DNA of 64,000 bases from an uncultured Pseudomonadota bacterium (GTDB lineage: Bacteria > Pseudomonadota > Gammaproteobacteria > Ga0077536): NCBI GenBank assembly GCA_902597385.1, contig CACJXQ010000006.1, forward strand, positions 1 to 64,000. The letters are read 5' to 3'. A model generated the notes under the pieces. That model had not been told where the DNA came from and ran no database searches. It saw only the letters and a list, made by a program, of their open reading frames with translations. How positions within the stretch are numbered: the stretch's first letter is position 1; each line of letters starts with the position of its first letter. The position numbers and the translations under genes were made by a program. Shown here one piece after another: positions 1-64,000 of this stretch.

Positions 1-299
1 ATTCGTATTTCGATTTCTTCGGCAGAGAAAATGTTGGACTTACCTCCAGCATCGTGAACTGTAAGATTCTTAAGACGGAGGCTCGGGCTCCAGCCCACCC
101 ATCCGCCTGAAATTTGATCAAAGTTAGTAGGAGAATTAAAAAGTAGTTCTAGCTGCGTGGTGAAATTCTCTTTATCCTCCAGCCAAAGAGGTAGCGCTAC
201 CCTGGCGATTATTAGGCAAGCCAAAAGTAGGGCAAAGAAGCTGCCATACCAAAAAGTTACAGATTTGATTACGTCTGAGAATGGTTTTCTTATATGCAT
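1..299 (-). CDS. YhdP/AsmA-like large membrane-anchored protein, N-terminal part (gene continues beyond window start)
   Basis: Reverse-strand open frame from ATG at 299 runs off the window start: MHIRKPFSDVIKSVTFWYGSFFALLLACLIIARVALPLWLEDKENFTTQLELLFNSPTNFDQISGGWVGWSPSLRLKNLTVHDAGG. N-terminal TM helix followed by a YhdP-like start region. Confidence 0.7.
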   Translation of the reverse strand, partial: MHIRKPFSDVIKSVTFWYGSFFALLLACLIIARVALPLWLEDKENFTTQLELLFNSPTNFDQISGGWVGWSPSLRLKNLTVHDAGGKSNIFSAEEIEIR

Positions 300-673
300 C
301 GTAAACATATCATAACTCTTTTTAATCTTTCAAAAACCTATTGTTAAATAAAGGCGAGGTTGATTGGGTTTCATCTTGTTCTTCATCAGGCCTCAAACTG
401 CTCGTTGAGGGTTTTAACAATGATAGAACAGGCTGCAATCTCTACAAGTGGCTGGATCGATTCAAAGGGTTAAATAGACTTATCCTTAATTTCGACGGCG
501 AGCATTTTAAAGGAACCTTTTGTTCCTTGTTCGGCAAGATTAGGCGATGGTCTTAGAAGCGGACTTTTAAGGTGCAATTGAGGTATTGTTGGCGGTGAAA
601 AACTGGTTAATTTCTGTAAGAAAAGGTATATTTAGAGGCAACAATCCTTATTAGTTATCTAGCTTATGTTTAT

Positions 674-1861
674 TTGTTAATTGTGAAGGAAGCATTTTCT
701 CGCATATCACGGTTGCCACCCTATGTGTTCAACCAAGTTAACGATCTAAAGTTGCAAGCTCGACGCTCTGGGGAGGACATTGTTGATTTTGGGATGGGGA
801 ACCCAGATCAACCTCCACCCAGGCATGTAATTGAAAAACTAGTGGAAGTTGCGGAGCGAGAAGACGTACATAGATATTCTGTGTCAAAGGGAATTCCGAG
901 GCTGAGAAAAGCGATTTGTCATTGGTATAAAAATAGATATGCGGTAGATCTGGATCCAGACAGCGAGGCTATCGTAACAATCGGTAGCAAGGAAGGACTT
1001 GCTCATCTGGCTATGGCTACCGTGGACAAGGGCGACGCTGTCTTGGTGCCAAATCCAGCATATCCGATTCACCCATATGGTTTCGTTATTGCTGGGGCAG
1101 ATATTCGACATGTGCCAATCGGAGACGATATCGATTTTTTTGCCGAATTACAGAATGCGATTAAAAATACCTGGCCTCGTCCTAAAATGTTGCTGCTTAA
1201 TTTTCCTAGCAACCCTACCACTCAGTGTGTTGACCTAGAATTTTTTAAAAAAGTTGTAGAAATAGCAAGAGAAAATGGAATTTACGTAGTTCACGATTTG
1301 GCCTATGCCGATCTTGTTTATGACGGTTATGAAGCGCCATCCATATTGCAGGTGCCAGGTAGTAGAGATGTTGCGGTTGAGTTTTTTTCGCTATCTAAAA
1401 GTTATAATATGCCAGGCTGGAGGGTGGGTTTTATGGTTGGAAACCAAGAATTGGTTGGCGCCCTCGGTCGTTTGAAATCCTATTTAGATTACGGGACATT
1501 TACGCCAATCCAGGTGGCGGCTATCGCTGCGTTAGAAGGCTCCCAGGAATGTGTTCATGACATTTGTCGAATGTACCAAATGAGAAGAGATGTACTTTGC
1601 GATGGTATGGAAGCCTCTGGTTGGAGGGTAGACAGACCCTTAGGAACCATGTTTGTTTGGGCTAGAATACCGGATGAATTTGCTAAGCTTGGGTCACTTG
1701 ATTTTTCTAAGCTTCTATTGAAAAAGGCTAGGGTGGCGACCTCACCGGGTATTGGTTTCGGTGAATATGGTGATTCCCATGTTCGCTTTGCTTTAATTGA
1801 AAATTTGCACAGGACCAGGCAGGCGGTTAGGGGAATAAAAGAAATGATGCGGGATTTATAG
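674..1861 (+). CDS. alaC: Alanine-synthesizing class I/II aminotransferase (AlaC/YfdZ type)
   Basis: 395 aa; [41 protein letters not shown] motif; lies directly upstream of hom-thrC. Confidence 0.9.
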
Positions 1862-1862
1862 T

Positions 1863-3188
1863 TTGGTATCGATAAATATGAGTAAGTCTAAAGATATATT
1901 GAATGTTGGAGTTTTAGGGCTAGGAACCGTTGGTGGTGGGGTGGTATCTGCTTTACAAAGTTCTCCTGAATTGTTTGAGTCAAGATCAGGAAAACATATT
2001 AAGGTTGTAGCGGCCTGTGTGAGAAATCCGAATAAAAATAGATCTGCAATAGCGATGAATTTTCCTATTACCTCTAACCCTTTTGATATTGTAGAGGATC
2101 CGAAAATAGATTTAGTTTTGGAGTTGATCGGGGGTGTGGAACCGGCGAGGAGACTGGTTTTGACAGCTTTAAATAATGGTAAAAATGTGGTTACTGCAAA
2201 CAAGGCTCTCTTGGCAGTACATGGCGAGGAGATCTTTAGACTGGCCGCAGAAAAGAATTGTTTTGTTGGTTATGAAGCCGCTGTAGCTGGGGGCATTCCT
2301 ATAATAAAAGTGATCAGGGAAGGGCTTGTCGCAAATAAAATTACAAAGCTTCATGGCATCATAAACGGCACTTGTAATTATATACTCACTGGAATGGAGA
2401 AGCATCAAAGTGCTTTCGACGATATTCTGATTGAGGCGCAACAAAAAGGTTTTGCTGAAGAAGACCCAAGCTTTGATATTGGAGGTATAGATGCAGCACA
2501 TAAGTTGACTATTCTCGCGTCTTTACTCTTTAAGATTCCATTAGAACTCGATAAAATTTCTGTCGTAGGCATTGCGGATGTTGAACTGGAAGATATAAAT
2601 TACGCGAAGAAACTTGGATACAAGATAAAACATCTAGCCGTTGCCGAGAAATCCGAAAACGGAGTTGAACTTAGGGTTGGTCCTGCTTTGGTCCCCGAGA
2701 CTGACATGCTTAGTAAAGTAGATGAAGAAATGAATGCGATTAGATTAGAAGGCAATCTACTAGGTCCTTTACTAATGTCAGGAGCGGGAGCGGGAGCGGG
2801 CCCAACTGCCTCGTCAGTGTTATCTGATATAGTTGATTCAATTAGGAACTCGAAACTAGAATGGGCTTCAGTTATCACAAATAACAGTGATAATGAACCT
2901 TCGAGTGATTTAGTTATAACAGCAGAGCAGACAATCGCTAGTGCTTTTTATTATAGATTAGTCGCTAGTAACGAGCCGGGAATGCTCGCCTCCATTACCA
3001 ATATTCTGGCTGCTAACAACATAAGTATTGAAGCAGTAATACAAGATGAGGAGGGCAAAAAGGCGGACAGGGTGCCCATTTTGATAGTTACTGAGAAAAT
3101 AAAGCAGCGTCAAGCAGATGCGACTCGCCTAGCACTATCCGAGATGCCGGGTATTTTTAGCCCCGTCAAGCAGTTTAGAGTTAAATAG
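1863..3188 (+). CDS. hom: Homoserine dehydrogenase with C-terminal ACT domain
   Basis: GVLGLGTVGGGVV Rossmann motif, NGTCNYILTGM, C-terminal ACT-like region; the start may be the ATG at 1878. Confidence 0.95.
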   Translation: MVSINMSKSKDILNVGVLGLGTVGGGVVSALQSSPELFESRSGKHIKVVAACVRNPNKNRSAIAMNFPITSNPFDIVEDPKIDLVLELIGGVEPARRLVLTALNNGKNVVTANKALLAVHGEEIFRLAAEKNCFVGYEAAVAGGIPIIKVIREGLVANKITKLHGIINGTCNYILTGMEKHQSAFDDILIEAQQKGFAEEDPSFDIGGIDAAHKLTILASLLFKIPLELDKISVVGIADVELEDINYAKKLGYKIKHLAVAEKSENGVELRVGPALVPETDMLSKVDEEMNAIRLEGNLLGPLLMSGAGAGAGPTASSVLSDIVDSIRNSKLEWASVITNNSDNEPSSDLVITAEQTIASAFYYRLVASNEPGMLASITNILAANNISIEAVIQDEEGKKADRVPILIVTEKIKQRQADATRLALSEMPGIFSPVKQFRVK

Positions 3189-3189
3189 G

Positions 3190-4305
3190 ATGACTAAAAT
3201 GCTAAATGGTGGGTTAATTAAAAAGTATAGCGATCGTTTACCATTGGATTCAGATGGAGAAGTAGTAACCCTTCACGAGGGTGCGACTCCTTTATTGCAC
3301 CTTAAAAACTTGGAAATTTGCAACTCTAAAGGGGTCAGGTTATTCGCGAAGTTTGAGGGGCTTAATCCCACTGGATCCTTCAAGGATCGAGGAATGACTG
3401 TGGCAATAACTCAAGCTCTTCGTGAAGGGTACAAGGCGGTTATTTGTGCATCGACTGGGAACACCTCAGCTTCCGCAGCTGCCTATGCGGCAAGAGCTGG
3501 TTTGCCCTGCTTCGTTATTATTCCATCGGGTAAAATCGCGTTGGGCAAACTAGCGCAGGCCGTCGCGCACGGGGCAGTTGTGTTACAAATCGAAGGAAAC
3601 TTTGATGCCGGCATGGAAATTGTAAAAGAAATGGCTCAAACACAAGGTTTGGCTGTTGTTAATTCAGTGAATCCATATCGTTTACAAGGCCAAAAAACAG
3701 CGGCGTTTGAAATAATAGATGAGCTTGGTGAAGTCCCCGATTATCATTGTATACCTGTAGGAAACGCAGGCAATATTAGTGCTTATTGGATGGGGTTTTG
3801 TGAGTATAGTGGATACAAACTTCCGGTACACGATATCTATCACTATCAACGAACTACCATTGCCAAAAAGCGGCCAATAATGCTCGGCTATCAAGCTGCA
3901 GGGGCAGCTCCACTAGTGAATAAAGAAATAGTTGATAATCCTGAGACCATAGCTACTGCCATTCGGATTGGTAACCCACAATCCTTGAGTTTAGCAAAAA
4001 AGGCCAGCGAAGATTCGGAGGGTTGGTTTGAAAGTCTAGACGATGAAGAGATTATAAAGAATCAAAAATTACTAGCCCAACATGAGGGGATTTTTTGTGA
4101 GCCGGCGTCAGCGATATCAGTAGGGGGGGCTTTGAAAGATATAGAGAGGGGAAAAATTAAAGAAGGTAGTGTGGTTACTTGTACCCTTACAGGTCATGGA
4201 CTGAAAGATCCTGATATAGTGATCGACAAATTCAACATGAATGTAGTGGAAGTTCCAGCGAATCGCAAGGCGGTTGCGGAGATTATTGGACGTTATATCT
4301 CTTGA
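3190..4305 (+). CDS. thrC: Threonine synthase
   Basis: GLNPTGSFKDRGMT PLP-lysine motif, STGNTSASAAAYAARAG; directly follows hom. Confidence 0.95.
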   Translation: MTKMLNGGLIKKYSDRLPLDSDGEVVTLHEGATPLLHLKNLEICNSKGVRLFAKFEGLNPTGSFKDRGMTVAITQALREGYKAVICASTGNTSASAAAYAARAGLPCFVIIPSGKIALGKLAQAVAHGAVVLQIEGNFDAGMEIVKEMAQTQGLAVVNSVNPYRLQGQKTAAFEIIDELGEVPDYHCIPVGNAGNISAYWMGFCEYSGYKLPVHDIYHYQRTTIAKKRPIMLGYQAAGAAPLVNKEIVDNPETIATAIRIGNPQSLSLAKKASEDSEGWFESLDDEEIIKNQKLLAQHEGIFCEPASAISVGGALKDIERGKIKEGSVVTCTLTGHGLKDPDIVIDKFNMNVVEVPANRKAVAEIIGRYIS

Positions 4306-4356
4306 GTTTTAATGGAAGGCAGCCTGATAGCGAACTGAAATCGGAGCCTTAGAGCT

Positions 4357-5385
4357 TTGAGTAGAGAGCTTGTCATCCTTTTTCCTGATTTTTTTTCCTT
4401 TGCAAGTGAAGGAAAGAGAAGCGGTTCAAATTTCTCTCGCAGTTGTGAGAGTGTTTTCACAAGTTTCTTTTCCTATTCGGGCCAATATGAAGGCTATGAA
4501 AAAGAATTACTCGATGTTTTTGGTTTAAAGGCGGAACGGAGTAGCGTTCAAAGTTCCTTAATCAATATTTTGGCCACAAATGATCTAGAAGATAATGACG
4601 AGAACGTTATTCTAAGAGCAGATCCAGTGTATTTAAAAGCTGACCAAAATAGGGTTTTTCTTTTTGATGGCCAAGCTTTGGCGATCGATAATGGCGAAGC
4701 GGAAGAAATATTGGGTGAATTAAATGATCTTTACTCTGATGAGTTATTCTATTTTACTGTGGGAAAAAAACCGTGGCGATGGTACCTGAGGGGAAGTGGG
4801 TATAATCCGCCAGAAGGAGATTCTCCCCTTACGTTAAGAGGTTCTCCGCTAGAAGTAGCGGAAAACGAACGTCAAAATATGGGAGAGCTAAAAACTCTCC
4901 TAACCGAAGTTCAGATGATCTTGCATGCTTCTAGTATCAATGAAGTCCGAACGGGTAGAAACGTCCTTCCGATAAACAGTTTGTGGTTCTGGGGGTACGA
5001 GAGGTCACCAAAAAATTATTCTTACAAAACTCGGAAATCCACTTTAATAACTAATTGCGATTTGGCTCAAAATATTGCGACTGATGCTAGAATGAATTGG
5101 ATTGACCTAGAGGTGTTTAATGAGAGTAAATTTGAAGACGTTAAAGCTGATGGTCTGATAATAATTGATCCTACTGAATTTGAATCACTAAGGAGTTTCT
5201 TGGAGAAAATATTGATAAATCTCTTTGCCCAAATAAGAACCGGTACTTTGCGTAGAGTGCGTCTAATTACGAGGCTTGGGCATTTTAGGGTCACGCCCCT
5301 TTCAAGATTAAAGTTTTGGAAGCGAAGGGTAGCATTTTTAGAGGCGACGAATAGGCAATCCGAACTGGGAGATCAGCTATTTTGA
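4357..5385 (+). CDS. rpfE: RpfE-like / phosphoglycerate-mutase-like conserved protein of unknown function
   Basis: 342 aa, TTG start; INSLWFWGYE motif; located immediately before recJ with prfB-lysS following, as in Xanthomonas rpf neighbourhoods. Confidence 0.6.
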   Translation: MSRELVILFPDFFSFASEGKRSGSNFSRSCESVFTSFFSYSGQYEGYEKELLDVFGLKAERSSVQSSLINILATNDLEDNDENVILRADPVYLKADQNRVFLFDGQALAIDNGEAEEILGELNDLYSDELFYFTVGKKPWRWYLRGSGYNPPEGDSPLTLRGSPLEVAENERQNMGELKTLLTEVQMILHASSINEVRTGRNVLPINSLWFWGYERSPKNYSYKTRKSTLITNCDLAQNIATDARMNWIDLEVFNESKFEDVKADGLIIIDPTEFESLRSFLEKILINLFAQIRTGTLRRVRLITRLGHFRVTPLSRLKFWKRRVAFLEATNRQSELGDQLF

Positions 5386-7124
5386 AAGCTCAAAAACAGG
5401 TCGTCAGAAGGGCCTGTCCCTCCGGGAATAACCTTCCGTCTACTCTGAAAGATGTCACCTGTCGAGTTCTCGCTGGTAGGGGGATACTTAATATAGATCA
5501 GTTAGACTTATCTCTATCCAAATTGTTTACCAATGATAAATTTTCAGGTATCTACAAGGCTGCAGATATCATAATTGAGGTAGCTGAATCGAAAGGGAAA
5601 ATATTGATTGTTGGAGATTATGATGCGGATGGCGCAACCAGTACGGCTTTAGGTTTACTGGCCTTCTCTTCAATGGGAATAGAGCATATAGATCACTTGA
5701 TTCCTAACAGATTCGATCTGGGTTATGGCCTAAGTCCCGAGCTAGTTGAAGTTGCGAATGAATTACATCAGCCAGAGTTGATTTTGACCGTCGACAACGG
5801 CATAAGTAGTGTAAATGCCGTGGAACGCGCTAAAGAAATTGGTATCAAGGTTGTAATTACAGACCATCATCTGCCGGGTAATATATTGCCTGCAGCAGAC
5901 GCTTTGGTGAACCCCTGTCTAGAGGACAATGCTTTTGAGTCTAACAATCTCGCAGGCGTTGGGGTCGTTTTCTACTTGCTAGGTGCGATTAGAGAAAGAC
6001 TCAAAAACAAAGGCTGGTTTACAAAAAAAGCAATAGAAGTGCCGAAGCTGGTTTCTTTTATTGATCTTGTGGCGCTAGGTACCGTGGCAGATTTAGTATC
6101 TTTAGATCAGAACAATCGTAGGATGGTTCAAGCAGGCTTGAGGTTAATCAGAAGCGGAAAAGGTAACCTAGGTATTCTTGCTTTGTTATCTCAAGCTGGT
6201 AGGAATCTAGCAACTCTAACTGCGGAAGATTTGGCCTACTCCGTGGCCCCTCAATTAAACGCTGCCGGCCGAATGAGTAATATGTCCCTGGGAATAGAAT
6301 GTCTTTTAGCGACGGATGAAGCTGTTAGCGTGAGTAGAGCGCAAAAATTGTTTGAGTTAAATAACCAACGAAAATTAGTTGAGCGAAATATGCAAGATGA
6401 AGCAATCCAAATAGTTGGGGAAATAGTTAAAGGCCAGAAGCAGCAGGTGTTACCCGATGGGTTCTGTCTGTATAAAGAGGATTGGCATGAAGGTGTGGTT
6501 GGAATCGTAGCTTCACGAGTCAAGGAGATATTTCATCGTCCAACTGTTGTTTTTGCTAAGGGCAAAAATGGGGTTTTGAAAGGTTCTGCTCGGTCAATAA
6601 ACGGCATACACATAAGGGACGTATTGGCCGAAATTGCGAATGTAAAACCAACTTTAATATTGCGTTTTGGGGGGCATGCTATGGCTGCAGGACTCAGCTT
6701 GTCATCTACAAAAATCACAGAATTCAGTGAGCTGTTTTCGTCTATTCTATCCAAACAAATGAATGAATCTCTCTTACAAGAGATCATCACAACCGATGGA
6801 AGCTTGGATGCAACGGATTTCGATTTGGAGTTGGCACAAGAACTATCTGAGGTAAGTCCTTGGGGACAAGGTTTTCCCGCTCCAACTTTCGACGGTGTTT
6901 TTGATATAATTAGAAGTAGGGTAGTGGGCATAAGGCACGTTAGTCTCGTATTAGGGGTGCCGAATTCGGCTCAACAGGTCTCTGCAATAGCCTTCAATGC
7001 ATTAGAAGAATCTTGGTGGGTTGAAAAATCCAAGGTGAAACTTGTCTTCAGGCTAACAGTGAATAATTACCGCGAGAGAGAGTCTCTCCAACTTAATATT
7101 TTGCATGGCACCTTGGTTAACTGA
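5382..7124 (+). CDS. recJ: Single-stranded-DNA-specific exonuclease RecJ
   Basis: GDYDADGATSTAL, VITDHHLPG, RFGGHAMAAGLSL DHH/DHHA1 motifs; overlaps the upstream ORF by 4 nt. Confidence 0.95.
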   Translation: MKAQKQVVRRACPSGNNLPSTLKDVTCRVLAGRGILNIDQLDLSLSKLFTNDKFSGIYKAADIIIEVAESKGKILIVGDYDADGATSTALGLLAFSSMGIEHIDHLIPNRFDLGYGLSPELVEVANELHQPELILTVDNGISSVNAVERAKEIGIKVVITDHHLPGNILPAADALVNPCLEDNAFESNNLAGVGVVFYLLGAIRERLKNKGWFTKKAIEVPKLVSFIDLVALGTVADLVSLDQNNRRMVQAGLRLIRSGKGNLGILALLSQAGRNLATLTAEDLAYSVAPQLNAAGRMSNMSLGIECLLATDEAVSVSRAQKLFELNNQRKLVERNMQDEAIQIVGEIVKGQKQQVLPDGFCLYKEDWHEGVVGIVASRVKEIFHRPTVVFAKGKNGVLKGSARSINGIHIRDVLAEIANVKPTLILRFGGHAMAAGLSLSSTKITEFSELFSSILSKQMNESLLQEIITTDGSLDATDFDLELAQELSEVSPWGQGFPAPTFDGVFDIIRSRVVGIRHVSLVLGVPNSAQQVSAIAFNALEESWWVEKSKVKLVFRLTVNNYRERESLQLNILHGTLVN

Positions 7125-7167
7125 AATAATAAATGCGAAATCTGTATCTGTAAGTGGAATACAAGCA

Positions 7168-8263
7168 ATGGAAAAAAATTTATTACAAACCGAAATTAAT
7201 GATTTAGAAAAGCGTTGCACCGCTTTGAGGGGGTATCTTTGACTATTCTGCAAAAGTTCAGAGAATCGAAGCAATTGAAGAAAAACTCAGTGAGCCAGAA
7301 ATTTGGAAAAACAACTCCCTTATGGAGCAACTAAGCAAAGAGAAGTCGTCCTTAGAAAAGGTTACCCAACCTCTTGATGGGTTGGTAGTTAAGTTGAAAG
7401 ACACGGGAGAGCTTTTTTCTCTCGCTTTGCTAGAAAAGGATTTGGACACGCTAGAGGTTATTGAGTGTGATCTTACAGAGATAAAGAGGACAGTCGAACA
7501 GTTAGAATTTCGGAGAATGTTTTCGCAAGAGGCAGATGAGTGTGGGGCTTTTCTGGATATTCAAGCAGGATCAGGTGGTACTGAAGCTCAAGATTGGGCG
7601 GAAATGCTCCTGAGAATGTACCTGAAATGGGCGGAATCCAAAGGTTTTTCTTCTGAGGTGTTGGAGATCTCGGCAGGCGAGGTTGCTGGTATAAAAAGTG
7701 CCACAATAAGGTTGCAGGGAGAGCACGCGTTCGGCTGGGCTCGAACAGAAACAGGTGTACATAGGTTGGTAAGAAAATCCCCCTTTGATTCAGGTAGTCG
7801 AAGACACACTTCGTTTGCTTCCGTCTTTGTTTCTCCAGAGATTGATGATTCGATTGAGATAGAACTTAATCCCTCGGACATTAGGATCGATACTTACCGT
7901 GCCAGCGGAGCCGGGGGACAACATGTTAATAAAACTGATTCAGCTGTGCGATTAACTCATGGGCCAAGCGGAGTAGTAGTGCAGTGTCAAAATCAACGGT
8001 CGCAGCACAAGAATAAAGATCAGGCTATGAAACTGCTCAAGGGGCGGCTCTATGAGATAGAAATTTTGAAGCGTCGAGAAGCGATAAAGGAAGTAGAGGA
8101 AAATAAGTCCGATATAGGTTGGGGCTCTCAAATCAGATCCTATGTTTTGGATCAATCAAGGATAAAAGACTTAAGAACAGGCCGTGAAACTGGTAATGTT
8201 CAAGCTGTTTTGGACGGTTTCCTTGATCCCTTTATCGAGGAAAGTTTAAAAAAGGGTCTATAA
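7168..8263 (+). CDS. prfB: Peptide chain release factor 2, expressed by programmed +1 frameshift
   Basis: 25-codon first frame [24 protein letters not shown] then TGA (7240-7242); +1 frame continues [22 protein letters not shown]...; [13 protein letters not shown] motif. Confidence 0.97.
7228..7243 (+). promoter_or_regulatory. prfB programmed +1 frameshift site (SD-like AGGGGG, slippery CTT TGA C)
   Basis: AGGGGGTATCTTTGAC, the canonical RF2 autoregulatory recoding sequence. Confidence 0.97.
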
Positions 8264-8278
8264 GATTGAGGAAAATCA

Positions 8279-9778
8279 ATGAATGATCGACAAAGCGGAG
8301 CTACGGAATCGCAAATAATTACCCTGAGAAAGGAAAAGTTGAATGAGTTAAGGAAGAAAGGTCTTGCCTACGTTAACGATTTCAAAAGAAATATTTTAGC
8401 TTCTGTCCTTCTGGAGAGATTTGGCCAGTTGGATGGAGACGCGTTAGAGAATACCGAAGAGAAATTCAGTATTGCTGGTCGAATAATGACAAAGCGAGTA
8501 ATGGGGAAGGCGTCTTTTGCTCACTTGAAGGATATGTCGGGCCAGATTCAAATTTATGTTACTAGGGATAATCTCGGAGAAGAGGATTACGCAGAATTTA
8601 AAAAATGGGATTTGGGAGATATCGTTGGCGTAACAGGATCGGTATTTCGAACGAACAAAGGAGAACTTTCTATCAATGTTAAATCTACGGTTTTGCTGTC
8701 GAAATCCTTAAGACCGCTTCCTGAAAAGTGGCACGGATTAGCGGATACTGAGACCCGTTACAGGCAGAGATACCTGGATTTGATTATGAATCAGGATGCT
8801 TTTTCGGTCTTCAAGACCAGAAGCAAAGTGGTCGAACTTGTAAGAAAATTTCTTAAACTGGAGGGATATTTGGAAGTAGAAACACCGATGATGCATCCCA
8901 TCCCAGGAGGGGCGAACGCCAAGCCGTTCATCACCAAGCACAATAGCTTAGATATGGATTTATATTTACGGATCGCTCCGGAGCTTTATTTAAAAAGGCT
9001 AGTTGTGGGGGGATTCGAGAAGGTCTTTGAAATCAATCGATCTTTCAGAAATGAGGGACTCTCAACAAGGCACAACCCCGAATTTACTATGTTGGAGTTT
9101 TATGAGGCGTATGCAACATTTGAGGATTTGATGGTCTTGACGGAAGAATTGTTAAAAAATTTGGTTAACGAGGTGTTAGGCACAGATTATTTAATTTACC
9201 AGGAGAAAAAATACTCCTTTGCCGGTTCTTTCGAGAAGTTAACTATGGTAGAGGCTGTCAAGCGGTTTAATCCAACTTATCGCGAGAAAAATCTGCAAGA
9301 CATGCGAGTGCTCTCGGAGTTAGCGTCGCATATAAATTTGAAAATTGAGGATGGTTGGGGAGAGGGTAAAATTTTGGCCGAAATTTTCGAGAAAACCTGC
9401 GAGCCGAATCTAGAGGGCCCAGTATTCATCACGCACTATCCTTCAGAGGTTTCTCCGTTAGCTCGAAATAATGACCAAGATCCTTTTTTCTGTGATCGCT
9501 TCGAATTTTTCGTGGCGGGAAGAGAGATAGCAAACGGATTTTCTGAATTAAATGACCCAGAGGATCAAGCTCGACGTTTTAGCCTTCAACTGGAAGACAA
9601 GGCTAAAGGGGACGATGAGGCCATGCATTTTGATAGTGACTACATAAAAGCTCTAGAATACGGAATGCCTCCTACAGCTGGGGAAGGGATTGGTATTGAT
9701 CGTCTAACGATGCTACTAACCGATTCGCCCTCTATACGTGATGTCTTGCTCTTCCCTCAAATGAGGCCCAATCAATAG
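8279..9778 (+). CDS. lysS: Lysyl-tRNA synthetase (class II)
   Basis: 499 aa; RYRQRYLDLI, FRNEGLSTRHNPEFTMLEFYEAYA, GEGIGIDRLTML. Confidence 0.96.
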   Translation: MNDRQSGATESQIITLRKEKLNELRKKGLAYVNDFKRNILASVLLERFGQLDGDALENTEEKFSIAGRIMTKRVMGKASFAHLKDMSGQIQIYVTRDNLGEEDYAEFKKWDLGDIVGVTGSVFRTNKGELSINVKSTVLLSKSLRPLPEKWHGLADTETRYRQRYLDLIMNQDAFSVFKTRSKVVELVRKFLKLEGYLEVETPMMHPIPGGANAKPFITKHNSLDMDLYLRIAPELYLKRLVVGGFEKVFEINRSFRNEGLSTRHNPEFTMLEFYEAYATFEDLMVLTEELLKNLVNEVLGTDYLIYQEKKYSFAGSFEKLTMVEAVKRFNPTYREKNLQDMRVLSELASHINLKIEDGWGEGKILAEIFEKTCEPNLEGPVFITHYPSEVSPLARNNDQDPFFCDRFEFFVAGREIANGFSELNDPEDQARRFSLQLEDKAKGDDEAMHFDSDYIKALEYGMPPTAGEGIGIDRLTMLLTDSPSIRDVLLFPQMRPNQ

Positions 9779-9783
9779 CTACG

Positions 9784-11217
9784 CTACACGTGGCCGTAAG
9801 CTAACATTGCGTCTGCTACTTTTACAAAGCCTGCTACGTTAGCTCCTTGTAAATAATTGACTCCATTTTTGGTTTGACCGTACTCAACGCAGCTATTATG
9901 AATATCGCTCATCATGGATTCGAGTAACTTAGCTAAGTGATCGCTATCCCAAGCAATTCTTGCGCTATTCTGACTCATTTCTAACCCAGAAACTCCCACG
10001 CCACCAGCGTTTACAGCTTTAGCGGGTCCAAATTTGACATTTGCAGCTAGGAAGGAGTCCACAGCCTCTTGGTCGCAAGGCATATTGGCGGCTTCTGCAA
10101 CTAATTGAATTCCATTGCTTATCATCACTTTTGCATCTTGACCGGAAATCTCATTTTGAGTAGCCGAGGGAATTGCGATATCACCGGTTACGCCCCAAGG
10201 CCGACTGTTTTCGGTGAATGACACATTACTGAATTCCTTAGCAGCTTCCGATATTCGTCCTCGGCGGATGTCTTTTAATTTTTTTATCCAATCTATTTGT
10301 TCTTGATCGAATCCTTTTTCGCAATGGATAAACCCCCCAGAGTCAGAGAGAGTTACAGGCTTACCTCCGAGTGCAATGATCTTTTCCGCTGCGTGGGTGG
10401 CTACATTGCCTGAGCCTGATATTAAAACAGTTTTTCCTTCTATATTATCCTTGGCATGTTTCAGCATGTTTTGCGCGAAAAAGACCGCCCCATAGCCGGT
10501 GGCCTCCGTTCGCATTTTTGAGCCTCCGAACTCTAATCCTTTTCCGGTTAGGACACCTACGAACTTATTGTTTATCCTTTTGTATTGACCGAACATATAG
10601 CCTATTTCTCGTCCACCAACACCAATGTCCCCCGCAGGAACGTCTGTATCTTCGCCTATATGTCTTTGCAACTCGGTCATAAAACTTTGACAGAAGCGCA
10701 TGACCTCCAAGTCAGATTTTCCCTTGGGGTTGAAATTCGCCCCACCTTTGCCGCCTCCCATGGGCAAACCTGTCAGGCTATTTTTGAATGTTTGTTCGAA
10801 TCCTAGGAACTTTAAAATACTTTGGTTGACCGACGGATGAAATCGAATGCCACCTTTGTAAGGGCCAATAGCGCTATTGAACTGCACTCTCCATCCTCTG
10901 TTTGTTCGAATATGCCCTTCATCGTCGGTCCAAGGTATTCTGAAAGAGATGACGCGTTCGGGTTCTGCCATTCTCTCAAGAATTTGCATTTCGTGATATT
11001 GAGGTTTGTCCGCTATGTAGGGGAAAACGGTGGCAGCGACTTCATATACGGCTTGAACGAATTCGGGCTCCCCTGGGTTTCTTTTTTTGACCCCTTCCAT
11101 GTATCGTTCGAGATATTCTTTTGTTTTCGCTTCACTCACATTTGATTTTGACATCATGCCCCCTATTATCCCAGATGAATGTAATGATTGTCCTTTTTTA
11201 ACTCCTAACACCGTCAT
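9784..11217 (-). CDS. gdhA: NADP-type glutamate dehydrogenase
   Basis: GLPMGGGKGGANFNPKGKSDLEVMRFCQSFM, PAGDIGVGGREIGYMFGQYK; internal Met (MMSKSNVSE) may be the true start. Confidence 0.95.
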   Translation of the reverse strand: MTVLGVKKGQSLHSSGIIGGMMSKSNVSEAKTKEYLERYMEGVKKRNPGEPEFVQAVYEVAATVFPYIADKPQYHEMQILERMAEPERVISFRIPWTDDEGHIRTNRGWRVQFNSAIGPYKGGIRFHPSVNQSILKFLGFEQTFKNSLTGLPMGGGKGGANFNPKGKSDLEVMRFCQSFMTELQRHIGEDTDVPAGDIGVGGREIGYMFGQYKRINNKFVGVLTGKGLEFGGSKMRTEATGYGAVFFAQNMLKHAKDNIEGKTVLISGSGNVATHAAEKIIALGGKPVTLSDSGGFIHCEKGFDQEQIDWIKKLKDIRRGRISEAAKEFSNVSFTENSRPWGVTGDIAIPSATQNEISGQDAKVMISNGIQLVAEAANMPCDQEAVDSFLAANVKFGPAKAVNAGGVGVSGLEMSQNSARIAWDSDHLAKLLESMMSDIHNSCVEYGQTKNGVNYLQGANVAGFVKVADAMLAYGHV

Positions 11218-11297
11218 ACAGTTTAGAGGTGAGCGGAGCCCTCAGATTGTTACTTTTTGTTTATTGTAGACTAATGTAAGTTTTATTGAAGTACTTT

Positions 11298-12512
11298 TTA
11301 TTTATCGAGGCTTTTTAACCTAAGCCTCAGTGCATTAAGTTTTATAAATCCTTCGGCATCTTTTTGGTTATAACTGCCCGCGTCATCTTCAAATGTTGCG
11401 ACTGATTTTTTGAACAGACTATCAGTCTCGGAGAAGCGACCTTGTATTCCAACGTTTCCTTTGTAGAGTGTGACTCGAACTTTTCCATTCACGGTTTCTT
11501 GTGATTGGTCAATTAGATTTTGCAGGACCAAACGTTCGGGGCTCCACCAATATCCATTATAAACAAGTCTGGCATATTTTGGCATCAGCTCATCTTTAAG
11601 GTAGGCGATCTCTTTATCTAAGGTGAGTGACTCCATGGCCCGATGGGCTTTTATTAATATGGTCCCGCCTGGGGTTTCATAACACCCTCTTGATTTCATT
11701 CCTACATATCGATTTTCGACGATATCCAGTCTACCGACTCCATGTTCCGAACCGATTTGGTTGAGTTTTCCGAGTATTGATGCAGGTGACATGGGCTGAT
11801 CATCGATGGCAACCGGGTCGCCTTTTTCAAAATGAATCTCAAAGGTGTGTGGTTTATCAGGGGCATCTATTGGATCTTGGGTCCACCTCCACATAGATGG
11901 CTCAGGTGATGCCCAAGGGTCTTCTAGTACTCCACCCTCATATGAAATATGCAGTAAATTCGCATCCATTGAATAGGGTGATCCTGATTTTTGTTCGAAA
12001 TCTATTGGTATAGAATGTGCCTTAGCATAATCTATCAGTGTTTCTCTCGAGGTAAGATCCCATTCTCTCCAGGGCGCTATTACTTTTATATTAGGCGCAA
12101 GTGCGTAGGCACCTATCTCAAATCTTACTTGATCATTTCCTTTTCCAGTAGCGCCATGTGCTATAGCATCGGCTCCTGAAGCTTGTGCAATTTCGACCAG
12201 CCGCTTGGCAATAAGAGGTCTAGCTATCGAAGTTCCTAATAAATATTCTCCTTCATAGATTGCGTTAGCTCGAAACATAGGAAAGACATATTCACGTGTG
12301 AATTCTTCAGTCAAATTTTCGATGAATATTTCTTTCACCCCCATTTTTTTTGCTTTTTCTCTTGCCGGCTCTAATTCTTCACCTTGTCCGATATCTGCTG
12401 TAAAGGTCACAATTTCGCTCTTGTAATTTTCTTCAAGCCATTTCAAGATAACAGAGGTATCTAACCCTCCTGAGTAAGCTAAAACGATTTTTCTTATTTT
12501 TTGTGAAGGCAT
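11298..12512 (-). CDS. argG: Argininosuccinate synthase
   Basis: [32 protein letters not shown]. Confidence 0.97.
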
Positions 12513-12576
12513 TAGTGTTGTCTCTTTGATATTTTAATCTGGCAAAAGTATCTAGTCATAATTAGTTGAGAAAGGC

Positions 12577-13038
12577 TCATTTTAATGGATTGCCTGCTGC
12601 CTTTGGCAAACGATTCTCGTTCAAATAATGGGTGGGCCAAATTTTTAACATAGCAATATTTTCTTCAACGCCTAGCATAACATCCATCTTTGCTATTTCC
12701 TCCTTTGCTACCCAAGCAGAATCTTTGTGCTCGGAGTTAAGGATTATTTGTCCACGCTTCCAAGTGAATTGGAAGAGGTGTACTTCGTATTTGCCTCCGT
12801 AGAAAGAGTCCATGACTGGACCGATATATCTGATTAATTGTACCTTGTGATCATTTCCGATCTCTTCTATTCTTTCGCGTTGCGCTGCTTGAGCAGGAGT
12901 TTCTTTATTTTCTATTTTCCCTGCTGGTAATCCCCATTTGTTTGGTCCCAAGCTCGTTTGGTCGTTTCTAAGCAACAGAAGTAGCCTATCTTGGGAATCA
13001 AGAATTAAGTTTAATGCGAATCGATGTTGTATGTTCAT
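12577..13038 (-). CDS. NUDIX hydrolase
   Basis: GLPAGKIENKETPAQAAQRERIEEIG is a near-consensus Nudix box. Confidence 0.85.
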   Translation of the reverse strand: MNIQHRFALNLILDSQDRLLLLLRNDQTSLGPNKWGLPAGKIENKETPAQAAQRERIEEIGNDHKVQLIRYIGPVMDSFYGGKYEVHLFQFTWKRGQIILNSEHKDSAWVAKEEIAKMDVMLGVEENIAMLKIWPTHYLNENRLPKAAGNPLK

Positions 13039-13072
13039 TGGTGTTTAATTTTTCTTATAGCGACTAACCATA

Positions 13073-15202
13073 CTATACTTTCATGACCTGCACTTTGGCA
13101 TCGAAAGCATTACTGCCGAACTTCAAATCACTCAGTGCGTCTGGAGTGAGCGCGTTTGCTGACGAGCCGTTAAGCGAAGAAGCCATCCACCAGTTGAAAG
13201 CCATGCTGACGGTGCCTAGCAGGCAATTCTGTGAAAGTTTTGCCTTTACTACAACCTCTCCATATTGATTAAAAATCCGGACTTTGTCATTTTCTAAGAT
13301 ATCCCTGTCCTGAGCATCCATCGTATTCATTACCAAGCTGGGAGAGTGTTCGATTGTGACATTGTTGGGAAGATTTACATATTCCGAATTAAGGAAGTGG
13401 GTCGCTTTAGGACTTATGAAATCGAGAGGGTACTCTTCCATATTTTGGCTAGGAGTTATTTCAAAGGTGGGTAAAGGATCCAAGCCAAGATTCTCTAAGG
13501 TTTTAGAGAAAAATTCGCACTTACCACTGGGGGTGGAAAAGTTTCCTTCTGCTCTAGGGCGCCAATCCGTTGGGGTTTTTAGTTTCGCCCATCCCGTCGT
13601 TTTTAAAGTCTCAAGGGTGATTCCCGAAACTAGAGGGGATTTACTATCCAAAAGTCTTCTAATCCTTTCCTCGTCGCTGGCGAGTAGATAGGGTTCTTTA
13701 AAGTCCATGCCTTTTGCGAGCATACGGAACAATTCTGTGTTTGCTACCGCTTCTCCTAATGGCGCGATAGCTGGCTTATTAAGTGCTACATAGGTATGCC
13801 CCCATGATGGCATTAAATCCCAATGTTCTAATTGTGTCGAAGCAGGCAGCAAAATGTCTGCATATTTAGCGCTTTCTGTCATGAACTGTTCATGAACTAC
13901 TGTGAAAAGATCGTCACGTTTTAGCCCTGTCAAGATCAAGTTCTGATTGGGAAGGGTGACAACAGGATTGAGATTATAAATCATTAGCCAATTAATAGGC
14001 GGAGAAAGGTTTTTGTCGGTTAATACCCTTCCTAATTGGGCGAGATGGATGATCCGTTTCCCAGGAGTTTGGCTTTCCTGAGGTATTACCGCCTTGTAGT
14101 CGAGGGCCTCCCTCATTGTGTTAATAGTGAATTGACAAATACCGCCGCCCAGACTTTTAAAGGCACCGACAAGAGCAGGCAGGCAGGCTATTGTTCTGAG
14201 AGTTAATCCTCCATTCAAGCGTCTTTCCATTCCGACCAGAACTCGAATAACCGCAGGTTTAGTTAAAGCATACTCCCTGGAGAATTTCTCTATTTCTTCT
14301 TTTCCAATGCCAGTAAGACTTGAAACAAGCTCAGGTGTGTATTTCCTTATTCGATCACGCAACCTCTCAAACCCAACTGTATGGTCTTTTACATATTTTT
14401 CATCTTGAAGTCCGTCCCTAACAATTATGTGCATCATGCCCAGAGCTAGAGCAGCGTCGGTTCCAGGTTTTATTTGCAGGTGCCAGTCAGAGCGTTCAGC
14501 TGTAGGTGTTTTTAAGGGGTCAATCACAACTATCTTCGCACCTTTATGTCTAGCTTCTTTTATAGCTCCGCTCCATAAGTGGAGGTTGGTCACCGCTGTA
14601 TTGCTTCCCCATATAATAATGTATCGACTATGTTTTAAATCTTCTGGAAGTACCGTGTCTCCAGCACCTATGGTGTAACGTATGCCGTCAAGGGCTACCT
14701 TACCGCAAATGCTCCTGTCTACATCTGTTGCGCCTAGTCGTTCAAAGAATTGGTCTCCCGCGTATCGTTGTAACATGCCGATAGTGCCGGCGAAGTTACA
14801 TGGCATAGCAGATAATGGCCCATGGTCCCGAATTGTTCCCTTAAGTTTCGATGTTATTATTTCAAGAGCATCCTCCCAAGAAATTCGTTCAAATTCCCCT
14901 TCTCCCTTTAATCCAACTCTTTTTTGAGGGTGTAATATCCTATCTTTGTGATATACCCTATTTATGTACCGTTTTAATTTCGTGCATAATGAACCCTTCG
15001 TGAAAGGGTGTTCTGGGTGGCCTCGTAGACTTATGGCGGTACCTTTATTATCAACGTCGACCTGCCAAGCACAGGTATCTGGACAATCGTGGGGACAAGC
15101 TCCATTGACTGTTTTCAAGGGTTGCTGCTCTCTAAGTTTATTGTGGGTAAGTCTTACTTTAACGGAAAAAAAAATGCAAGGTGAACAAAAAAAAAGATGC
15201 AA
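13073..15202 (-). CDS. Molybdopterin-dependent oxidoreductase with N-terminal [4Fe-4S] motif
   Basis: CPHDCPDTCAWQV...GSLCTK cluster motif; WGSNTAVTNLHLW, VVIDPLKTPTAERSDWHLQIKPGTDAALALGMMH; C-terminal molydopterin dinucleotide-binding region. The start is uncertain (ATG 15202 or a downstream TTG). Confidence 0.9.
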   Translation of the reverse strand: MHLFFCSPCIFFSVKVRLTHNKLREQQPLKTVNGACPHDCPDTCAWQVDVDNKGTAISLRGHPEHPFTKGSLCTKLKRYINRVYHKDRILHPQKRVGLKGEGEFERISWEDALEIITSKLKGTIRDHGPLSAMPCNFAGTIGMLQRYAGDQFFERLGATDVDRSICGKVALDGIRYTIGAGDTVLPEDLKHSRYIIIWGSNTAVTNLHLWSGAIKEARHKGAKIVVIDPLKTPTAERSDWHLQIKPGTDAALALGMMHIIVRDGLQDEKYVKDHTVGFERLRDRIRKYTPELVSSLTGIGKEEIEKFSREYALTKPAVIRVLVGMERRLNGGLTLRTIACLPALVGAFKSLGGGICQFTINTMREALDYKAVIPQESQTPGKRIIHLAQLGRVLTDKNLSPPINWLMIYNLNPVVTLPNQNLILTGLKRDDLFTVVHEQFMTESAKYADILLPASTQLEHWDLMPSWGHTYVALNKPAIAPLGEAVANTELFRMLAKGMDFKEPYLLASDEERIRRLLDSKSPLVSGITLETLKTTGWAKLKTPTDWRPRAEGNFSTPSGKCEFFSKTLENLGLDPLPTFEITPSQNMEEYPLDFISPKATHFLNSEYVNLPNNVTIEHSPSLVMNTMDAQDRDILENDKVRIFNQYGEVVVKAKLSQNCLLGTVSMAFNWWMASSLNGSSANALTPDALSDLKFGSNAFDAKVQVMKV

Positions 15203-16325
15203 ATTAGCTCATATCTTGGCGATTTTTCTGATCGTTCTTTGCACGGTCAGCTTTTATGTTTGTTCACAGGAAATCTACAAAAGTGATCTGCATGAGTTTG
15301 AAGTAGAGCGCGTAGTCGATGGTTTGTCTCACCCTTGGGGTATTGCCTTCCTGCCCGAAGGTGGATTCTTGGTCACCGAAAGGTTTGGGAATCTTAGAAT
15401 AGTGTCAAAAAAAGAGATATTATCTCCACCTATTGAAGGACTGCCTAAAGTCGCTGCTGCTGGTCAAGGAGGCTTGATGGATATTGTTCTTCATCCTCAG
15501 TTTAGTAAAAATTCGACCATTTTTATGTCATTTGTGGGAGAGTTCAAGGGACTTTTGGGAACAGAGGTGGTCAGGGGCGTATTATCCGACGGCAAGCTTA
15601 CAAATGCGAAGATAATTTTTAAGGCAGTTCCCAAGAGTAGAGGGGGGAGACATTTTGGTTCACGGCTCTTTTTTTTGAAAGACGGTAGTTTGCTCGTATC
15701 ACTAGGGGACAGAGGACATCGTCCTAACGGCCAAAGTTTAGCTACTCATCCAGGATCAATTGTCAGAATAGATGTTGACGGAGGTTACCCCCATGATAAC
15801 CCCTTTGTACGAAATCAATCAGCATTACCAGAGATTTACACTTTTGGTAACAGAAATGTGCAGGGATTATTTTGGGATGAGCAGACTGATAACATTTGGG
15901 CTACGGAGCATGGACCTCAAGGAGGATGTGAGCTCAATCTTATAGAGCCCGGTTTAAACTATGGTTGGGCCGAAGTGACCCACGGTAGAAACTATATAGT
16001 AGGGACTCGTATTGGGGAAGGCACATCTCGGATGGATGTTGCCCCTCCCGTGTTCTATTGGAGTCCTTCAAATGCTCCATCCGGTCTGACTTTATATCGG
16101 GGGGATGCTTTCCCAGAGTGGAATGGTAATCTGTTTTTGGGGTCCTTGAGGTTTAGGGGTCTCAGCCGATTGACTTTAAAGGGAAATGAGGTGGATTCAG
16201 AGGAACGATTGCTAGAAGGAAAAATCGGCAGGGTGAGAACGGTGGTCACGGGACCAGACGGTTTCATTTACATTTTGACAGACGAAAATGATGGGCAGGT
16301 GCTTAGATTACAGCCTCCATCTTAG
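15174..16325 (+). CDS. Secreted PQQ-type aldose sugar dehydrogenase / glucose-sorbosone dehydrogenase family protein
   Basis: LSHPWGIAFLPEGGFLVTERFGNLRIV, GNRNVQGLFWDEQTDNIWATEHGPQGGCELNLIEPGLNYGWAEV; N-terminal signal/TM segment. The ORF opens at 14964 but the ATG at 15174 fits the signal peptide better. Confidence 0.88.
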   Translation: MQGEQKKRCKLAHILAIFLIVLCTVSFYVCSQEIYKSDLHEFEVERVVDGLSHPWGIAFLPEGGFLVTERFGNLRIVSKKEILSPPIEGLPKVAAAGQGGLMDIVLHPQFSKNSTIFMSFVGEFKGLLGTEVVRGVLSDGKLTNAKIIFKAVPKSRGGRHFGSRLFFLKDGSLLVSLGDRGHRPNGQSLATHPGSIVRIDVDGGYPHDNPFVRNQSALPEIYTFGNRNVQGLFWDEQTDNIWATEHGPQGGCELNLIEPGLNYGWAEVTHGRNYIVGTRIGEGTSRMDVAPPVFYWSPSNAPSGLTLYRGDAFPEWNGNLFLGSLRFRGLSRLTLKGNEVDSEERLLEGKIGRVRTVVTGPDGFIYILTDENDGQVLRLQPPS

Positions 16326-16336
16326 AGAAAGGACTT

Positions 16337-17194
16337 TTACTGCTGCTTTTTAAGGAAGTCTGTTAAAACCTTCTCAAATCTTTCAGGGTTGTCTATAAAA
16401 GGCCAATGACCACTGTCTTCGAAAAGTATTACTTCTGCCTGGGGAAAAAACTCTTTTTGTGCTTCGGCATATTTTACCGGTACATACGGGTCCTCTACTC
16501 CCCAAACTACTAAGCAAGGAATGTTCTTCGGAAGCAGCGATTCGACTGCTTTATCGACGAGCGTCGAATTCATTTTTGATACGTCAGTATCTCGATAAAG
16601 TCTCAGGACTGCCCGCTTAGTTTTTTTATCAAAATTTTCAATGATCTCGTTAATATAGCTTGGTGGTAGGCCTCTAGGATTGCCCACTTTTAATCCTATG
16701 TTGAAAACCAGCCAATGTGGCAGCATCATCACGAGTTCTCCTACGAGGGGAATGCGCCAAAGTTTCGCGAACAAATGCCATCGATAGTCCCGCATTAGTC
16801 CAATGTTGACTAAAGTGATACTGTTTACTTGGTCCGCATTCTCAACCGCCCACGCTAGCCCCCAGGCACCACCGAAATCGTGAATCACAAGGTCAATTTT
16901 CTTTAGTCCAAGATCTTCTATTAATAGGTTTAGATGTTCTTTATAACCTTCAATTGAATAATTGAAATCATCAGGTTTGCCTGCTTTACCAAAACCTGGC
17001 ATGTCAGGCGCAGCCACAAAAGTGAACTCAGACAAAGGATTAAGTAACGCTTTCCAGTCAGAACCTGACCCCGGGTTTCCGTGGATAAATATTACTCCCG
17101 CCTCGCTTTTTTCTCCTCCAAATAAGCATGGGGTCTTTATTCCTTGCAAAATTATGTTCTCAGAGCGCATGGCATTCTCCGTTGGCCGTTCCAT
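16337..17194 (-). CDS. Alpha/beta hydrolase
   Basis: FIHGNPGSGSDWKALL, VIHDFGGAWG nucleophile-elbow variant, EDSGHWPFIDNPERF. Confidence 0.85.
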   Translation of the reverse strand: MERPTENAMRSENIILQGIKTPCLFGGEKSEAGVIFIHGNPGSGSDWKALLNPLSEFTFVAAPDMPGFGKAGKPDDFNYSIEGYKEHLNLLIEDLGLKKIDLVIHDFGGAWGLAWAVENADQVNSITLVNIGLMRDYRWHLFAKLWRIPLVGELVMMLPHWLVFNIGLKVGNPRGLPPSYINEIIENFDKKTKRAVLRLYRDTDVSKMNSTLVDKAVESLLPKNIPCLVVWGVEDPYVPVKYAEAQKEFFPQAEVILFEDSGHWPFIDNPERFEKVLTDFLKKQQ

Positions 17195-17260
17195 ACTTTA
17201 TAGGCTACCATATTCCTTGGCTTTAAAAATTACATTATTAGTTGACAGGAGAGAAACAAA

Positions 17261-18439
17261 ATGGCTGACGCAGTTATTGTATCCACAGCCCGTACACCTT
17301 TGTGTAAAAGTTGGAAGGGATCATTTAATATGACGCATGGCGCTAGTTTGGGTGGACATGTGGTTAGCGAAGCTCTCAGTAGGGCGGGTGTTGAGGCTGA
17401 TGCAGTTGATGATGTAATTATGGGGTGCGCGAACCCAGAAGGGGCGACTGGGCATAATATTGCACGCCAGATAGCTTTACGAGCCGGTCTTCCTGTCAGC
17501 ACCTCAGGGATGACGGTGAACCGCTTTTGCTCTTCTGGTCTGCAAACTGTGGCGTTAGCGGCCCAACGTGTTATCGCTGGAGAAGCGGAAGTGTTCGTGG
17601 CGGGGGGGGTAGAATCTATATCTTGTGTTCAAAACGAAATGAATTCCCACTTCACCCACGAGAAATGGTTAACGGAAAAAAAGCCTGAAATCTACTGGAG
17701 TATGCTGCAGACCGCTGAACAAGTGGCTTCTAGATATAAAATTTCTAGAGAAGATCAGGACGAATATGGTGTTCAAAGTCAGCAAAGAGCATCTGCGTCT
17801 AGAGAGGCAGGAAAATTTGACGAAGAAATAGCACCAATGACAACTATAATGAAAGTGGTCGATAAAAATTCCGGTGCTGAAAGTCAGAAAGAGGTAACAG
17901 TCGCTCAGGATGAAGGTATCCGACCAGATACAACCATTGAAGGCGTTTCGCAGATAAGGCCAGCCCTCGAGGGTGGGGTTATCGCCGCGGGTAATGCCAG
18001 TCAGTTTTCAGACGGGGCGGCCGCGCAAGTAATCATGAGCGACCGTCAGGCCGCCGCACGTGGTATCGAACCTTTAGGAATATTTAAAGGTTTTGCTGTG
18101 GCAGGTTGTGAACCCGATGAAATGGGGATAGGTCCAGTATTCGCAATCCCAAAGTTGCTGAAACAGACAGGAAAAAAAGTTGAGGATATTGATCTTTGGG
18201 AACTTAATGAGGCTTTCGCCGTGCAGGTAATTTATTGTCGTGACCAATTGGGAATACCCAACGACATCTTAAACGTCGATGGGGGCTCTATTGCTGTAGG
18301 CCATCCGTATGGTATGACAGGGAGTAGACTTGTTGGCCATGCGCTGATAGAAGGGAAGAGACGAGGGGCTAAAAACGTTGTTGTAACAATGTGCATAGGA
18401 GGAGGTATGGGTGCGGCAGGCCTTTTTGAGGTATGTTGA
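17261..18439 (+). CDS. Thiolase family protein (acetyl-CoA acyltransferase)
   Basis: [58 protein letters not shown]. Confidence 0.93.
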
Positions 18440-19773
18440 TTTCTAAGACTAGGATGAGGTTTAGCCACTTAACCTGTGCCTTGTCTTTTCTTCTCGCGAC
18501 ATTGTTATCCACCGGCGCAATCGCTAGTGATGAGGCCGCTGTAGAACTATGGTTAGAGGAGGCTGGAGATGCCCCGATAGATGGACTAAAAGAGGGTTTC
18601 TATGGGCGAAAAGATCTGGATGCATTGGCAAATTATTTTCCTCCAGGTCTTCTAAGATTATTAGACTTTGATGGGTTTGAGCTGAACCTTACCAATTCCC
18701 AAAGTTACAAGAAACACAAAAGCTTTGTGGAAGCAACGAAAAAGTTTTTAGGTCAGGCCCAACTGACGGGCGAACAACAGTTAACTAATTATGTGGCTGG
18801 ACAGCCTTTTTCAGCTGAGCAAATTCAGGAGAGCACGGTCGAGAGTGCGGGCACTATGATAGCTTGGAATAATGTCCATAGATGGCATTATTACGGGTAT
18901 TCCGTGGAAAACGGATTAGCCTTCATCAAACCCAATGCGGAAAGTTCTACCACTAAATTACCCCCAGGTTTTGAAGGGGGAGGAGATGTCTACAGAAATC
19001 TAACCATGTTTTATCATCGGGTATATCTATCAGGGCTGTCAACTGAGAAAGATAACGATTACCGACTGTCCGTAGATGGTAGTGATAAATATTTGTTCAA
19101 AGAATATATTGAGATGCTATCCCCATATGATGTCGCGGGTATGAAATTTGTCCTAGAAAGACCTATCGAACAAAAGGAAGGAGATCAAGTCAATTCATAT
19201 TTGCCCACTGAAAGGAGGGTGAGAAGGCTATCTGCAAAAGAACGAGCGGATAGCTACATCGGAACCAATTGGACTTTCGATGACTTCGAAGGTTGGTCCG
19301 GAATGGTCATTGATAATGACTGGAAGCTAGTCGGTAAAAAAGTTGTGCCGCATGTTTTAAACTCAGAGAATGAAGTACCACGCTTTTTTGGCCCGATGAG
19401 CACTATACCAAGAGATAGATGGCAACTGAGATCATGCTATGTGGTAGAAGCAGTTCCAAAATGGGATGGCCATCCTTATGGTCGTAGACTCATTTTTGTC
19501 GATGAAGAAAATTTTCTTATCCCAATGACTTTGGTGTTTAATAGAGAGGGACAACTTTGGAAAATATTCATCACCACGTATCAGAAAGATGCGAATGTTC
19601 CCGAGCCAACAATCATGGAGTCTATTCCTAGGTGGCGTGGTTCAGTCGCTATCAATCTTTTAGATGGCTCAGCCAATGTCAGTCCTGCTATTGGGTCGAC
19701 TAATTTTCCGAAGGTTAAAGCTTCGACTGTCCGTAAAATTTTTAGCATAAGTAATTTAACGGGTGGACGCTAA
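18433..19773 (+). CDS. DUF1329-type outer-membrane-lipoprotein-sorting-like protein with signal peptide
   Basis: Signal peptide [19 protein letters not shown], then features typical of DUF1329 proteins ([32 protein letters not shown]); overlaps the thiolase end by 7 nt. Confidence 0.75.
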
Positions 19774-19938
19774 AGGAAATCGAAACCGTTAAAAGAGAAG
19801 TCTTAATTCAGCGCGGTTTGAGTTGTAGAAAGCAATGAAGAAGCATTAAAGAGAATGTTTTCACTAGGTCTTTTGGACCTGCAATGTCGCAAAATTAGAG
19901 CGTGTGTAATTTTTAAGTTTAAGGGAGGGAGCATTAAA

Positions 19939-20397
19939 ATGACATTTCCGCAAGATATTTCCCCGATTAATTCAGAGTTAATGGATACTTTAGTAAGTTT
20001 CAGCGAAGAGGGCTGGATACCTCAACCCTTTGACCCAGAGCGAGCTTTTATGCGCATTCTTTGGGTTGGTTCCGAGGCTGGGAGTTGGGCAGTTCATTTT
20101 AGATGGTTGAAAGGGTTTACGGCACCTCAACATAAGCATTTATCGGCATCTCATACCTATATTTTGAAAGGCAAACTACAAGTTCGAGATGGAACGCTTA
20201 ACGCTGGCGATTATGTATATGAACCAAACGGAATGATTCACGGCGCAACTACAGCATTGGAAGATACAGAATATTTGTTCATTTGCAATGGACCAATTTT
20301 GTTTTTTGACGATGGTGGATTTACCTCTTATCTTGGTTGGGAAGAATTGCTTCGAATGAAAAAATCCCATGAAACTAAAAGTCGTAGCGTAGCGTGA
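19939..20397 (+). CDS. Cupin-domain protein
   Basis: APQHKHLSASHTYILKGKLQVRDGTLNAGDYVYEPNGMIHGA; ATG 19939 within ORF 19855-20397 is preceded by a purine-rich GGGAGGG. Confidence 0.78.
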   Translation: MTFPQDISPINSELMDTLVSFSEEGWIPQPFDPERAFMRILWVGSEAGSWAVHFRWLKGFTAPQHKHLSASHTYILKGKLQVRDGTLNAGDYVYEPNGMIHGATTALEDTEYLFICNGPILFFDDGGFTSYLGWEELLRMKKSHETKSRSVA

Positions 20398-20407
20398 TTA
20401 ATATCCC

Positions 20408-21043
20408 ATGAAACTTTACTGGTTTCGAGTAGCTCCCAATCCAACTAAAGTGAGGCTCTATATAGCTGAAAAAATATTCGGAGGGGCAAAGATAGAGTTC
20501 GAATCTGAAGTTGTCAAGATCGTGAAAGGGGAAGGTCAGTTGCCACAATTTCTGGAGAAAAACCCCTTTGGTACGGTTCCAGTGCTTGAACTGGATGACG
20601 GTTTTAGAATTAGTGAATCCCTTTCTATTATAGAGTACCTTGAGGAGACTTTTCCTGACCCTAATATGTGGGGTAGCACTCTAAAACAACGGGTTAGAGG
20701 AAAGGAACTAGAGCGGATAGCTGAAATGAAAGTATTAGAACCAATCGCTCAATACATACATGCCACACAGTCGCCGATAGGATTACCCCCCAATGCAGTG
20801 CTTGCTAGCAATGCACTATCTACAATAGTTAAACCTTTAGAATTTTTCGAAGGTTTGATGGCAGACGGCCGAAAATACCTGTGTGGAGAATCCGTCACGG
20901 TAGCAGACTGTACTATGCAAGCTGGTTTTCAGTTCGCTAGATTTGCAAAAATGGACTTGGATCTAGATAATCACCCAAGGCTCAAGAACTGGGATGCGGT
21001 GTATAGAGAAAGAACACCCGCTACTGAAATTCTGGTAGCCTGA
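20408..21043 (+). CDS. Glutathione S-transferase family protein
   Basis: NPFGTVPVLELDDGFRISESLSIIEYLEETFP; GST C-terminal helical region. Confidence 0.9.
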   Translation: MKLYWFRVAPNPTKVRLYIAEKIFGGAKIEFESEVVKIVKGEGQLPQFLEKNPFGTVPVLELDDGFRISESLSIIEYLEETFPDPNMWGSTLKQRVRGKELERIAEMKVLEPIAQYIHATQSPIGLPPNAVLASNALSTIVKPLEFFEGLMADGRKYLCGESVTVADCTMQAGFQFARFAKMDLDLDNHPRLKNWDAVYRERTPATEILVA

Positions 21044-21098
21044 TTTTTAAATGGATTTCAGTCTAGTGGTATTCTAAGAAGCATAATTCGGAGTTCGC

Positions 21099-22028
21099 AT
21101 GGTGAAAGAGAAAGGGTCTTATCCTAGAATAGAGGAACACTTGGAACAGCATAATATAGTTCTCTTCATGAAGGGTTCCAAGGCTACACCACAGTGTGGT
21201 TTTTCTGCCAAAGTTGTCAATATATTGGAGGAGGTCGTTGATGGCTTCCATTCAGTGGATGTCTTGCTCGATCCTCAATTGAGAGAAGACCTAAAAATTT
21301 TTTCTGATTGGCCTACAATCCCCCAACTGTTTGTGAATAAGGAATTCATAGGCGGGTGTGATCTTGTCGAACAGCTTTTTATTTCAGGAGAATTGCACGA
21401 ACAACTAGGCGAGGAAAAAAACGATAGATCTACTGTACCTAAAATTCATGTAAGTGAAGAGGCAGCGGCGGTGATTAAACAAGGAGTGGATAGATCAGGA
21501 AATGAAGTTTTACATCTGACTATCGACGAATCGTTTAATCACGATTTTAAAATAGGACCAAAAGATCCGTCTAGGACTTGTGTATTAGCTGGTGGTGTGG
21601 AGATTCATCTCGATCGAGATTCCCTTGATCGTGCTTCTAATCTTAGGATCGGAATGATCGATTCAGATAAAGGGTACGGATTTGAGATCTTCAATCCCAA
21701 TGTAGCCAGTGGTTTCAAAGATATCTCTGTTCAAGAGCTGAAGGAGTTGGAGGATAGCGGAGAGGAATTCTTTTTATTTGATGTTCGAACGGTGGAGGAA
21801 CGTAAGATAGCTTGTCTCCAGAATTCGATATTACTTGATGAAAGTGCTGTTGAGACTATAAAAAATATCGACCAAGATACACGACTTATTTTCTACTGCC
21901 ATTCGGGTGTTCGAAGCCAAGAGGCTGCAAAGTACTTTTTTGATAAAGGCTACACTCAATCCTTTAATTTGGTTGGCGGGATAGATGCCTGGTCGGTTTA
22001 TGTGGACCCAACGATACCAAGATATTAA
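21099..22028 (+). CDS. Three-domain fusion: monothiol CGFS glutaredoxin (Grx4) + degenerate HesB/IscA-like domain + rhodanese
   Basis: FMKGSKATPQCGFSAKVVNIL; middle region VEIHLDRDSLDRASNLRIGMIDSDKGYGFEIFNPN; C-terminal LIFYCHSGVRSQEAAKYF rhodanese loop. Confidence 0.85.
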   Translation: MVKEKGSYPRIEEHLEQHNIVLFMKGSKATPQCGFSAKVVNILEEVVDGFHSVDVLLDPQLREDLKIFSDWPTIPQLFVNKEFIGGCDLVEQLFISGELHEQLGEEKNDRSTVPKIHVSEEAAAVIKQGVDRSGNEVLHLTIDESFNHDFKIGPKDPSRTCVLAGGVEIHLDRDSLDRASNLRIGMIDSDKGYGFEIFNPNVASGFKDISVQELKELEDSGEEFFLFDVRTVEERKIACLQNSILLDESAVETIKNIDQDTRLIFYCHSGVRSQEAAKYFFDKGYTQSFNLVGGIDAWSVYVDPTIPRY

Positions 22029-22067
22029 TATTAACTCGTCGAATTTCACGCTGCGGTGTTTTCAAAT

Positions 22068-23657
22068 CTACAATAAAGCTTGCCGAATATCCCCAAGAAT
22101 TTTTGTAAAGTAAGCCGTAAATTGTGCTCCAGCGACTCCATCTATTACCCTGTGATCATAGGAAAGTGTAATTGGTAAAATCAGCCGGGGGACAAAAGAG
22201 CCATCCAGCCAGACTGGGCTCATCTTAGAAGGGGAAATACCAAGGATTGCTACCTCTGGTATATTTATTACCGGGGTGAAGTTAGTACCAGATATTCCTC
22301 CGAGATTAGAAATAGTGAAATTACCGCCCTCGATATCAGATGGGGTTATTTTGTTTGTTCGAGCCTTTTCAGCTAGTTCTTGAATATTCTCCGCTATTTC
22401 TAGAACCCCTTTCTTGTCTGCTTCCTTTATAACGGGAACAATCAACCCTCTTTCCGTGTTGACGGCGATTCCTATGTTCACATACTTTTTTTGGGTTATG
22501 CTCTTTAAGTCACTATTTAGTGATGAGTTGAACCTGGGAAATTTTTGTAATGATTTGGCAGCAGCGTTGACGATAAAGGCTAATAAGGTCAATTTAGTGC
22601 TCTTTTTGTTGGTTTCTTCTAGTTTCCTTCTTCGAAAGCGCTCCAATTCGGTAATATCAGCTTCATCCATCTGGAAAACATGGGGTGCGGTAATCCAACT
22701 TCGGTGTAAACTCTCCCCTGTTAATCTTTGGACTTTAGTGAGCTCAACCCTATCAATATCCCCAAATCGACTATAGTCTATCTCAGGTAAGGAGGGCAGA
22801 TTTCCGAAGGTTCTTTTTTCTTCATCATTTATCTTCAAATTCTCTTTCACAAATTCCCGAATGTCTGAGTGTAAAATTCTCGATTTTTTGCCACTCCCCT
22901 GAACTATTCTTATGTCGACGCCAAGCTCTCTAGCGAATTTTCTTACAGAGGGGCTTGCATGAGGCACCAAGTAGGATGTTTTGGGGAAGTTGGAAGTTTC
23001 TTCCCTTATAGAAGAAATATCTTTCTCTTTGGGTCCAATCGAATTTGAGGTTTCAGGAATTGCTTCTTTTGGAGAGGCTTGGAGTTGGTTGGTCGTTTCA
23101 TTTTGCCTCGATGGAGAGATGAGAGCGACTAGATCTCCTTCGCCAACTTTATCTCCGAGTCCTACACAAACTTTTTGAACTAGCCCGTTTTCAGGGGAAG
23201 GAAGATCCATGGTTGCTTTGTCGCTTTCAAGGACAACCATGGTTTGCTCTTTCTTTATCTCGTCCCCGTCTTTCACTAGTATTTCTATGATATCAACTTC
23301 ATCAAAGTCACCTATATCGGGTACGCGAATTTCGGTGGTCTCTGCAGATGTATGGAGTGCGACTAAATCGGTTGTTTCTCTGCCTACAATAGCCATGTCT
23401 TTTTCTTCTCGTTCATTTTCCATTGTGGACAATTCTTCTATTTCAAATGCTTTGTCGCCTTTGCTTACCTTATCCCCTACTGATACTAAGATTTGACCTA
23501 GCGTCCCTGAAGCAGGTGATGGGATATCCATGGTTGCCTTGTCACTTTCCAAAGTCATTAGAGGCGTTTCTATAGATATTTTATCTCCTACAGAAACCAA
23601 TATCTCTATCACATCGACTTCCTCAAAGTCCCCTATGTCTGGTATAAGTACGTCCAT
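22068..23657 (-). CDS. aceF: Pyruvate dehydrogenase E2, dihydrolipoamide acetyltransferase (two lipoyl domains)
   Basis: Two lipoyl motifs [12 protein letters not shown] and [27 protein letters not shown]3-binding region; [15 protein letters not shown] catalytic motif. Confidence 0.96.
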
Positions 23658-23681
23658 TTTCTTGGCCTTATCTCACTTTAG

Positions 23682-26330
23682 TTAACTGTAGATCGGGTTG
23701 ATTTTGTCTGGATTTATCTTGTATCTATCTATAACGTCTAATACTAGTTCGTTTGAAACAAAACCCTCATCAGCCAGAGCTTTTAAAGCGGTTAGCACAA
23801 TAAACGTGGAATCCACTTCAAAATGCTCTCTAAGTTTTCTACGAGAGTCGGATCTTCCGTAACCATCAGTACCAAGTACTTTGTAAGTATTAGGTATGAA
23901 CTCTCGGATCTGATCGGCGTAAGCTTTCATGTAATCAGTTGCAGCAACACATGGACCTTCAAATTTCTCTAGAGATTGTTCCACAAAACTTTTTCTCGGT
24001 GTCTCCAACGGATGCAATGTATTCCATCGATCACAATCCAATCCTTCTTTACGCAGTTCGTTGAAGCTGGTTACGCTCCAAATATTTGCCCCAATGTTGT
24101 AAATCCCCTCTAGTATTTCACCAGCCCTAATGACTTCTCTTAGTATTGCACCGCTTCCTAAAAGCTGTATTTTCGCATCAACATTTTCTTTGAAGAGGTA
24201 CATACCCTTTAAAATGTTTTTCTCTTGTCCTTCGGGCATGGCTGGATGAGAATAGTTTTCATTCATTACGGTAATGTAAAAGAATATATTTTCCTGATCT
24301 TGGTACATTCTTTTGAGTCCATTATGGATTATCGTTGCTAGTTCATATCCAAAGGTAGGATCATAACTAAGACAGTTGGGAATAGTGGATGCCATTAAAT
24401 GGCTGTGGCCATCTTGATGCTGTAATCCCTCCCCGGCCAACGTAGTTCTCCCGGCAGTCCCGCCGAGCAAAAACCCTCTCGCCTGCATATCGCCTGCTGC
24501 CCAGGCCAGGTCTCCTACTCTTTGAAAGCCAAACATCGAATAAAATATATAGAAGGGAATCATCGGTAAATCATGATTTGAGTATGAGGTGGCGGCCGCT
24601 ATCCAAGAACACATAGCCCCAGCTTCATTTATCCCTTCTTCTAGGATTTGCCCTTGGATATCTTCACGATAGTACATAAGCTCGTCATGGTCTACAGGTT
24701 CATAAAGTTGGCCAACAGCGGAGTAAATACCTAGTTGACGAAACATGCCCTCCATTCCAAACGTTCTGGCTTCGTCGGGGACAATGGGAACGATTTTTTC
24801 TCCGATCTGCTCGTTCTTCGTGAGAGCATTAAGTATTCTAACAAACGCCATGGTGGTAGACAGTTCTCTTTCGCCTGAGCCACCAAGGAGGCTATCAAAA
24901 ATAGAAATTGCTGGTATCTCTATTTGTGTCGACCTAGTTCTCCTTTTCGGGAGAAAACCCCCAAGAGCTTCTGTCCTTTCCCGGAGGTAAACCATCTCCG
25001 GGCTATCTTCGGGTGGACGATAGAACGGGGCATCCGCTATGTCGGCATCAGAGATCGGTATATTGAATCTGTCTCTGAAGATTTTCAGTGCCTCCTCACC
25101 CATTTTCTTTTGTTGATGCGTGATGTTTTTCCCTTCTCCTGCTTCTCCCATTCCATAACCCTTTACGGTTTTGCATAATATCACTGTTGGTTGGCCCTTA
25201 TGGTTAACAGCGTTTGCATATGCAGCGTAAACCTTGTGAGGGTCGTGTCCCCCGCGATTGAGTCGCCAAATATCCTCGTCGCTCATATTTGCAACCATAG
25301 CCTTCAGTGTTGGATCTTTGCCAAAAAAATGCTCTCTCACAAAAGCACCGTCGTTAGCCTTGTAGGCTTGATATTCTCCGTCTACAGCCTCTTCCATCCT
25401 AGAGACAAGTTTTTGATTCTTGTCTTTTGCAAGAAGAGGATCCCACGCAGATCCCCAAATTACTTTGATGACATTCCAACCAGCCCCTCTAAAGTCGGAT
25501 TCCAGTTCTTGAATTATTTTTCCATTCCCTCTCACTGGGCCGTCTAAACGTTGAAGGTTACAGTTTATGACGAAAATGAGGTTGTCTAATTTTTCTCGGG
25601 AGGCTAAAGCGGCAGCCCCGAATGCCTCAGGTTCATCCATTTCGCCATCACCCATAAATGCCCAAACTTTTCTATCGTGGTCATTAGCTAATTTTCGGTT
25701 CGCTAGGTAGCGCATGAAGCGCGCCTGATAAATTGCCATGATAGGACCAAGCCCCATAGAAACCGTTGGAAATTGCCAAAAGTTAGGCATTAACCAAGGG
25801 TGTGGGTAGGAGGATAAACCATTTTCCCCAACTTCTTGTCTGAAATTACCTAGTTCATTCTCATCTATTAGTCCCAGAAGATATGCTCTTGCGTAGACAC
25901 CTGGAGCTGAGTGGCCCTGGAAAAAAACAAGATCGCCCTCGTGAGATTTATTTGGTGCGCGCCAGAAATGGTTGTAGCCAACATCGTATAGCGTTGCAGC
26001 ACTAGCGTAGCTTGCTATGTGCCCTCCCAATTCGCTGTTCTTCCTGTTTGCCTGAACGACCATGGCTAGGGCATTCCAACGACTAATAGATCTTATCCTC
26101 ACTTCTAATGCTGGATCGCCAGGCGTGTACGCTTCATTTTGAGGGGGAATGGTGTTGATGTAGGCAGTTTCTGCAGAATAAGGCAGATTGACACCAGACC
26201 GCCTAGCGGTATCAATCAATTGCTCTAGAATAAAGTGGGCCCTCTCACTTCCTTCTAATTCAACTACCGCTTGTAGGGCTTCGAGCCACTCTTTTGTCTC
26301 TTCCGAATCTATGTCATTTTTTAAAGCCAT
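23682..26330 (-). CDS. aceE: Pyruvate dehydrogenase E1 component (homodimeric AceE type)
   Basis: 882 aa; FFQGHSAPGVYARAYLLG, FMGDGEMDEPEA, VPDEARTFGMEGMFRQLGIY. Confidence 0.97.
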   Translation of the reverse strand: MALKNDIDSEETKEWLEALQAVVELEGSERAHFILEQLIDTARRSGVNLPYSAETAYINTIPPQNEAYTPGDPALEVRIRSISRWNALAMVVQANRKNSELGGHIASYASAATLYDVGYNHFWRAPNKSHEGDLVFFQGHSAPGVYARAYLLGLIDENELGNFRQEVGENGLSSYPHPWLMPNFWQFPTVSMGLGPIMAIYQARFMRYLANRKLANDHDRKVWAFMGDGEMDEPEAFGAAALASREKLDNLIFVINCNLQRLDGPVRGNGKIIQELESDFRGAGWNVIKVIWGSAWDPLLAKDKNQKLVSRMEEAVDGEYQAYKANDGAFVREHFFGKDPTLKAMVANMSDEDIWRLNRGGHDPHKVYAAYANAVNHKGQPTVILCKTVKGYGMGEAGEGKNITHQQKKMGEEALKIFRDRFNIPISDADIADAPFYRPPEDSPEMVYLRERTEALGGFLPKRRTRSTQIEIPAISIFDSLLGGSGERELSTTMAFVRILNALTKNEQIGEKIVPIVPDEARTFGMEGMFRQLGIYSAVGQLYEPVDHDELMYYREDIQGQILEEGINEAGAMCSWIAAATSYSNHDLPMIPFYIFYSMFGFQRVGDLAWAAGDMQARGFLLGGTAGRTTLAGEGLQHQDGHSHLMASTIPNCLSYDPTFGYELATIIHNGLKRMYQDQENIFFYITVMNENYSHPAMPEGQEKNILKGMYLFKENVDAKIQLLGSGAILREVIRAGEILEGIYNIGANIWSVTSFNELRKEGLDCDRWNTLHPLETPRKSFVEQSLEKFEGPCVAATDYMKAYADQIREFIPNTYKVLGTDGYGRSDSRRKLREHFEVDSTFIVLTALKALADEGFVSNELVLDVIDRYKINPDKINPIYS

Positions 26331-26412
26331 ACCTGACTCCTGTTGACCAAATGTTCTTCATGATTTTTGTTTTTCTGATTTATTCGAGTTTCACTCGGAG
26401 GTTTCTCTAGAT

Positions 26413-26895
26413 TTATTTACAAGGTCTAATCTGTTCGCATTTTACACCTTTTTCATAAATAAATTTCACTAGGGAGGATCCTGCAGCAAATCTTTCATTT
26501 AGGACACGTATTGTTTTACCCCGATCAATCTCTAGAATAAAGCAATCTGCGTTATCTCCTTCTCTAGTGCATATAAATTCGATAGGACTGCTTTTGTTAA
26601 AGTATGAGTGTAAAAGGTAACCATCCGCAGTTTTTTCCCACCTCCTGACGAATCTTTCATTAGTGCATTGACAAGATTGGTATCTATCTGCAAGCTCCAC
26701 GAATTTGCCGACGGTCAGGAAAGGGTGGTTACTCCCTTCAAGGCGGTTGACAATTTTCGCACTCAAAATATCTCGGGGAGTTGTAGTCTGTTTCGCTATA
26801 GAACGACTTTCTTCCGAAAATTTGGTATATCCTGAGCAACCCATTAAGGCAAATACCATAAGGCATATGAGGTAATTTTTACATAAATTATTCAT
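26413..26895 (-). CDS. Hypothetical lipoprotein
   Basis: Lipobox-like CLMVFALMGCSGY; Cys-containing remainder; no family recognised. Confidence 0.6.
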   Translation of the reverse strand: MNNLCKNYLICLMVFALMGCSGYTKFSEESRSIAKQTTTPRDILSAKIVNRLEGSNHPFLTVGKFVELADRYQSCQCTNERFVRRWEKTADGYLLHSYFNKSSPIEFICTREGDNADCFILEIDRGKTIRVLNERFAAGSSLVKFIYEKGVKCEQIRPCK

Positions 26896-27769
26896 TTAAA
26901 TTATTGAGGTAAAAGGCCGTTTTTTCTTTTTCGAAATCTATCCGAGCTATCATCAAATTGATTACTTTTTTGATTAGATGCTCCAGTTTTGAGTTTGGGC
27001 TGTAATCGGCATTGGTAAAAAAATCTATTCTGTTAGCATTAAGGAGTTGTTGGCACACTTCTACGGCTTTTTTGTCGCCAGATTTGTGTACTGCAATAGC
27101 GTAGCCCCCATAGTTTTTCACCACGGTCATTGAAGGCACATCTGTTAAACCATCTCCAATGTAAAGCATGTTCCTGAAAGGTATAGGGCGATCGCTCTCC
27201 GGCATAAACAAATTTATGTTTTCTGATGTTTCTTCCAATCCTTTATTTATCCTAAATAAGTACTGGGTTTTAGCCGTGTCATTAATCACGGTGGTTGGAA
27301 ATCGTGCGACTTCATGATGATCGAAATAGTATTCTGAGGCATAAATCTTTTGGAAGAATTTTTTGATGCTTACACCCTCTAGAATTTCTCCAAGACCAGC
27401 AGAGACAATGTAATGTTTGGTTTCGACGGTACCTCGACTTTGCTCTTCTGTATATTTGTTTATTCTGTCAAACCAACTTTCTACGCCAGGGTAATATTTA
27501 ATATGACTCGCAAGTTGGCGCAATGACTCTCTACTAAGATGAGCTTTTTTCTGCTCTATTTTTTCGATGAGTAATCGCATGTAAGTCAAGATGGAGTCGC
27601 CACCAGTTCGCCTTTTCTCTTCATCTACCTCACTCCAGAATTGCTCTGCCTCTAAGCCTAATTCGGGTAAAACAGTGTACTCTTGCATGGGTTGGGGTGT
27701 TAGGGTGCCATCAAAATCGTAAACAAAGGCAAGTCGGTTTTGCTTTAGAATTTTGGTGCTGTCTTTCAT
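26888..27769 (-). CDS. HAD-superfamily hydrolase
   Basis: VYDFDGTLTPQP motif I; YIGDGLTDVPSM late motif. Confidence 0.85.
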   Translation of the reverse strand: MKDSTKILKQNRLAFVYDFDGTLTPQPMQEYTVLPELGLEAEQFWSEVDEEKRRTGGDSILTYMRLLIEKIEQKKAHLSRESLRQLASHIKYYPGVESWFDRINKYTEEQSRGTVETKHYIVSAGLGEILEGVSIKKFFQKIYASEYYFDHHEVARFPTTVINDTAKTQYLFRINKGLEETSENINLFMPESDRPIPFRNMLYIGDGLTDVPSMTVVKNYGGYAIAVHKSGDKKAVEVCQQLLNANRIDFFTNADYSPNSKLEHLIKKVINLMIARIDFEKEKTAFYLNNLNE

Positions 27770-28059
27770 AATGTTTCTCTAAAACCTTTAAGTACTCTTC
27801 GGACATTGATTTTCGGAAATACCTAACAACAAAATCGCTCGAAATGCAAAGCTCCTTACTCTGTTTTGGTTGCCCACCAAGGCGTATGTTAGGTTCGCCT
27901 CAGTTGATAGACACGAGGGTGGGTTTGCTCAACTTAGCCTCTTTCAAATCCCTCAGTCTGGGAAAGTAGCATGAACCTAGCTGAAAAGCTTCCTCCGTAT
28001 TTTTCTAACGCTAATTTCATTCTTATTTAGACCGTTGGCCAACGTGAATAACGCGGGTT

Positions 28060-28743
28060 CTATTTACTTTTGTCTCGAAAGATGGCCAGAATCACCCGGC
28101 AGGCAGTTTTGGGGCTAGGTATGACAAAATTAGCAACTTCCCGAATTTTATTGCTCGGGTACACCGTGTCTGGCACCAGTATTGTGAACATGTTTGCCGC
28201 CACGGCTGATTCTACCCCAATCGCTGAGTCTTCTACTGCTAAACATTCTTCAGGATGATAGCCGAGCGCCTCAGCTGCTTTTAGAAAAATCTCTGGGTCC
28301 GGCTTCCCGTTTCTCACCTGATCTCCCCCAATTATAATGTCGAACGGGTCGTGTATCCCAGCTATTCTCAATGAGCGCTCGGCTTGTTCGGTTGGAGTTG
28401 AAGTTGCCACAGCTAAGGGGATTTTTTCTTCACTTAGGCGCCTAAGTAATTCCGGAATGCCTGGTTTCGGAGAGATTCCGTTCTCCTCAGTATGAGAAAT
28501 CCAGTTATATGCGAAAATCCGTTTGAAATCTTCAAGCGGAAATTTCGGTCCTAGTGATTTTACTATGGCTCTCTCCAAAGATTCTCTTGGTAATCCAACC
28601 CAGGTGCTGTAGGTTTTTTCATCAATGGAGAATCCTAATTCTGAGGCGCTGCGATTAGCTATTAATTTGAAAAGTGGTTCGGAATCTATGATTGTTCCGT
28701 CCATATCGAAGATCGCTGCTGACAATTTTTTGAAATTGCCCAC
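28060..28743 (-). CDS. HAD-superfamily hydrolase, beta-phosphoglucomutase-like
   Basis: AIFDMDGTIIDSEPLF, GKPDPEIFLKAAEALG, VEDSAIGVESAVAA. Confidence 0.9.
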   Translation of the reverse strand: MGNFKKLSAAIFDMDGTIIDSEPLFKLIANRSASELGFSIDEKTYSTWVGLPRESLERAIVKSLGPKFPLEDFKRIFAYNWISHTEENGISPKPGIPELLRRLSEEKIPLAVATSTPTEQAERSLRIAGIHDPFDIIIGGDQVRNGKPDPEIFLKAAEALGYHPEECLAVEDSAIGVESAVAANMFTILVPDTVYPSNKIREVANFVIPSPKTACRVILAIFRDKSK

Positions 28744-29288
28744 TAGATTTCTCTCATCAAGCTGTCAAGTAAATTTTTAGGCTCTTGGTTAATAACCATT
28801 TGCTTCTCTAGGCTATGGTGCGTTAAAGCATTCTTTTGAAAGTGTTTAAGCATTGCAAAGAGTGGGGTGTAGAATCCATTCAAGTCCAAAAAACCAATTG
28901 GCTTAGTTAGCTGCCGAAGCTGAAGAAGAGCCAATACTTCCGTAATCTCATCTAAGGTGCCTATCCCTCCAGGCAAAGCTATAAAACCATCGGCCATTTT
29001 AAGCATCTCTTTTTTTCTTTCGAACAACGTTTTGACCACTCTTTTTTCATATTGGTGATTTTTAGGATTTTCAACTTGGTTTAGAAAGGTTGGTATGACT
29101 GCAATCACATCCCCGCTCTTTTCGTGACACCCAGATGCGACCGCGCCCATTAATCCCTGGTTCCCACCCCCGTAAATTAAAGTTAAGCCTCTCAGGGCTA
29201 ATTCTTCCCCGAGTGACCTGCTTTTTTCAAAAAAAAACTGATTGCCTACCTGTGATCCACAGAACACACATATTTTTTTCGTGCCCAT
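28743..29288 (-). CDS. LOG-family protein (TIGR00730-type; nucleotide 5'-monophosphate phosphoribohydrolase-like)
   Basis: ICVFCGSQVG, LIYGGGNQGLMGAVA, ALPGGIGTLDEITEVL (PGGxGT motif). Confidence 0.92.
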   Translation of the reverse strand: MGTKKICVFCGSQVGNQFFFEKSRSLGEELALRGLTLIYGGGNQGLMGAVASGCHEKSGDVIAVIPTFLNQVENPKNHQYEKRVVKTLFERKKEMLKMADGFIALPGGIGTLDEITEVLALLQLRQLTKPIGFLDLNGFYTPLFAMLKHFQKNALTHHSLEKQMVINQEPKNLLDSLMREI

Positions 29289-29294
29289 AATTTA

Positions 29295-29897
29295 TTAATA
29301 CGCCATCCATATTAAAGTTGAGTTTTCCATTACCCAGTTTCCCGAGCTATCTTTTTTTAAGCCCAAAAAGCGCCCAGTGCCGCAATTTGGACCGCAGTGG
29401 TATTCGACGAGTACGATGCTCTTTTCTAACTGTGCATCAAAACCTGGTTTGGAGAGTCTTATAAACCCATCAGTATTTTTATATCGTTTTGAGAATGTGT
29501 CCCAAGTAGCATTTAAATCCTTGTCTTTAAAAATTAAATTAAAATCTTTTTTTGTTAAGACTTTGTAGTTGATTGACAGGTCTAAGCTTTCAGTAATTAT
29601 TTGACGTTTGGAATTCTTTTCTTTCCAATCATTAAGTATTTCTTCCTGAGAATTTAATTCTTCCATTAATTTTATCTGCTCAGCATGGCCAATAGTATGC
29701 AAAGTGTTTCCAGTTGATTCTTCATGGATGAGTACTTGGCTTCTCGCAGAACCTCTTCCCTGATGTAAGATCTCGCGATAGATCGCGACCTCTTCCTTTT
29801 GGAAAATTATTTCACCAAAAACTTCTGGAGCAAGCAAATTGGAAATAACCAAAAAAACGATAATTCGAGATCGATTCATTTTTCCTATGGAGCTCAA
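29295..29897 (-). CDS. Hypothetical secreted protein
   Basis: N-terminal signal-like segment IIVFLVISNLLAPEVFG; C-terminal VEYHCGPNCGTGRFLGLKKDSSGNWVM. Confidence 0.55.
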   Translation of the reverse strand: MSSIGKMNRSRIIVFLVISNLLAPEVFGEIIFQKEEVAIYREILHQGRGSARSQVLIHEESTGNTLHTIGHAEQIKLMEELNSQEEILNDWKEKNSKRQIITESLDLSINYKVLTKKDFNLIFKDKDLNATWDTFSKRYKNTDGFIRLSKPGFDAQLEKSIVLVEYHCGPNCGTGRFLGLKKDSSGNWVMENSTLIWMAY

Positions 29898-29900
29898 CTT

Positions 29901-31295
29901 TCATCTATCCGCTGTTATAGCTTCTCTTATCTGATTTAAACTAGAGAGGTCTTCTAAACTATCCAGTAGGCCTAGAATCTTGATGCTAGATTCCTCACCT
30001 AATAAATTGGCGCAATTAGCTGAGAATTTTTCCTTTATCTCTGATTTGCTGAGGGGGTTTCTCAATGATCCACGGTTGTATTTTACCTCTACCTCTATCG
30101 TTTGATTATCTGTGGTCTCGACAATTATTATGCCAGAGAAATATTTCGGATACAGTGACCTGTCAGTATCTGTGTAGTAGATCTTGGTTGCTAGATCCAG
30201 TACCGAGGGATTGCTCAAGGCATCGGCGGTGAGTTCTTTCAGAGTGAAACGGTTATACACGAAAACTGCGGATATGATGTAAGGTATGCTGAATTGAGCC
30301 TCATAAGAATTGGCGGGGCGTCTTTTCTTGACTATTGGTTCGCATACAACTGGGATTTGGTCCCTGTGTACCAAAGCTGTAATTTTCCTTATCGAATTGG
30401 ATGTTAGTTTATGCTCTCTCTTCAACTTTAAAGCACAATCAGCGAAGGCATGGTTGAAATGACAAGCGGGATACGGCTTTATTGCGTTCCCAAGAGTCTG
30501 CCATGTAGTTCCTAAGGTGTTAATTTCTCGGTAGATCTCATTTCTTTTATCTTTGCCAAGTAGGTTTTTAAAGAGACCAAATTGTCCTTCCAAAGGTCGT
30601 TTAGGACCTACGAAATTATGTTTTGCTAAGGACGCGGCTGTTATTCCAGAGACAGCAGCCCATGCAGGGTGGATTCTTTTAGTCCAAGCTCCCTCTGTTA
30701 TGAATTCCATATTCCCCGCTGCCATGCTAGATACAATACCGATGGCATTCTGGATTTGAATAGTACTTAAATTATATAAATAGGATGCCGTAATAGTGCA
30801 ACCAAAGGCCCCAATTATCCCAGTGGGGTGGTGCCCCAGTTTTTGTAATTGACCCTCGGCCACTATTCCAATCCTAGCCGTTATCTCGGTTCCAAATATG
30901 AAAGCTACTAGTGTTTTCATGCCAGGGGAGTTAGTTTCCAATCCAACGCTTAAAGCGACCGGCCATAAACTACTAGAGCAATGGGTGACGGCGTCCAAAT
31001 GTGTATCATCGTAATCCAACCCGTGAATTAATGCTGCGTTACAGAAGGCGGCATCTCGCATTGATAAACCCTTACTTTGTCCTATTACTGGAGAGGTGCC
31101 CGGTCCAGAGAGTTCAGTCATTGTTTTTAAAACAGTTTGACTAAAATCGAAACTTCTTGATGCATAGGCGATCCCTACGGTGTCGATAATGCAAAGCTTA
31201 GCAAGATCTAGAACATTTCTAGGTATTTCTTGGGCTGGAAACGAGTTGGTGAAGGCAGAGATAAGTTCCGATATTGAATTTTCTTGAATGTTCAT
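29901..31295 (-). CDS. MmgE/PrpD family protein
   Basis: LIHGLDYDDTHLDAVTHCSSSLWPVALSVG, KPYPACHFNHAFADCAL. Confidence 0.9.
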   Translation of the reverse strand: MNIQENSISELISAFTNSFPAQEIPRNVLDLAKLCIIDTVGIAYASRSFDFSQTVLKTMTELSGPGTSPVIGQSKGLSMRDAAFCNAALIHGLDYDDTHLDAVTHCSSSLWPVALSVGLETNSPGMKTLVAFIFGTEITARIGIVAEGQLQKLGHHPTGIIGAFGCTITASYLYNLSTIQIQNAIGIVSSMAAGNMEFITEGAWTKRIHPAWAAVSGITAASLAKHNFVGPKRPLEGQFGLFKNLLGKDKRNEIYREINTLGTTWQTLGNAIKPYPACHFNHAFADCALKLKREHKLTSNSIRKITALVHRDQIPVVCEPIVKKRRPANSYEAQFSIPYIISAVFVYNRFTLKELTADALSNPSVLDLATKIYYTDTDRSLYPKYFSGIIIVETTDNQTIEVEVKYNRGSLRNPLSKSEIKEKFSANCANLLGEESSIKILGLLDSLEDLSSLNQIREAITADR

Positions 31296-31344
31296 TTATC
31301 CACTATTTTATTAATGATATCGTAAAGCATTGTTGTAGTGGAGT

Positions 31345-32202
31345 ATGAAAGATATGGGTTTAGGTGTCATTTTTTTTCTCACACTAATAATGGCAGCGCC
31401 AATAGAATTGTCTGCTTCAGATGCTGTGTCTGTCGATCCTTGGAATGAAACTGCGAGGTACCTCCAAGAGACCGAAGCCAAGCAAGGGTTTTTACCTAAA
31501 GTAAAAGACCTTGTCCCTAACTTAACCGTGGCGGATGCCTACAAGATCCAGAATAGCTTTATTCAACTTATGAACAAAGGCGCTGTAATAGCAGGCTATA
31601 AAGCTGGCTTTACAGGAGTTGAGGGCAGAGAGGAATTCGAACTTCAACATCCTGTTTCTGGGGTTTTATTCGAGGGTTGTGGTTATGAGGACGGAGTTGT
31701 TATTAGCCTTTCGGAGCATCCTGGCCTTATGCTAGAAATGGAATTAGGTTTCCGGTTGAAAAAAAGGTTGAAAAATCGCCTTAAAGAACCAAAAGACTTA
31801 GACGGTTTAATAAGTGATGCGTTACCTGTTATTGAATTACCGCACCTTAAATTTAAGAATTTGGAAGGCATTACAGGAGTTGATTTAGTCTCGACTAATA
31901 TGGCCGCCGCTTGTTGGATCGAGGGAGATCCAATGAAAGATCTAACTCCCAAGAGTTATGATGATTTAGAAGTTTTGCTTTACCAAGATAGTAAGTTGAT
32001 AGATTCTGGCTTGGCGGGGGCTGTAAATGGCCAGCGACAGGCTCTAATGTGGCTAATTAATCATCTTCTCGATAGGAATGTTGAGTTGCATGAAGGTTTG
32101 CTATTGCTCACCGGGAAAATCGGAAAAATTAACCTAGCTCGAGTAGGGAAATATCGAGCTATTTACGGCAACAACGAGGTGCTTTTTGAAATAAACCCTT
32201 AG
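31345..32202 (+). CDS. 2-keto-4-pentenoate hydratase / fumarylacetoacetate hydrolase-like protein with apparent signal peptide
   Basis: GVIFFLTLIMAAPIELSASDA leader; VADAYKIQNSFIQL, GYKAGFTG, LMLEMELGFRL motifs. Confidence 0.78.
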   Translation: MKDMGLGVIFFLTLIMAAPIELSASDAVSVDPWNETARYLQETEAKQGFLPKVKDLVPNLTVADAYKIQNSFIQLMNKGAVIAGYKAGFTGVEGREEFELQHPVSGVLFEGCGYEDGVVISLSEHPGLMLEMELGFRLKKRLKNRLKEPKDLDGLISDALPVIELPHLKFKNLEGITGVDLVSTNMAAACWIEGDPMKDLTPKSYDDLEVLLYQDSKLIDSGLAGAVNGQRQALMWLINHLLDRNVELHEGLLLLTGKIGKINLARVGKYRAIYGNNEVLFEINP

Positions 32203-32225
32203 TGGAATCCAAATTGATTAGTTGC

Positions 32226-33065
32226 TTAGTGTAATCCCATAGCCTGAACAATAGTCGCAGCAATTTCTTCGATAGACACGGTAGAGGTATCTAAGAACGG
32301 TAAGTTCTCTGCTTTGAACAATGTTTCGGCAATGGAAACCTCTTTGCGACAATTACTTAGCTTCGAGTATTCTCCTTCTGGTCTTCTCTCTCTTCGAATT
32401 CTGCTTAATTGCTCTGGGCGTATTGTTAGGCCATAAACTTTGTTTTTGACGCTACGTAAAACTTCAGGCATCTTTAGTTTATTAAAATCGTCTGAAGTCA
32501 GTGGGTAATTGGCGGCTTTTAGGGAATAGTGCATTGAGAGGTACAAGCAAGTGGGTGTTTTTCCACATCTTGAAACTCCCATCAAAACTATGTCCGCCTC
32601 GTGGAAATCACTTGGACTCAATCCATCGTCATGGTTTAGTGTGAAATTTAAGGCGCTAAGCCTAGTCTCATAGGCGGTTGTATCACTAATACCGTGCATT
32701 TTCCCCGCACTCCGCGAGGAATTGGATTCCAACGCCTTTTCAAGTGGCCCGACAAATGTGCCGAACAAATCAAATACATTCGGCGAACTGGTTGCTATAA
32801 TTGATAGAATTTCAGGGTCAGTTAAGGTGCTGAAGACTATAGGGTCTTCCCCGTCTACCTTGGTTTGTTCAATGATTGTAGATACGGCATTTTTTGCGGA
32901 GGTAACATCGGTGACAAACGGGATAAAGGTTTTAGTGAACTGTATTTTAGGAAACTGGGTAAGAAGGCTACCCCCGAGAGTTTCGGCTGTAATTCCAGTT
33001 CTATCGGAAATAAAGAAAACTTTTCTTTTAGTCAAAATAACGCGGTCCCTATAAAGATTTAACAA
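32226..33065 (-). CDS. ppsR: PEP synthase regulatory protein (kinase/pyrophosphorylase, DUF299)
   Basis: FFISDRTGITAETLGGSLL, MGVSRCGKTPTCLYLS; divergent from ppsA. Confidence 0.93.
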   Translation of the reverse strand: MLNLYRDRVILTKRKVFFISDRTGITAETLGGSLLTQFPKIQFTKTFIPFVTDVTSAKNAVSTIIEQTKVDGEDPIVFSTLTDPEILSIIATSSPNVFDLFGTFVGPLEKALESNSSRSAGKMHGISDTTAYETRLSALNFTLNHDDGLSPSDFHEADIVLMGVSRCGKTPTCLYLSMHYSLKAANYPLTSDDFNKLKMPEVLRSVKNKVYGLTIRPEQLSRIRRERRPEGEYSKLSNCRKEVSIAETLFKAENLPFLDTSTVSIEEIAATIVQAMGLH

Positions 33066-33124
33066 GAAAGCATTAAATATTAGTATACCTTGGAGAGCAA
33101 AGAAAATGCGTAAATTAAAAATGA

Positions 33125-35503
33125 GTGATAGCCATGAGTAAATATGTCTTACCCTTAGATCAACTAAGTTTGGTCGATATCAACTTGGTTGGTGGGAAAA
33201 ATGCTTCCCTCGGGGAAATGATAACTCACTTGAATGATGCGGGCATCAAGGTTCCAGGAGGTTTTGCTACTACAACCAATTCGTTTGCTTTGTTTTTAGA
33301 ACAAAATAATCTAGTGCAAAAAATTAAAGAGTTAACAGAAAAACTGGATGTTTCGGACCTTAAACAATTGAAAGCAGTCGGGGCTCAAGTGCGGGCTATG
33401 GTGATGGAGTCTGAACTGCCCGATGTGGTCGTGGAGGCACTAAGGCTATCGTATGATAGATTATGCGATGAGGTTGCAGGTGAGTTTTCAGTCGCTGTAC
33501 GCTCATCAGCTACCGCAGAAGATCTTCCTGATGCTTCATTTGCCGGGCAACAAGAGACTTTTTTGAATGTAAGAGGTTTCGACAATGTGCTGGTGAGAAT
33601 CAAGGACGTTTTCGCTTCTTTGTACAACGACCGAGCTATTTCTTATCGTAGTCACCAGGGTTATGTTGATGGTGAGGTCTCTATCTCTGCGGGTATCCAG
33701 AGGATGGTACGAAGCGATATTGCCTCTAGTGGTGTCATGTTCACGTTGGATACAGAGTCGGGTTATCGAGATGTAGTTTTTATAACTTCCAGCTATGGGT
33801 TGGGAGAGTTAGTTGTTCAGGGAGCAGTAAACCCTGATGAGTTCTATGTTTGTAAAAAAGCATTAGGAAGAGGAGATCGTGCAATACTCAAACGAGGTCT
33901 GGGCTCTAAACATCTGTCTATGAAATTTATCGATAAGGGAAGTAGTGCAGTGAGCGAGGAAGTAGAAACAGTTAATGTAACTTCGCAAAAATCACAAATT
34001 TTTAGTCTCAAAGATGAAGAAATAGAACAGTTGGCAAAAATCGGAGTGCGGATTGAAGAACATTATGGGAGGCCTATGGACATAGAATGGGCTAAAGATG
34101 GTGTCGACGGTGAGCTGTATATTGTTCAAGCTAGGCCGGAGACAGTGCAGAGTAATAGTTCAGATCATGCTATAGAGAAGTTTTCGCTGTTAGAAAGAGG
34201 CCAAGTTCTTACTGAGGGTAGGAGCATTGGTGGAAAAATAGGGGCTGGCAAGGTCAGAATAATTGAAAATATCGACGAAATGGAAAGGCTTGATGAAGGT
34301 GCTGTTTTAGTTACGGATATGACTGACCCCGATTGGGAACCTGTAATGAAGAGGGCGTCGGCCATAGTAACCAACAGAGGTGGTAGGACCTGTCATGCTG
34401 CAATAATAGCGAGAGAGCTGGGTGTGCCTGCAATAGTCGGTTGCGGAGATGCTACTAAAACTCTCGCAGAGGATAAGGCTGTAACCGTAGTGTGTTCAGA
34501 GGGGGATACCGGAAAAGTATATGAAGGTGAATTAAAATTTGAAAGGACCGAAATTAGGTTGAAGGAAATGCCCTCAGTCAGCACTAAGATAATGATGAAT
34601 GTGGGTAATCCGGAGAGAGCATTTGCATTCGCAAACTTGCCAAATGAGGGCGTTGGGCTTGCTAGGCTTGAGTTTATAATAAACCAATTTGTGGGTGTGC
34701 ATCCGAAAGCTCTTCTAGACTATAAGCAGCTGGAAGAAAAACTAAGATTAGAAATTTCCGATAAAATTTCCGCCTATAATAATCCCAAAGACTTTTTTAT
34801 AAAGAGAGTTGCAGAGGGCGTTTCCACTATCGCGGCTCCCTTTTTTCCAAAACCTGTCATAGTTAGGCTTTCTGACTTTAAGTCGAATGAATATTTTAAT
34901 TTACTTGGAGGGAAAAATTATGAGCCTGTAGAGGAGAATCCGATGTTGGGATTCAGAGGGGCTTCCCGGTACATATCAGACGACTTTAGGCCCTGCTTTG
35001 AATTAGAATGCCAGGCGATTAACTGGGTTCGTAAGGAGATGGGCTTAAAAAATGTTGAGATTATGGTGCCGTTTGTCAGGACCGTGTCTGAAGCTGAAGA
35101 GGTCATTAACCTACTATCTGAAAATGGTCTGGTACGAGGGTCAGATGGTTTAAGGATAATAATGATGTGTGAATTACCATCCAATGCTTTATTGGCTGGA
35201 GAATTTTTAAAATATTTTGACGGGTTTTCCATTGGTTCAAATGACATGACTCAACTAGCGCTTGGTTTAGATAGAGATTCTAGTCTTGTATCAAACTTAT
35301 TTGACGAGAGGGATGAAGCCGTGAAGAAATTGTTAAAAATGGCCATTTCAGAATGTAGAAGAGCGGGAAAATATGTTGGCATTTGTGGTCAAGGACCATC
35401 TGATCATCCAGAGTTTGCCAGTTGGCTCATCCAACAAGGCATTGAAAGCGTTTCTCTCAATCCGGACACGGTCGTTCAGACTTGGATGGACTTAGCTGAA
35501 TAG
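33125..35503 (+). CDS. ppsA: Phosphoenolpyruvate synthase
   Basis: [34 protein letters not shown] catalytic His, [31 protein letters not shown]. Confidence 0.97.
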
Positions 35504-35509
35504 GCCTCC

Positions 35510-36379
35510 TTATGGTTTGTCATTCAGTTGCATGGAGAAGTCAATCGCTTTTATGTTTTTTGTGAGTGCCCCGACCGATACGAAATCTATATCTAATTCG
35601 CTTAATCTTCTGATTCTTTCTAGAGTAAGGTTTCCGGATACTTCCACGAGTGTCTTTTTAGAGACGAGTGGCAAACTACCCTTTATTTGATCTTCATTAA
35701 AATTATCGAACATGACAATGTCAGCCCCCGCTTGGACAGCTTCCGAAATCTGTTCTGCATGCTCCACTTCTACTTCGATTTTTAATTTCGGATAAAGATC
35801 TCGAATGGTTTCGACGGCTTTTTTGATTGAACCTGCTGCTAGAATGTGATTTTCCTTGATGAGAATGCCGTCGTAAAGTCCTTTTCTATGGTTTTTTCCA
35901 CCTCCGCAAACAACAGCATATTTTTGAGCGTCTCGTAATCCTGGAATGGTCTTGCGCGTATCCAATATTTTGACTTTTTTGTTCCGTATAGCATCTACGT
36001 ATTGCGCAGTTGTTGTCGCAGTGCCAGACAAAGTTTGGAGGAAATTGATCGCCGTTCTTTCTCCTGAAAGTATTTTCTGAGTGTTTCCGCGAATCACGCA
36101 GACGGTTTTATTCTTTGAGATGCGGTCCCCATCTTTGCAGTTCCAAGATATTTTTATTCTAGAGTCCAAAATTTGATAGGTTTTATTTACCCATTCTGTC
36201 CCGCATAAGATAGAATCCTCCCTGCATACTATCTCTGCGTTATTATTTCTAAGCGGATCTATCAAGGCGGCGGTTCGATCACCATCACCTATATCTTCCT
36301 CCAATGCTCTTAACACAGAGGTTTCGATACTTTTTTCAGAAGGTTTGATAGATTTTTGATTCATCTGGTCTAATTCCAT
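35510..36379 (-). CDS. nadC: Nicotinate-nucleotide pyrophosphorylase (carboxylating)
   Basis: NFLQTLSGTATTTAQYVDAI, ILDTRKTIPGLRDAQKYAVVCGGGKNHRKGLYDGILIKENH. Confidence 0.96.
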   Translation of the reverse strand: MELDQMNQKSIKPSEKSIETSVLRALEEDIGDGDRTAALIDPLRNNNAEIVCREDSILCGTEWVNKTYQILDSRIKISWNCKDGDRISKNKTVCVIRGNTQKILSGERTAINFLQTLSGTATTTAQYVDAIRNKKVKILDTRKTIPGLRDAQKYAVVCGGGKNHRKGLYDGILIKENHILAAGSIKKAVETIRDLYPKLKIEVEVEHAEQISEAVQAGADIVMFDNFNEDQIKGSLPLVSKKTLVEVSGNLTLERIRRLSELDIDFVSVGALTKNIKAIDFSMQLNDKP

Positions 36380-36390
36380 TCACTTGTTCT

Positions 36391-37734
36391 CTATATTTTT
36401 TTTCGGAATTCGGTGGTCGATTTGAATATCGTAGGGCTCAATAGGACCAAAGCAATTAGGTTTGGTAAAGCCATTAATCCATTCAAAATATCTGCGATGA
36501 GCCAAATCAATTCAAACTCTGTAATTGCCCCAATGTAAACGGCAAATATCCAAATGATTCGATAGGGCAGAATAATTTTATCGCCAAATAAATATTGAGC
36601 GCATTTTTCTCCGTAGTAGCTCCACCCTAGGATTGTAGTAAACGCAAATAAACATAACGCGATCGCAACTAGCTGTCCTCCCAGTGAGCCGAAAACAGTC
36701 TCGAAGGCTTTTGCTGAAAGTAGGGCGGCAGATAAATCAGTGTCGATGGGTAGGGTGATTAAAATAACCAACGCTGTGATGGTGCAAATCAGTATAGTGT
36801 CTATAAAGGTTCCCAGCATTGCTATCATGCCTTGTTCGACTGGTTTGTTTGTTCTAGCGGCAGCATGGGCTATGGCTGCACTTCCTAGCCCTGCTTCATT
36901 TGAGAAAATTCCTCTGGCAAATCCCCATCGTAAGGCTAACCAGACCCCCGCGCCTCCCGCTGATGGGAGGGCAAAAGCTTCCGATACAATGCTCTCCAAA
37001 ACGCTAGGAATCATCTCATAATTTAGTGTGATAACGATTAAAGACATACCAATGTACATGAAAGCCATGCCCGGAACGATCTTTTCAGCTACAGATCCTA
37101 TTCTTTTTATCCCCCCTATAAGGACCAAAGCTGTCAGCGCTGCCAACAGTAGGCCAGTAATGTTCACCGAGATATGAAAGTATTGTTGAGCGGCTTTTGC
37201 TACTGCATTAGCCTGGACGGTGTTCCCTATTCCAAAGGCTGCGACAGTACCAGATATAGCAAAAGTTATCGCCAGAAAAGCCCATCGAGAGCCTAGTCCG
37301 TTCTTGATGTAATACATCGGACCACCAATTCGCGAACCAAAGCGGTCTTTTTCTCGAAATTTAACTGCTAGAAACCCCTCGGAAAATTTGGTTGCCATTC
37401 CTAAAATAGCTACAATCCACATCCAAAATACTGCACCCCTTCCCCCGATTTGTATAGCGGCCGCTACTCCTACTATATTTCCCGTCCCTATAGTGGCTGA
37501 TAAAGCAGTCATGAGTGCTTGTAGTGAGCTTATCTCGCCTTTCACCTTCGATTTATCGTTTCTTCTTTTGAGGAGGGTCTTCAAGCTCAGCATAAAGTAT
37601 CTGAACTGGAAACCGCGTAAACCCAACGTCAAGTATAAGCCGGTGAAAGCTAAGGCAGGTATGAGGAAAAATTCACCCCAAACTAACTTGCTGGCGGCTC
37701 GTAAATAGTGTTCAAATTCCAATAAAAGGGCCAT
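36391..37734 (-). CDS. AGCS-family alanine/glycine:sodium symporter
   Basis: ALSATIGTGNIVGVAAAI, GGPMYYIKNGLG, FSNEAGLGSAAIAHAAART. Confidence 0.94.
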   Translation of the reverse strand: MALLLEFEHYLRAASKLVWGEFFLIPALAFTGLYLTLGLRGFQFRYFMLSLKTLLKRRNDKSKVKGEISSLQALMTALSATIGTGNIVGVAAAIQIGGRGAVFWMWIVAILGMATKFSEGFLAVKFREKDRFGSRIGGPMYYIKNGLGSRWAFLAITFAISGTVAAFGIGNTVQANAVAKAAQQYFHISVNITGLLLAALTALVLIGGIKRIGSVAEKIVPGMAFMYIGMSLIVITLNYEMIPSVLESIVSEAFALPSAGGAGVWLALRWGFARGIFSNEAGLGSAAIAHAAARTNKPVEQGMIAMLGTFIDTILICTITALVILITLPIDTDLSAALLSAKAFETVFGSLGGQLVAIALCLFAFTTILGWSYYGEKCAQYLFGDKIILPYRIIWIFAVYIGAITEFELIWLIADILNGLMALPNLIALVLLSPTIFKSTTEFRKKI

Positions 37735-37739
37735 ACTGT

Positions 37740-38228
37740 TTAGCTTCCTGGCTGTAAAATTAGTTGTCTACCACTTTTTTCAAAGTTTATATTTTTGAGG
37801 AAGCTCATGCCTACGAGCACGTGCGGTATCTCGATGTTAGGAACCACCACTGCATCTATATTTTCTCCTTGCAAATTACCGATCTGAATTCTTCTGACAA
37901 TAGTTAAATAGCCCTCTGAAGCGCCGTTAGCCGTATTCACCATAACCCGTCTAAGTTTAGGAAGACCAATCTCTAACGCAAAAGATTCCGCGACCACTAA
38001 AGTGGATGCGCCCGTGTCTATTAACATCGAGCAGTCATAGCCTTCTATCGTGCCCTCGGTTACATAGTTACCGTATAAATCTTGGTTGATAAAAGTTTTT
38101 GTACCTAGAACTAAGGGAGCAGATGATGCTACCTTCTGCTGCCCCGCAGAGAGCAGATAGGTCATTAATCCTAAGAATGAGATTACCGCAAGGACATTTA
38201 AGATAGTCTTAGCTTGGAGTTTGGTCAT
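37740..38228 (-). CDS. Retropepsin-like aspartic protease (clan AA type) with N-terminal TM segment
   Basis: CSMLIDTGASTLVVAES catalytic DTGAS; VLVGMSFLKNINF. Confidence 0.85.
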   Translation of the reverse strand: MTKLQAKTILNVLAVISFLGLMTYLLSAGQQKVASSAPLVLGTKTFINQDLYGNYVTEGTIEGYDCSMLIDTGASTLVVAESFALEIGLPKLRRVMVNTANGASEGYLTIVRRIQIGNLQGENIDAVVVPNIEIPHVLVGMSFLKNINFEKSGRQLILQPGS

Positions 38229-38330
38229 AGTTCTTTGGATGTAACTCTTTTAATTCAATGCTACCCTTAAGATAGCGGTTATCCAAGGGGGATGATACTT
38301 GTTCAAACTAATATTAAGGAAAGATAGTTT

Positions 38331-39317
38331 ATGGTAGCAACGGGAGTGGATTCTATAGATGTTTTAAAACCACGTCGAGTCGGAAATTCTCTCGAGGATG
38401 ATTTCATTGTTGGGATGTCCTCTAAGCAAAAATTTTTACCGCCAAAATACTTTTATGATGAGTTGGGTTCGCAACTTTTTGATCAGATTTGTGACGTCCC
38501 AGAATATTACCCGACACGAGCCGAAGATGGACTGCTTAAAGAAATATCCCACTCCTTAATAACTGATTTAAAACCGGATGCGATTTTTGAGTTAGGTAGC
38601 GGCACTGCTAGGAAAACCAGACGCATTTTTGATGCTTGCGAGTCCGCCAATTGTTTCCCAGATTATCACCCTATAGATGTTTGCCCAGAAATCTTGGTAA
38701 CGAGTAAAGAAGAGTTATCTTCTCGATATAGTTGGTTATCTGTTTATCCTAAGGTTGGGGACTATATGAAAGGGTTTGATGGATTTAAAAATAGCACAAA
38801 TCAGAATCTTTTCCTTTTTCTGGGCGGGACGATTGGTAATTTAACTGAGTCTGAATCCTTGCTTCTTTTAAAAGAAGTTCGAGGGCTAATGAAACCCAAT
38901 GACAGCTTACTTTTGGGGGCAGATTTGGTCAAATCGCCTGACCTTTTGCATGCGGCATATAATGATTCAGACGGAGTTACTGCCAAATTCAATCTGAATC
39001 TATTAGCAGTTCTGAATAGAAGACTTAAGGGTGATTTTCAGTTTCAGAATTTTGTCCACTACGCAATATATAATCCTGTAAAGTTTCAGATAGAAATGTA
39101 TTTGGTTTGTGTTGAAAATCAGGAAGTGTATCTAAAGACGATAAACAAAAGAATCCATTTTCAGATAGGAGATTCTATTCTCACTGAAGTTAGTAGAAAA
39201 TTCACCAAAGCTAGATTAGAAAGTCTGTTTGCTAAAGCAGGGCTTGGTGTTGTGACTCATTTCGAATCTAGAGTGCCTGAGTTCGCGCTTGTTCATGCAA
39301 AGCTACACAAAAAGTAG
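38331..39317 (+). CDS. egtD: L-histidine N-alpha-methyltransferase (EgtD)
   Basis: LPPKYFYDELGSQLFDQICDVPEYYPTRAE, FELGSGTARKTR, LFLFLGGTIGNL, LLLGADLVKSPDLLHAAYND. Confidence 0.92.
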   Translation: MVATGVDSIDVLKPRRVGNSLEDDFIVGMSSKQKFLPPKYFYDELGSQLFDQICDVPEYYPTRAEDGLLKEISHSLITDLKPDAIFELGSGTARKTRRIFDACESANCFPDYHPIDVCPEILVTSKEELSSRYSWLSVYPKVGDYMKGFDGFKNSTNQNLFLFLGGTIGNLTESESLLLLKEVRGLMKPNDSLLLGADLVKSPDLLHAAYNDSDGVTAKFNLNLLAVLNRRLKGDFQFQNFVHYAIYNPVKFQIEMYLVCVENQEVYLKTINKRIHFQIGDSILTEVSRKFTKARLESLFAKAGLGVVTHFESRVPEFALVHAKLHKK

Positions 39318-39329
39318 CATATAGCATAA

Positions 39330-39896
39330 ATGGCTGATAGTGGTATGGAAGAGAAGAATGGCTGGCTCTATGGGACTAAAGTATTGGCCTCTGACAATTA
39401 CGATGATCGACCGCCTCACTGTGAAGTAGAGTTAGTCATCATCCATGCTATAAGCCTACCACCTGAGCAATTTGGTGGTGGCCATATAGAAAAATTTTTC
39501 ACCAATTCCCTCGATTGGAATGAGCACAAATATTTCGAAAAAATAAGGGGTCTTAGGGTTTCATCTCACTTATTAGTGGACAGGTTGGGAGGGGTTTTGC
39601 AATTTGTTGATTTGAACAAGAGAGCTTGGCATGCTGGGAAGAGTGCTTGGGAGGGTAGAAACAGTTGCAACGATTTCTCGATAGGGATAGAACTAGAGGG
39701 TAGCGATAGTCAACCATACGAGCCAGAACAATACTCGAGTTTGGCAGGTTTACTGGTCAGCATATTTGGATTGTATCCACGAGTAAATATAGATGCAGTA
39801 GTCGGTCACTGTGATGTTTCTCCAGACAGAAAAACTGATCCAGGTCCTTTTTTCGATTGGGATTACTTGAGGGCAGAAATCGCCAAATTTGGTTAA
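39330..39896 (+). CDS. ampD: 1,6-anhydro-N-acetylmuramyl-L-alanine amidase
   Basis: VIIHAISLPPEQFGGGHIEKFF, RLGGVLQFVDLNKRAWHAGKSAWEGRNSCNDFSIGIELEG, VGHCDVSPDRKTDPGPFFDW. Confidence 0.95.
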   Translation: MADSGMEEKNGWLYGTKVLASDNYDDRPPHCEVELVIIHAISLPPEQFGGGHIEKFFTNSLDWNEHKYFEKIRGLRVSSHLLVDRLGGVLQFVDLNKRAWHAGKSAWEGRNSCNDFSIGIELEGSDSQPYEPEQYSSLAGLLVSIFGLYPRVNIDAVVGHCDVSPDRKTDPGPFFDWDYLRAEIAKFG

Positions 39897-40633
39897 GGAG
39901 GTTTTCCCAAGTAATCATTTGCTCGTATCAGTCTTTGGTCATCAAGCTGACAGATGAATAAGTAAGGGTTTGGATCACACCAGTCCCCCAACACAACCCT
40001 ACGATGTTTTTTACCTTCGATCTCAATGGCATGGATTGCTGGTCGATGAGTGTGCCCGTGAATGAGCAAAGTTGATTTATGGCGCGTCAGTAGACGTTTA
40101 ACCTGGTCGGGCTCGACATCCATTATTTCCATTGGTTTTTTTTTCGTCGATTTGAGTGTTTCATTTTGGGTTTTGCTAGCTATATTCACACGCAGCGATA
40201 ACGGAAGCGATAAAAAAAGTTTTTGAATAAATTTGTTTCGAACCACCTTTCGGAATCTTTGATAAGTTCTGTCCTTGGTACAAAGAAGATCTCCATGCGT
40301 AATCAAGGTCCTTTCGCCACCTAAATCTATCATCTCATAGTCTGGCAGAAGTACAGCTCTAGTTTCTTCAGCGAATTTATCCCCAAGGAGAAAATCCCTG
40401 TTCCCTACCGATAAAAATAAATGCGTTCCCGCAGAAGTGAGTAGTCGAAGTGCTTGTTTTACTTCGGCGGAAGGGTAGCGATAGTCGTCATCGCCTACCC
40501 AAAAGTCAAAAAGGTCTCCAAGAATAAAAACTGAATTTGCTTCCTTACCAGCTTTTTCAAGGCACTTTAGGAACAGGTTGACCTGCTTGGGTCGTGTGGG
40601 AGAAAGATGAAGGTCAGAAAAAAACAGTTGCAT
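39893..40633 (-). CDS. lpxH: UDP-2,3-diacylglucosamine hydrolase
   Basis: FFSDLHLSPTRP, FILGDLFDFWVGDDD, ITHGDLLCTKD, LIHGHTHRPAIH. Confidence 0.95.
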   Translation of the reverse strand: MQLFFSDLHLSPTRPKQVNLFLKCLEKAGKEANSVFILGDLFDFWVGDDDYRYPSAEVKQALRLLTSAGTHLFLSVGNRDFLLGDKFAEETRAVLLPDYEMIDLGGERTLITHGDLLCTKDRTYQRFRKVVRNKFIQKLFLSLPLSLRVNIASKTQNETLKSTKKKPMEIMDVEPDQVKRLLTRHKSTLLIHGHTHRPAIHAIEIEGKKHRRVVLGDWCDPNPYLFICQLDDQRLIRANDYLGKPP

Positions 40634-40891
40634 CGCAGTGTATATTTTATTTTTGCTTTGAAAAAATATCTCTATAATTGAACGTGCATCTGTGCGACTA
40701 AGACCTAGGTTGATTTCTTATAGGAAAAGTCTGCCAAATACAGCTTTTTGTACTAACTTCGGATAGTATGCTCGAAGGAGGGATGCCCAGCAAGGATCTA
40801 AGCCATGAAGAAAAGTAAGCTTTCATCCAAGAGGGTAATCGATTTAAGATTAAATTTGGTCCTTAAATTTTGAGTTATCGTGAATATTTTG

Positions 40892-40920
40892 TTGACGCTC
40901 GTAATGCCTGTGCGTATCAT
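40892..40920 (+). promoter_or_regulatory. Sigma-70-type promoter for the Pro-Arg-His-Lys tRNA array
   Basis: TTGACG (40892-40897), 17-nt spacer, TATCAT (40915-40920), followed by GC-rich CGCCC discriminator. Confidence 0.65.
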
Positions 40921-40948
40921 CGCCCATCTTGCAATGATACCTACGTTT

Positions 40949-41025
40949 CGGGGTATGGCGCAGTTTGGTAGCGCACCTGCTTTGGGAGCAGGGGGTCGGG
41001 GGTTCGAATCCCTCTGCCCCGACCA
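40949..41025 (+). tRNA. tRNA-Pro(TGG)
   Basis: CGGGGTATGGCGCAGTTTGGTAGCGCACCTGCTTTGGGAGCAGGGGGTCGGGGGTTCGAATCCCTCTGCCCCGACCA; encoded CCA. Confidence 0.97.
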
Positions 41026-41134
41026 AAAGTAGCTTTAATTGTTTGTTATTGGCGAAAAATTCAACAATAAAACCATGGTTTTGATTTTTTTTTTATGTGG
41101 CAGTAATGTTTACGAGTAATTAACTGCTTTCGAA

Positions 41135-41211
41135 GCGCCTGTAGCTCATCTGGATAGAGCATCGGCCTTCTAAGCCGAGGGTAGCAGGTTCGAATCCTGC
41201 CAGGCGCGCCA
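41135..41211 (+). tRNA. tRNA-Arg(TCT)
   Basis: GCGCCTGTAGCTCATCTGGATAGAGCATCGGCCTTCTAAGCCGAGGGTAGCAGGTTCGAATCCTGCCAGGCGCGCCA. Confidence 0.97.
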
Positions 41212-41252
41212 AATGTTTAGAGGAGGTAAATCAAGAAGTTATTGTCGGTTAT

Positions 41253-41329
41253 GGTGGGCGTAGCTCAGTTGGTAGAGCACAGGATTGTGGCTCCTGAGGT
41301 CGTGGGTTCGATCCCCATCGTCCACCCCA
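41253..41329 (+). tRNA. tRNA-His(GTG)
   Basis: GGTGGGCGTAGCTCAGTTGGTAGAGCACAGGATTGTGGCTCCTGAGGTCGTGGGTTCGATCCCCATCGTCCACCCCA; includes the G-1 position. Confidence 0.96.
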
Positions 41330-41350
41330 ATCATGCTTGTGTTTTCTTTT

Positions 41351-41426
<76 letters not shown>

Positions 41427-41467
41427 AAATTTTTGAATGTTGGTTTCAATCGCATGCCACATTCCTG

Positions 41468-42787
41468 TCAACTTCTTATGTATTCATGCAGAGAATTTCG
41501 CACTCTTCGCGCTAAAAAAAGAGTCGCAATAATGTTGGGGAATGCCATAAGGGCGAAAGCAATATCTATCAGATTAAGTGCCGTCTGAGGATTCCAACTA
41601 GGCGCGATTATCAAAAAAAATAGATAGACCCAAAGATAATATTCACCGAGAGTGTTTCCTAGAAGGTATTTTGCACATCTTTGACTGTAAAATGCGTATG
41701 TGACCAAGGTGGAGAATCCAAAAGCGAGAAATATCCAGGTTAAAGACATTGTCCCGAATCCTGGCATCGTTTGCTCAAAGGCTGCTGACACTGCAAGGAT
41801 TCCGGTTTCGGTTTGAGTATTACTAGTTAAAATAACCATGGCGGTGGCAGTGCAAATGAGGTGAGTATCGAGGATTGGACCTAGCATGCCAACTAGACCT
41901 TCCCGAATTGGCTTGTCTGTTTTTGCGGTACTATGGGCCAGCGCTTCAGTACCGACTCCTGCCTCATTCGAGAATATAGCTCTTTTGGTTCCAATAATTA
42001 TGATTTCTCTTACGGACAGCCCAGCTGCGCCGCCAATGGCTGCGCTCGGCTCGAAGGCTCCTGCAAAAATAGACTTTAGAACATTTGGTAACTGCTCCAT
42101 ATGAACAAAGATAACAAACAACGAACCCGTCAAGTAAAGTAAGCCCATTATCGGAACTGCTTTGCTTGCAAAGCTTCCAACACTCACTATCCCACCACGA
42201 GCAATTAAGCCCACGGCGAGTGCCATTAAGAGACCTGTAGTAGTTGCTGTAAGGCCGTATTGGGTCTCAACTAAAGTGCTCAGCTGATTGGCTTGAAAAA
42301 CACCTAGGCAACCAATCATCCCGCAAGCTGCAAAGAGTAATGCTAAATATCGATAACCTTCTCCTAATCCGAGTTCGATGTAATACATCGGCCCACCAAG
42401 CAAGTTGCCCCTTGAGTCTCTCTTTCTATAAATGCAAGAAAGGCTGCATGTAAAAAATTTTATTGACATCCCTAAAACAGCAACTATCCACATCCAGAAA
42501 ATGGCACCTGAGCCACCAGTTGATATTGCCATTGCGACCCCCGCAATGTTCCCCATACCAATAGTCCCTGATAAGGCGGTACACAATGCTCTCCAGTGAC
42601 TTTGTTCACCAGGGCGCATGTCCCCTTCTTTTTTCAGCAAGAGGCTTAAGGCATGGATCAAATAACGAAATGGCGTAAGTCGGCTGTAAATCAAAAAGAA
42701 AATACCTGCAAACGTAATCAGAGCAACTAGAGGAAGCCCCCAAACAATCTGGACAATTTCTTCTGTTATCGTGCCTAAAGAACTCAT
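41468..42787 (-). CDS. AGCS-family alanine/glycine:sodium symporter (second copy)
   Basis: ALSGTIGMGNIAGVAMAI, GGPMYYIELGLG, FSNEAGVGTEALAHSTAKT. Confidence 0.94.
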   Translation of the reverse strand: MSSLGTITEEIVQIVWGLPLVALITFAGIFFLIYSRLTPFRYLIHALSLLLKKEGDMRPGEQSHWRALCTALSGTIGMGNIAGVAMAISTGGSGAIFWMWIVAVLGMSIKFFTCSLSCIYRKRDSRGNLLGGPMYYIELGLGEGYRYLALLFAACGMIGCLGVFQANQLSTLVETQYGLTATTTGLLMALAVGLIARGGIVSVGSFASKAVPIMGLLYLTGSLFVIFVHMEQLPNVLKSIFAGAFEPSAAIGGAAGLSVREIIIIGTKRAIFSNEAGVGTEALAHSTAKTDKPIREGLVGMLGPILDTHLICTATAMVILTSNTQTETGILAVSAAFEQTMPGFGTMSLTWIFLAFGFSTLVTYAFYSQRCAKYLLGNTLGEYYLWVYLFFLIIAPSWNPQTALNLIDIAFALMAFPNIIATLFLARRVRNSLHEYIRS

Positions 42788-42813
42788 TATCTCATCCGCG
42801 CAGGCTCATCCGA

Positions 42814-43254
42814 CTAGTGTAGGTTGCCCGATTGGCTTGTTGCCCCTCTTCGAGGGGAGAAAAAATCCGGATCGAATTTAATCGGCGACACACTTGCATG
42901 GTGTGAAATCATGAACCAAGAGAAATCGATTTTCCGGTAAATGTTCGTAGCATAAATCACTGGAGCAGCGAAGTTTTTTTCTTCGAGGTAGATATTTTCT
43001 TGCACAAGCCTTAGGCAAAAGTCCTCGGCCGATGTCTGATTAATCGTTTCAAGATTAAAGACGCGCTTTGCTCTAGGGTTAAAGATTTGCCGCCAACTCA
43101 ACGTTATTTGAGACCTACCTACGAACGCGGAGCTTCCCGGATGGATACAGGAAATTTCATTGGAATCTAGCCAGACGGACATCATTTTTTCTAAATTACA
43201 ATTAGAGAACGCGTCATAGAAATGATTTTCGGCGTTTTTTGCAGTGGAGAACAT
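42814..43254 (-). CDS. SnoaL/NTF2-like (DUF4440-type) protein
   Basis: AENHFYDAFSNCNLEKMMSVWLDSNEISCIHPGSSAFVGRSQITLSWRQIF. Confidence 0.75.
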   Translation of the reverse strand: MFSTAKNAENHFYDAFSNCNLEKMMSVWLDSNEISCIHPGSSAFVGRSQITLSWRQIFNPRAKRVFNLETINQTSAEDFCLRLVQENIYLEEKNFAAPVIYATNIYRKIDFSWFMISHHASVSPIKFDPDFFSPRRGATSQSGNLH

Positions 43255-43468
43255 ATTTTAGTTTTAAGTGATTGGTTTTTCTTAAAGCCATAGAATGTTC
43301 TACTGGTTTCTGAATAGCAAGGGTGATGCAGAATTTCATCCTTTGGAAGGGATATTTTTAAGAGATTAGAGCATATCTTTCAAAGATAAGTGGGGTCATT
43401 GTGATACTATACTAATACTCAGTTGCGCTGTTAGTATTACGGTGAAGGCGCTGGTGAGGAAAAGTTAA

Positions 43469-43554
<86 letters not shown>

Positions 43555-43629
43555 TTTTTAAATTGCGAAAGAAGTTAAACGACATTAACTGATGGACTTA
43601 TTTATGCTTTTTTTGATAACACTCGTTAG

Positions 43630-44961
43630 GTGATTGGTGAAATGGAAATTACTGTTGAAAAGCCCTCAGAATTAGAAAGATGTTTAAAAATAAGTCTCCC
43701 GGAGGATTTGTTGGAGGGCAAAGTGCTGTCTCGTTTAAATGATCTCCAAAAGACCGCTAGATTAGATGGTTTTAGGAAAGGGAAAATCCCCACCAAAATT
43801 GTACGTCAGCGGTTCGGGCAGCAAGTTCGAGCCGAAGTGGTGGGGGAATTAGTACAAAGCAGTTTTGGGGAGGCCGTTCAAGAGGAATCTTTGCGGCCCG
43901 CAGGACAGCCAGTAATTGATGACCTAGAAAGCAAGGTAGGAGGTGGTTTGAGCTTCACTGCTAAGTTTGAAGTGTTCCCCGATTTCTCCCTTGAGCCGTT
44001 AAATGGCGTGAAGGTAGAAAAAAATAGTTGTGTGATCGAGGTCTCAGACATAGACAATGTCATAGAAAAATTAAGGACGCAAAATCAAACTTGGATAGAG
44101 AAAAAAGCAGCTGCGGAAATTGGAGATAAGCTCCATATCTCCTATCGAGGTTTGATCGATAATGAAGAATTTGAGGGAGGGGTCGGAGAAGATGAAAATC
44201 TAGTGTTGGGCTCGAAGTCAATGATAGCAGGCTTCGAAGATGGACTAGTAGGAAGTAATGATGGAGAAGAAAAAACTCTCAAATTAAGGTTTCCGAAAAA
44301 GTACCACAAGCCAGAACTATGTGACAAAGAAGTAAAGTTTGAAATCAAAGTAGAGTCGGTTAAGAGAGCTGAACTTCCAGAGATTAACGAGGAGTTCATG
44401 AAGAAATTTGGAGTGGATGATGGCTCGTTAGAGAATTTCAGAGATAATCTTAAGGAGCGGCTCGAAAAAGAAAGTAAAAACGTGGTGGAGCGAAAGCTCA
44501 ATGAGGCATTGATTGGGGCGCTACTGGAAGCTAATCAGTTTGAAGTCCCTTCTGTTTTAAAACTTCAGGAAGCTGAAAAGTCTAAAGAACAGTTGATGAG
44601 GACTTGGTTTATGCGTGGTAAAAATCCAATCGAATCATCTGAGGAGTTTGAGAAAGAACTCGAGGAAGAAGGCGAAAAACGAGTGAGAGCAGGGTTGATA
44701 ATGGCAGAAATCATCAAAGATGCTGACCTAAAAGCAAGTCCAGACAAGGTTCAAAGGGCGATAGAGGATATAGCTACAAGTTATGAAGACTCAGAGGCGG
44801 TAAAGAAATGGTACTATGAAAATCAGCAGCAACTACAAATGATAGAATCCCAGTGCTTAGAGCAAGAAGTGCTGAACTGGGTGGCAGAGCAGGTAGAGGT
44901 TACCGAAAAAATCGTTTCATTTGACGATTTAATGGATCCGATGCAGACTAATCCAACGTAA
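43630..44961 (+). CDS. tig: Trigger factor
   Basis: RLDGFRKGKIPTKIVRQRFGQQVRAEV ribosome-binding signature; upstream of clpP-clpX-lon. Confidence 0.96.
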   Translation: MIGEMEITVEKPSELERCLKISLPEDLLEGKVLSRLNDLQKTARLDGFRKGKIPTKIVRQRFGQQVRAEVVGELVQSSFGEAVQEESLRPAGQPVIDDLESKVGGGLSFTAKFEVFPDFSLEPLNGVKVEKNSCVIEVSDIDNVIEKLRTQNQTWIEKKAAAEIGDKLHISYRGLIDNEEFEGGVGEDENLVLGSKSMIAGFEDGLVGSNDGEEKTLKLRFPKKYHKPELCDKEVKFEIKVESVKRAELPEINEEFMKKFGVDDGSLENFRDNLKERLEKESKNVVERKLNEALIGALLEANQFEVPSVLKLQEAEKSKEQLMRTWFMRGKNPIESSEEFEKELEEEGEKRVRAGLIMAEIIKDADLKASPDKVQRAIEDIATSYEDSEAVKKWYYENQQQLQMIESQCLEQEVLNWVAEQVEVTEKIVSFDDLMDPMQTNPT

Positions 44962-45002
44962 CTAACGGTAAAAGATTGTTAACATACGGGAGTTAAATAA
45001 GG

Positions 45003-45650
45003 GTGATAAACCAACATAACTTGAGTCAAGATTGCAACCTAGAAACAAAAGCTCTTAATTTAGTCCCCATGGTGGTGGAGCAGTCTGCAAGAGGAGAAAG
45101 GGCATATGACATATATTCTAGGCTTCTTAAAGAACGAGTTATTTTCTTGGTGGGCCCGGTTGACGACCATATGGCAAATTTAATAGTTGCGCAGCTTCTC
45201 TTTTTGGAGTCTGAAAACCCGGACAAAGACATTCACCTATATATTAACTCCCCTGGAGGATCTGTGTCTGCTGGCTTAGCTATTTATGACACAATGCAAT
45301 TCATAAAGCCCGATGTAAGCACGATGTGCATAGGACAAGCCGCTAGCATGGGGGCCCTTCTACTGGCAGGTGGAGCTACAGGTAAGAGACATTGTCTCCC
45401 GCATTCGAGAGTGATGATTCATCAGCCGCTTGGAGGATTTCAAGGTCAGGCCTCCGATATAGACATACATGCCAAAGAAATTCTGAAGGCTAGGGAAAAG
45501 CTGAACCAAATATTATCTGTACACACCGGCAAGACTTTGAAGGCTATAGAAAAAGATACTGACCGAGACCGATTCTTGGGGGCTGATGAAGCTGAGAAAT
45601 ACGGTATCGTTGATGGCGTTTTAGATAGGCGAGACTCTTCAGGCGAGTGA
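45003..45650 (+). CDS. clpP: ATP-dependent Clp protease proteolytic subunit
   Basis: [38 protein letters not shown] (catalytic Ser), [22 protein letters not shown]. Confidence 0.97.
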
Positions 45651-45690
45651 AAAACAATTTGGTAAAAAACTCAAAGGATAAATAAAAAGT

Positions 45691-46965
45691 ATGAGCGACG
45701 ACAATTCAACAAGCGATGACGACAGACTGCTACACTGCTCCTTTTGTGGGAAAAGTCAACACGAGGTCCGAAAACTTATTGCTGGACCGTCGGTATTCAT
45801 CTGCGATGAGTGCGTAGAACTTTGCAATGACATCATCCGAGAAGAAATTCAAGAAAAGAGTACAGGCGATTCAAGCAATAAGTTGCCCATTCCAACGGAA
45901 ATTAATGAAAGTTTGAACGATTATGTGATAGGACAAGGCAAAGCCAAGAAAATCCTATCCGTCGCAGTATATAACCACTATAAAAGATTGGACAGTAGAC
46001 TCAACAAAGGCGACATAGAATTAGCAAAAAGTAACGTCCTGCTCGTCGGGCCCACCGGTAGTGGAAAGACCTTACTTGCTGAAACTCTCGCTAGATTGTT
46101 AAACGTACCTTTTACTATTGCTGACGCGACTACGCTTACCGAGGCAGGGTATGTTGGGGAGGATGTAGAAAATATTATCCAGAAGTTGTTGCAAAAATGT
46201 GATTACGATGTTGAGAAAGCCCAAAACGGCATAGTGTACATAGATGAGATAGATAAGATCTCTAGAAAATCCGATAATCCTTCCATCACGAGGGATGTCT
46301 CCGGTGAAGGAGTTCAACAAGCTTTATTAAAGCTGATTGAAGGTACTGTGGCTTCTGTGCCTCCCCAGGGCGGTCGCAAGCACCCCCAGCAGGAATTTTT
46401 GCAAGTAGATACCAGCAACATTCTTTTTATCTGTGGAGGTGCCTTCGCGGGATTGGATAAAATAGTGAGAGACAGGTCAGAGAAGGGTGGTATCGGATTT
46501 TCTGCAGAAGTGAAAACAAAGAACGAGAAGAAGAGCTCAGCTGAAGTCTTGCATCAGGTGGAGCCTGAAGATTTAATAAAATATGGCTTAATTCCAGAAT
46601 TCGTTGGACGTCTTCCAGTTATGGCCGTGCTGGATGAGCTCGATGAAAAGCAGCTGGTTAAAATACTTCTTGAGCCAAAAAACGCACTGACAAAACAATA
46701 TTCCAGATTATTCGAGATGGAGTCTTGTGAACTAGAATTCAGGGACGAGGCGTTATCAGCTATTGCTCAAAAGGCAGTGGAGAGAAAAACGGGAGCTAGG
46801 GGGCTACGTTCTATCCTGGAAGAGTGTTTACTTGATACCATGTACGAATTACCAGCTCTAGAGGACACCTCCAAGGTTGTGGTGGACGAGGCGTCGATTG
46901 CAGGTGAATCAAAGCCTTTAATTATTTTTGAAAATACCGCCAAGGCTGCTTCCGAGGAAAGGTAG
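45691..46965 (+). CDS. clpX: ATP-dependent Clp protease ATP-binding subunit ClpX
   Basis: N-terminal zinc finger [18 protein letters not shown]...[34 protein letters not shown]. Confidence 0.98.
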
Positions 46966-46989
46966 ATATAGATATTTCTGGCTTATTTT

Positions 46990-47018
46990 CCCTTGAAAAA
47001 TAGGTTGAGGGCCCATAC
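46990..47018 (+). promoter_or_regulatory. Sigma-32 (RpoH) heat-shock promoter for lon
   Basis: TTTTCCCTTGAA (14 nt) CCCATACC closely matches the CCCTTGAA-N13-15-CCCCATnT consensus; about 80 nt upstream of the lon ATG. Confidence 0.75.
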
Positions 47019-47099
47019 CTTATAACTTGAGAAACACAACATAATTTATCCTGCCAACCGTGCTGTATTACGCAAGAAATAACATTTTGGGAGCTTTAT

Positions 47100-49502
47100 A
47101 TGAGCGACAATTTAAGAGAATTTCCAGTCTTACCTTTGAGAGACGTGGTTGTTTATCCTCACATGGTTATCCCCTTGTTTGTTGGTCGAGAGAAGTCAAT
47201 AAACGCTTTAGAGGCAGCTATGGAGGCTGGCAAACAAATATTTCTGATAGCCCAGAAAAATGCCTCTGAGAATAGTCCTACTATTGATGACATTTATAGC
47301 GTTGGTACCGTCTCGAACATACTCCAACTGCTGAAATTACCAGATGGTACGATTAAAGTTTTAGTTGAAGGAAGTTATAGGGCTAAGGTTGAGGCTTTTC
47401 GGGAACACAGTGAGCACTTCGTCGCTGAAGTCGAAAAACTTGAGGTCGAGGCGGTTTCTTCCCGAGAGTCCGAAGCCCTTGTGCGCTCTCTAATGACCCA
47501 ATTCGATCAATACGTGAAGTTAAACAAGAAAGTTCCGCCAGAAATTGTTGCCTCGCTTTCAGGGATTGATGAGCCGTCTAGGCTGGCGGACACAATCGCG
47601 GCCCATATAGCGATAAAACTCGAAGATAAACAGCGCGTTCTAGATGCTTTGGGGATAAGAGACCGTCTTGAGCTTCTCATAAACACTATGGCATCAGAAA
47701 TAGACCTTTTGGAAGTTGAAAAGAGTCTTAGGAACCGGGTGAAAACCCAAATGGAGAAAAGCCAACGCGAGTATTATTTGAATGAGCAGATGAAAGCGAT
47801 TCAAACTGAATTAGGAGATGGAGAAGAAGCAGGAAATGAATTTGATGAGTTGGCATCAAAAATATCAGATGCTGGAATGCCTAAAGAAGCTAGAGAGAAA
47901 TTAGAAGGTGAGTTGAAAAAGTTGCGCATGATGTCGCCCATGTCCGCAGAGGCTACGGTTGTTAGAAACTACATTGACTGGGTCCTGTCCGTACCCTGGA
48001 AAAAGCGTTCAAGGGTTTCTAAAGATATCGACCGAGCTGAAAAAATTCTTGATACCGACCATTATGGTTTGGAAAAAGTAAAGGAACGGATCCTGGAGTA
48101 CTTGGCAGTACAGCAAAGGGTTAACAAGATGAAGGGTCCGATCCTGTGTTTAGTTGGTCCCCCTGGGGTTGGGAAAACTTCCCTCGGTAAGTCTATAGCT
48201 AAAGCAACCAACCGAAAATTTGTACGGATGTCCCTTGGAGGGGTTCGAGATGAGGCTGAAATAAGAGGTCACAGGAGGACGTATGTCGGTTCATTGCCTG
48301 GGAAGATAATACAAAATATGGCCAAAGCGGGCACGAAAAACCCGCTTATCTTGCTGGATGAAATTGATAAAATGGCAATGGATTTCAGGGGGGATCCTGC
48401 ATCTGCCTTGTTAGAAGTCTTAGATCCAGAGCAGAATGATACCTTCAATGATCACTATTTGGAGGTTGATTTCGATCTGTCCGACGCGATGTTTGTCACA
48501 ACCGCTAACACTCTTGAAATTCCTGGTCCTTTAAAAGATAGGATGGAGATAATTCGTATTTCCGGCTACACCGAAGAAGAAAAGTCTCACATAGCAGATA
48601 AATTCTTAATTCCCAAACAGGTCGCTAACAATGGGTTGAAGGGATCCGAACTGAAATTTGGAAAACCCGCGGTTCTCGAAATAATTCGGCATTATACCCG
48701 AGAGGCTGGTGTTAGAGGTTTAGAAAGAGAGATTTCCTCTGTTTGTCGCAAAATAGTTAGGCAGCTCGCTAAAAAGGCGTCTGCTGCCACAGTATCAGTG
48801 ACCCCGAAATCCCTTGAGAAATTTTTGGGTGTAAAAAAATTTCGGTTCGGGCTGGCTGGGGATAAGGACAGAGTGGGCCAGGTGACAGGACTAGCATGGA
48901 CGCAGACAGGAGGAGACCTCCTCACTATTGAGGCGGTCGCTCTTCCTGGCAAAGGTAAGGAAATTTTTACCGGTAGCCTTGGAGATGTGATGCAGGAGTC
49001 TATCAAGGCTGCTATGACTGTAATACGTAGCAGAAGCGCCTCACTCGGTATAAAGGGGAGTTTTCATAATCTGAAGGATTTTCATTTTCATGTTCCAGAG
49101 GGCGCTACTCCGAAAGATGGCCCGAGTGCTGGTATAGGTATGTGCTTGGCAATGGTCTCTGCTTTAACTGGAATCTGTGTTAAGAGGACGGTGGCTATGA
49201 CTGGGGAAATAACCTTAAGAGGCGAAGTGTTGCCGATAGGCGGATTAAAAGAGAAGCTTCTGGCGGCTCAGAGAGGGGGAACAAAAACAGTGCTTATTCC
49301 ATTCGAGAACGAGCGAGATTTAAAAGAGGTTCCAAACGCTGTCATGCAAGGATTGGAGATCATACCAGTTAGGTGGATAGACGAAGTTTTTCCCATTGCG
49401 TTGGAGTCAATGCCAGAGCCACTGAGCGCTGAAGTTGAGAGCGAGGTAGAGGTGGTTGCTGAAAATGGGGAAGAAGATGGCGATTTATTGCGTCATCATT
49501 AG
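47100..49502 (+). CDS. lon: ATP-dependent protease Lon
   Basis: [72 protein letters not shown] catalytic Ser. Confidence 0.98.
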
Positions 49503-49613
49503 TTTTTTTTGCTCGATTAATATAAACTCCTTTCAAAGTTAACCTTCCTTGTCGAGGTTTTATTCAAAGTGACCTCGTATTCAACGGATATCTTGTATAA
49601 AATGTATATCAGC

Positions 49614-49689
49614 GGGTGCTTAGCTCAGCTGGGAGAGCGTCGCCCTTACAAGGCGAAGGTCGGGGGTTCGATCCCCTCAGCACCCACCA
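49614..49689 (+). tRNA. tRNA-Val(TAC)
   Basis: GGGTGCTTAGCTCAGCTGGGAGAGCGTCGCCCTTACAAGGCGAAGGTCGGGGGTTCGATCCCCTCAGCACCCACCA. Confidence 0.97.
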
Positions 49690-49706
49690 GAATAGAGAGA
49701 TTTAAG

Positions 49707-49783
49707 GGAGTGGTAGTTCAGTTGGTTAGAATACCGGCCTGTCACGCCGGGGGTCGCGGGTTCGAGTCCCGTCCACTCCGCCA
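49707..49783 (+). tRNA. tRNA-Asp(GTC)
   Basis: GGAGTGGTAGTTCAGTTGGTTAGAATACCGGCCTGTCACGCCGGGGGTCGCGGGTTCGAGTCCCGTCCACTCCGCCA. Confidence 0.97.
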
Positions 49784-49835
49784 TCAATTTCCTTATGGGA
49801 ATTCAAGCAGAGCAGCTTTGGAAATTTAAAGATAA

Positions 49836-51731
49836 ATGTTACAAGCAATCAGAGACAGATCGCAGGGATTGATAGTAGGAGTTATAGTTTTTCTGATTTC
49901 CTTGACCTTCGTGCTTGTGGGTGTCCAAGGCTACCTTAGTGGAGATTCTGACGTAGTCGTAGCGGATGTTCAGGGCGAAGAGCTTTTCCTGTCACAATTT
50001 CAGACGAGAATCCAAGAGCTAAAGAGGAGAACAGAGGAACTCACCGGGCAGGAGTCTGACGTGGATTTTTGGACAGGCAGCTCTGTCAAGAACAAGACAT
50101 TGAATCAGCTGATAGATGAAAAGGTGTTGGATCAATTACTTGAACAAAACCTCTTTATGATATCTGATGAGCAAATTGCTACTCAAGTAAGAGAGATAGA
50201 GGCTTTTAAGGAGGACGGTACCTTTTCACGAGAGTTGTATGGACGCATGCTCAGTCTTAATGGATTAACTGTGAGTGCTTTTGAAAATGGGATGCGCCAT
50301 GATCTTATTAGGTCCAGACTGAGGGCTGGTCTACTTGGATCCGAATTCGTTACGAATGAGGAGGCTATGTTCATTTATCGGTTGCAGAGGCAAACGCGTG
50401 ATATTGGATTCGCAATAATTCCGCGTGGTCTTTTTTCAGAAGAGCTAAAGTTGCAAGATAGTGATATAGAATCTTATTTTGAAAAAAGCTCTGAAAATTT
50501 CCGTATTCCGGAAAAGCTTTCTGTGATTTATTTAGAAATTTCTCGGGAACTTATTACGGAAAAGTTAGACACCCCAGATGAAGAAACGATAGAAAATATT
50601 TACCAATCTAGCCTAGACTCCTACCGTATCCCCGAAAAACGTAGGGTTGAGCATATTTTGTTGGCTAACTCAGCATCCATGGAGCCCGATGTAAGAGGTG
50701 AGATTGTTCAATCCTTATCTGCTCGCTTTAAAGAGGGTGAGTCGATAGACTCTATACTATCGAGTATTGAGGATGGTTATGAGATAGAGGGTGGTACTAC
50801 TGACTATTTTGAAAGAGGCATGATGGCACCACAATTTGAAGATGAAGCATTCACCCTAAAAATCAATGAAGTGTCAAATCCCTTTACCAGTCAATTTGGA
50901 GTCCATCTTGTTAAAGTCATCGGAATAGAAAAAGAGCAGATTCCCGAGTTAGAGGCCGTTTATGATGAGGTTGTGGCAGATTTCAAACTTACACAAGCAG
51001 AAGAAGAGCTTTTGGAGATGGCAGATAGGCTGTCTGAGATGGCTTATGAAGAACCAAACACTTTATCCGGTGCTGCTCAGAGTCTTCAGCTAGAGACAAA
51101 AGAGACTCCCTTGTTAGAGAGGACGCAGCTTATTGAAAAATTTAGTTCGAGTTTTGCTAATAAAATATTTCAGCCTGAAGTTCTTTTTGAAGGGTTGAAT
51201 TCGGACCTGGTTGAGCTACCTGACGGTAGGTTAGTGGTGGCGCGTGTCACCTCTCATTCGCCGTCGGCGATACCAGATTTAGAAGATGTGCGTGAGAGGG
51301 TCGAGGCGAGCTGGCGTTCAATGAAAGAGCGTGATACTGCGAAAAAATTTGGTGAGGCACTGCTAGATGATATGAGGAGTGGAAAGACTTTAAGTCAAAT
51401 AAAATCAAGTGGGCAGGATCTTGATTGGGAAGTGAAACAGGCCGTTGAGTTGGAGGACGCTCAAATAAATCCACAAATTTTACAAAAATCTTTCGAAGTG
51501 ACAGTAGCTGACAACAATCCAGTGTATTTTGGGGTTGAGCTGGTGAATGGAGATTATGCTGTGGTTCGAGTTTCCAATGTGGTGACGCCAACCGCAGAAT
51601 CGATTACTTCTGGAGAGGCCGCCCTTGCTGAGGATGAGATGTTGAGGACACAGGCAGCTTCAGTTTGGGATTATTTTTCGAGGCTACAACGAGTCGATCT
51701 CGATATAGAAATTTATCAAGATCGTTTGTAG
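49836..51731 (+). CDS. ppiD: PpiD-like periplasmic peptidyl-prolyl isomerase (SurA_N-type chaperone)
   Basis: MLQAIRDRSQGLIVGVIVFLISLTFVLVGVQGYL start; parvulin region RVEHILLANSASMEPDVRGEI...FGVHLVKV. Confidence 0.92.
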   Translation: MLQAIRDRSQGLIVGVIVFLISLTFVLVGVQGYLSGDSDVVVADVQGEELFLSQFQTRIQELKRRTEELTGQESDVDFWTGSSVKNKTLNQLIDEKVLDQLLEQNLFMISDEQIATQVREIEAFKEDGTFSRELYGRMLSLNGLTVSAFENGMRHDLIRSRLRAGLLGSEFVTNEEAMFIYRLQRQTRDIGFAIIPRGLFSEELKLQDSDIESYFEKSSENFRIPEKLSVIYLEISRELITEKLDTPDEETIENIYQSSLDSYRIPEKRRVEHILLANSASMEPDVRGEIVQSLSARFKEGESIDSILSSIEDGYEIEGGTTDYFERGMMAPQFEDEAFTLKINEVSNPFTSQFGVHLVKVIGIEKEQIPELEAVYDEVVADFKLTQAEEELLEMADRLSEMAYEEPNTLSGAAQSLQLETKETPLLERTQLIEKFSSSFANKIFQPEVLFEGLNSDLVELPDGRLVVARVTSHSPSAIPDLEDVRERVEASWRSMKERDTAKKFGEALLDDMRSGKTLSQIKSSGQDLDWEVKQAVELEDAQINPQILQKSFEVTVADNNPVYFGVELVNGDYAVVRVSNVVTPTAESITSGEAALAEDEMLRTQAASVWDYFSRLQRVDLDIEIYQDRL

Positions 51732-51753
51732 TTGAAAGGATAACACTGTTAGT

Positions 51754-52968
51754 TCAGTTTAGGTTTTTCCAAAATCGACTAATAACACTCGCCCCGATGC
51801 TGTCGCCCCAAACATTAATTGCAGTTCGAAATCTATCCAAGAACCAATCTACTGCCAATAACAGGCCAATTCCCTCTAGCGGGAGATTGACCGCCGTAAG
51901 TACTAGCACCATAGTTACCAATCCGGCTTGAGGTATCCCTGCAGCTCCGATCGCGGCGAGGGTGGCAGTGATAAATATTATTCCCTGCTCAATAGCGGAC
52001 ATCTCTATGCCATAGGCTTGCGCAATAAACATAACTGCAACTGCCTCATAAAGTGCAGTACCGTCCATATTAATCGTTGCTCCTAAAGGTAAAACAAATT
52101 TTATCGATCTGTCTTCTACTCCGGCTTCCTTCAAGCAATCCATGGTAATCGGTAATGTTGCTGATGAACTAGCTGTACCAAAGGCGGTAAGGAGTGCTCT
52201 AGAAACACTGAGAAAGTGCTTAAGACCTCCCCCTGCTACTAAGGCTAGAAATACGAAAAGTAAAAAGAAATGAATCAGAAGACCTAATAAAACAGCAAAG
52301 ACATACTTTCCTATGGCCATTATTTCCAACCAGAAGGCCTCCCCACCTCCAGCGGCGCCTAATCTCGCGCTTACAAGACAAAATATTCCTATGGGTGCGA
52401 AGATCATCAGCCAGCTGACTATTTTCATCATAGTCTCATTTAGTCCCTCAAAGAACTCAATGAGCGGTTTTCCCTTTTGTCCTGTGGTGCTTAAAGCAGC
52501 CGCGAACAAAAGTGAAAACACTATGATTGGTAATAACTTAGTTTGAGCAGCCGCTTCTATTAGATTTGGGGCTATCATTGATAGGGGGATATCGGTCAGC
52601 TTAGGCGGTTCACCGTGGTCTGTCCCGCGAGTTACCACTTCTTCGGAAATAGAGAACTGTTCTCCTGGTTGAATGATATTGACCACAATTAGCCCCACGA
52701 ACACTGCTACTGCAGTGGTGGTTAAGTAGTAGCCAATGGTGACACCACCAATTTTCCCGAGCTTTCTCACGTCGCCAAGCGAGCAGACACCGCAAATAAC
52801 AGCCGAAACTATCAACGGTATAATGGTCATTTTTAGAGCATTTAAAAACAAAGTCCCAATCCATTCGACCTTTGTCATGCTTGTACCTAGCCAAGTACCA
52901 AAAAACAGTGCAAGGATTACCGCTGCTAATATTCCCCAGATTAAATTATTGGCACTATTCACAGACAT
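51754..52968 (-). CDS. Dicarboxylate/amino-acid:cation symporter (DAACS family)
   Basis: AFGTASSSATLPITMDCLKEAGVEDRSIKFVLPLGATINMDGTALYEAVAVMFIAQAYG. Confidence 0.95.
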   Translation of the reverse strand: MSVNSANNLIWGILAAVILALFFGTWLGTSMTKVEWIGTLFLNALKMTIIPLIVSAVICGVCSLGDVRKLGKIGGVTIGYYLTTTAVAVFVGLIVVNIIQPGEQFSISEEVVTRGTDHGEPPKLTDIPLSMIAPNLIEAAAQTKLLPIIVFSLLFAAALSTTGQKGKPLIEFFEGLNETMMKIVSWLMIFAPIGIFCLVSARLGAAGGGEAFWLEIMAIGKYVFAVLLGLLIHFFLLFVFLALVAGGGLKHFLSVSRALLTAFGTASSSATLPITMDCLKEAGVEDRSIKFVLPLGATINMDGTALYEAVAVMFIAQAYGIEMSAIEQGIIFITATLAAIGAAGIPQAGLVTMVLVLTAVNLPLEGIGLLLAVDWFLDRFRTAINVWGDSIGASVISRFWKNLN

Positions 52969-52984
52969 TCAAAACCCCACAAAA

Positions 52985-53776
52985 TTAAAGTTCAGTCATT
53001 CCAGTCATATTGTAACCGCAATCTACATAAGTAATTTCTCCGGTAATACCCGAGGCTAAATCGGAACATAAAAAGGAGGCAGCGTTACCAACCTCTTCAA
53101 TAGTAACGTTCCTTCTTAGCGGCGATGTTTTCTCTACATATTCTAAAAAACGCCGCAGATCTTTAACCCCTGACGCAGCGAGTGTCCGGATGGGCCCCGC
53201 AGAAATCGCGTTCACCCGAATATTATCTGGACCCAATTGATTAGCGATATACCTTACATTAGCCTCTAAGCTAGCTTTTGCAGGGCCCATTATGTTGTAA
53301 CTAGGCATGGCTTTCATCGCGCCGATGTACGATAAAGTGAGCATAGCCCCTTTCTCATTCATCAGATTTCTCGCAGATTTAGCCAGAGCCGCAAAGCTGT
53401 AAGCGCTTGTCTCATGAGCAATGCGGAAGCCTTCTCTGTCTAAGTTGTCTAGGTATCCCCCTTGAAGTAATTCTCGAGGCGCGTATGCAATAGAATGCAC
53501 AAGAATATCAAAATGACCCCATTTGCTTTCCAAAGTGGAAAATGTGTTTCCGATGCTGTCGTCGCGGTCAACGTCGCACTCTAGAGCGAAATTAGCAGAA
53601 AGTTCCTCTGCAAAACCCTCTACGCGGCCTTTAAAACGTTCTGTCTGATAGGTTAATCCAATTTCTGCACCTTCCCTTTTCATGGCTTGCGCAATGCCCC
53701 AAGCTATCGACTTTTTGCTCGCAATTCCTAATACCAACGCTTTTTTCCCTTCCAGTATACCCATCGCTATTTCCAA
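52985..53776 (-). CDS. fabI: Enoyl-[acyl-carrier-protein] reductase (NADH)
   Basis: GILEGKKALVLGIASKKSIAWGIAQAM, LTLSYIGAMKAMPSYNIMGPAKASLEANVRYIA, GEITYVDCGYNMTGM. Confidence 0.96.
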   Translation of the reverse strand: MEIAMGILEGKKALVLGIASKKSIAWGIAQAMKREGAEIGLTYQTERFKGRVEGFAEELSANFALECDVDRDDSIGNTFSTLESKWGHFDILVHSIAYAPRELLQGGYLDNLDREGFRIAHETSAYSFAALAKSARNLMNEKGAMLTLSYIGAMKAMPSYNIMGPAKASLEANVRYIANQLGPDNIRVNAISAGPIRTLAASGVKDLRRFLEYVEKTSPLRRNVTIEEVGNAASFLCSDLASGITGEITYVDCGYNMTGMTEL

Positions 53777-53880
53777 CCTGTAATTTTTAAAAAAATTAGT
53801 TTTCGTGCCTCGGTTAAGTGTAACCTTTTAAAGTAAGGTTTATAATTACAATATCAAGAAAAAGTTTTTAGGAATCGTAA

Positions 53881-56004
53881 TTGAAAAAGTTTTGTTTTGC
53901 TTTTTGTATAACATTATTTGTTATTGCGACAGTGGGTTGTTCCTCCCCCTGGAACGACCCTCACCCAAAAGAAGACTCGGAGGAAAAGACATTTCATGGC
54001 TCTTTCTCCGAGAGACCTAAACATCTCGATCCTGTATCATCTTACAGCGAAAACGAAGCTAGGTTCAACGCCCAAATTTATGAGCCTGTGGTTCAATATC
54101 ACTATACAAAAAAACCCTATCAGCTTGTCCCGCTGACTGGGACAGAACTTCCCTTGGCGAGCTACTTCGATGAGAATGGAAAAAAATTGGGAAGATCTGC
54201 TGATTTAAGCGAGGTAGCCTTTACTGTCTATGAGATAGAAATAAAAAAGGGAATATTGTTCCAGCCTCATCCATCGTTTGCAAAGAATGACTCTGGAGAA
54301 TTTATCTATCAAGACCTTAGCGAGGCTGATCTAGAAAAAGTTAATAAAATAGGCGATTTCGTTAACACTGGCTCAAGAGAACTGGTGGCTGAGGATTATG
54401 TATACCAGATTAAGCGTCTCGTACATCCAAAGTTACACTCACCCATAGCAGGGTTCATGGGGAAGTATATAATGGGCTTGTCAAAGTTAGCTGACACGCT
54501 GCGGGTTGCTGATAGTCGAGGTGAACTCATAGATTTAAGGGAATATGAGTTTGAAGGTGCTAAGGCGACAGGGAGATATAAATTCGAGGTAAAAATTAAA
54601 GGAAAATACCCGCAATTCAAATATTGGTTAGCTATGTCATTCTTTGCGCCAGTTCCTTGGGAGGCAGAACAATTCTATTCCCAAAAAGGGATGAAAGAGA
54701 GGAATCTAACTTTTGATTGGTATCCGGTTGGAACGGGCCCGTTCATGCTTACTGAAAATAATCCTAATCGTCGTATAGTTCTAAAACGTAACCCTAACTA
54801 CAGGGTTGAATATCACCCTGCCGATTTGGAGAAAGAAAAAGCAAGGAGACTGCCGCTTGTTAAAAAGGCACTTTTTAGTTTGGAAAAAGAGTCTATTCCA
54901 GAGTGGACAAAATTTTTACAAGGCTATTACGATACTTCGGGTGTTTTGTCAGACAGCTTTGATCAGGTGATCACTTTTAATAGTCGTGGAGATTCTCGGC
55001 TTGCCCAAGAAATGATAAACAGAGGAATCAGACTAGAAAAGGCGGTCAAACCTTCCAGCTCTTACATGGGTTTTAACATGACGGATCCAGTTGTGGGTGG
55101 TTATTCGAGGCGGGCAAAACTGCTTCGACAGGCTATCTCCATAGCTGTCGATTATGAAGAGTTATTATCAATCTTTGCAAATGGTCGGGGATTGGCTGCA
55201 CAAGGGCCGATACCGCCTGGAATATTCGGTTACCTGGCAGGTGAAGAAGGTGTTAACAAAAATGTCTACGATTGGATAGATGGAGAAGCTAAGAGAAAGT
55301 CGGAAGAAGTAGCTCACTCACTTTTAGCGGAAGCCGGTTATCCAGATGGACGTGAGATGGGAAAAGATGGCCCTTTGACTTTATATTATGATACGGTCTC
55401 TAGTGGACCTGGCAGCAAGGCTGTCTTAAACTGGTATCGTAAACAGTTTAAAAAATTAGGGATCGAGTTAGTGGTGAGGGCTACGGACTACAATCGGTTC
55501 CAAGAAAAAATAAGAAAGGGGACAGCCCAAATATTTAGTTGGGGATGGAACGCGGATTACCCCGATCCGGAAAATTTTTTGTTTCTACTTTACGGGCCGA
55601 ATTCTAAAATCGTCTCGCAAGGGGAAAATGCGGTCAATTATCAAAATGACGAATACGATCGCTTGTTTGCTTTAATGCGGGTATCCCCAAACGGGCCTGC
55701 CCGTCAGAAACTAATCAACCGAATGGTAGAAATTCTGAGAGAGGATGCCCCATGGCTGTGGGGTTTTCATCCAACAGCTTTTGTTTTGTCTCATGGGTGG
55801 GTGAGCGATGCTAAGCCTAATTTGATGGCTAGAAACACGCTTAAGTACAGAGGCATAGATACAAAAAGTAGGGCCGAAATGCGTAAGAAATGGAATAAAC
55901 CCGTGATTTGGCCTGTCGTGATAGTTATCTCGCTCCTAGTTATTTTTGCCATACCCGCTGTTTTTGTCTATCGGCAGCATCAAGGAGCGCGGATCAAGTG
56001 CTGA
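53881..56004 (+). CDS. Oligopeptide-type ABC transporter substrate-binding lipoprotein with additional C-terminal TM helix
   Basis: Lipobox-like VIATVGCSSP; GTGPFMLTENNPNRRIVLKRNPNYR; C-terminal PVIWPVVIVISLLVIFAIPAVFVYRQHQ. Confidence 0.88.
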   Translation: MKKFCFAFCITLFVIATVGCSSPWNDPHPKEDSEEKTFHGSFSERPKHLDPVSSYSENEARFNAQIYEPVVQYHYTKKPYQLVPLTGTELPLASYFDENGKKLGRSADLSEVAFTVYEIEIKKGILFQPHPSFAKNDSGEFIYQDLSEADLEKVNKIGDFVNTGSRELVAEDYVYQIKRLVHPKLHSPIAGFMGKYIMGLSKLADTLRVADSRGELIDLREYEFEGAKATGRYKFEVKIKGKYPQFKYWLAMSFFAPVPWEAEQFYSQKGMKERNLTFDWYPVGTGPFMLTENNPNRRIVLKRNPNYRVEYHPADLEKEKARRLPLVKKALFSLEKESIPEWTKFLQGYYDTSGVLSDSFDQVITFNSRGDSRLAQEMINRGIRLEKAVKPSSSYMGFNMTDPVVGGYSRRAKLLRQAISIAVDYEELLSIFANGRGLAAQGPIPPGIFGYLAGEEGVNKNVYDWIDGEAKRKSEEVAHSLLAEAGYPDGREMGKDGPLTLYYDTVSSGPGSKAVLNWYRKQFKKLGIELVVRATDYNRFQEKIRKGTAQIFSWGWNADYPDPENFLFLLYGPNSKIVSQGENAVNYQNDEYDRLFALMRVSPNGPARQKLINRMVEILREDAPWLWGFHPTAFVLSHGWVSDAKPNLMARNTLKYRGIDTKSRAEMRKKWNKPVIWPVVIVISLLVIFAIPAVFVYRQHQGARIKC

Positions 56005-56975
56005 TCTATATCTTAAGACGTTTCCTTTACGCTATTCCTATTTTGCTAACCGTGAACGTGCTTACTTTTATATTATTTTTTGTCGTCAATTCACCAGACG
56101 ATATGGCTAGACTACACTTGGGTCAAAAGCATGTTACTCAGGAGTCTATCGAAAAATGGAAGGCAAGCAGAGGATATGATAAGCCATTGCTGTGGAACAT
56201 CAACGAAGATGGGCTTACAAAAGTAAAGAAAACAATTTTTTATGATCACACTGTGAAACTATTTTTCTTTGAATTTGGCCAATCTGACAGTGGTCGAGAT
56301 ATAGGGTTCGATATCACTCAAAGAATGTGGCCTAGTTTGGCAATTGCTGTGCCAGTGCTATTAATTGGTTTAATGGTGACTTTAACTTTAGCATTAATAG
56401 TTTCTTTTTTTCGAGCTACTTATATCGATACCTTTGGAGTTGTAATCTGTGTTGTTATGATGTCTGTTTCAGGTTTGTTTTACATTATCGGAGGGCAATA
56501 TTTAGCAGGAAAGCTATTAAGATTAGTGCCTATCTCAGGTTATGAAGAAGGTCTGATATCTATAAAGTTTGTTATTTTGCCCGTGATTATTGGAGTATTG
56601 TCGGGTCTAGGGGCCAGTACTAGATGGTATAGAACTATTTTTTTAGAGGAAATTAATAAAGACTATGTGAGGACTGCTAGGGCGAAGGGCCTCTCAGAGG
56701 CGATGGTAATGTATTCTCACGTCCTGCGTAATGCGCTCATACCAATACTTACCGGTGTGGTCGTGGTATTGCCTTCCCTTTTCCTAGGTAGTTTGATTAC
56801 AGAGGCGTTTTTTGGAATACCGGGGTTAGGAAGTTACACCATAGAAGCGATTCAGTCACAAGATTTTGCGATTGTGAGGTCAATGGTTTTCTTGGGCTCA
56901 GTTTTATATATTCTGGGCCTAATATTGACAGATATTTCCTACACCATTGCAGATCCTCGAGTGCGGCTAGACTAA
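55998..56975 (+). CDS. Oligopeptide ABC transporter permease (OppB-like)
   Basis: LIYILRRFLYAIPILLTVNVLTFILFF; KDYVRTARAKGLSEAMVMYSHVLRNALIPILTG; GTG 55998 overlaps the upstream stop. Confidence 0.92.
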   Translation: MLIYILRRFLYAIPILLTVNVLTFILFFVVNSPDDMARLHLGQKHVTQESIEKWKASRGYDKPLLWNINEDGLTKVKKTIFYDHTVKLFFFEFGQSDSGRDIGFDITQRMWPSLAIAVPVLLIGLMVTLTLALIVSFFRATYIDTFGVVICVVMMSVSGLFYIIGGQYLAGKLLRLVPISGYEEGLISIKFVILPVIIGVLSGLGASTRWYRTIFLEEINKDYVRTARAKGLSEAMVMYSHVLRNALIPILTGVVVVLPSLFLGSLITEAFFGIPGLGSYTIEAIQSQDFAIVRSMVFLGSVLYILGLILTDISYTIADPRVRLD

Positions 56976-56996
56976 TATCCGAAAAGGAAGATTGGA

Positions 56997-58376
56997 ATGG
57001 ACCTCATTATTTTAAAGACAGATCTTCTATTCTTATTAGTCTTGGCAGGCGTAGCAGGATATGTGGTCATTGTTTTGAGGGACGATAACCTCTCAAGAAC
57101 TTGGAAGAAAGTATTTCAAAGACCTCTAGCTGCCTCAGCTGCTTTAATATTCACTTTTTATATTTTGATTGCAGCACTAGATTCGATCCATTTTAAGCTG
57201 ACAGCACAAGATAGGGTTGGTTCTGGGGAGATCCTCAGCGTGTTAGATCTTGTTCTTTGGGATGTTAAGGTAAATGTCGAGAAAACCTATTCGGCCCCGC
57301 TTGCTTATCGGAGTTTTTCTAAAGAAAGTTTACAGCTTGAAAATGGGAAAATTGTGAGGGATTACCCTAGGTTGTTTTACGGTGGGGCGCATCTTAGTGA
57401 CCCAGAAAAAAATCATCATTCCGATCTTAGTCGGCTAATAGCGATGGGATTAATTTCGGGGGTCGCCCTTTGGCTGGGAGCGGCAGGAGTTCTTCTCGTT
57501 TTGCTAAAGTCCTCAGGGTGGGGCAATGTTGCTAGGGTCATCATTAATGGAGAAAGTATTTACCCCTTTAGGTCTATATTGTTAACTCTTGGATTGGTTT
57601 TTCTATTGGTTGGCCTCTTTATTTCTCTTTCTCCTCACTATCATATTTTGGGAACAGATAAGGTAGGAAATGACGTTCTCTATCAAGGGATAAAAAGTAT
57701 TAGAACAGGCGTTTTAATCGGAACCTTGACCACCATAGTGATTCTTCCATTTGCCCTCTTTTTGGGGATTTGTGCGGGCTATTTCAGAGGGTGGGTTGAC
57801 GATCTGGTACAATTTCTCTACACCACCTTATCATCGATACCGGGTGTTCTGTTGATTGCTGCCTCTGCGCTAATGCTAGAGATATACATGGCAAAGCATG
57901 CAGATACTTATTCCAGTTTGGTTATTAGAGCCGACGTACGTCTTCTGGCTTTGTGTCTGATTCTTGGGGTAACTGCCTGGACTGGCTTGTGTCGTTATTT
58001 AAGAGCAGAGACTTTAAAACTGAGAGAAATGGACTATGTGAATGCTGCCAAGGCTTTTGGAACTCCCGCAAGAACGATCCTAGCTAGGCATGTTACACCG
58101 AATGTGATGCATATTGTTATGATAGCGATAGTACTGGATTTTAGTGGGTTGGTTTTAGCCGAGGCCGCACTGACCTATATTGATATCGGTGTGGATCAGA
58201 GCACAGAATCCTGGGGTAATATGATAAACGGCGCTCGGTTAGAGCTAGCTAGGGAACCCGTGGTTTGGTGGTCTCTATTGACAGCTTTTTTGTTTATGCT
58301 GGTTCTAGTTCTAGCAGCAAATATCTTCGCGGATGCAGTTAGAGATGCTTTCGATCCACGAATCAAGGATCGGTAA
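56997..58376 (+). CDS. Oligopeptide ABC transporter permease (OppC-like), extended N-terminal half
   Basis: ILGTDKVGNDVLYQGIKSIRTGVLIG; LREMDYVNAAKAFGTPARTILARHVTPNVMHIV. Confidence 0.92.
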   Translation: MDLIILKTDLLFLLVLAGVAGYVVIVLRDDNLSRTWKKVFQRPLAASAALIFTFYILIAALDSIHFKLTAQDRVGSGEILSVLDLVLWDVKVNVEKTYSAPLAYRSFSKESLQLENGKIVRDYPRLFYGGAHLSDPEKNHHSDLSRLIAMGLISGVALWLGAAGVLLVLLKSSGWGNVARVIINGESIYPFRSILLTLGLVFLLVGLFISLSPHYHILGTDKVGNDVLYQGIKSIRTGVLIGTLTTIVILPFALFLGICAGYFRGWVDDLVQFLYTTLSSIPGVLLIAASALMLEIYMAKHADTYSSLVIRADVRLLALCLILGVTAWTGLCRYLRAETLKLREMDYVNAAKAFGTPARTILARHVTPNVMHIVMIAIVLDFSGLVLAEAALTYIDIGVDQSTESWGNMINGARLELAREPVVWWSLLTAFLFMLVLVLAANIFADAVRDAFDPRIKDR

Positions 58377-58415
58377 CCTTCTTTTCAAAAACATGACAAC
58401 CTATCGGAGATATAA

Positions 58416-60026
58416 TTGCTCGAAGTAAAAAATTTATCTATCGCCTTTTCAGGTTCCCTGAAAAAAAGGGTGGTTAATAATTTGACTTTCTCAGTGGGCT
58501 CTGGGGAAATAGTTGCGTTGGTCGGTGAGTCAGGAAGCGGAAAATCCCTCACTGCTTTGTCGATTCCGCGTCTCTTACCAACGGGAGCCAAGATCATTGG
58601 CGGGTCCGTTCACTTGGCGGGAGAAGATTTATTTCGGTATACAAATTCTGAAATATCACGAGTGCGAGGGTCGAAAATCGGAATTATTTTTCAAGAGGCT
58701 CAGTCTTCCTTGAACCCTGTAGTTTCAATAAAGAAGCAAATATCAGAAGCTTTTAGCCCGAATGTTTTGTCAACTGAAGCTGATATACGGACAAATGTGA
58801 TTAGGTCGTTAAAGGATGTTGGAATTAACGAGGCAGAAGTTATGTTGGATAGATATCCTCATGAGTTCTCCGGGGGAATGAAGCAGAGGGTGATGATAGC
58901 GATTGCATTAGCAAAAACCCCTCAGTTATTAATCGCTGACGAACCCACAACTGCCCTGGACGTGACTGTCCAAGCTCAGATCTTAAGATTAATAAAATCC
59001 CTCCAAGAAAAAAATGATATGTCTGTTCTATTTATAACTCATGATTTAGCGGTGGCGTATCAAATTGCCGATCGAGTCCTGGTTATGCGGGAAGGTGAGA
59101 TAATTGAAAGTGGAAATGTAGATATACTCCGCGAAGGACCTAGTCATCCCTATTCAAGGAAGCTCCTTGACTCTCTACCTGGCTGGCAAAAAAGACAGGG
59201 TGAGGCTAGAACATCGGATTCTAAAGTAAGTGCAAAAGTACTTGATGTGAAAGATTTGAAGGTATGGTTTCCAATTAAAAAAGGCTTGTTCCGCAAAACT
59301 GTTGGACACATAAAAGCTGTGAACGGGGTAAGCCTGGAACTGAAGAAAGGTAAAACCTTAGCGCTGGTAGGGGAGTCGGGGTGCGGTAAAACCACTACAG
59401 GAAAAGCCATAATTCAATTGATAAAAAATACAGAAGGAAGCATTTTTTACAAAGGGAAGAGATTAGAAGAATATAGAGGAGAAGCTGCTAAAAATTTAAG
59501 GTCAGAAATACAAATCGTTTTTCAGGATCCGTTTTCCTCAATGAACCCGAGAATGAGAATCGGAGAAATAATTAGTGAGGGTATGGAGGTGCAAAAGATA
59601 TGCGGTAGTAGGTCAGAAAGGCATCGCAGGGTTGAGGAGCTTCTTACTTTGGTTGGTCTTGAGGCGGAACATTTCAATAGGTATCCTCACGAGTTTTCAG
59701 GAGGTCAGAGACAAAGGATTTGCATTGCTAGGGCTTTATCTGTCAATCCGAGTATTCTGGTATGTGATGAACCGACCAGCTCTTTAGACGTCTCCATACA
59801 ACATCAGATTCTGTCTCTGCTCCTGCAGTTACAAAAGGAGAGTGGCATGAGTTACCTATTTGTGACTCACGATATAGGAGTGGTTGCATATATGGCAGAT
59901 GAGGTTGCAGTAATGAAAGATGGGGTAATTGTCGAAAGTGGGCCCGTCCACGAGGTTTTGAAAAGCCCCAAGATGTTTTATACCAAACAGCTTCTGGACG
60001 CTGTACCGCTGATTCACTCCTCGTGA
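58416..60026 (+). CDS. Fused oligopeptide ABC transporter ATPase (OppD-OppF in one polypeptide)
   Basis: Two Walker A motifs (GESGSGKS, GESGCGKT) and two signatures (FSGGMKQRVMIA, FSGGQRQRICIA). Confidence 0.96.
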   Translation: MLEVKNLSIAFSGSLKKRVVNNLTFSVGSGEIVALVGESGSGKSLTALSIPRLLPTGAKIIGGSVHLAGEDLFRYTNSEISRVRGSKIGIIFQEAQSSLNPVVSIKKQISEAFSPNVLSTEADIRTNVIRSLKDVGINEAEVMLDRYPHEFSGGMKQRVMIAIALAKTPQLLIADEPTTALDVTVQAQILRLIKSLQEKNDMSVLFITHDLAVAYQIADRVLVMREGEIIESGNVDILREGPSHPYSRKLLDSLPGWQKRQGEARTSDSKVSAKVLDVKDLKVWFPIKKGLFRKTVGHIKAVNGVSLELKKGKTLALVGESGCGKTTTGKAIIQLIKNTEGSIFYKGKRLEEYRGEAAKNLRSEIQIVFQDPFSSMNPRMRIGEIISEGMEVQKICGSRSERHRRVEELLTLVGLEAEHFNRYPHEFSGGQRQRICIARALSVNPSILVCDEPTSSLDVSIQHQILSLLLQLQKESGMSYLFVTHDIGVVAYMADEVAVMKDGVIVESGPVHEVLKSPKMFYTKQLLDAVPLIHSS

Positions 60027-60050
60027 AACCAAAGCGTTAAAATTTTCATT

Positions 60051-61436
60051 TTGAGAAAAAACATTATCTGGTTAACTTTTTCTAAATTACGGCAAGATTT
60101 GACGTTACTATTTTCAGTAGGATTGCCCTTAGTATTAAATAATATCTCCAGTTTAGCAGTTAATGTGGCGGACACTTTAATGGCTTCAGCCATGGGAACC
60201 AAGCAGTTGGCTGCGGTAGCGCTAGGTTCTGGGGTCTGGATTTCCCTTTTTCTATTTGGGTTGGGGATTTTAATGGCGGTAGGTCCTAGCGTGGCTCAGC
60301 TTTATGGTAGGGGTGAGTATGAGGAGATAAAAAATCATACCAAGCAGAGTTTTTGGTTAGCTTTAGCAATAAGCCTCTGCGTCATTCTAGTTATGCGCTC
60401 TTTTTTCCCTGTTTTCGAAAGATTGAAAATTGAACCAGAGGTAGCTGATTTAGCCCAAGGATATTTAAATGGCTTGAGCTGGGGCGTTCTGGGAGGTTTC
60501 TTCTATCACACCTTGAAGCAAATGAGTGAAGGCGTGGGTGAGACGATTCCCATCATGATAGTAATGCTGGTTGTTCTTCCGATAAATGTGTTCATCAATT
60601 TTTGTCTTATGAATGGGAAATTCGGCGTGGAGGCGATGGGTGCGGCGGGTTGTGGTGTTGGAAGCGGTCTCAGTTTATGGTTGATGTTTGTTCTACTTTT
60701 TAGCTATACAAGAATTTCTGCTCGGTTCAAAAGATTTTCATTTTCGTTAACTTACCTATCACCGGAGAGAAAGCTATTGAGTAGATTATTCAAATTAGGA
60801 TTACCAATAGGATTGAATTTTTTTCTTTATTCAGCCTTATTTTCGGTTGTTGCGTTGATGATGGGATTTTTTGGAACAGAAGTTATAGCGGCTCATCAGA
60901 TCGTGTTGAATTTTTCTGGTTTGGTTTTTATGTTACCTCTTGGGCTGGGTATGGCGCTAACTATTTGTGTAGGCCAGCTTGTGGGTCGTGCTGATCTCCA
61001 TGGTGCGGTTAGGATAGGTTTCACTGGAATTTTCCTTTGTTTGTCAGTGTCGATTGTTTCCGCTTCGCTCACTTTGTGTTTTGCTGAAAAAATAATCGCT
61101 TTATATACTAAGGAACCTGAAATATCATCGGTTGCCTTATCATTACTCAAGATCGCAGTTTTTCTTCAAGTGGGGGACGCCGTGCAGACTGCGGCTGCTT
61201 TTTCCTTGAGAGGAATAAAAGACACTCGTATTCCAATGATATTAAATGGTTTTAATTATTGGGTGATTGGATTTGGTACAGCTTATTTCGTTGGGATAAG
61301 GCTAGAGGTGGGACCTGCCGGTATTTGGTTTGGGATAGCCCTCTCCCTGGTCTTGGCTGGTTTAACGCTGGTATGGAGGTTTCATATGCTTACCAAGTCG
61401 ATGAGAGGAAAGCTCCTCAGGTCTCACGAGGACTAA
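60051..61436 (+). CDS. MATE-family efflux transporter
   Basis: Polytopic 461 aa; GLPLVLNNISSLAVNVADTLMASAMGTKQLAAVALGSGVW. Confidence 0.93.
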   Translation: MRKNIIWLTFSKLRQDLTLLFSVGLPLVLNNISSLAVNVADTLMASAMGTKQLAAVALGSGVWISLFLFGLGILMAVGPSVAQLYGRGEYEEIKNHTKQSFWLALAISLCVILVMRSFFPVFERLKIEPEVADLAQGYLNGLSWGVLGGFFYHTLKQMSEGVGETIPIMIVMLVVLPINVFINFCLMNGKFGVEAMGAAGCGVGSGLSLWLMFVLLFSYTRISARFKRFSFSLTYLSPERKLLSRLFKLGLPIGLNFFLYSALFSVVALMMGFFGTEVIAAHQIVLNFSGLVFMLPLGLGMALTICVGQLVGRADLHGAVRIGFTGIFLCLSVSIVSASLTLCFAEKIIALYTKEPEISSVALSLLKIAVFLQVGDAVQTAAAFSLRGIKDTRIPMILNGFNYWVIGFGTAYFVGIRLEVGPAGIWFGIALSLVLAGLTLVWRFHMLTKSMRGKLLRSHED

Positions 61437-61837
61437 TGAGAGATTAAACTTACCTTAGAAGTGTCAAAGGCGATCATATTTTTTATCTCACTCGCTTCTG
61501 CAATGGTAGTTTCGTAGACCCAAGCCACATCCTTAATTTTCGTTTGGTTCGAAAAGAGATCTAAATAGTAAGTTGAGCCTTTCAAAGGGCAGAAAGTGCT
61601 TTTTTTATTTTTCTTTAGGTGGGTAGTAACCACATCTTTAAGGGGAAAATAAATCACCGGTGGATAAATATCTAACCCGACTTCTTTTAGTTCGATAGCG
61701 GTATGGCTTTTTGCTAAGATTTGCTCTTCTATTTTTGCTAACCAGAACTTTGGGCTCTCTTTTATCGTCATGTAATGCCGAGGCTCAGCTTGGTTGTGGA
61801 TAGCATCTACTACTAGGGTGATTCCTTCATGCTTCAT
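61433..61837 (-). CDS. DUF427-family protein
   Basis: YPPVIYFPLKDVVTTHLKKNKKSTFCPLKGSTYYLDLFSNQTKIKDVAWVYE pattern typical of DUF427. Confidence 0.8.
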   Translation of the reverse strand: MKHEGITLVVDAIHNQAEPRHYMTIKESPKFWLAKIEEQILAKSHTAIELKEVGLDIYPPVIYFPLKDVVTTHLKKNKKSTFCPLKGSTYYLDLFSNQTKIKDVAWVYETTIAEASEIKNMIAFDTSKVSLISH

Positions 61838-61931
61838 ATATAACTATTCCTCAAATAATTTTAGCACTCTCTCAAATACCGTGACGGTTCCTAAAAAAAT
61901 TGACTTAGATGAAATGGCCACTACAATTTTT

Positions 61932-62549
61932 TTATATTTTTTGAAAATGACTCATGACAGTCTCTACAGGTAAGACATCTGCATATCTTCTTCCAACATC
62001 TCGAAGGGAATCTTTGTGAGCTTGTTCTTCTTGATCTCCGCAGCATTCCTGAGGGACTATGACCCTAAATCCATAGGAGAAAGCGTCCACTACTGATGCC
62101 CGTACACAGCCGCTAGTAGTGCAACCAGTTATAACCACTGTATCTACTCTTTGTTTCCCTAGATAAGTTAGTAAAGGGGTTTGAAAAAAAATAGAGGGAG
62201 CGCTTTTAGTGAAAATAAAGTCATAGTCTTCCTTGAGAATCCTTGGATCTATTTCAGTTGATTTATGGCCTTTAAAAAAGCTACCGTCATATAGCGATGT
62301 GACTTTCCAGTAGCCCATATCACTTATACCATTCCAAGCCACATTGCAGTTGGCAACAGGTATACTTTTCTCTCTAGCTAACTCTAGAAGATTCTTAGTG
62401 TGTAATACTGCACTGTGAATATGTTCACTTTTGCCCGCGAGATACGAAGGGTCTGTAAAACCCAATTGAAAGTCTACTACGAGAACAGCAGTCTGCTCCC
62501 CAAAACCAATTTCGCCACCGCCGTAACCAGCTGTTTTGTAATTATCCAT
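61932..62549 (-). CDS. Isochorismatase-family cysteine hydrolase (N-carbamoylsarcosine amidase-like)
   Basis: TAVLVVDFQLGFTDP; VVITGCTTSGCVRASVVDAFSYGFRVIVPQECCGD. Confidence 0.92.
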   Translation of the reverse strand: MDNYKTAGYGGGEIGFGEQTAVLVVDFQLGFTDPSYLAGKSEHIHSAVLHTKNLLELAREKSIPVANCNVAWNGISDMGYWKVTSLYDGSFFKGHKSTEIDPRILKEDYDFIFTKSAPSIFFQTPLLTYLGKQRVDTVVITGCTTSGCVRASVVDAFSYGFRVIVPQECCGDQEEQAHKDSLRDVGRRYADVLPVETVMSHFQKI

Positions 62550-62550
62550 G

Positions 62551-63066
62551 TTATGTTCCTGGTAAATTATCTAGGACTTCTAGGAGATCCTTTCCCGCTG
62601 AAACTGGATTCACTTTTTTAATGATCTTTAAGATAACTCCTTCTCCGTCAATGATAAATGTCGTTCTAGAAGCGAATTTTCCAAATTTTAAAACGCCATA
62701 TTTCGTGGCAGTGTTGCCATCCGGATCACTTAAGATTGGAAATTTCGCTCGATTTGCCTCAGCGAACTTTGTCAATATTTCATATTCATCTGTGCTTGCC
62801 ATAAATAAGGCTATTTCGTGACTTTCTAGAGCGTTTTCACTTTCCCGAAGTGATTTACACTCAGCAGTTCATCCGCCTGTGAATGCTTTGGGGAACCATG
62901 CCAAGACCACAGTACGCCCCTTGTAGTCCTTCAGGGCATGGAATTTACCGTCCGAGCCCATCAAATTAAATTCAGGGGCTAAATCTCCCTCCGTAACTGC
63001 GTAAGCGGATTGGAGCGACATCAAAAGAGTAAGTAATAAGATTCGCATGGTGTTAAGTGGAAGCAT
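62551..63066 (-). CDS. Predicted selenocysteine-containing peroxiredoxin (single in-frame TGA at 62869-62871 read as Sec), with signal peptide
   Basis: Continuous frame across the TGA: MRILLLTLLMSLQSAYAVTEGDLAPEFNLMGSDGKFHALKDYKGRTVVLAWFPKAFTGG-U-TAECKSLRESENALESHEIALFMASTDEYEILTKFAEANRAKFPILSDPDGNTATKYGVLKFGKFASRTTFIIDGEGVILKIIKKVNPVSAGKDLLEVLDNLPGT. The ORF track splits this into 62869-63066 and 62551-62802. Likely start ATG 63048. Confidence 0.9.
62829..62862 (-). promoter_or_regulatory. Bacterial SECIS-like stem-loop immediately downstream of the in-frame TGA
   Basis: GAGUGU-AAA-UCACUU-CGGGA-AAGUGA-AA-ACGCUC: 6-bp lower stem (one G-U), small internal loop, 6-bp upper stem, 5-nt apical loop with G at position 2; apical loop begins 22 nt after the UGA. 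Confidence 0.82.
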
Positions 63067-63091
63067 ATTTTCTTTTACCGGGGATTAATAT

Positions 63092-64000
63092 TCATTGTTT
63101 AACAGGTTGTCTCATGGTCACCCACTCTTCGGCAGAAGTCGGGTGGATGCCGATGGTCTCATCAAACATGGATTTTGTCGCCCCGGCCTTCATTGCTATC
63201 GCTATTCCTTGAAGGCTCTCTCCCGCGTCAGCTCCCACCATATGGGCGCCAACAACTAAATCGTTTTCGCTATCTACGACAAGTTTCATAAGCGTCCTCT
63301 CGTGATTTCCGGTTAGAGTGTGTTTTAAGGGCTTAAATTCGGAAATGAATATTTTAATTTCCTTGTGTTTTTCTCTTGCTTCTTCTTCAGTGAGACCTAC
63401 CGTGGCAAGGTTGGGGAGGCTGAAAACCGCGCTAGGAATCAAATTGTAGTCTACTCGCTTTTTGCCGTCACCGAATAGGTAGGATACCACTGTCATCGCT
63501 TCTGCTAGAGCGACTGGAGTCAGGTTGACTCTGTCTGTTACGTCTCCAATAGCCAACACAGTATCTATGTTAGTCCTATAATTTTCGTCTACTGCGATAG
63601 CATTCTTTGAGTCTACTTTTATACCTAATTTTTCCAGTCCTAAGTTTTCAGTCAAAGGTGTTCTGCCGGTGGCATACATGATTAAATCACAAGATACTTC
63701 TTCCCCAGAAGAAAAGTTAGCAGTTAACCTGTCATTTTGTTTGGTTATCTCGTTTATTGAGCAGTTAAATTGCAAGTCAATTCCAGATTCTCTTATTTGA
63801 TTAGCGAGAAAGGTTCTCGCATCGAAGTCGAATCCCCGTAGAAACAAATCCCCTCGATACAGTTGAGAAGTATCACAACCTAGACCGTTAAAAATCGAAG
63901 CGAACTCAACGGCTATATAGCCGCCACCGACAACGAGTACTTTCTGTGGCAGTTCTTTTAGGTAGAATGCTTCATCAGAACTAATTACATGTTCGCAACC
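63092..64000 (-). CDS. gor: Glutathione-disulfide reductase, C-terminal part (gene continues beyond window end)
   Basis: [75 protein letters not shown]; frame remains open to 64000. Confidence 0.93.

Follow-up and report, generated by a model that had tools for sequence, protein, structure and literature searches.

The window analysed here is a 64,000-nt stretch of contig CACJXQ010000006.1 from an uncultured gammaproteobacterium. Near its end are two minus-strand ORFs (62869–63066 and 62551–62802) that share a frame, with one TGA and 22 sense codons between them (Table 1). When the TGA is read as selenocysteine (Sec, U), the joined frame encodes a single 171-residue protein with U66 in WFPKAFTGG[U]TAECKSLRES. 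Residues 27–146 of this read-through product match Pfam AhpC-TSA (101 bits), and it also matches Pfam Redoxin. It keeps the P-x3-T-x2-[U/C] peroxidase motif, with TxxU present as T63-G-G-U66, as well as the conserved Arg134. The preliminary description of this locus had joined the two ORFs into one complete peroxiredoxin, and both its coordinates and the full-length AhpC-TSA product were borne out exactly. It had also expected a gene caller to miss the gene, and the standard ORF list does give two separate ORFs.

Table 1. Features at the peroxiredoxin locus and its neighbours (positions in the window).
Feature	Position	Strand	Basis
prxU-type gene, predicted exported peroxiredoxin, 171 aa, one Sec codon	62551..63066	(-)	Read-through frame and AhpC-TSA match
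Alternative start (ATG) of the prxU-type gene	63048	(-)	
Signal peptide region MRILLLTLLMSLQSAYA, predicted export	62998..63048	(-)	Hydrophobic N-terminus, AxA-type site, by eye
TGA, predicted Sec codon (U66), peroxidatic position FPKAFTGG[U]TAEC	62869..62871	(-)	Homolog codon column
Cys70 codon, candidate resolving residue, U-x3-C	62857..62859	(-)	Cys at +4 in 102/102 clade members
SECIS-type hairpin, stem TCACTT/AAGTGA, 5-nt apical loop CGGGA	62837..62853	(-)	Covariation, folds
gor, glutathione-disulfide reductase, directly upstream, continuing past the window end (451 aa in L026)	63092..64000	(-)	NF004776, 594 bits (cut-off 480)
Isochorismatase/amidohydrolase-like hydrolase, beginning 1 nt past the peroxiredoxin stop	61932..62549	(-)	

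Two ORFs are also what would be seen if the TGA were a nonsense codon in a Cys peroxiredoxin of the usual kind, the locus being a pseudogene or carrying a sequencing error. The homologs argue against this. At the U66 column, 93 of the 110 homologs fetched have TGA and 17 have TGC or TGT, with no other codon, in agreement with the earlier proposal that the TGA occupies the catalytic Cys position. The Cys loci divide into eight ordinary PrxQ genes (TPGC) and nine that fall within a clade with the motif FPKAFTGG[U/C]TxxC. The TGA homologs represent several phyla and many assemblies made independently. When 278 relatives were searched with stops read through, full-length orthologs carrying exactly one TGA each (47–91% identical) came from 19 more genomes of the family, and a search of named genomes gave many more homologs, mostly from Acidobacteriota and Planctomycetota MAGs, in a set that partly overlaps that of the relatives. 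An exact DNA pattern matched at least 3 of 369 Gammaproteobacteria searched, which is a lower bound because such a pattern is blind to variant forms. Between the window and a 91% identical relative, pN/pS was 0.026/0.29 before the TGA and 0.041/0.19 after it, and other sequence pairs gave a similar pattern or had too few changes; judged from these comparisons, both halves of the gene are under purifying selection. As only TGA or Cys codons occur at the U66 column, a chance nonsense mutation is excluded; the preliminary description had thought one unlikely, given the codon affected and the conservation of the two halves. With the TGA repeated at 93 homologous loci, selection acting on either side of it and a covarying hairpin downstream (see below), we rejected the pseudogene reading and give it almost no credence.

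The preliminary description had proposed looking for the Sec machinery in the rest of the genome. Most of what was sought is there: selA (563 bits), selB (376 bits) and a tRNA-Sec with anticodon TCA lie on one contig (G000:C10:24855-29499). On this contig, selA and selB share a 4-nt overlap, and a beta-lactamase-like gene separates selB from the tRNA-Sec (L023 8820-13502). SelD had no match in the assembly, which is 72.7% complete, using TIGR00476 and PF00586. The same assembly yielded no gene with an AIRS domain at all (PurM, PurL or SelD), and SelD was over the cut-off in both genomes of the same genus, so its absence is probably a matter of incompleteness. Many of the SelD matches in the family (e.g., G012, G018 and G001) fall within open frames some 750 aa long, which suggests fusions resembling the Ndh-SelD fusions reportedly seen in Global Ocean Sampling (GOS) data. 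SelA was found in 18 of the 20 family genomes that bear the TGA, the two without it being 62% and 87% complete. Outside the family, it was over the cut-off in 18/20 genomes with the Sec form and 5/9 with the Cys form. Gammaproteobacterial Cys forms with KAFS[R/K]G[C]TIEC occur at two loci (L047 and L049) in genomes without SelA (G204 and G057), likely reflecting a switch between Sec and Cys together with loss of the Sec machinery.

The read-through is clearly conserved, as it would also be if the TGA were read as Trp or Cys through a changed code or a suppressor tRNA. However, the genome encodes selA, selB and tRNA-Sec(TCA), Cys is the sole alternative residue at the U66 column, the UGA is followed by a SECIS-type hairpin, and selA, selB and gor of the same genome are normal under table 11. 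On the strength of the homologs and the machinery we rejected such altered decoding, which we consider very improbable.

The preliminary description had proposed a SECIS search of the locus, and a covarying SECIS-like element was found just downstream of the UGA across 73 distinct TGA sequences. In these, nucleotides 17–23 after the U of UGA pair with nucleotides 29–35 (with the pairing partner shifted by 3 in sequences with a longer loop). The pairs were kept in 489 of 511 cases, compared to 319 ± 10.5 (maximum 345) in 500 codon-shuffled sets; the structure was read from the same sequences on which it was tested, an objection that is largely answered by this codon null and by an offset control, in which mean pairing was 6.70/7 at this offset versus 2.4–4.75 at every other in-frame offset. 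At least six of the seven pairs were kept in 71/73 sequences, and compensatory changes occur on both sides of the stem (e.g., G-C to A-T, or C-G to T-A or G-C). The Cys homologs mostly lack the hairpin, with only 2/7 reaching six pairs. In the window, the hairpin has six pairs and spans 18–34 nt after the U of UGA; taken alone it is not significant, since 11.6% of codon shuffles are as stable, and the case for a SECIS element thus rests on the covariation. An Rfam search found no match to a SECIS model at the locus. Of the refuting conditions given in the preliminary description, all those examined spoke for Sec. Overall, we consider it very likely that the locus is one intact selenoprotein gene, with Sec inserted into an exported peroxiredoxin, and we put this forward as a high-confidence prediction in which the insertion of Sec is itself inferred.

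The AlphaFold model of the window protein has a peroxiredoxin fold (pLDDT 92.4), and its best matches among solved structures were Bcp1 (3drn, the best), another BCP and the 1-Cys enzyme AhpE. An N-terminus resembling a signal peptide and ending in AxA-type sites was recognized by eye, without a signal-peptide program, in nearly all homologs; the product is therefore predicted to be exported, as first proposed, and probably works in the periplasm. The UxxxC pattern named in the preliminary description proved to be invariant: Cys occurs at +4 in 93/93 Sec and 9/9 Cys members of the clade, and in 89/93 Sec members there is no other Cys in the region covered (from 38 residues before U66 to about 94 after C70). 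As this Cys is invariant and normally the sole other one, and as the +5 Cys of Corynebacterium glutamicum PrxQ is a proven resolving residue (PMC5811025), Cys70 presents itself as the candidate to resolve Sec66 from a shifted position, a role that we think it probably has. In the model, U66 and C70 both lie in helix 64–75, so a bond between them would require local unfolding. This geometry, the presence of AhpE among the structural neighbours and the adjacency of gor, which is compatible with a glutathione-resolved cycle, would also fit a Sec-containing, exported protein that works as a thiol:disulfide oxidoreductase or as a peroxidase of the one-Sec (1-Cys) type, with an external thiol resolving the Sec and Cys70 serving another role. 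We consider this unlikely, given that Cys70 is invariant in all 102 clade members, Sec and Cys forms alike, and that the P-x3-T-x2-[U/C] motif and Arg134 are retained. The gene product is most likely an exported, 2-Cys-like seleno-peroxidase.

The linkage to gor noted in the preliminary description was present over a narrower range than the gene itself. Of 20 genomes of the gammaproteobacterial family, 14 have gor directly upstream on the same strand, and a MATE-type transporter gene often comes next in the opposite orientation; the flanks fetched outside this family yielded no gor. The neighbours outside the gor-linked family genomes were varied, as judged by ORF layout, and among the fetched loci the closest relative alone also has the hydrolase next to the peroxiredoxin gene. 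Having gor as a neighbour hints at a link of the peroxiredoxin to glutathione, but Gor itself is cytosolic.

In the mechanism that we propose, SelB with Sec-tRNA would decode the in-frame UGA as Sec, guided by the hairpin just downstream, a step that we infer from the machinery, the hairpin covariation and the homologs. The product, a peroxiredoxin resembling BCP/PrxQ, would carry a signal peptide at its N-terminus and probably be periplasmic. Sec66 would attack H2O2 or an organic hydroperoxide and become a selenenic acid, which Cys70, one helical turn away, would resolve once helix alpha-2 had unfolded locally, giving an intramolecular selenenylsulfide; an external thiol system would presumably then reduce it. 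The locus suggests that uncultured gammaproteobacteria of the ocean, and many Acidobacteriota as well, defend themselves against peroxide with selenium-based enzymes targeted to the periplasm, whose genes standard gene callers split or label as pseudogenes. The invariant UxxxC also offers a simple test of which positions are possible for a resolving thiol in peroxiredoxins.

Sec-containing peroxiredoxins with TxxU (COG1225/PF00578) are an established family, known since 2001–2005 and abundant in ocean metagenomes (PMC1088965, PMC2398784, PMC13188914): a 2001 report described one in Eubacterium acidaminophilum (cited in PMC13188914), and later counts were 43 in the Sargasso Sea (PMC1088965) and 253 in GOS data (PMC2398784). 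As the window gene has TxxU, it is known in kind, and the preliminary description of it as a new instance holds only for its branch: no separate account seems to exist of a secreted branch with an unusually placed second Cys, the Sec-peroxiredoxin passages considered from these three papers mentioning neither UxxxC nor export. The clade shares with known members, such as E. acidaminophilum PrxU and the Sargasso Sea and GOS sets, the fold, the peroxidatic Sec, T-x-x-U and marine occurrence, and as far as those passages go is set apart from them by its signal peptide, GG rather than PG before U, and the invariant UxxxC. Some members of the clade may well be among the Sargasso Sea and GOS sequences already. 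The window protein scores only 47.8 bits against the NCBIfam PrxU model (NF040737, cut-off 270) and 87 bits against PrxQ (cut-off 140), and no model in the NCBIfam release reaches its cut-off. A second peroxiredoxin gene with one in-frame TGA, TPG[U]TIEGK, on the minus strand of the same genome (G000:C23:15260-15688, L024 4255-4701; 117 bits to PrxQ), is likely a classical TxxU Sec-peroxiredoxin without the usual +5 Cys. Peroxiredoxin-like thiol:disulfide oxidoreductase selenoproteins share PF00578, Sec and marine occurrence with the window protein and differ in motif (UxxC versus TxxUxxxC); a third TGA gene, RGHW[U]PYC (220 aa, minus strand, G000:C1:154787-155449, L025 4788-5450), resembles these. 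By sequence and fold, PrxQ/BCP is the closest family, with SLR[E/D] after the active site aligning without gaps, yet Ala occupies +4 and Cys +5 in all eight PrxQ comparators, whereas the clade has Cys at +4 in 102/102 and never at +5. The clade received 100/100 support against the PrxQ outgroup and is mainly Sec (75 of 84 tree rows, with 9 Cys), with about five Sec/Cys state changes over all 92 rows of a tree whose deeper order is poorly resolved. To our knowledge, a resolving Cys at +4 in the same helix is not used by characterised peroxiredoxins, and we see about an even chance that the FPKAFTGG[U]TxxC clade forms a subfamily of its own, exported and mostly using Sec, that resolves through this Cys by an intrahelical selenenylsulfide.
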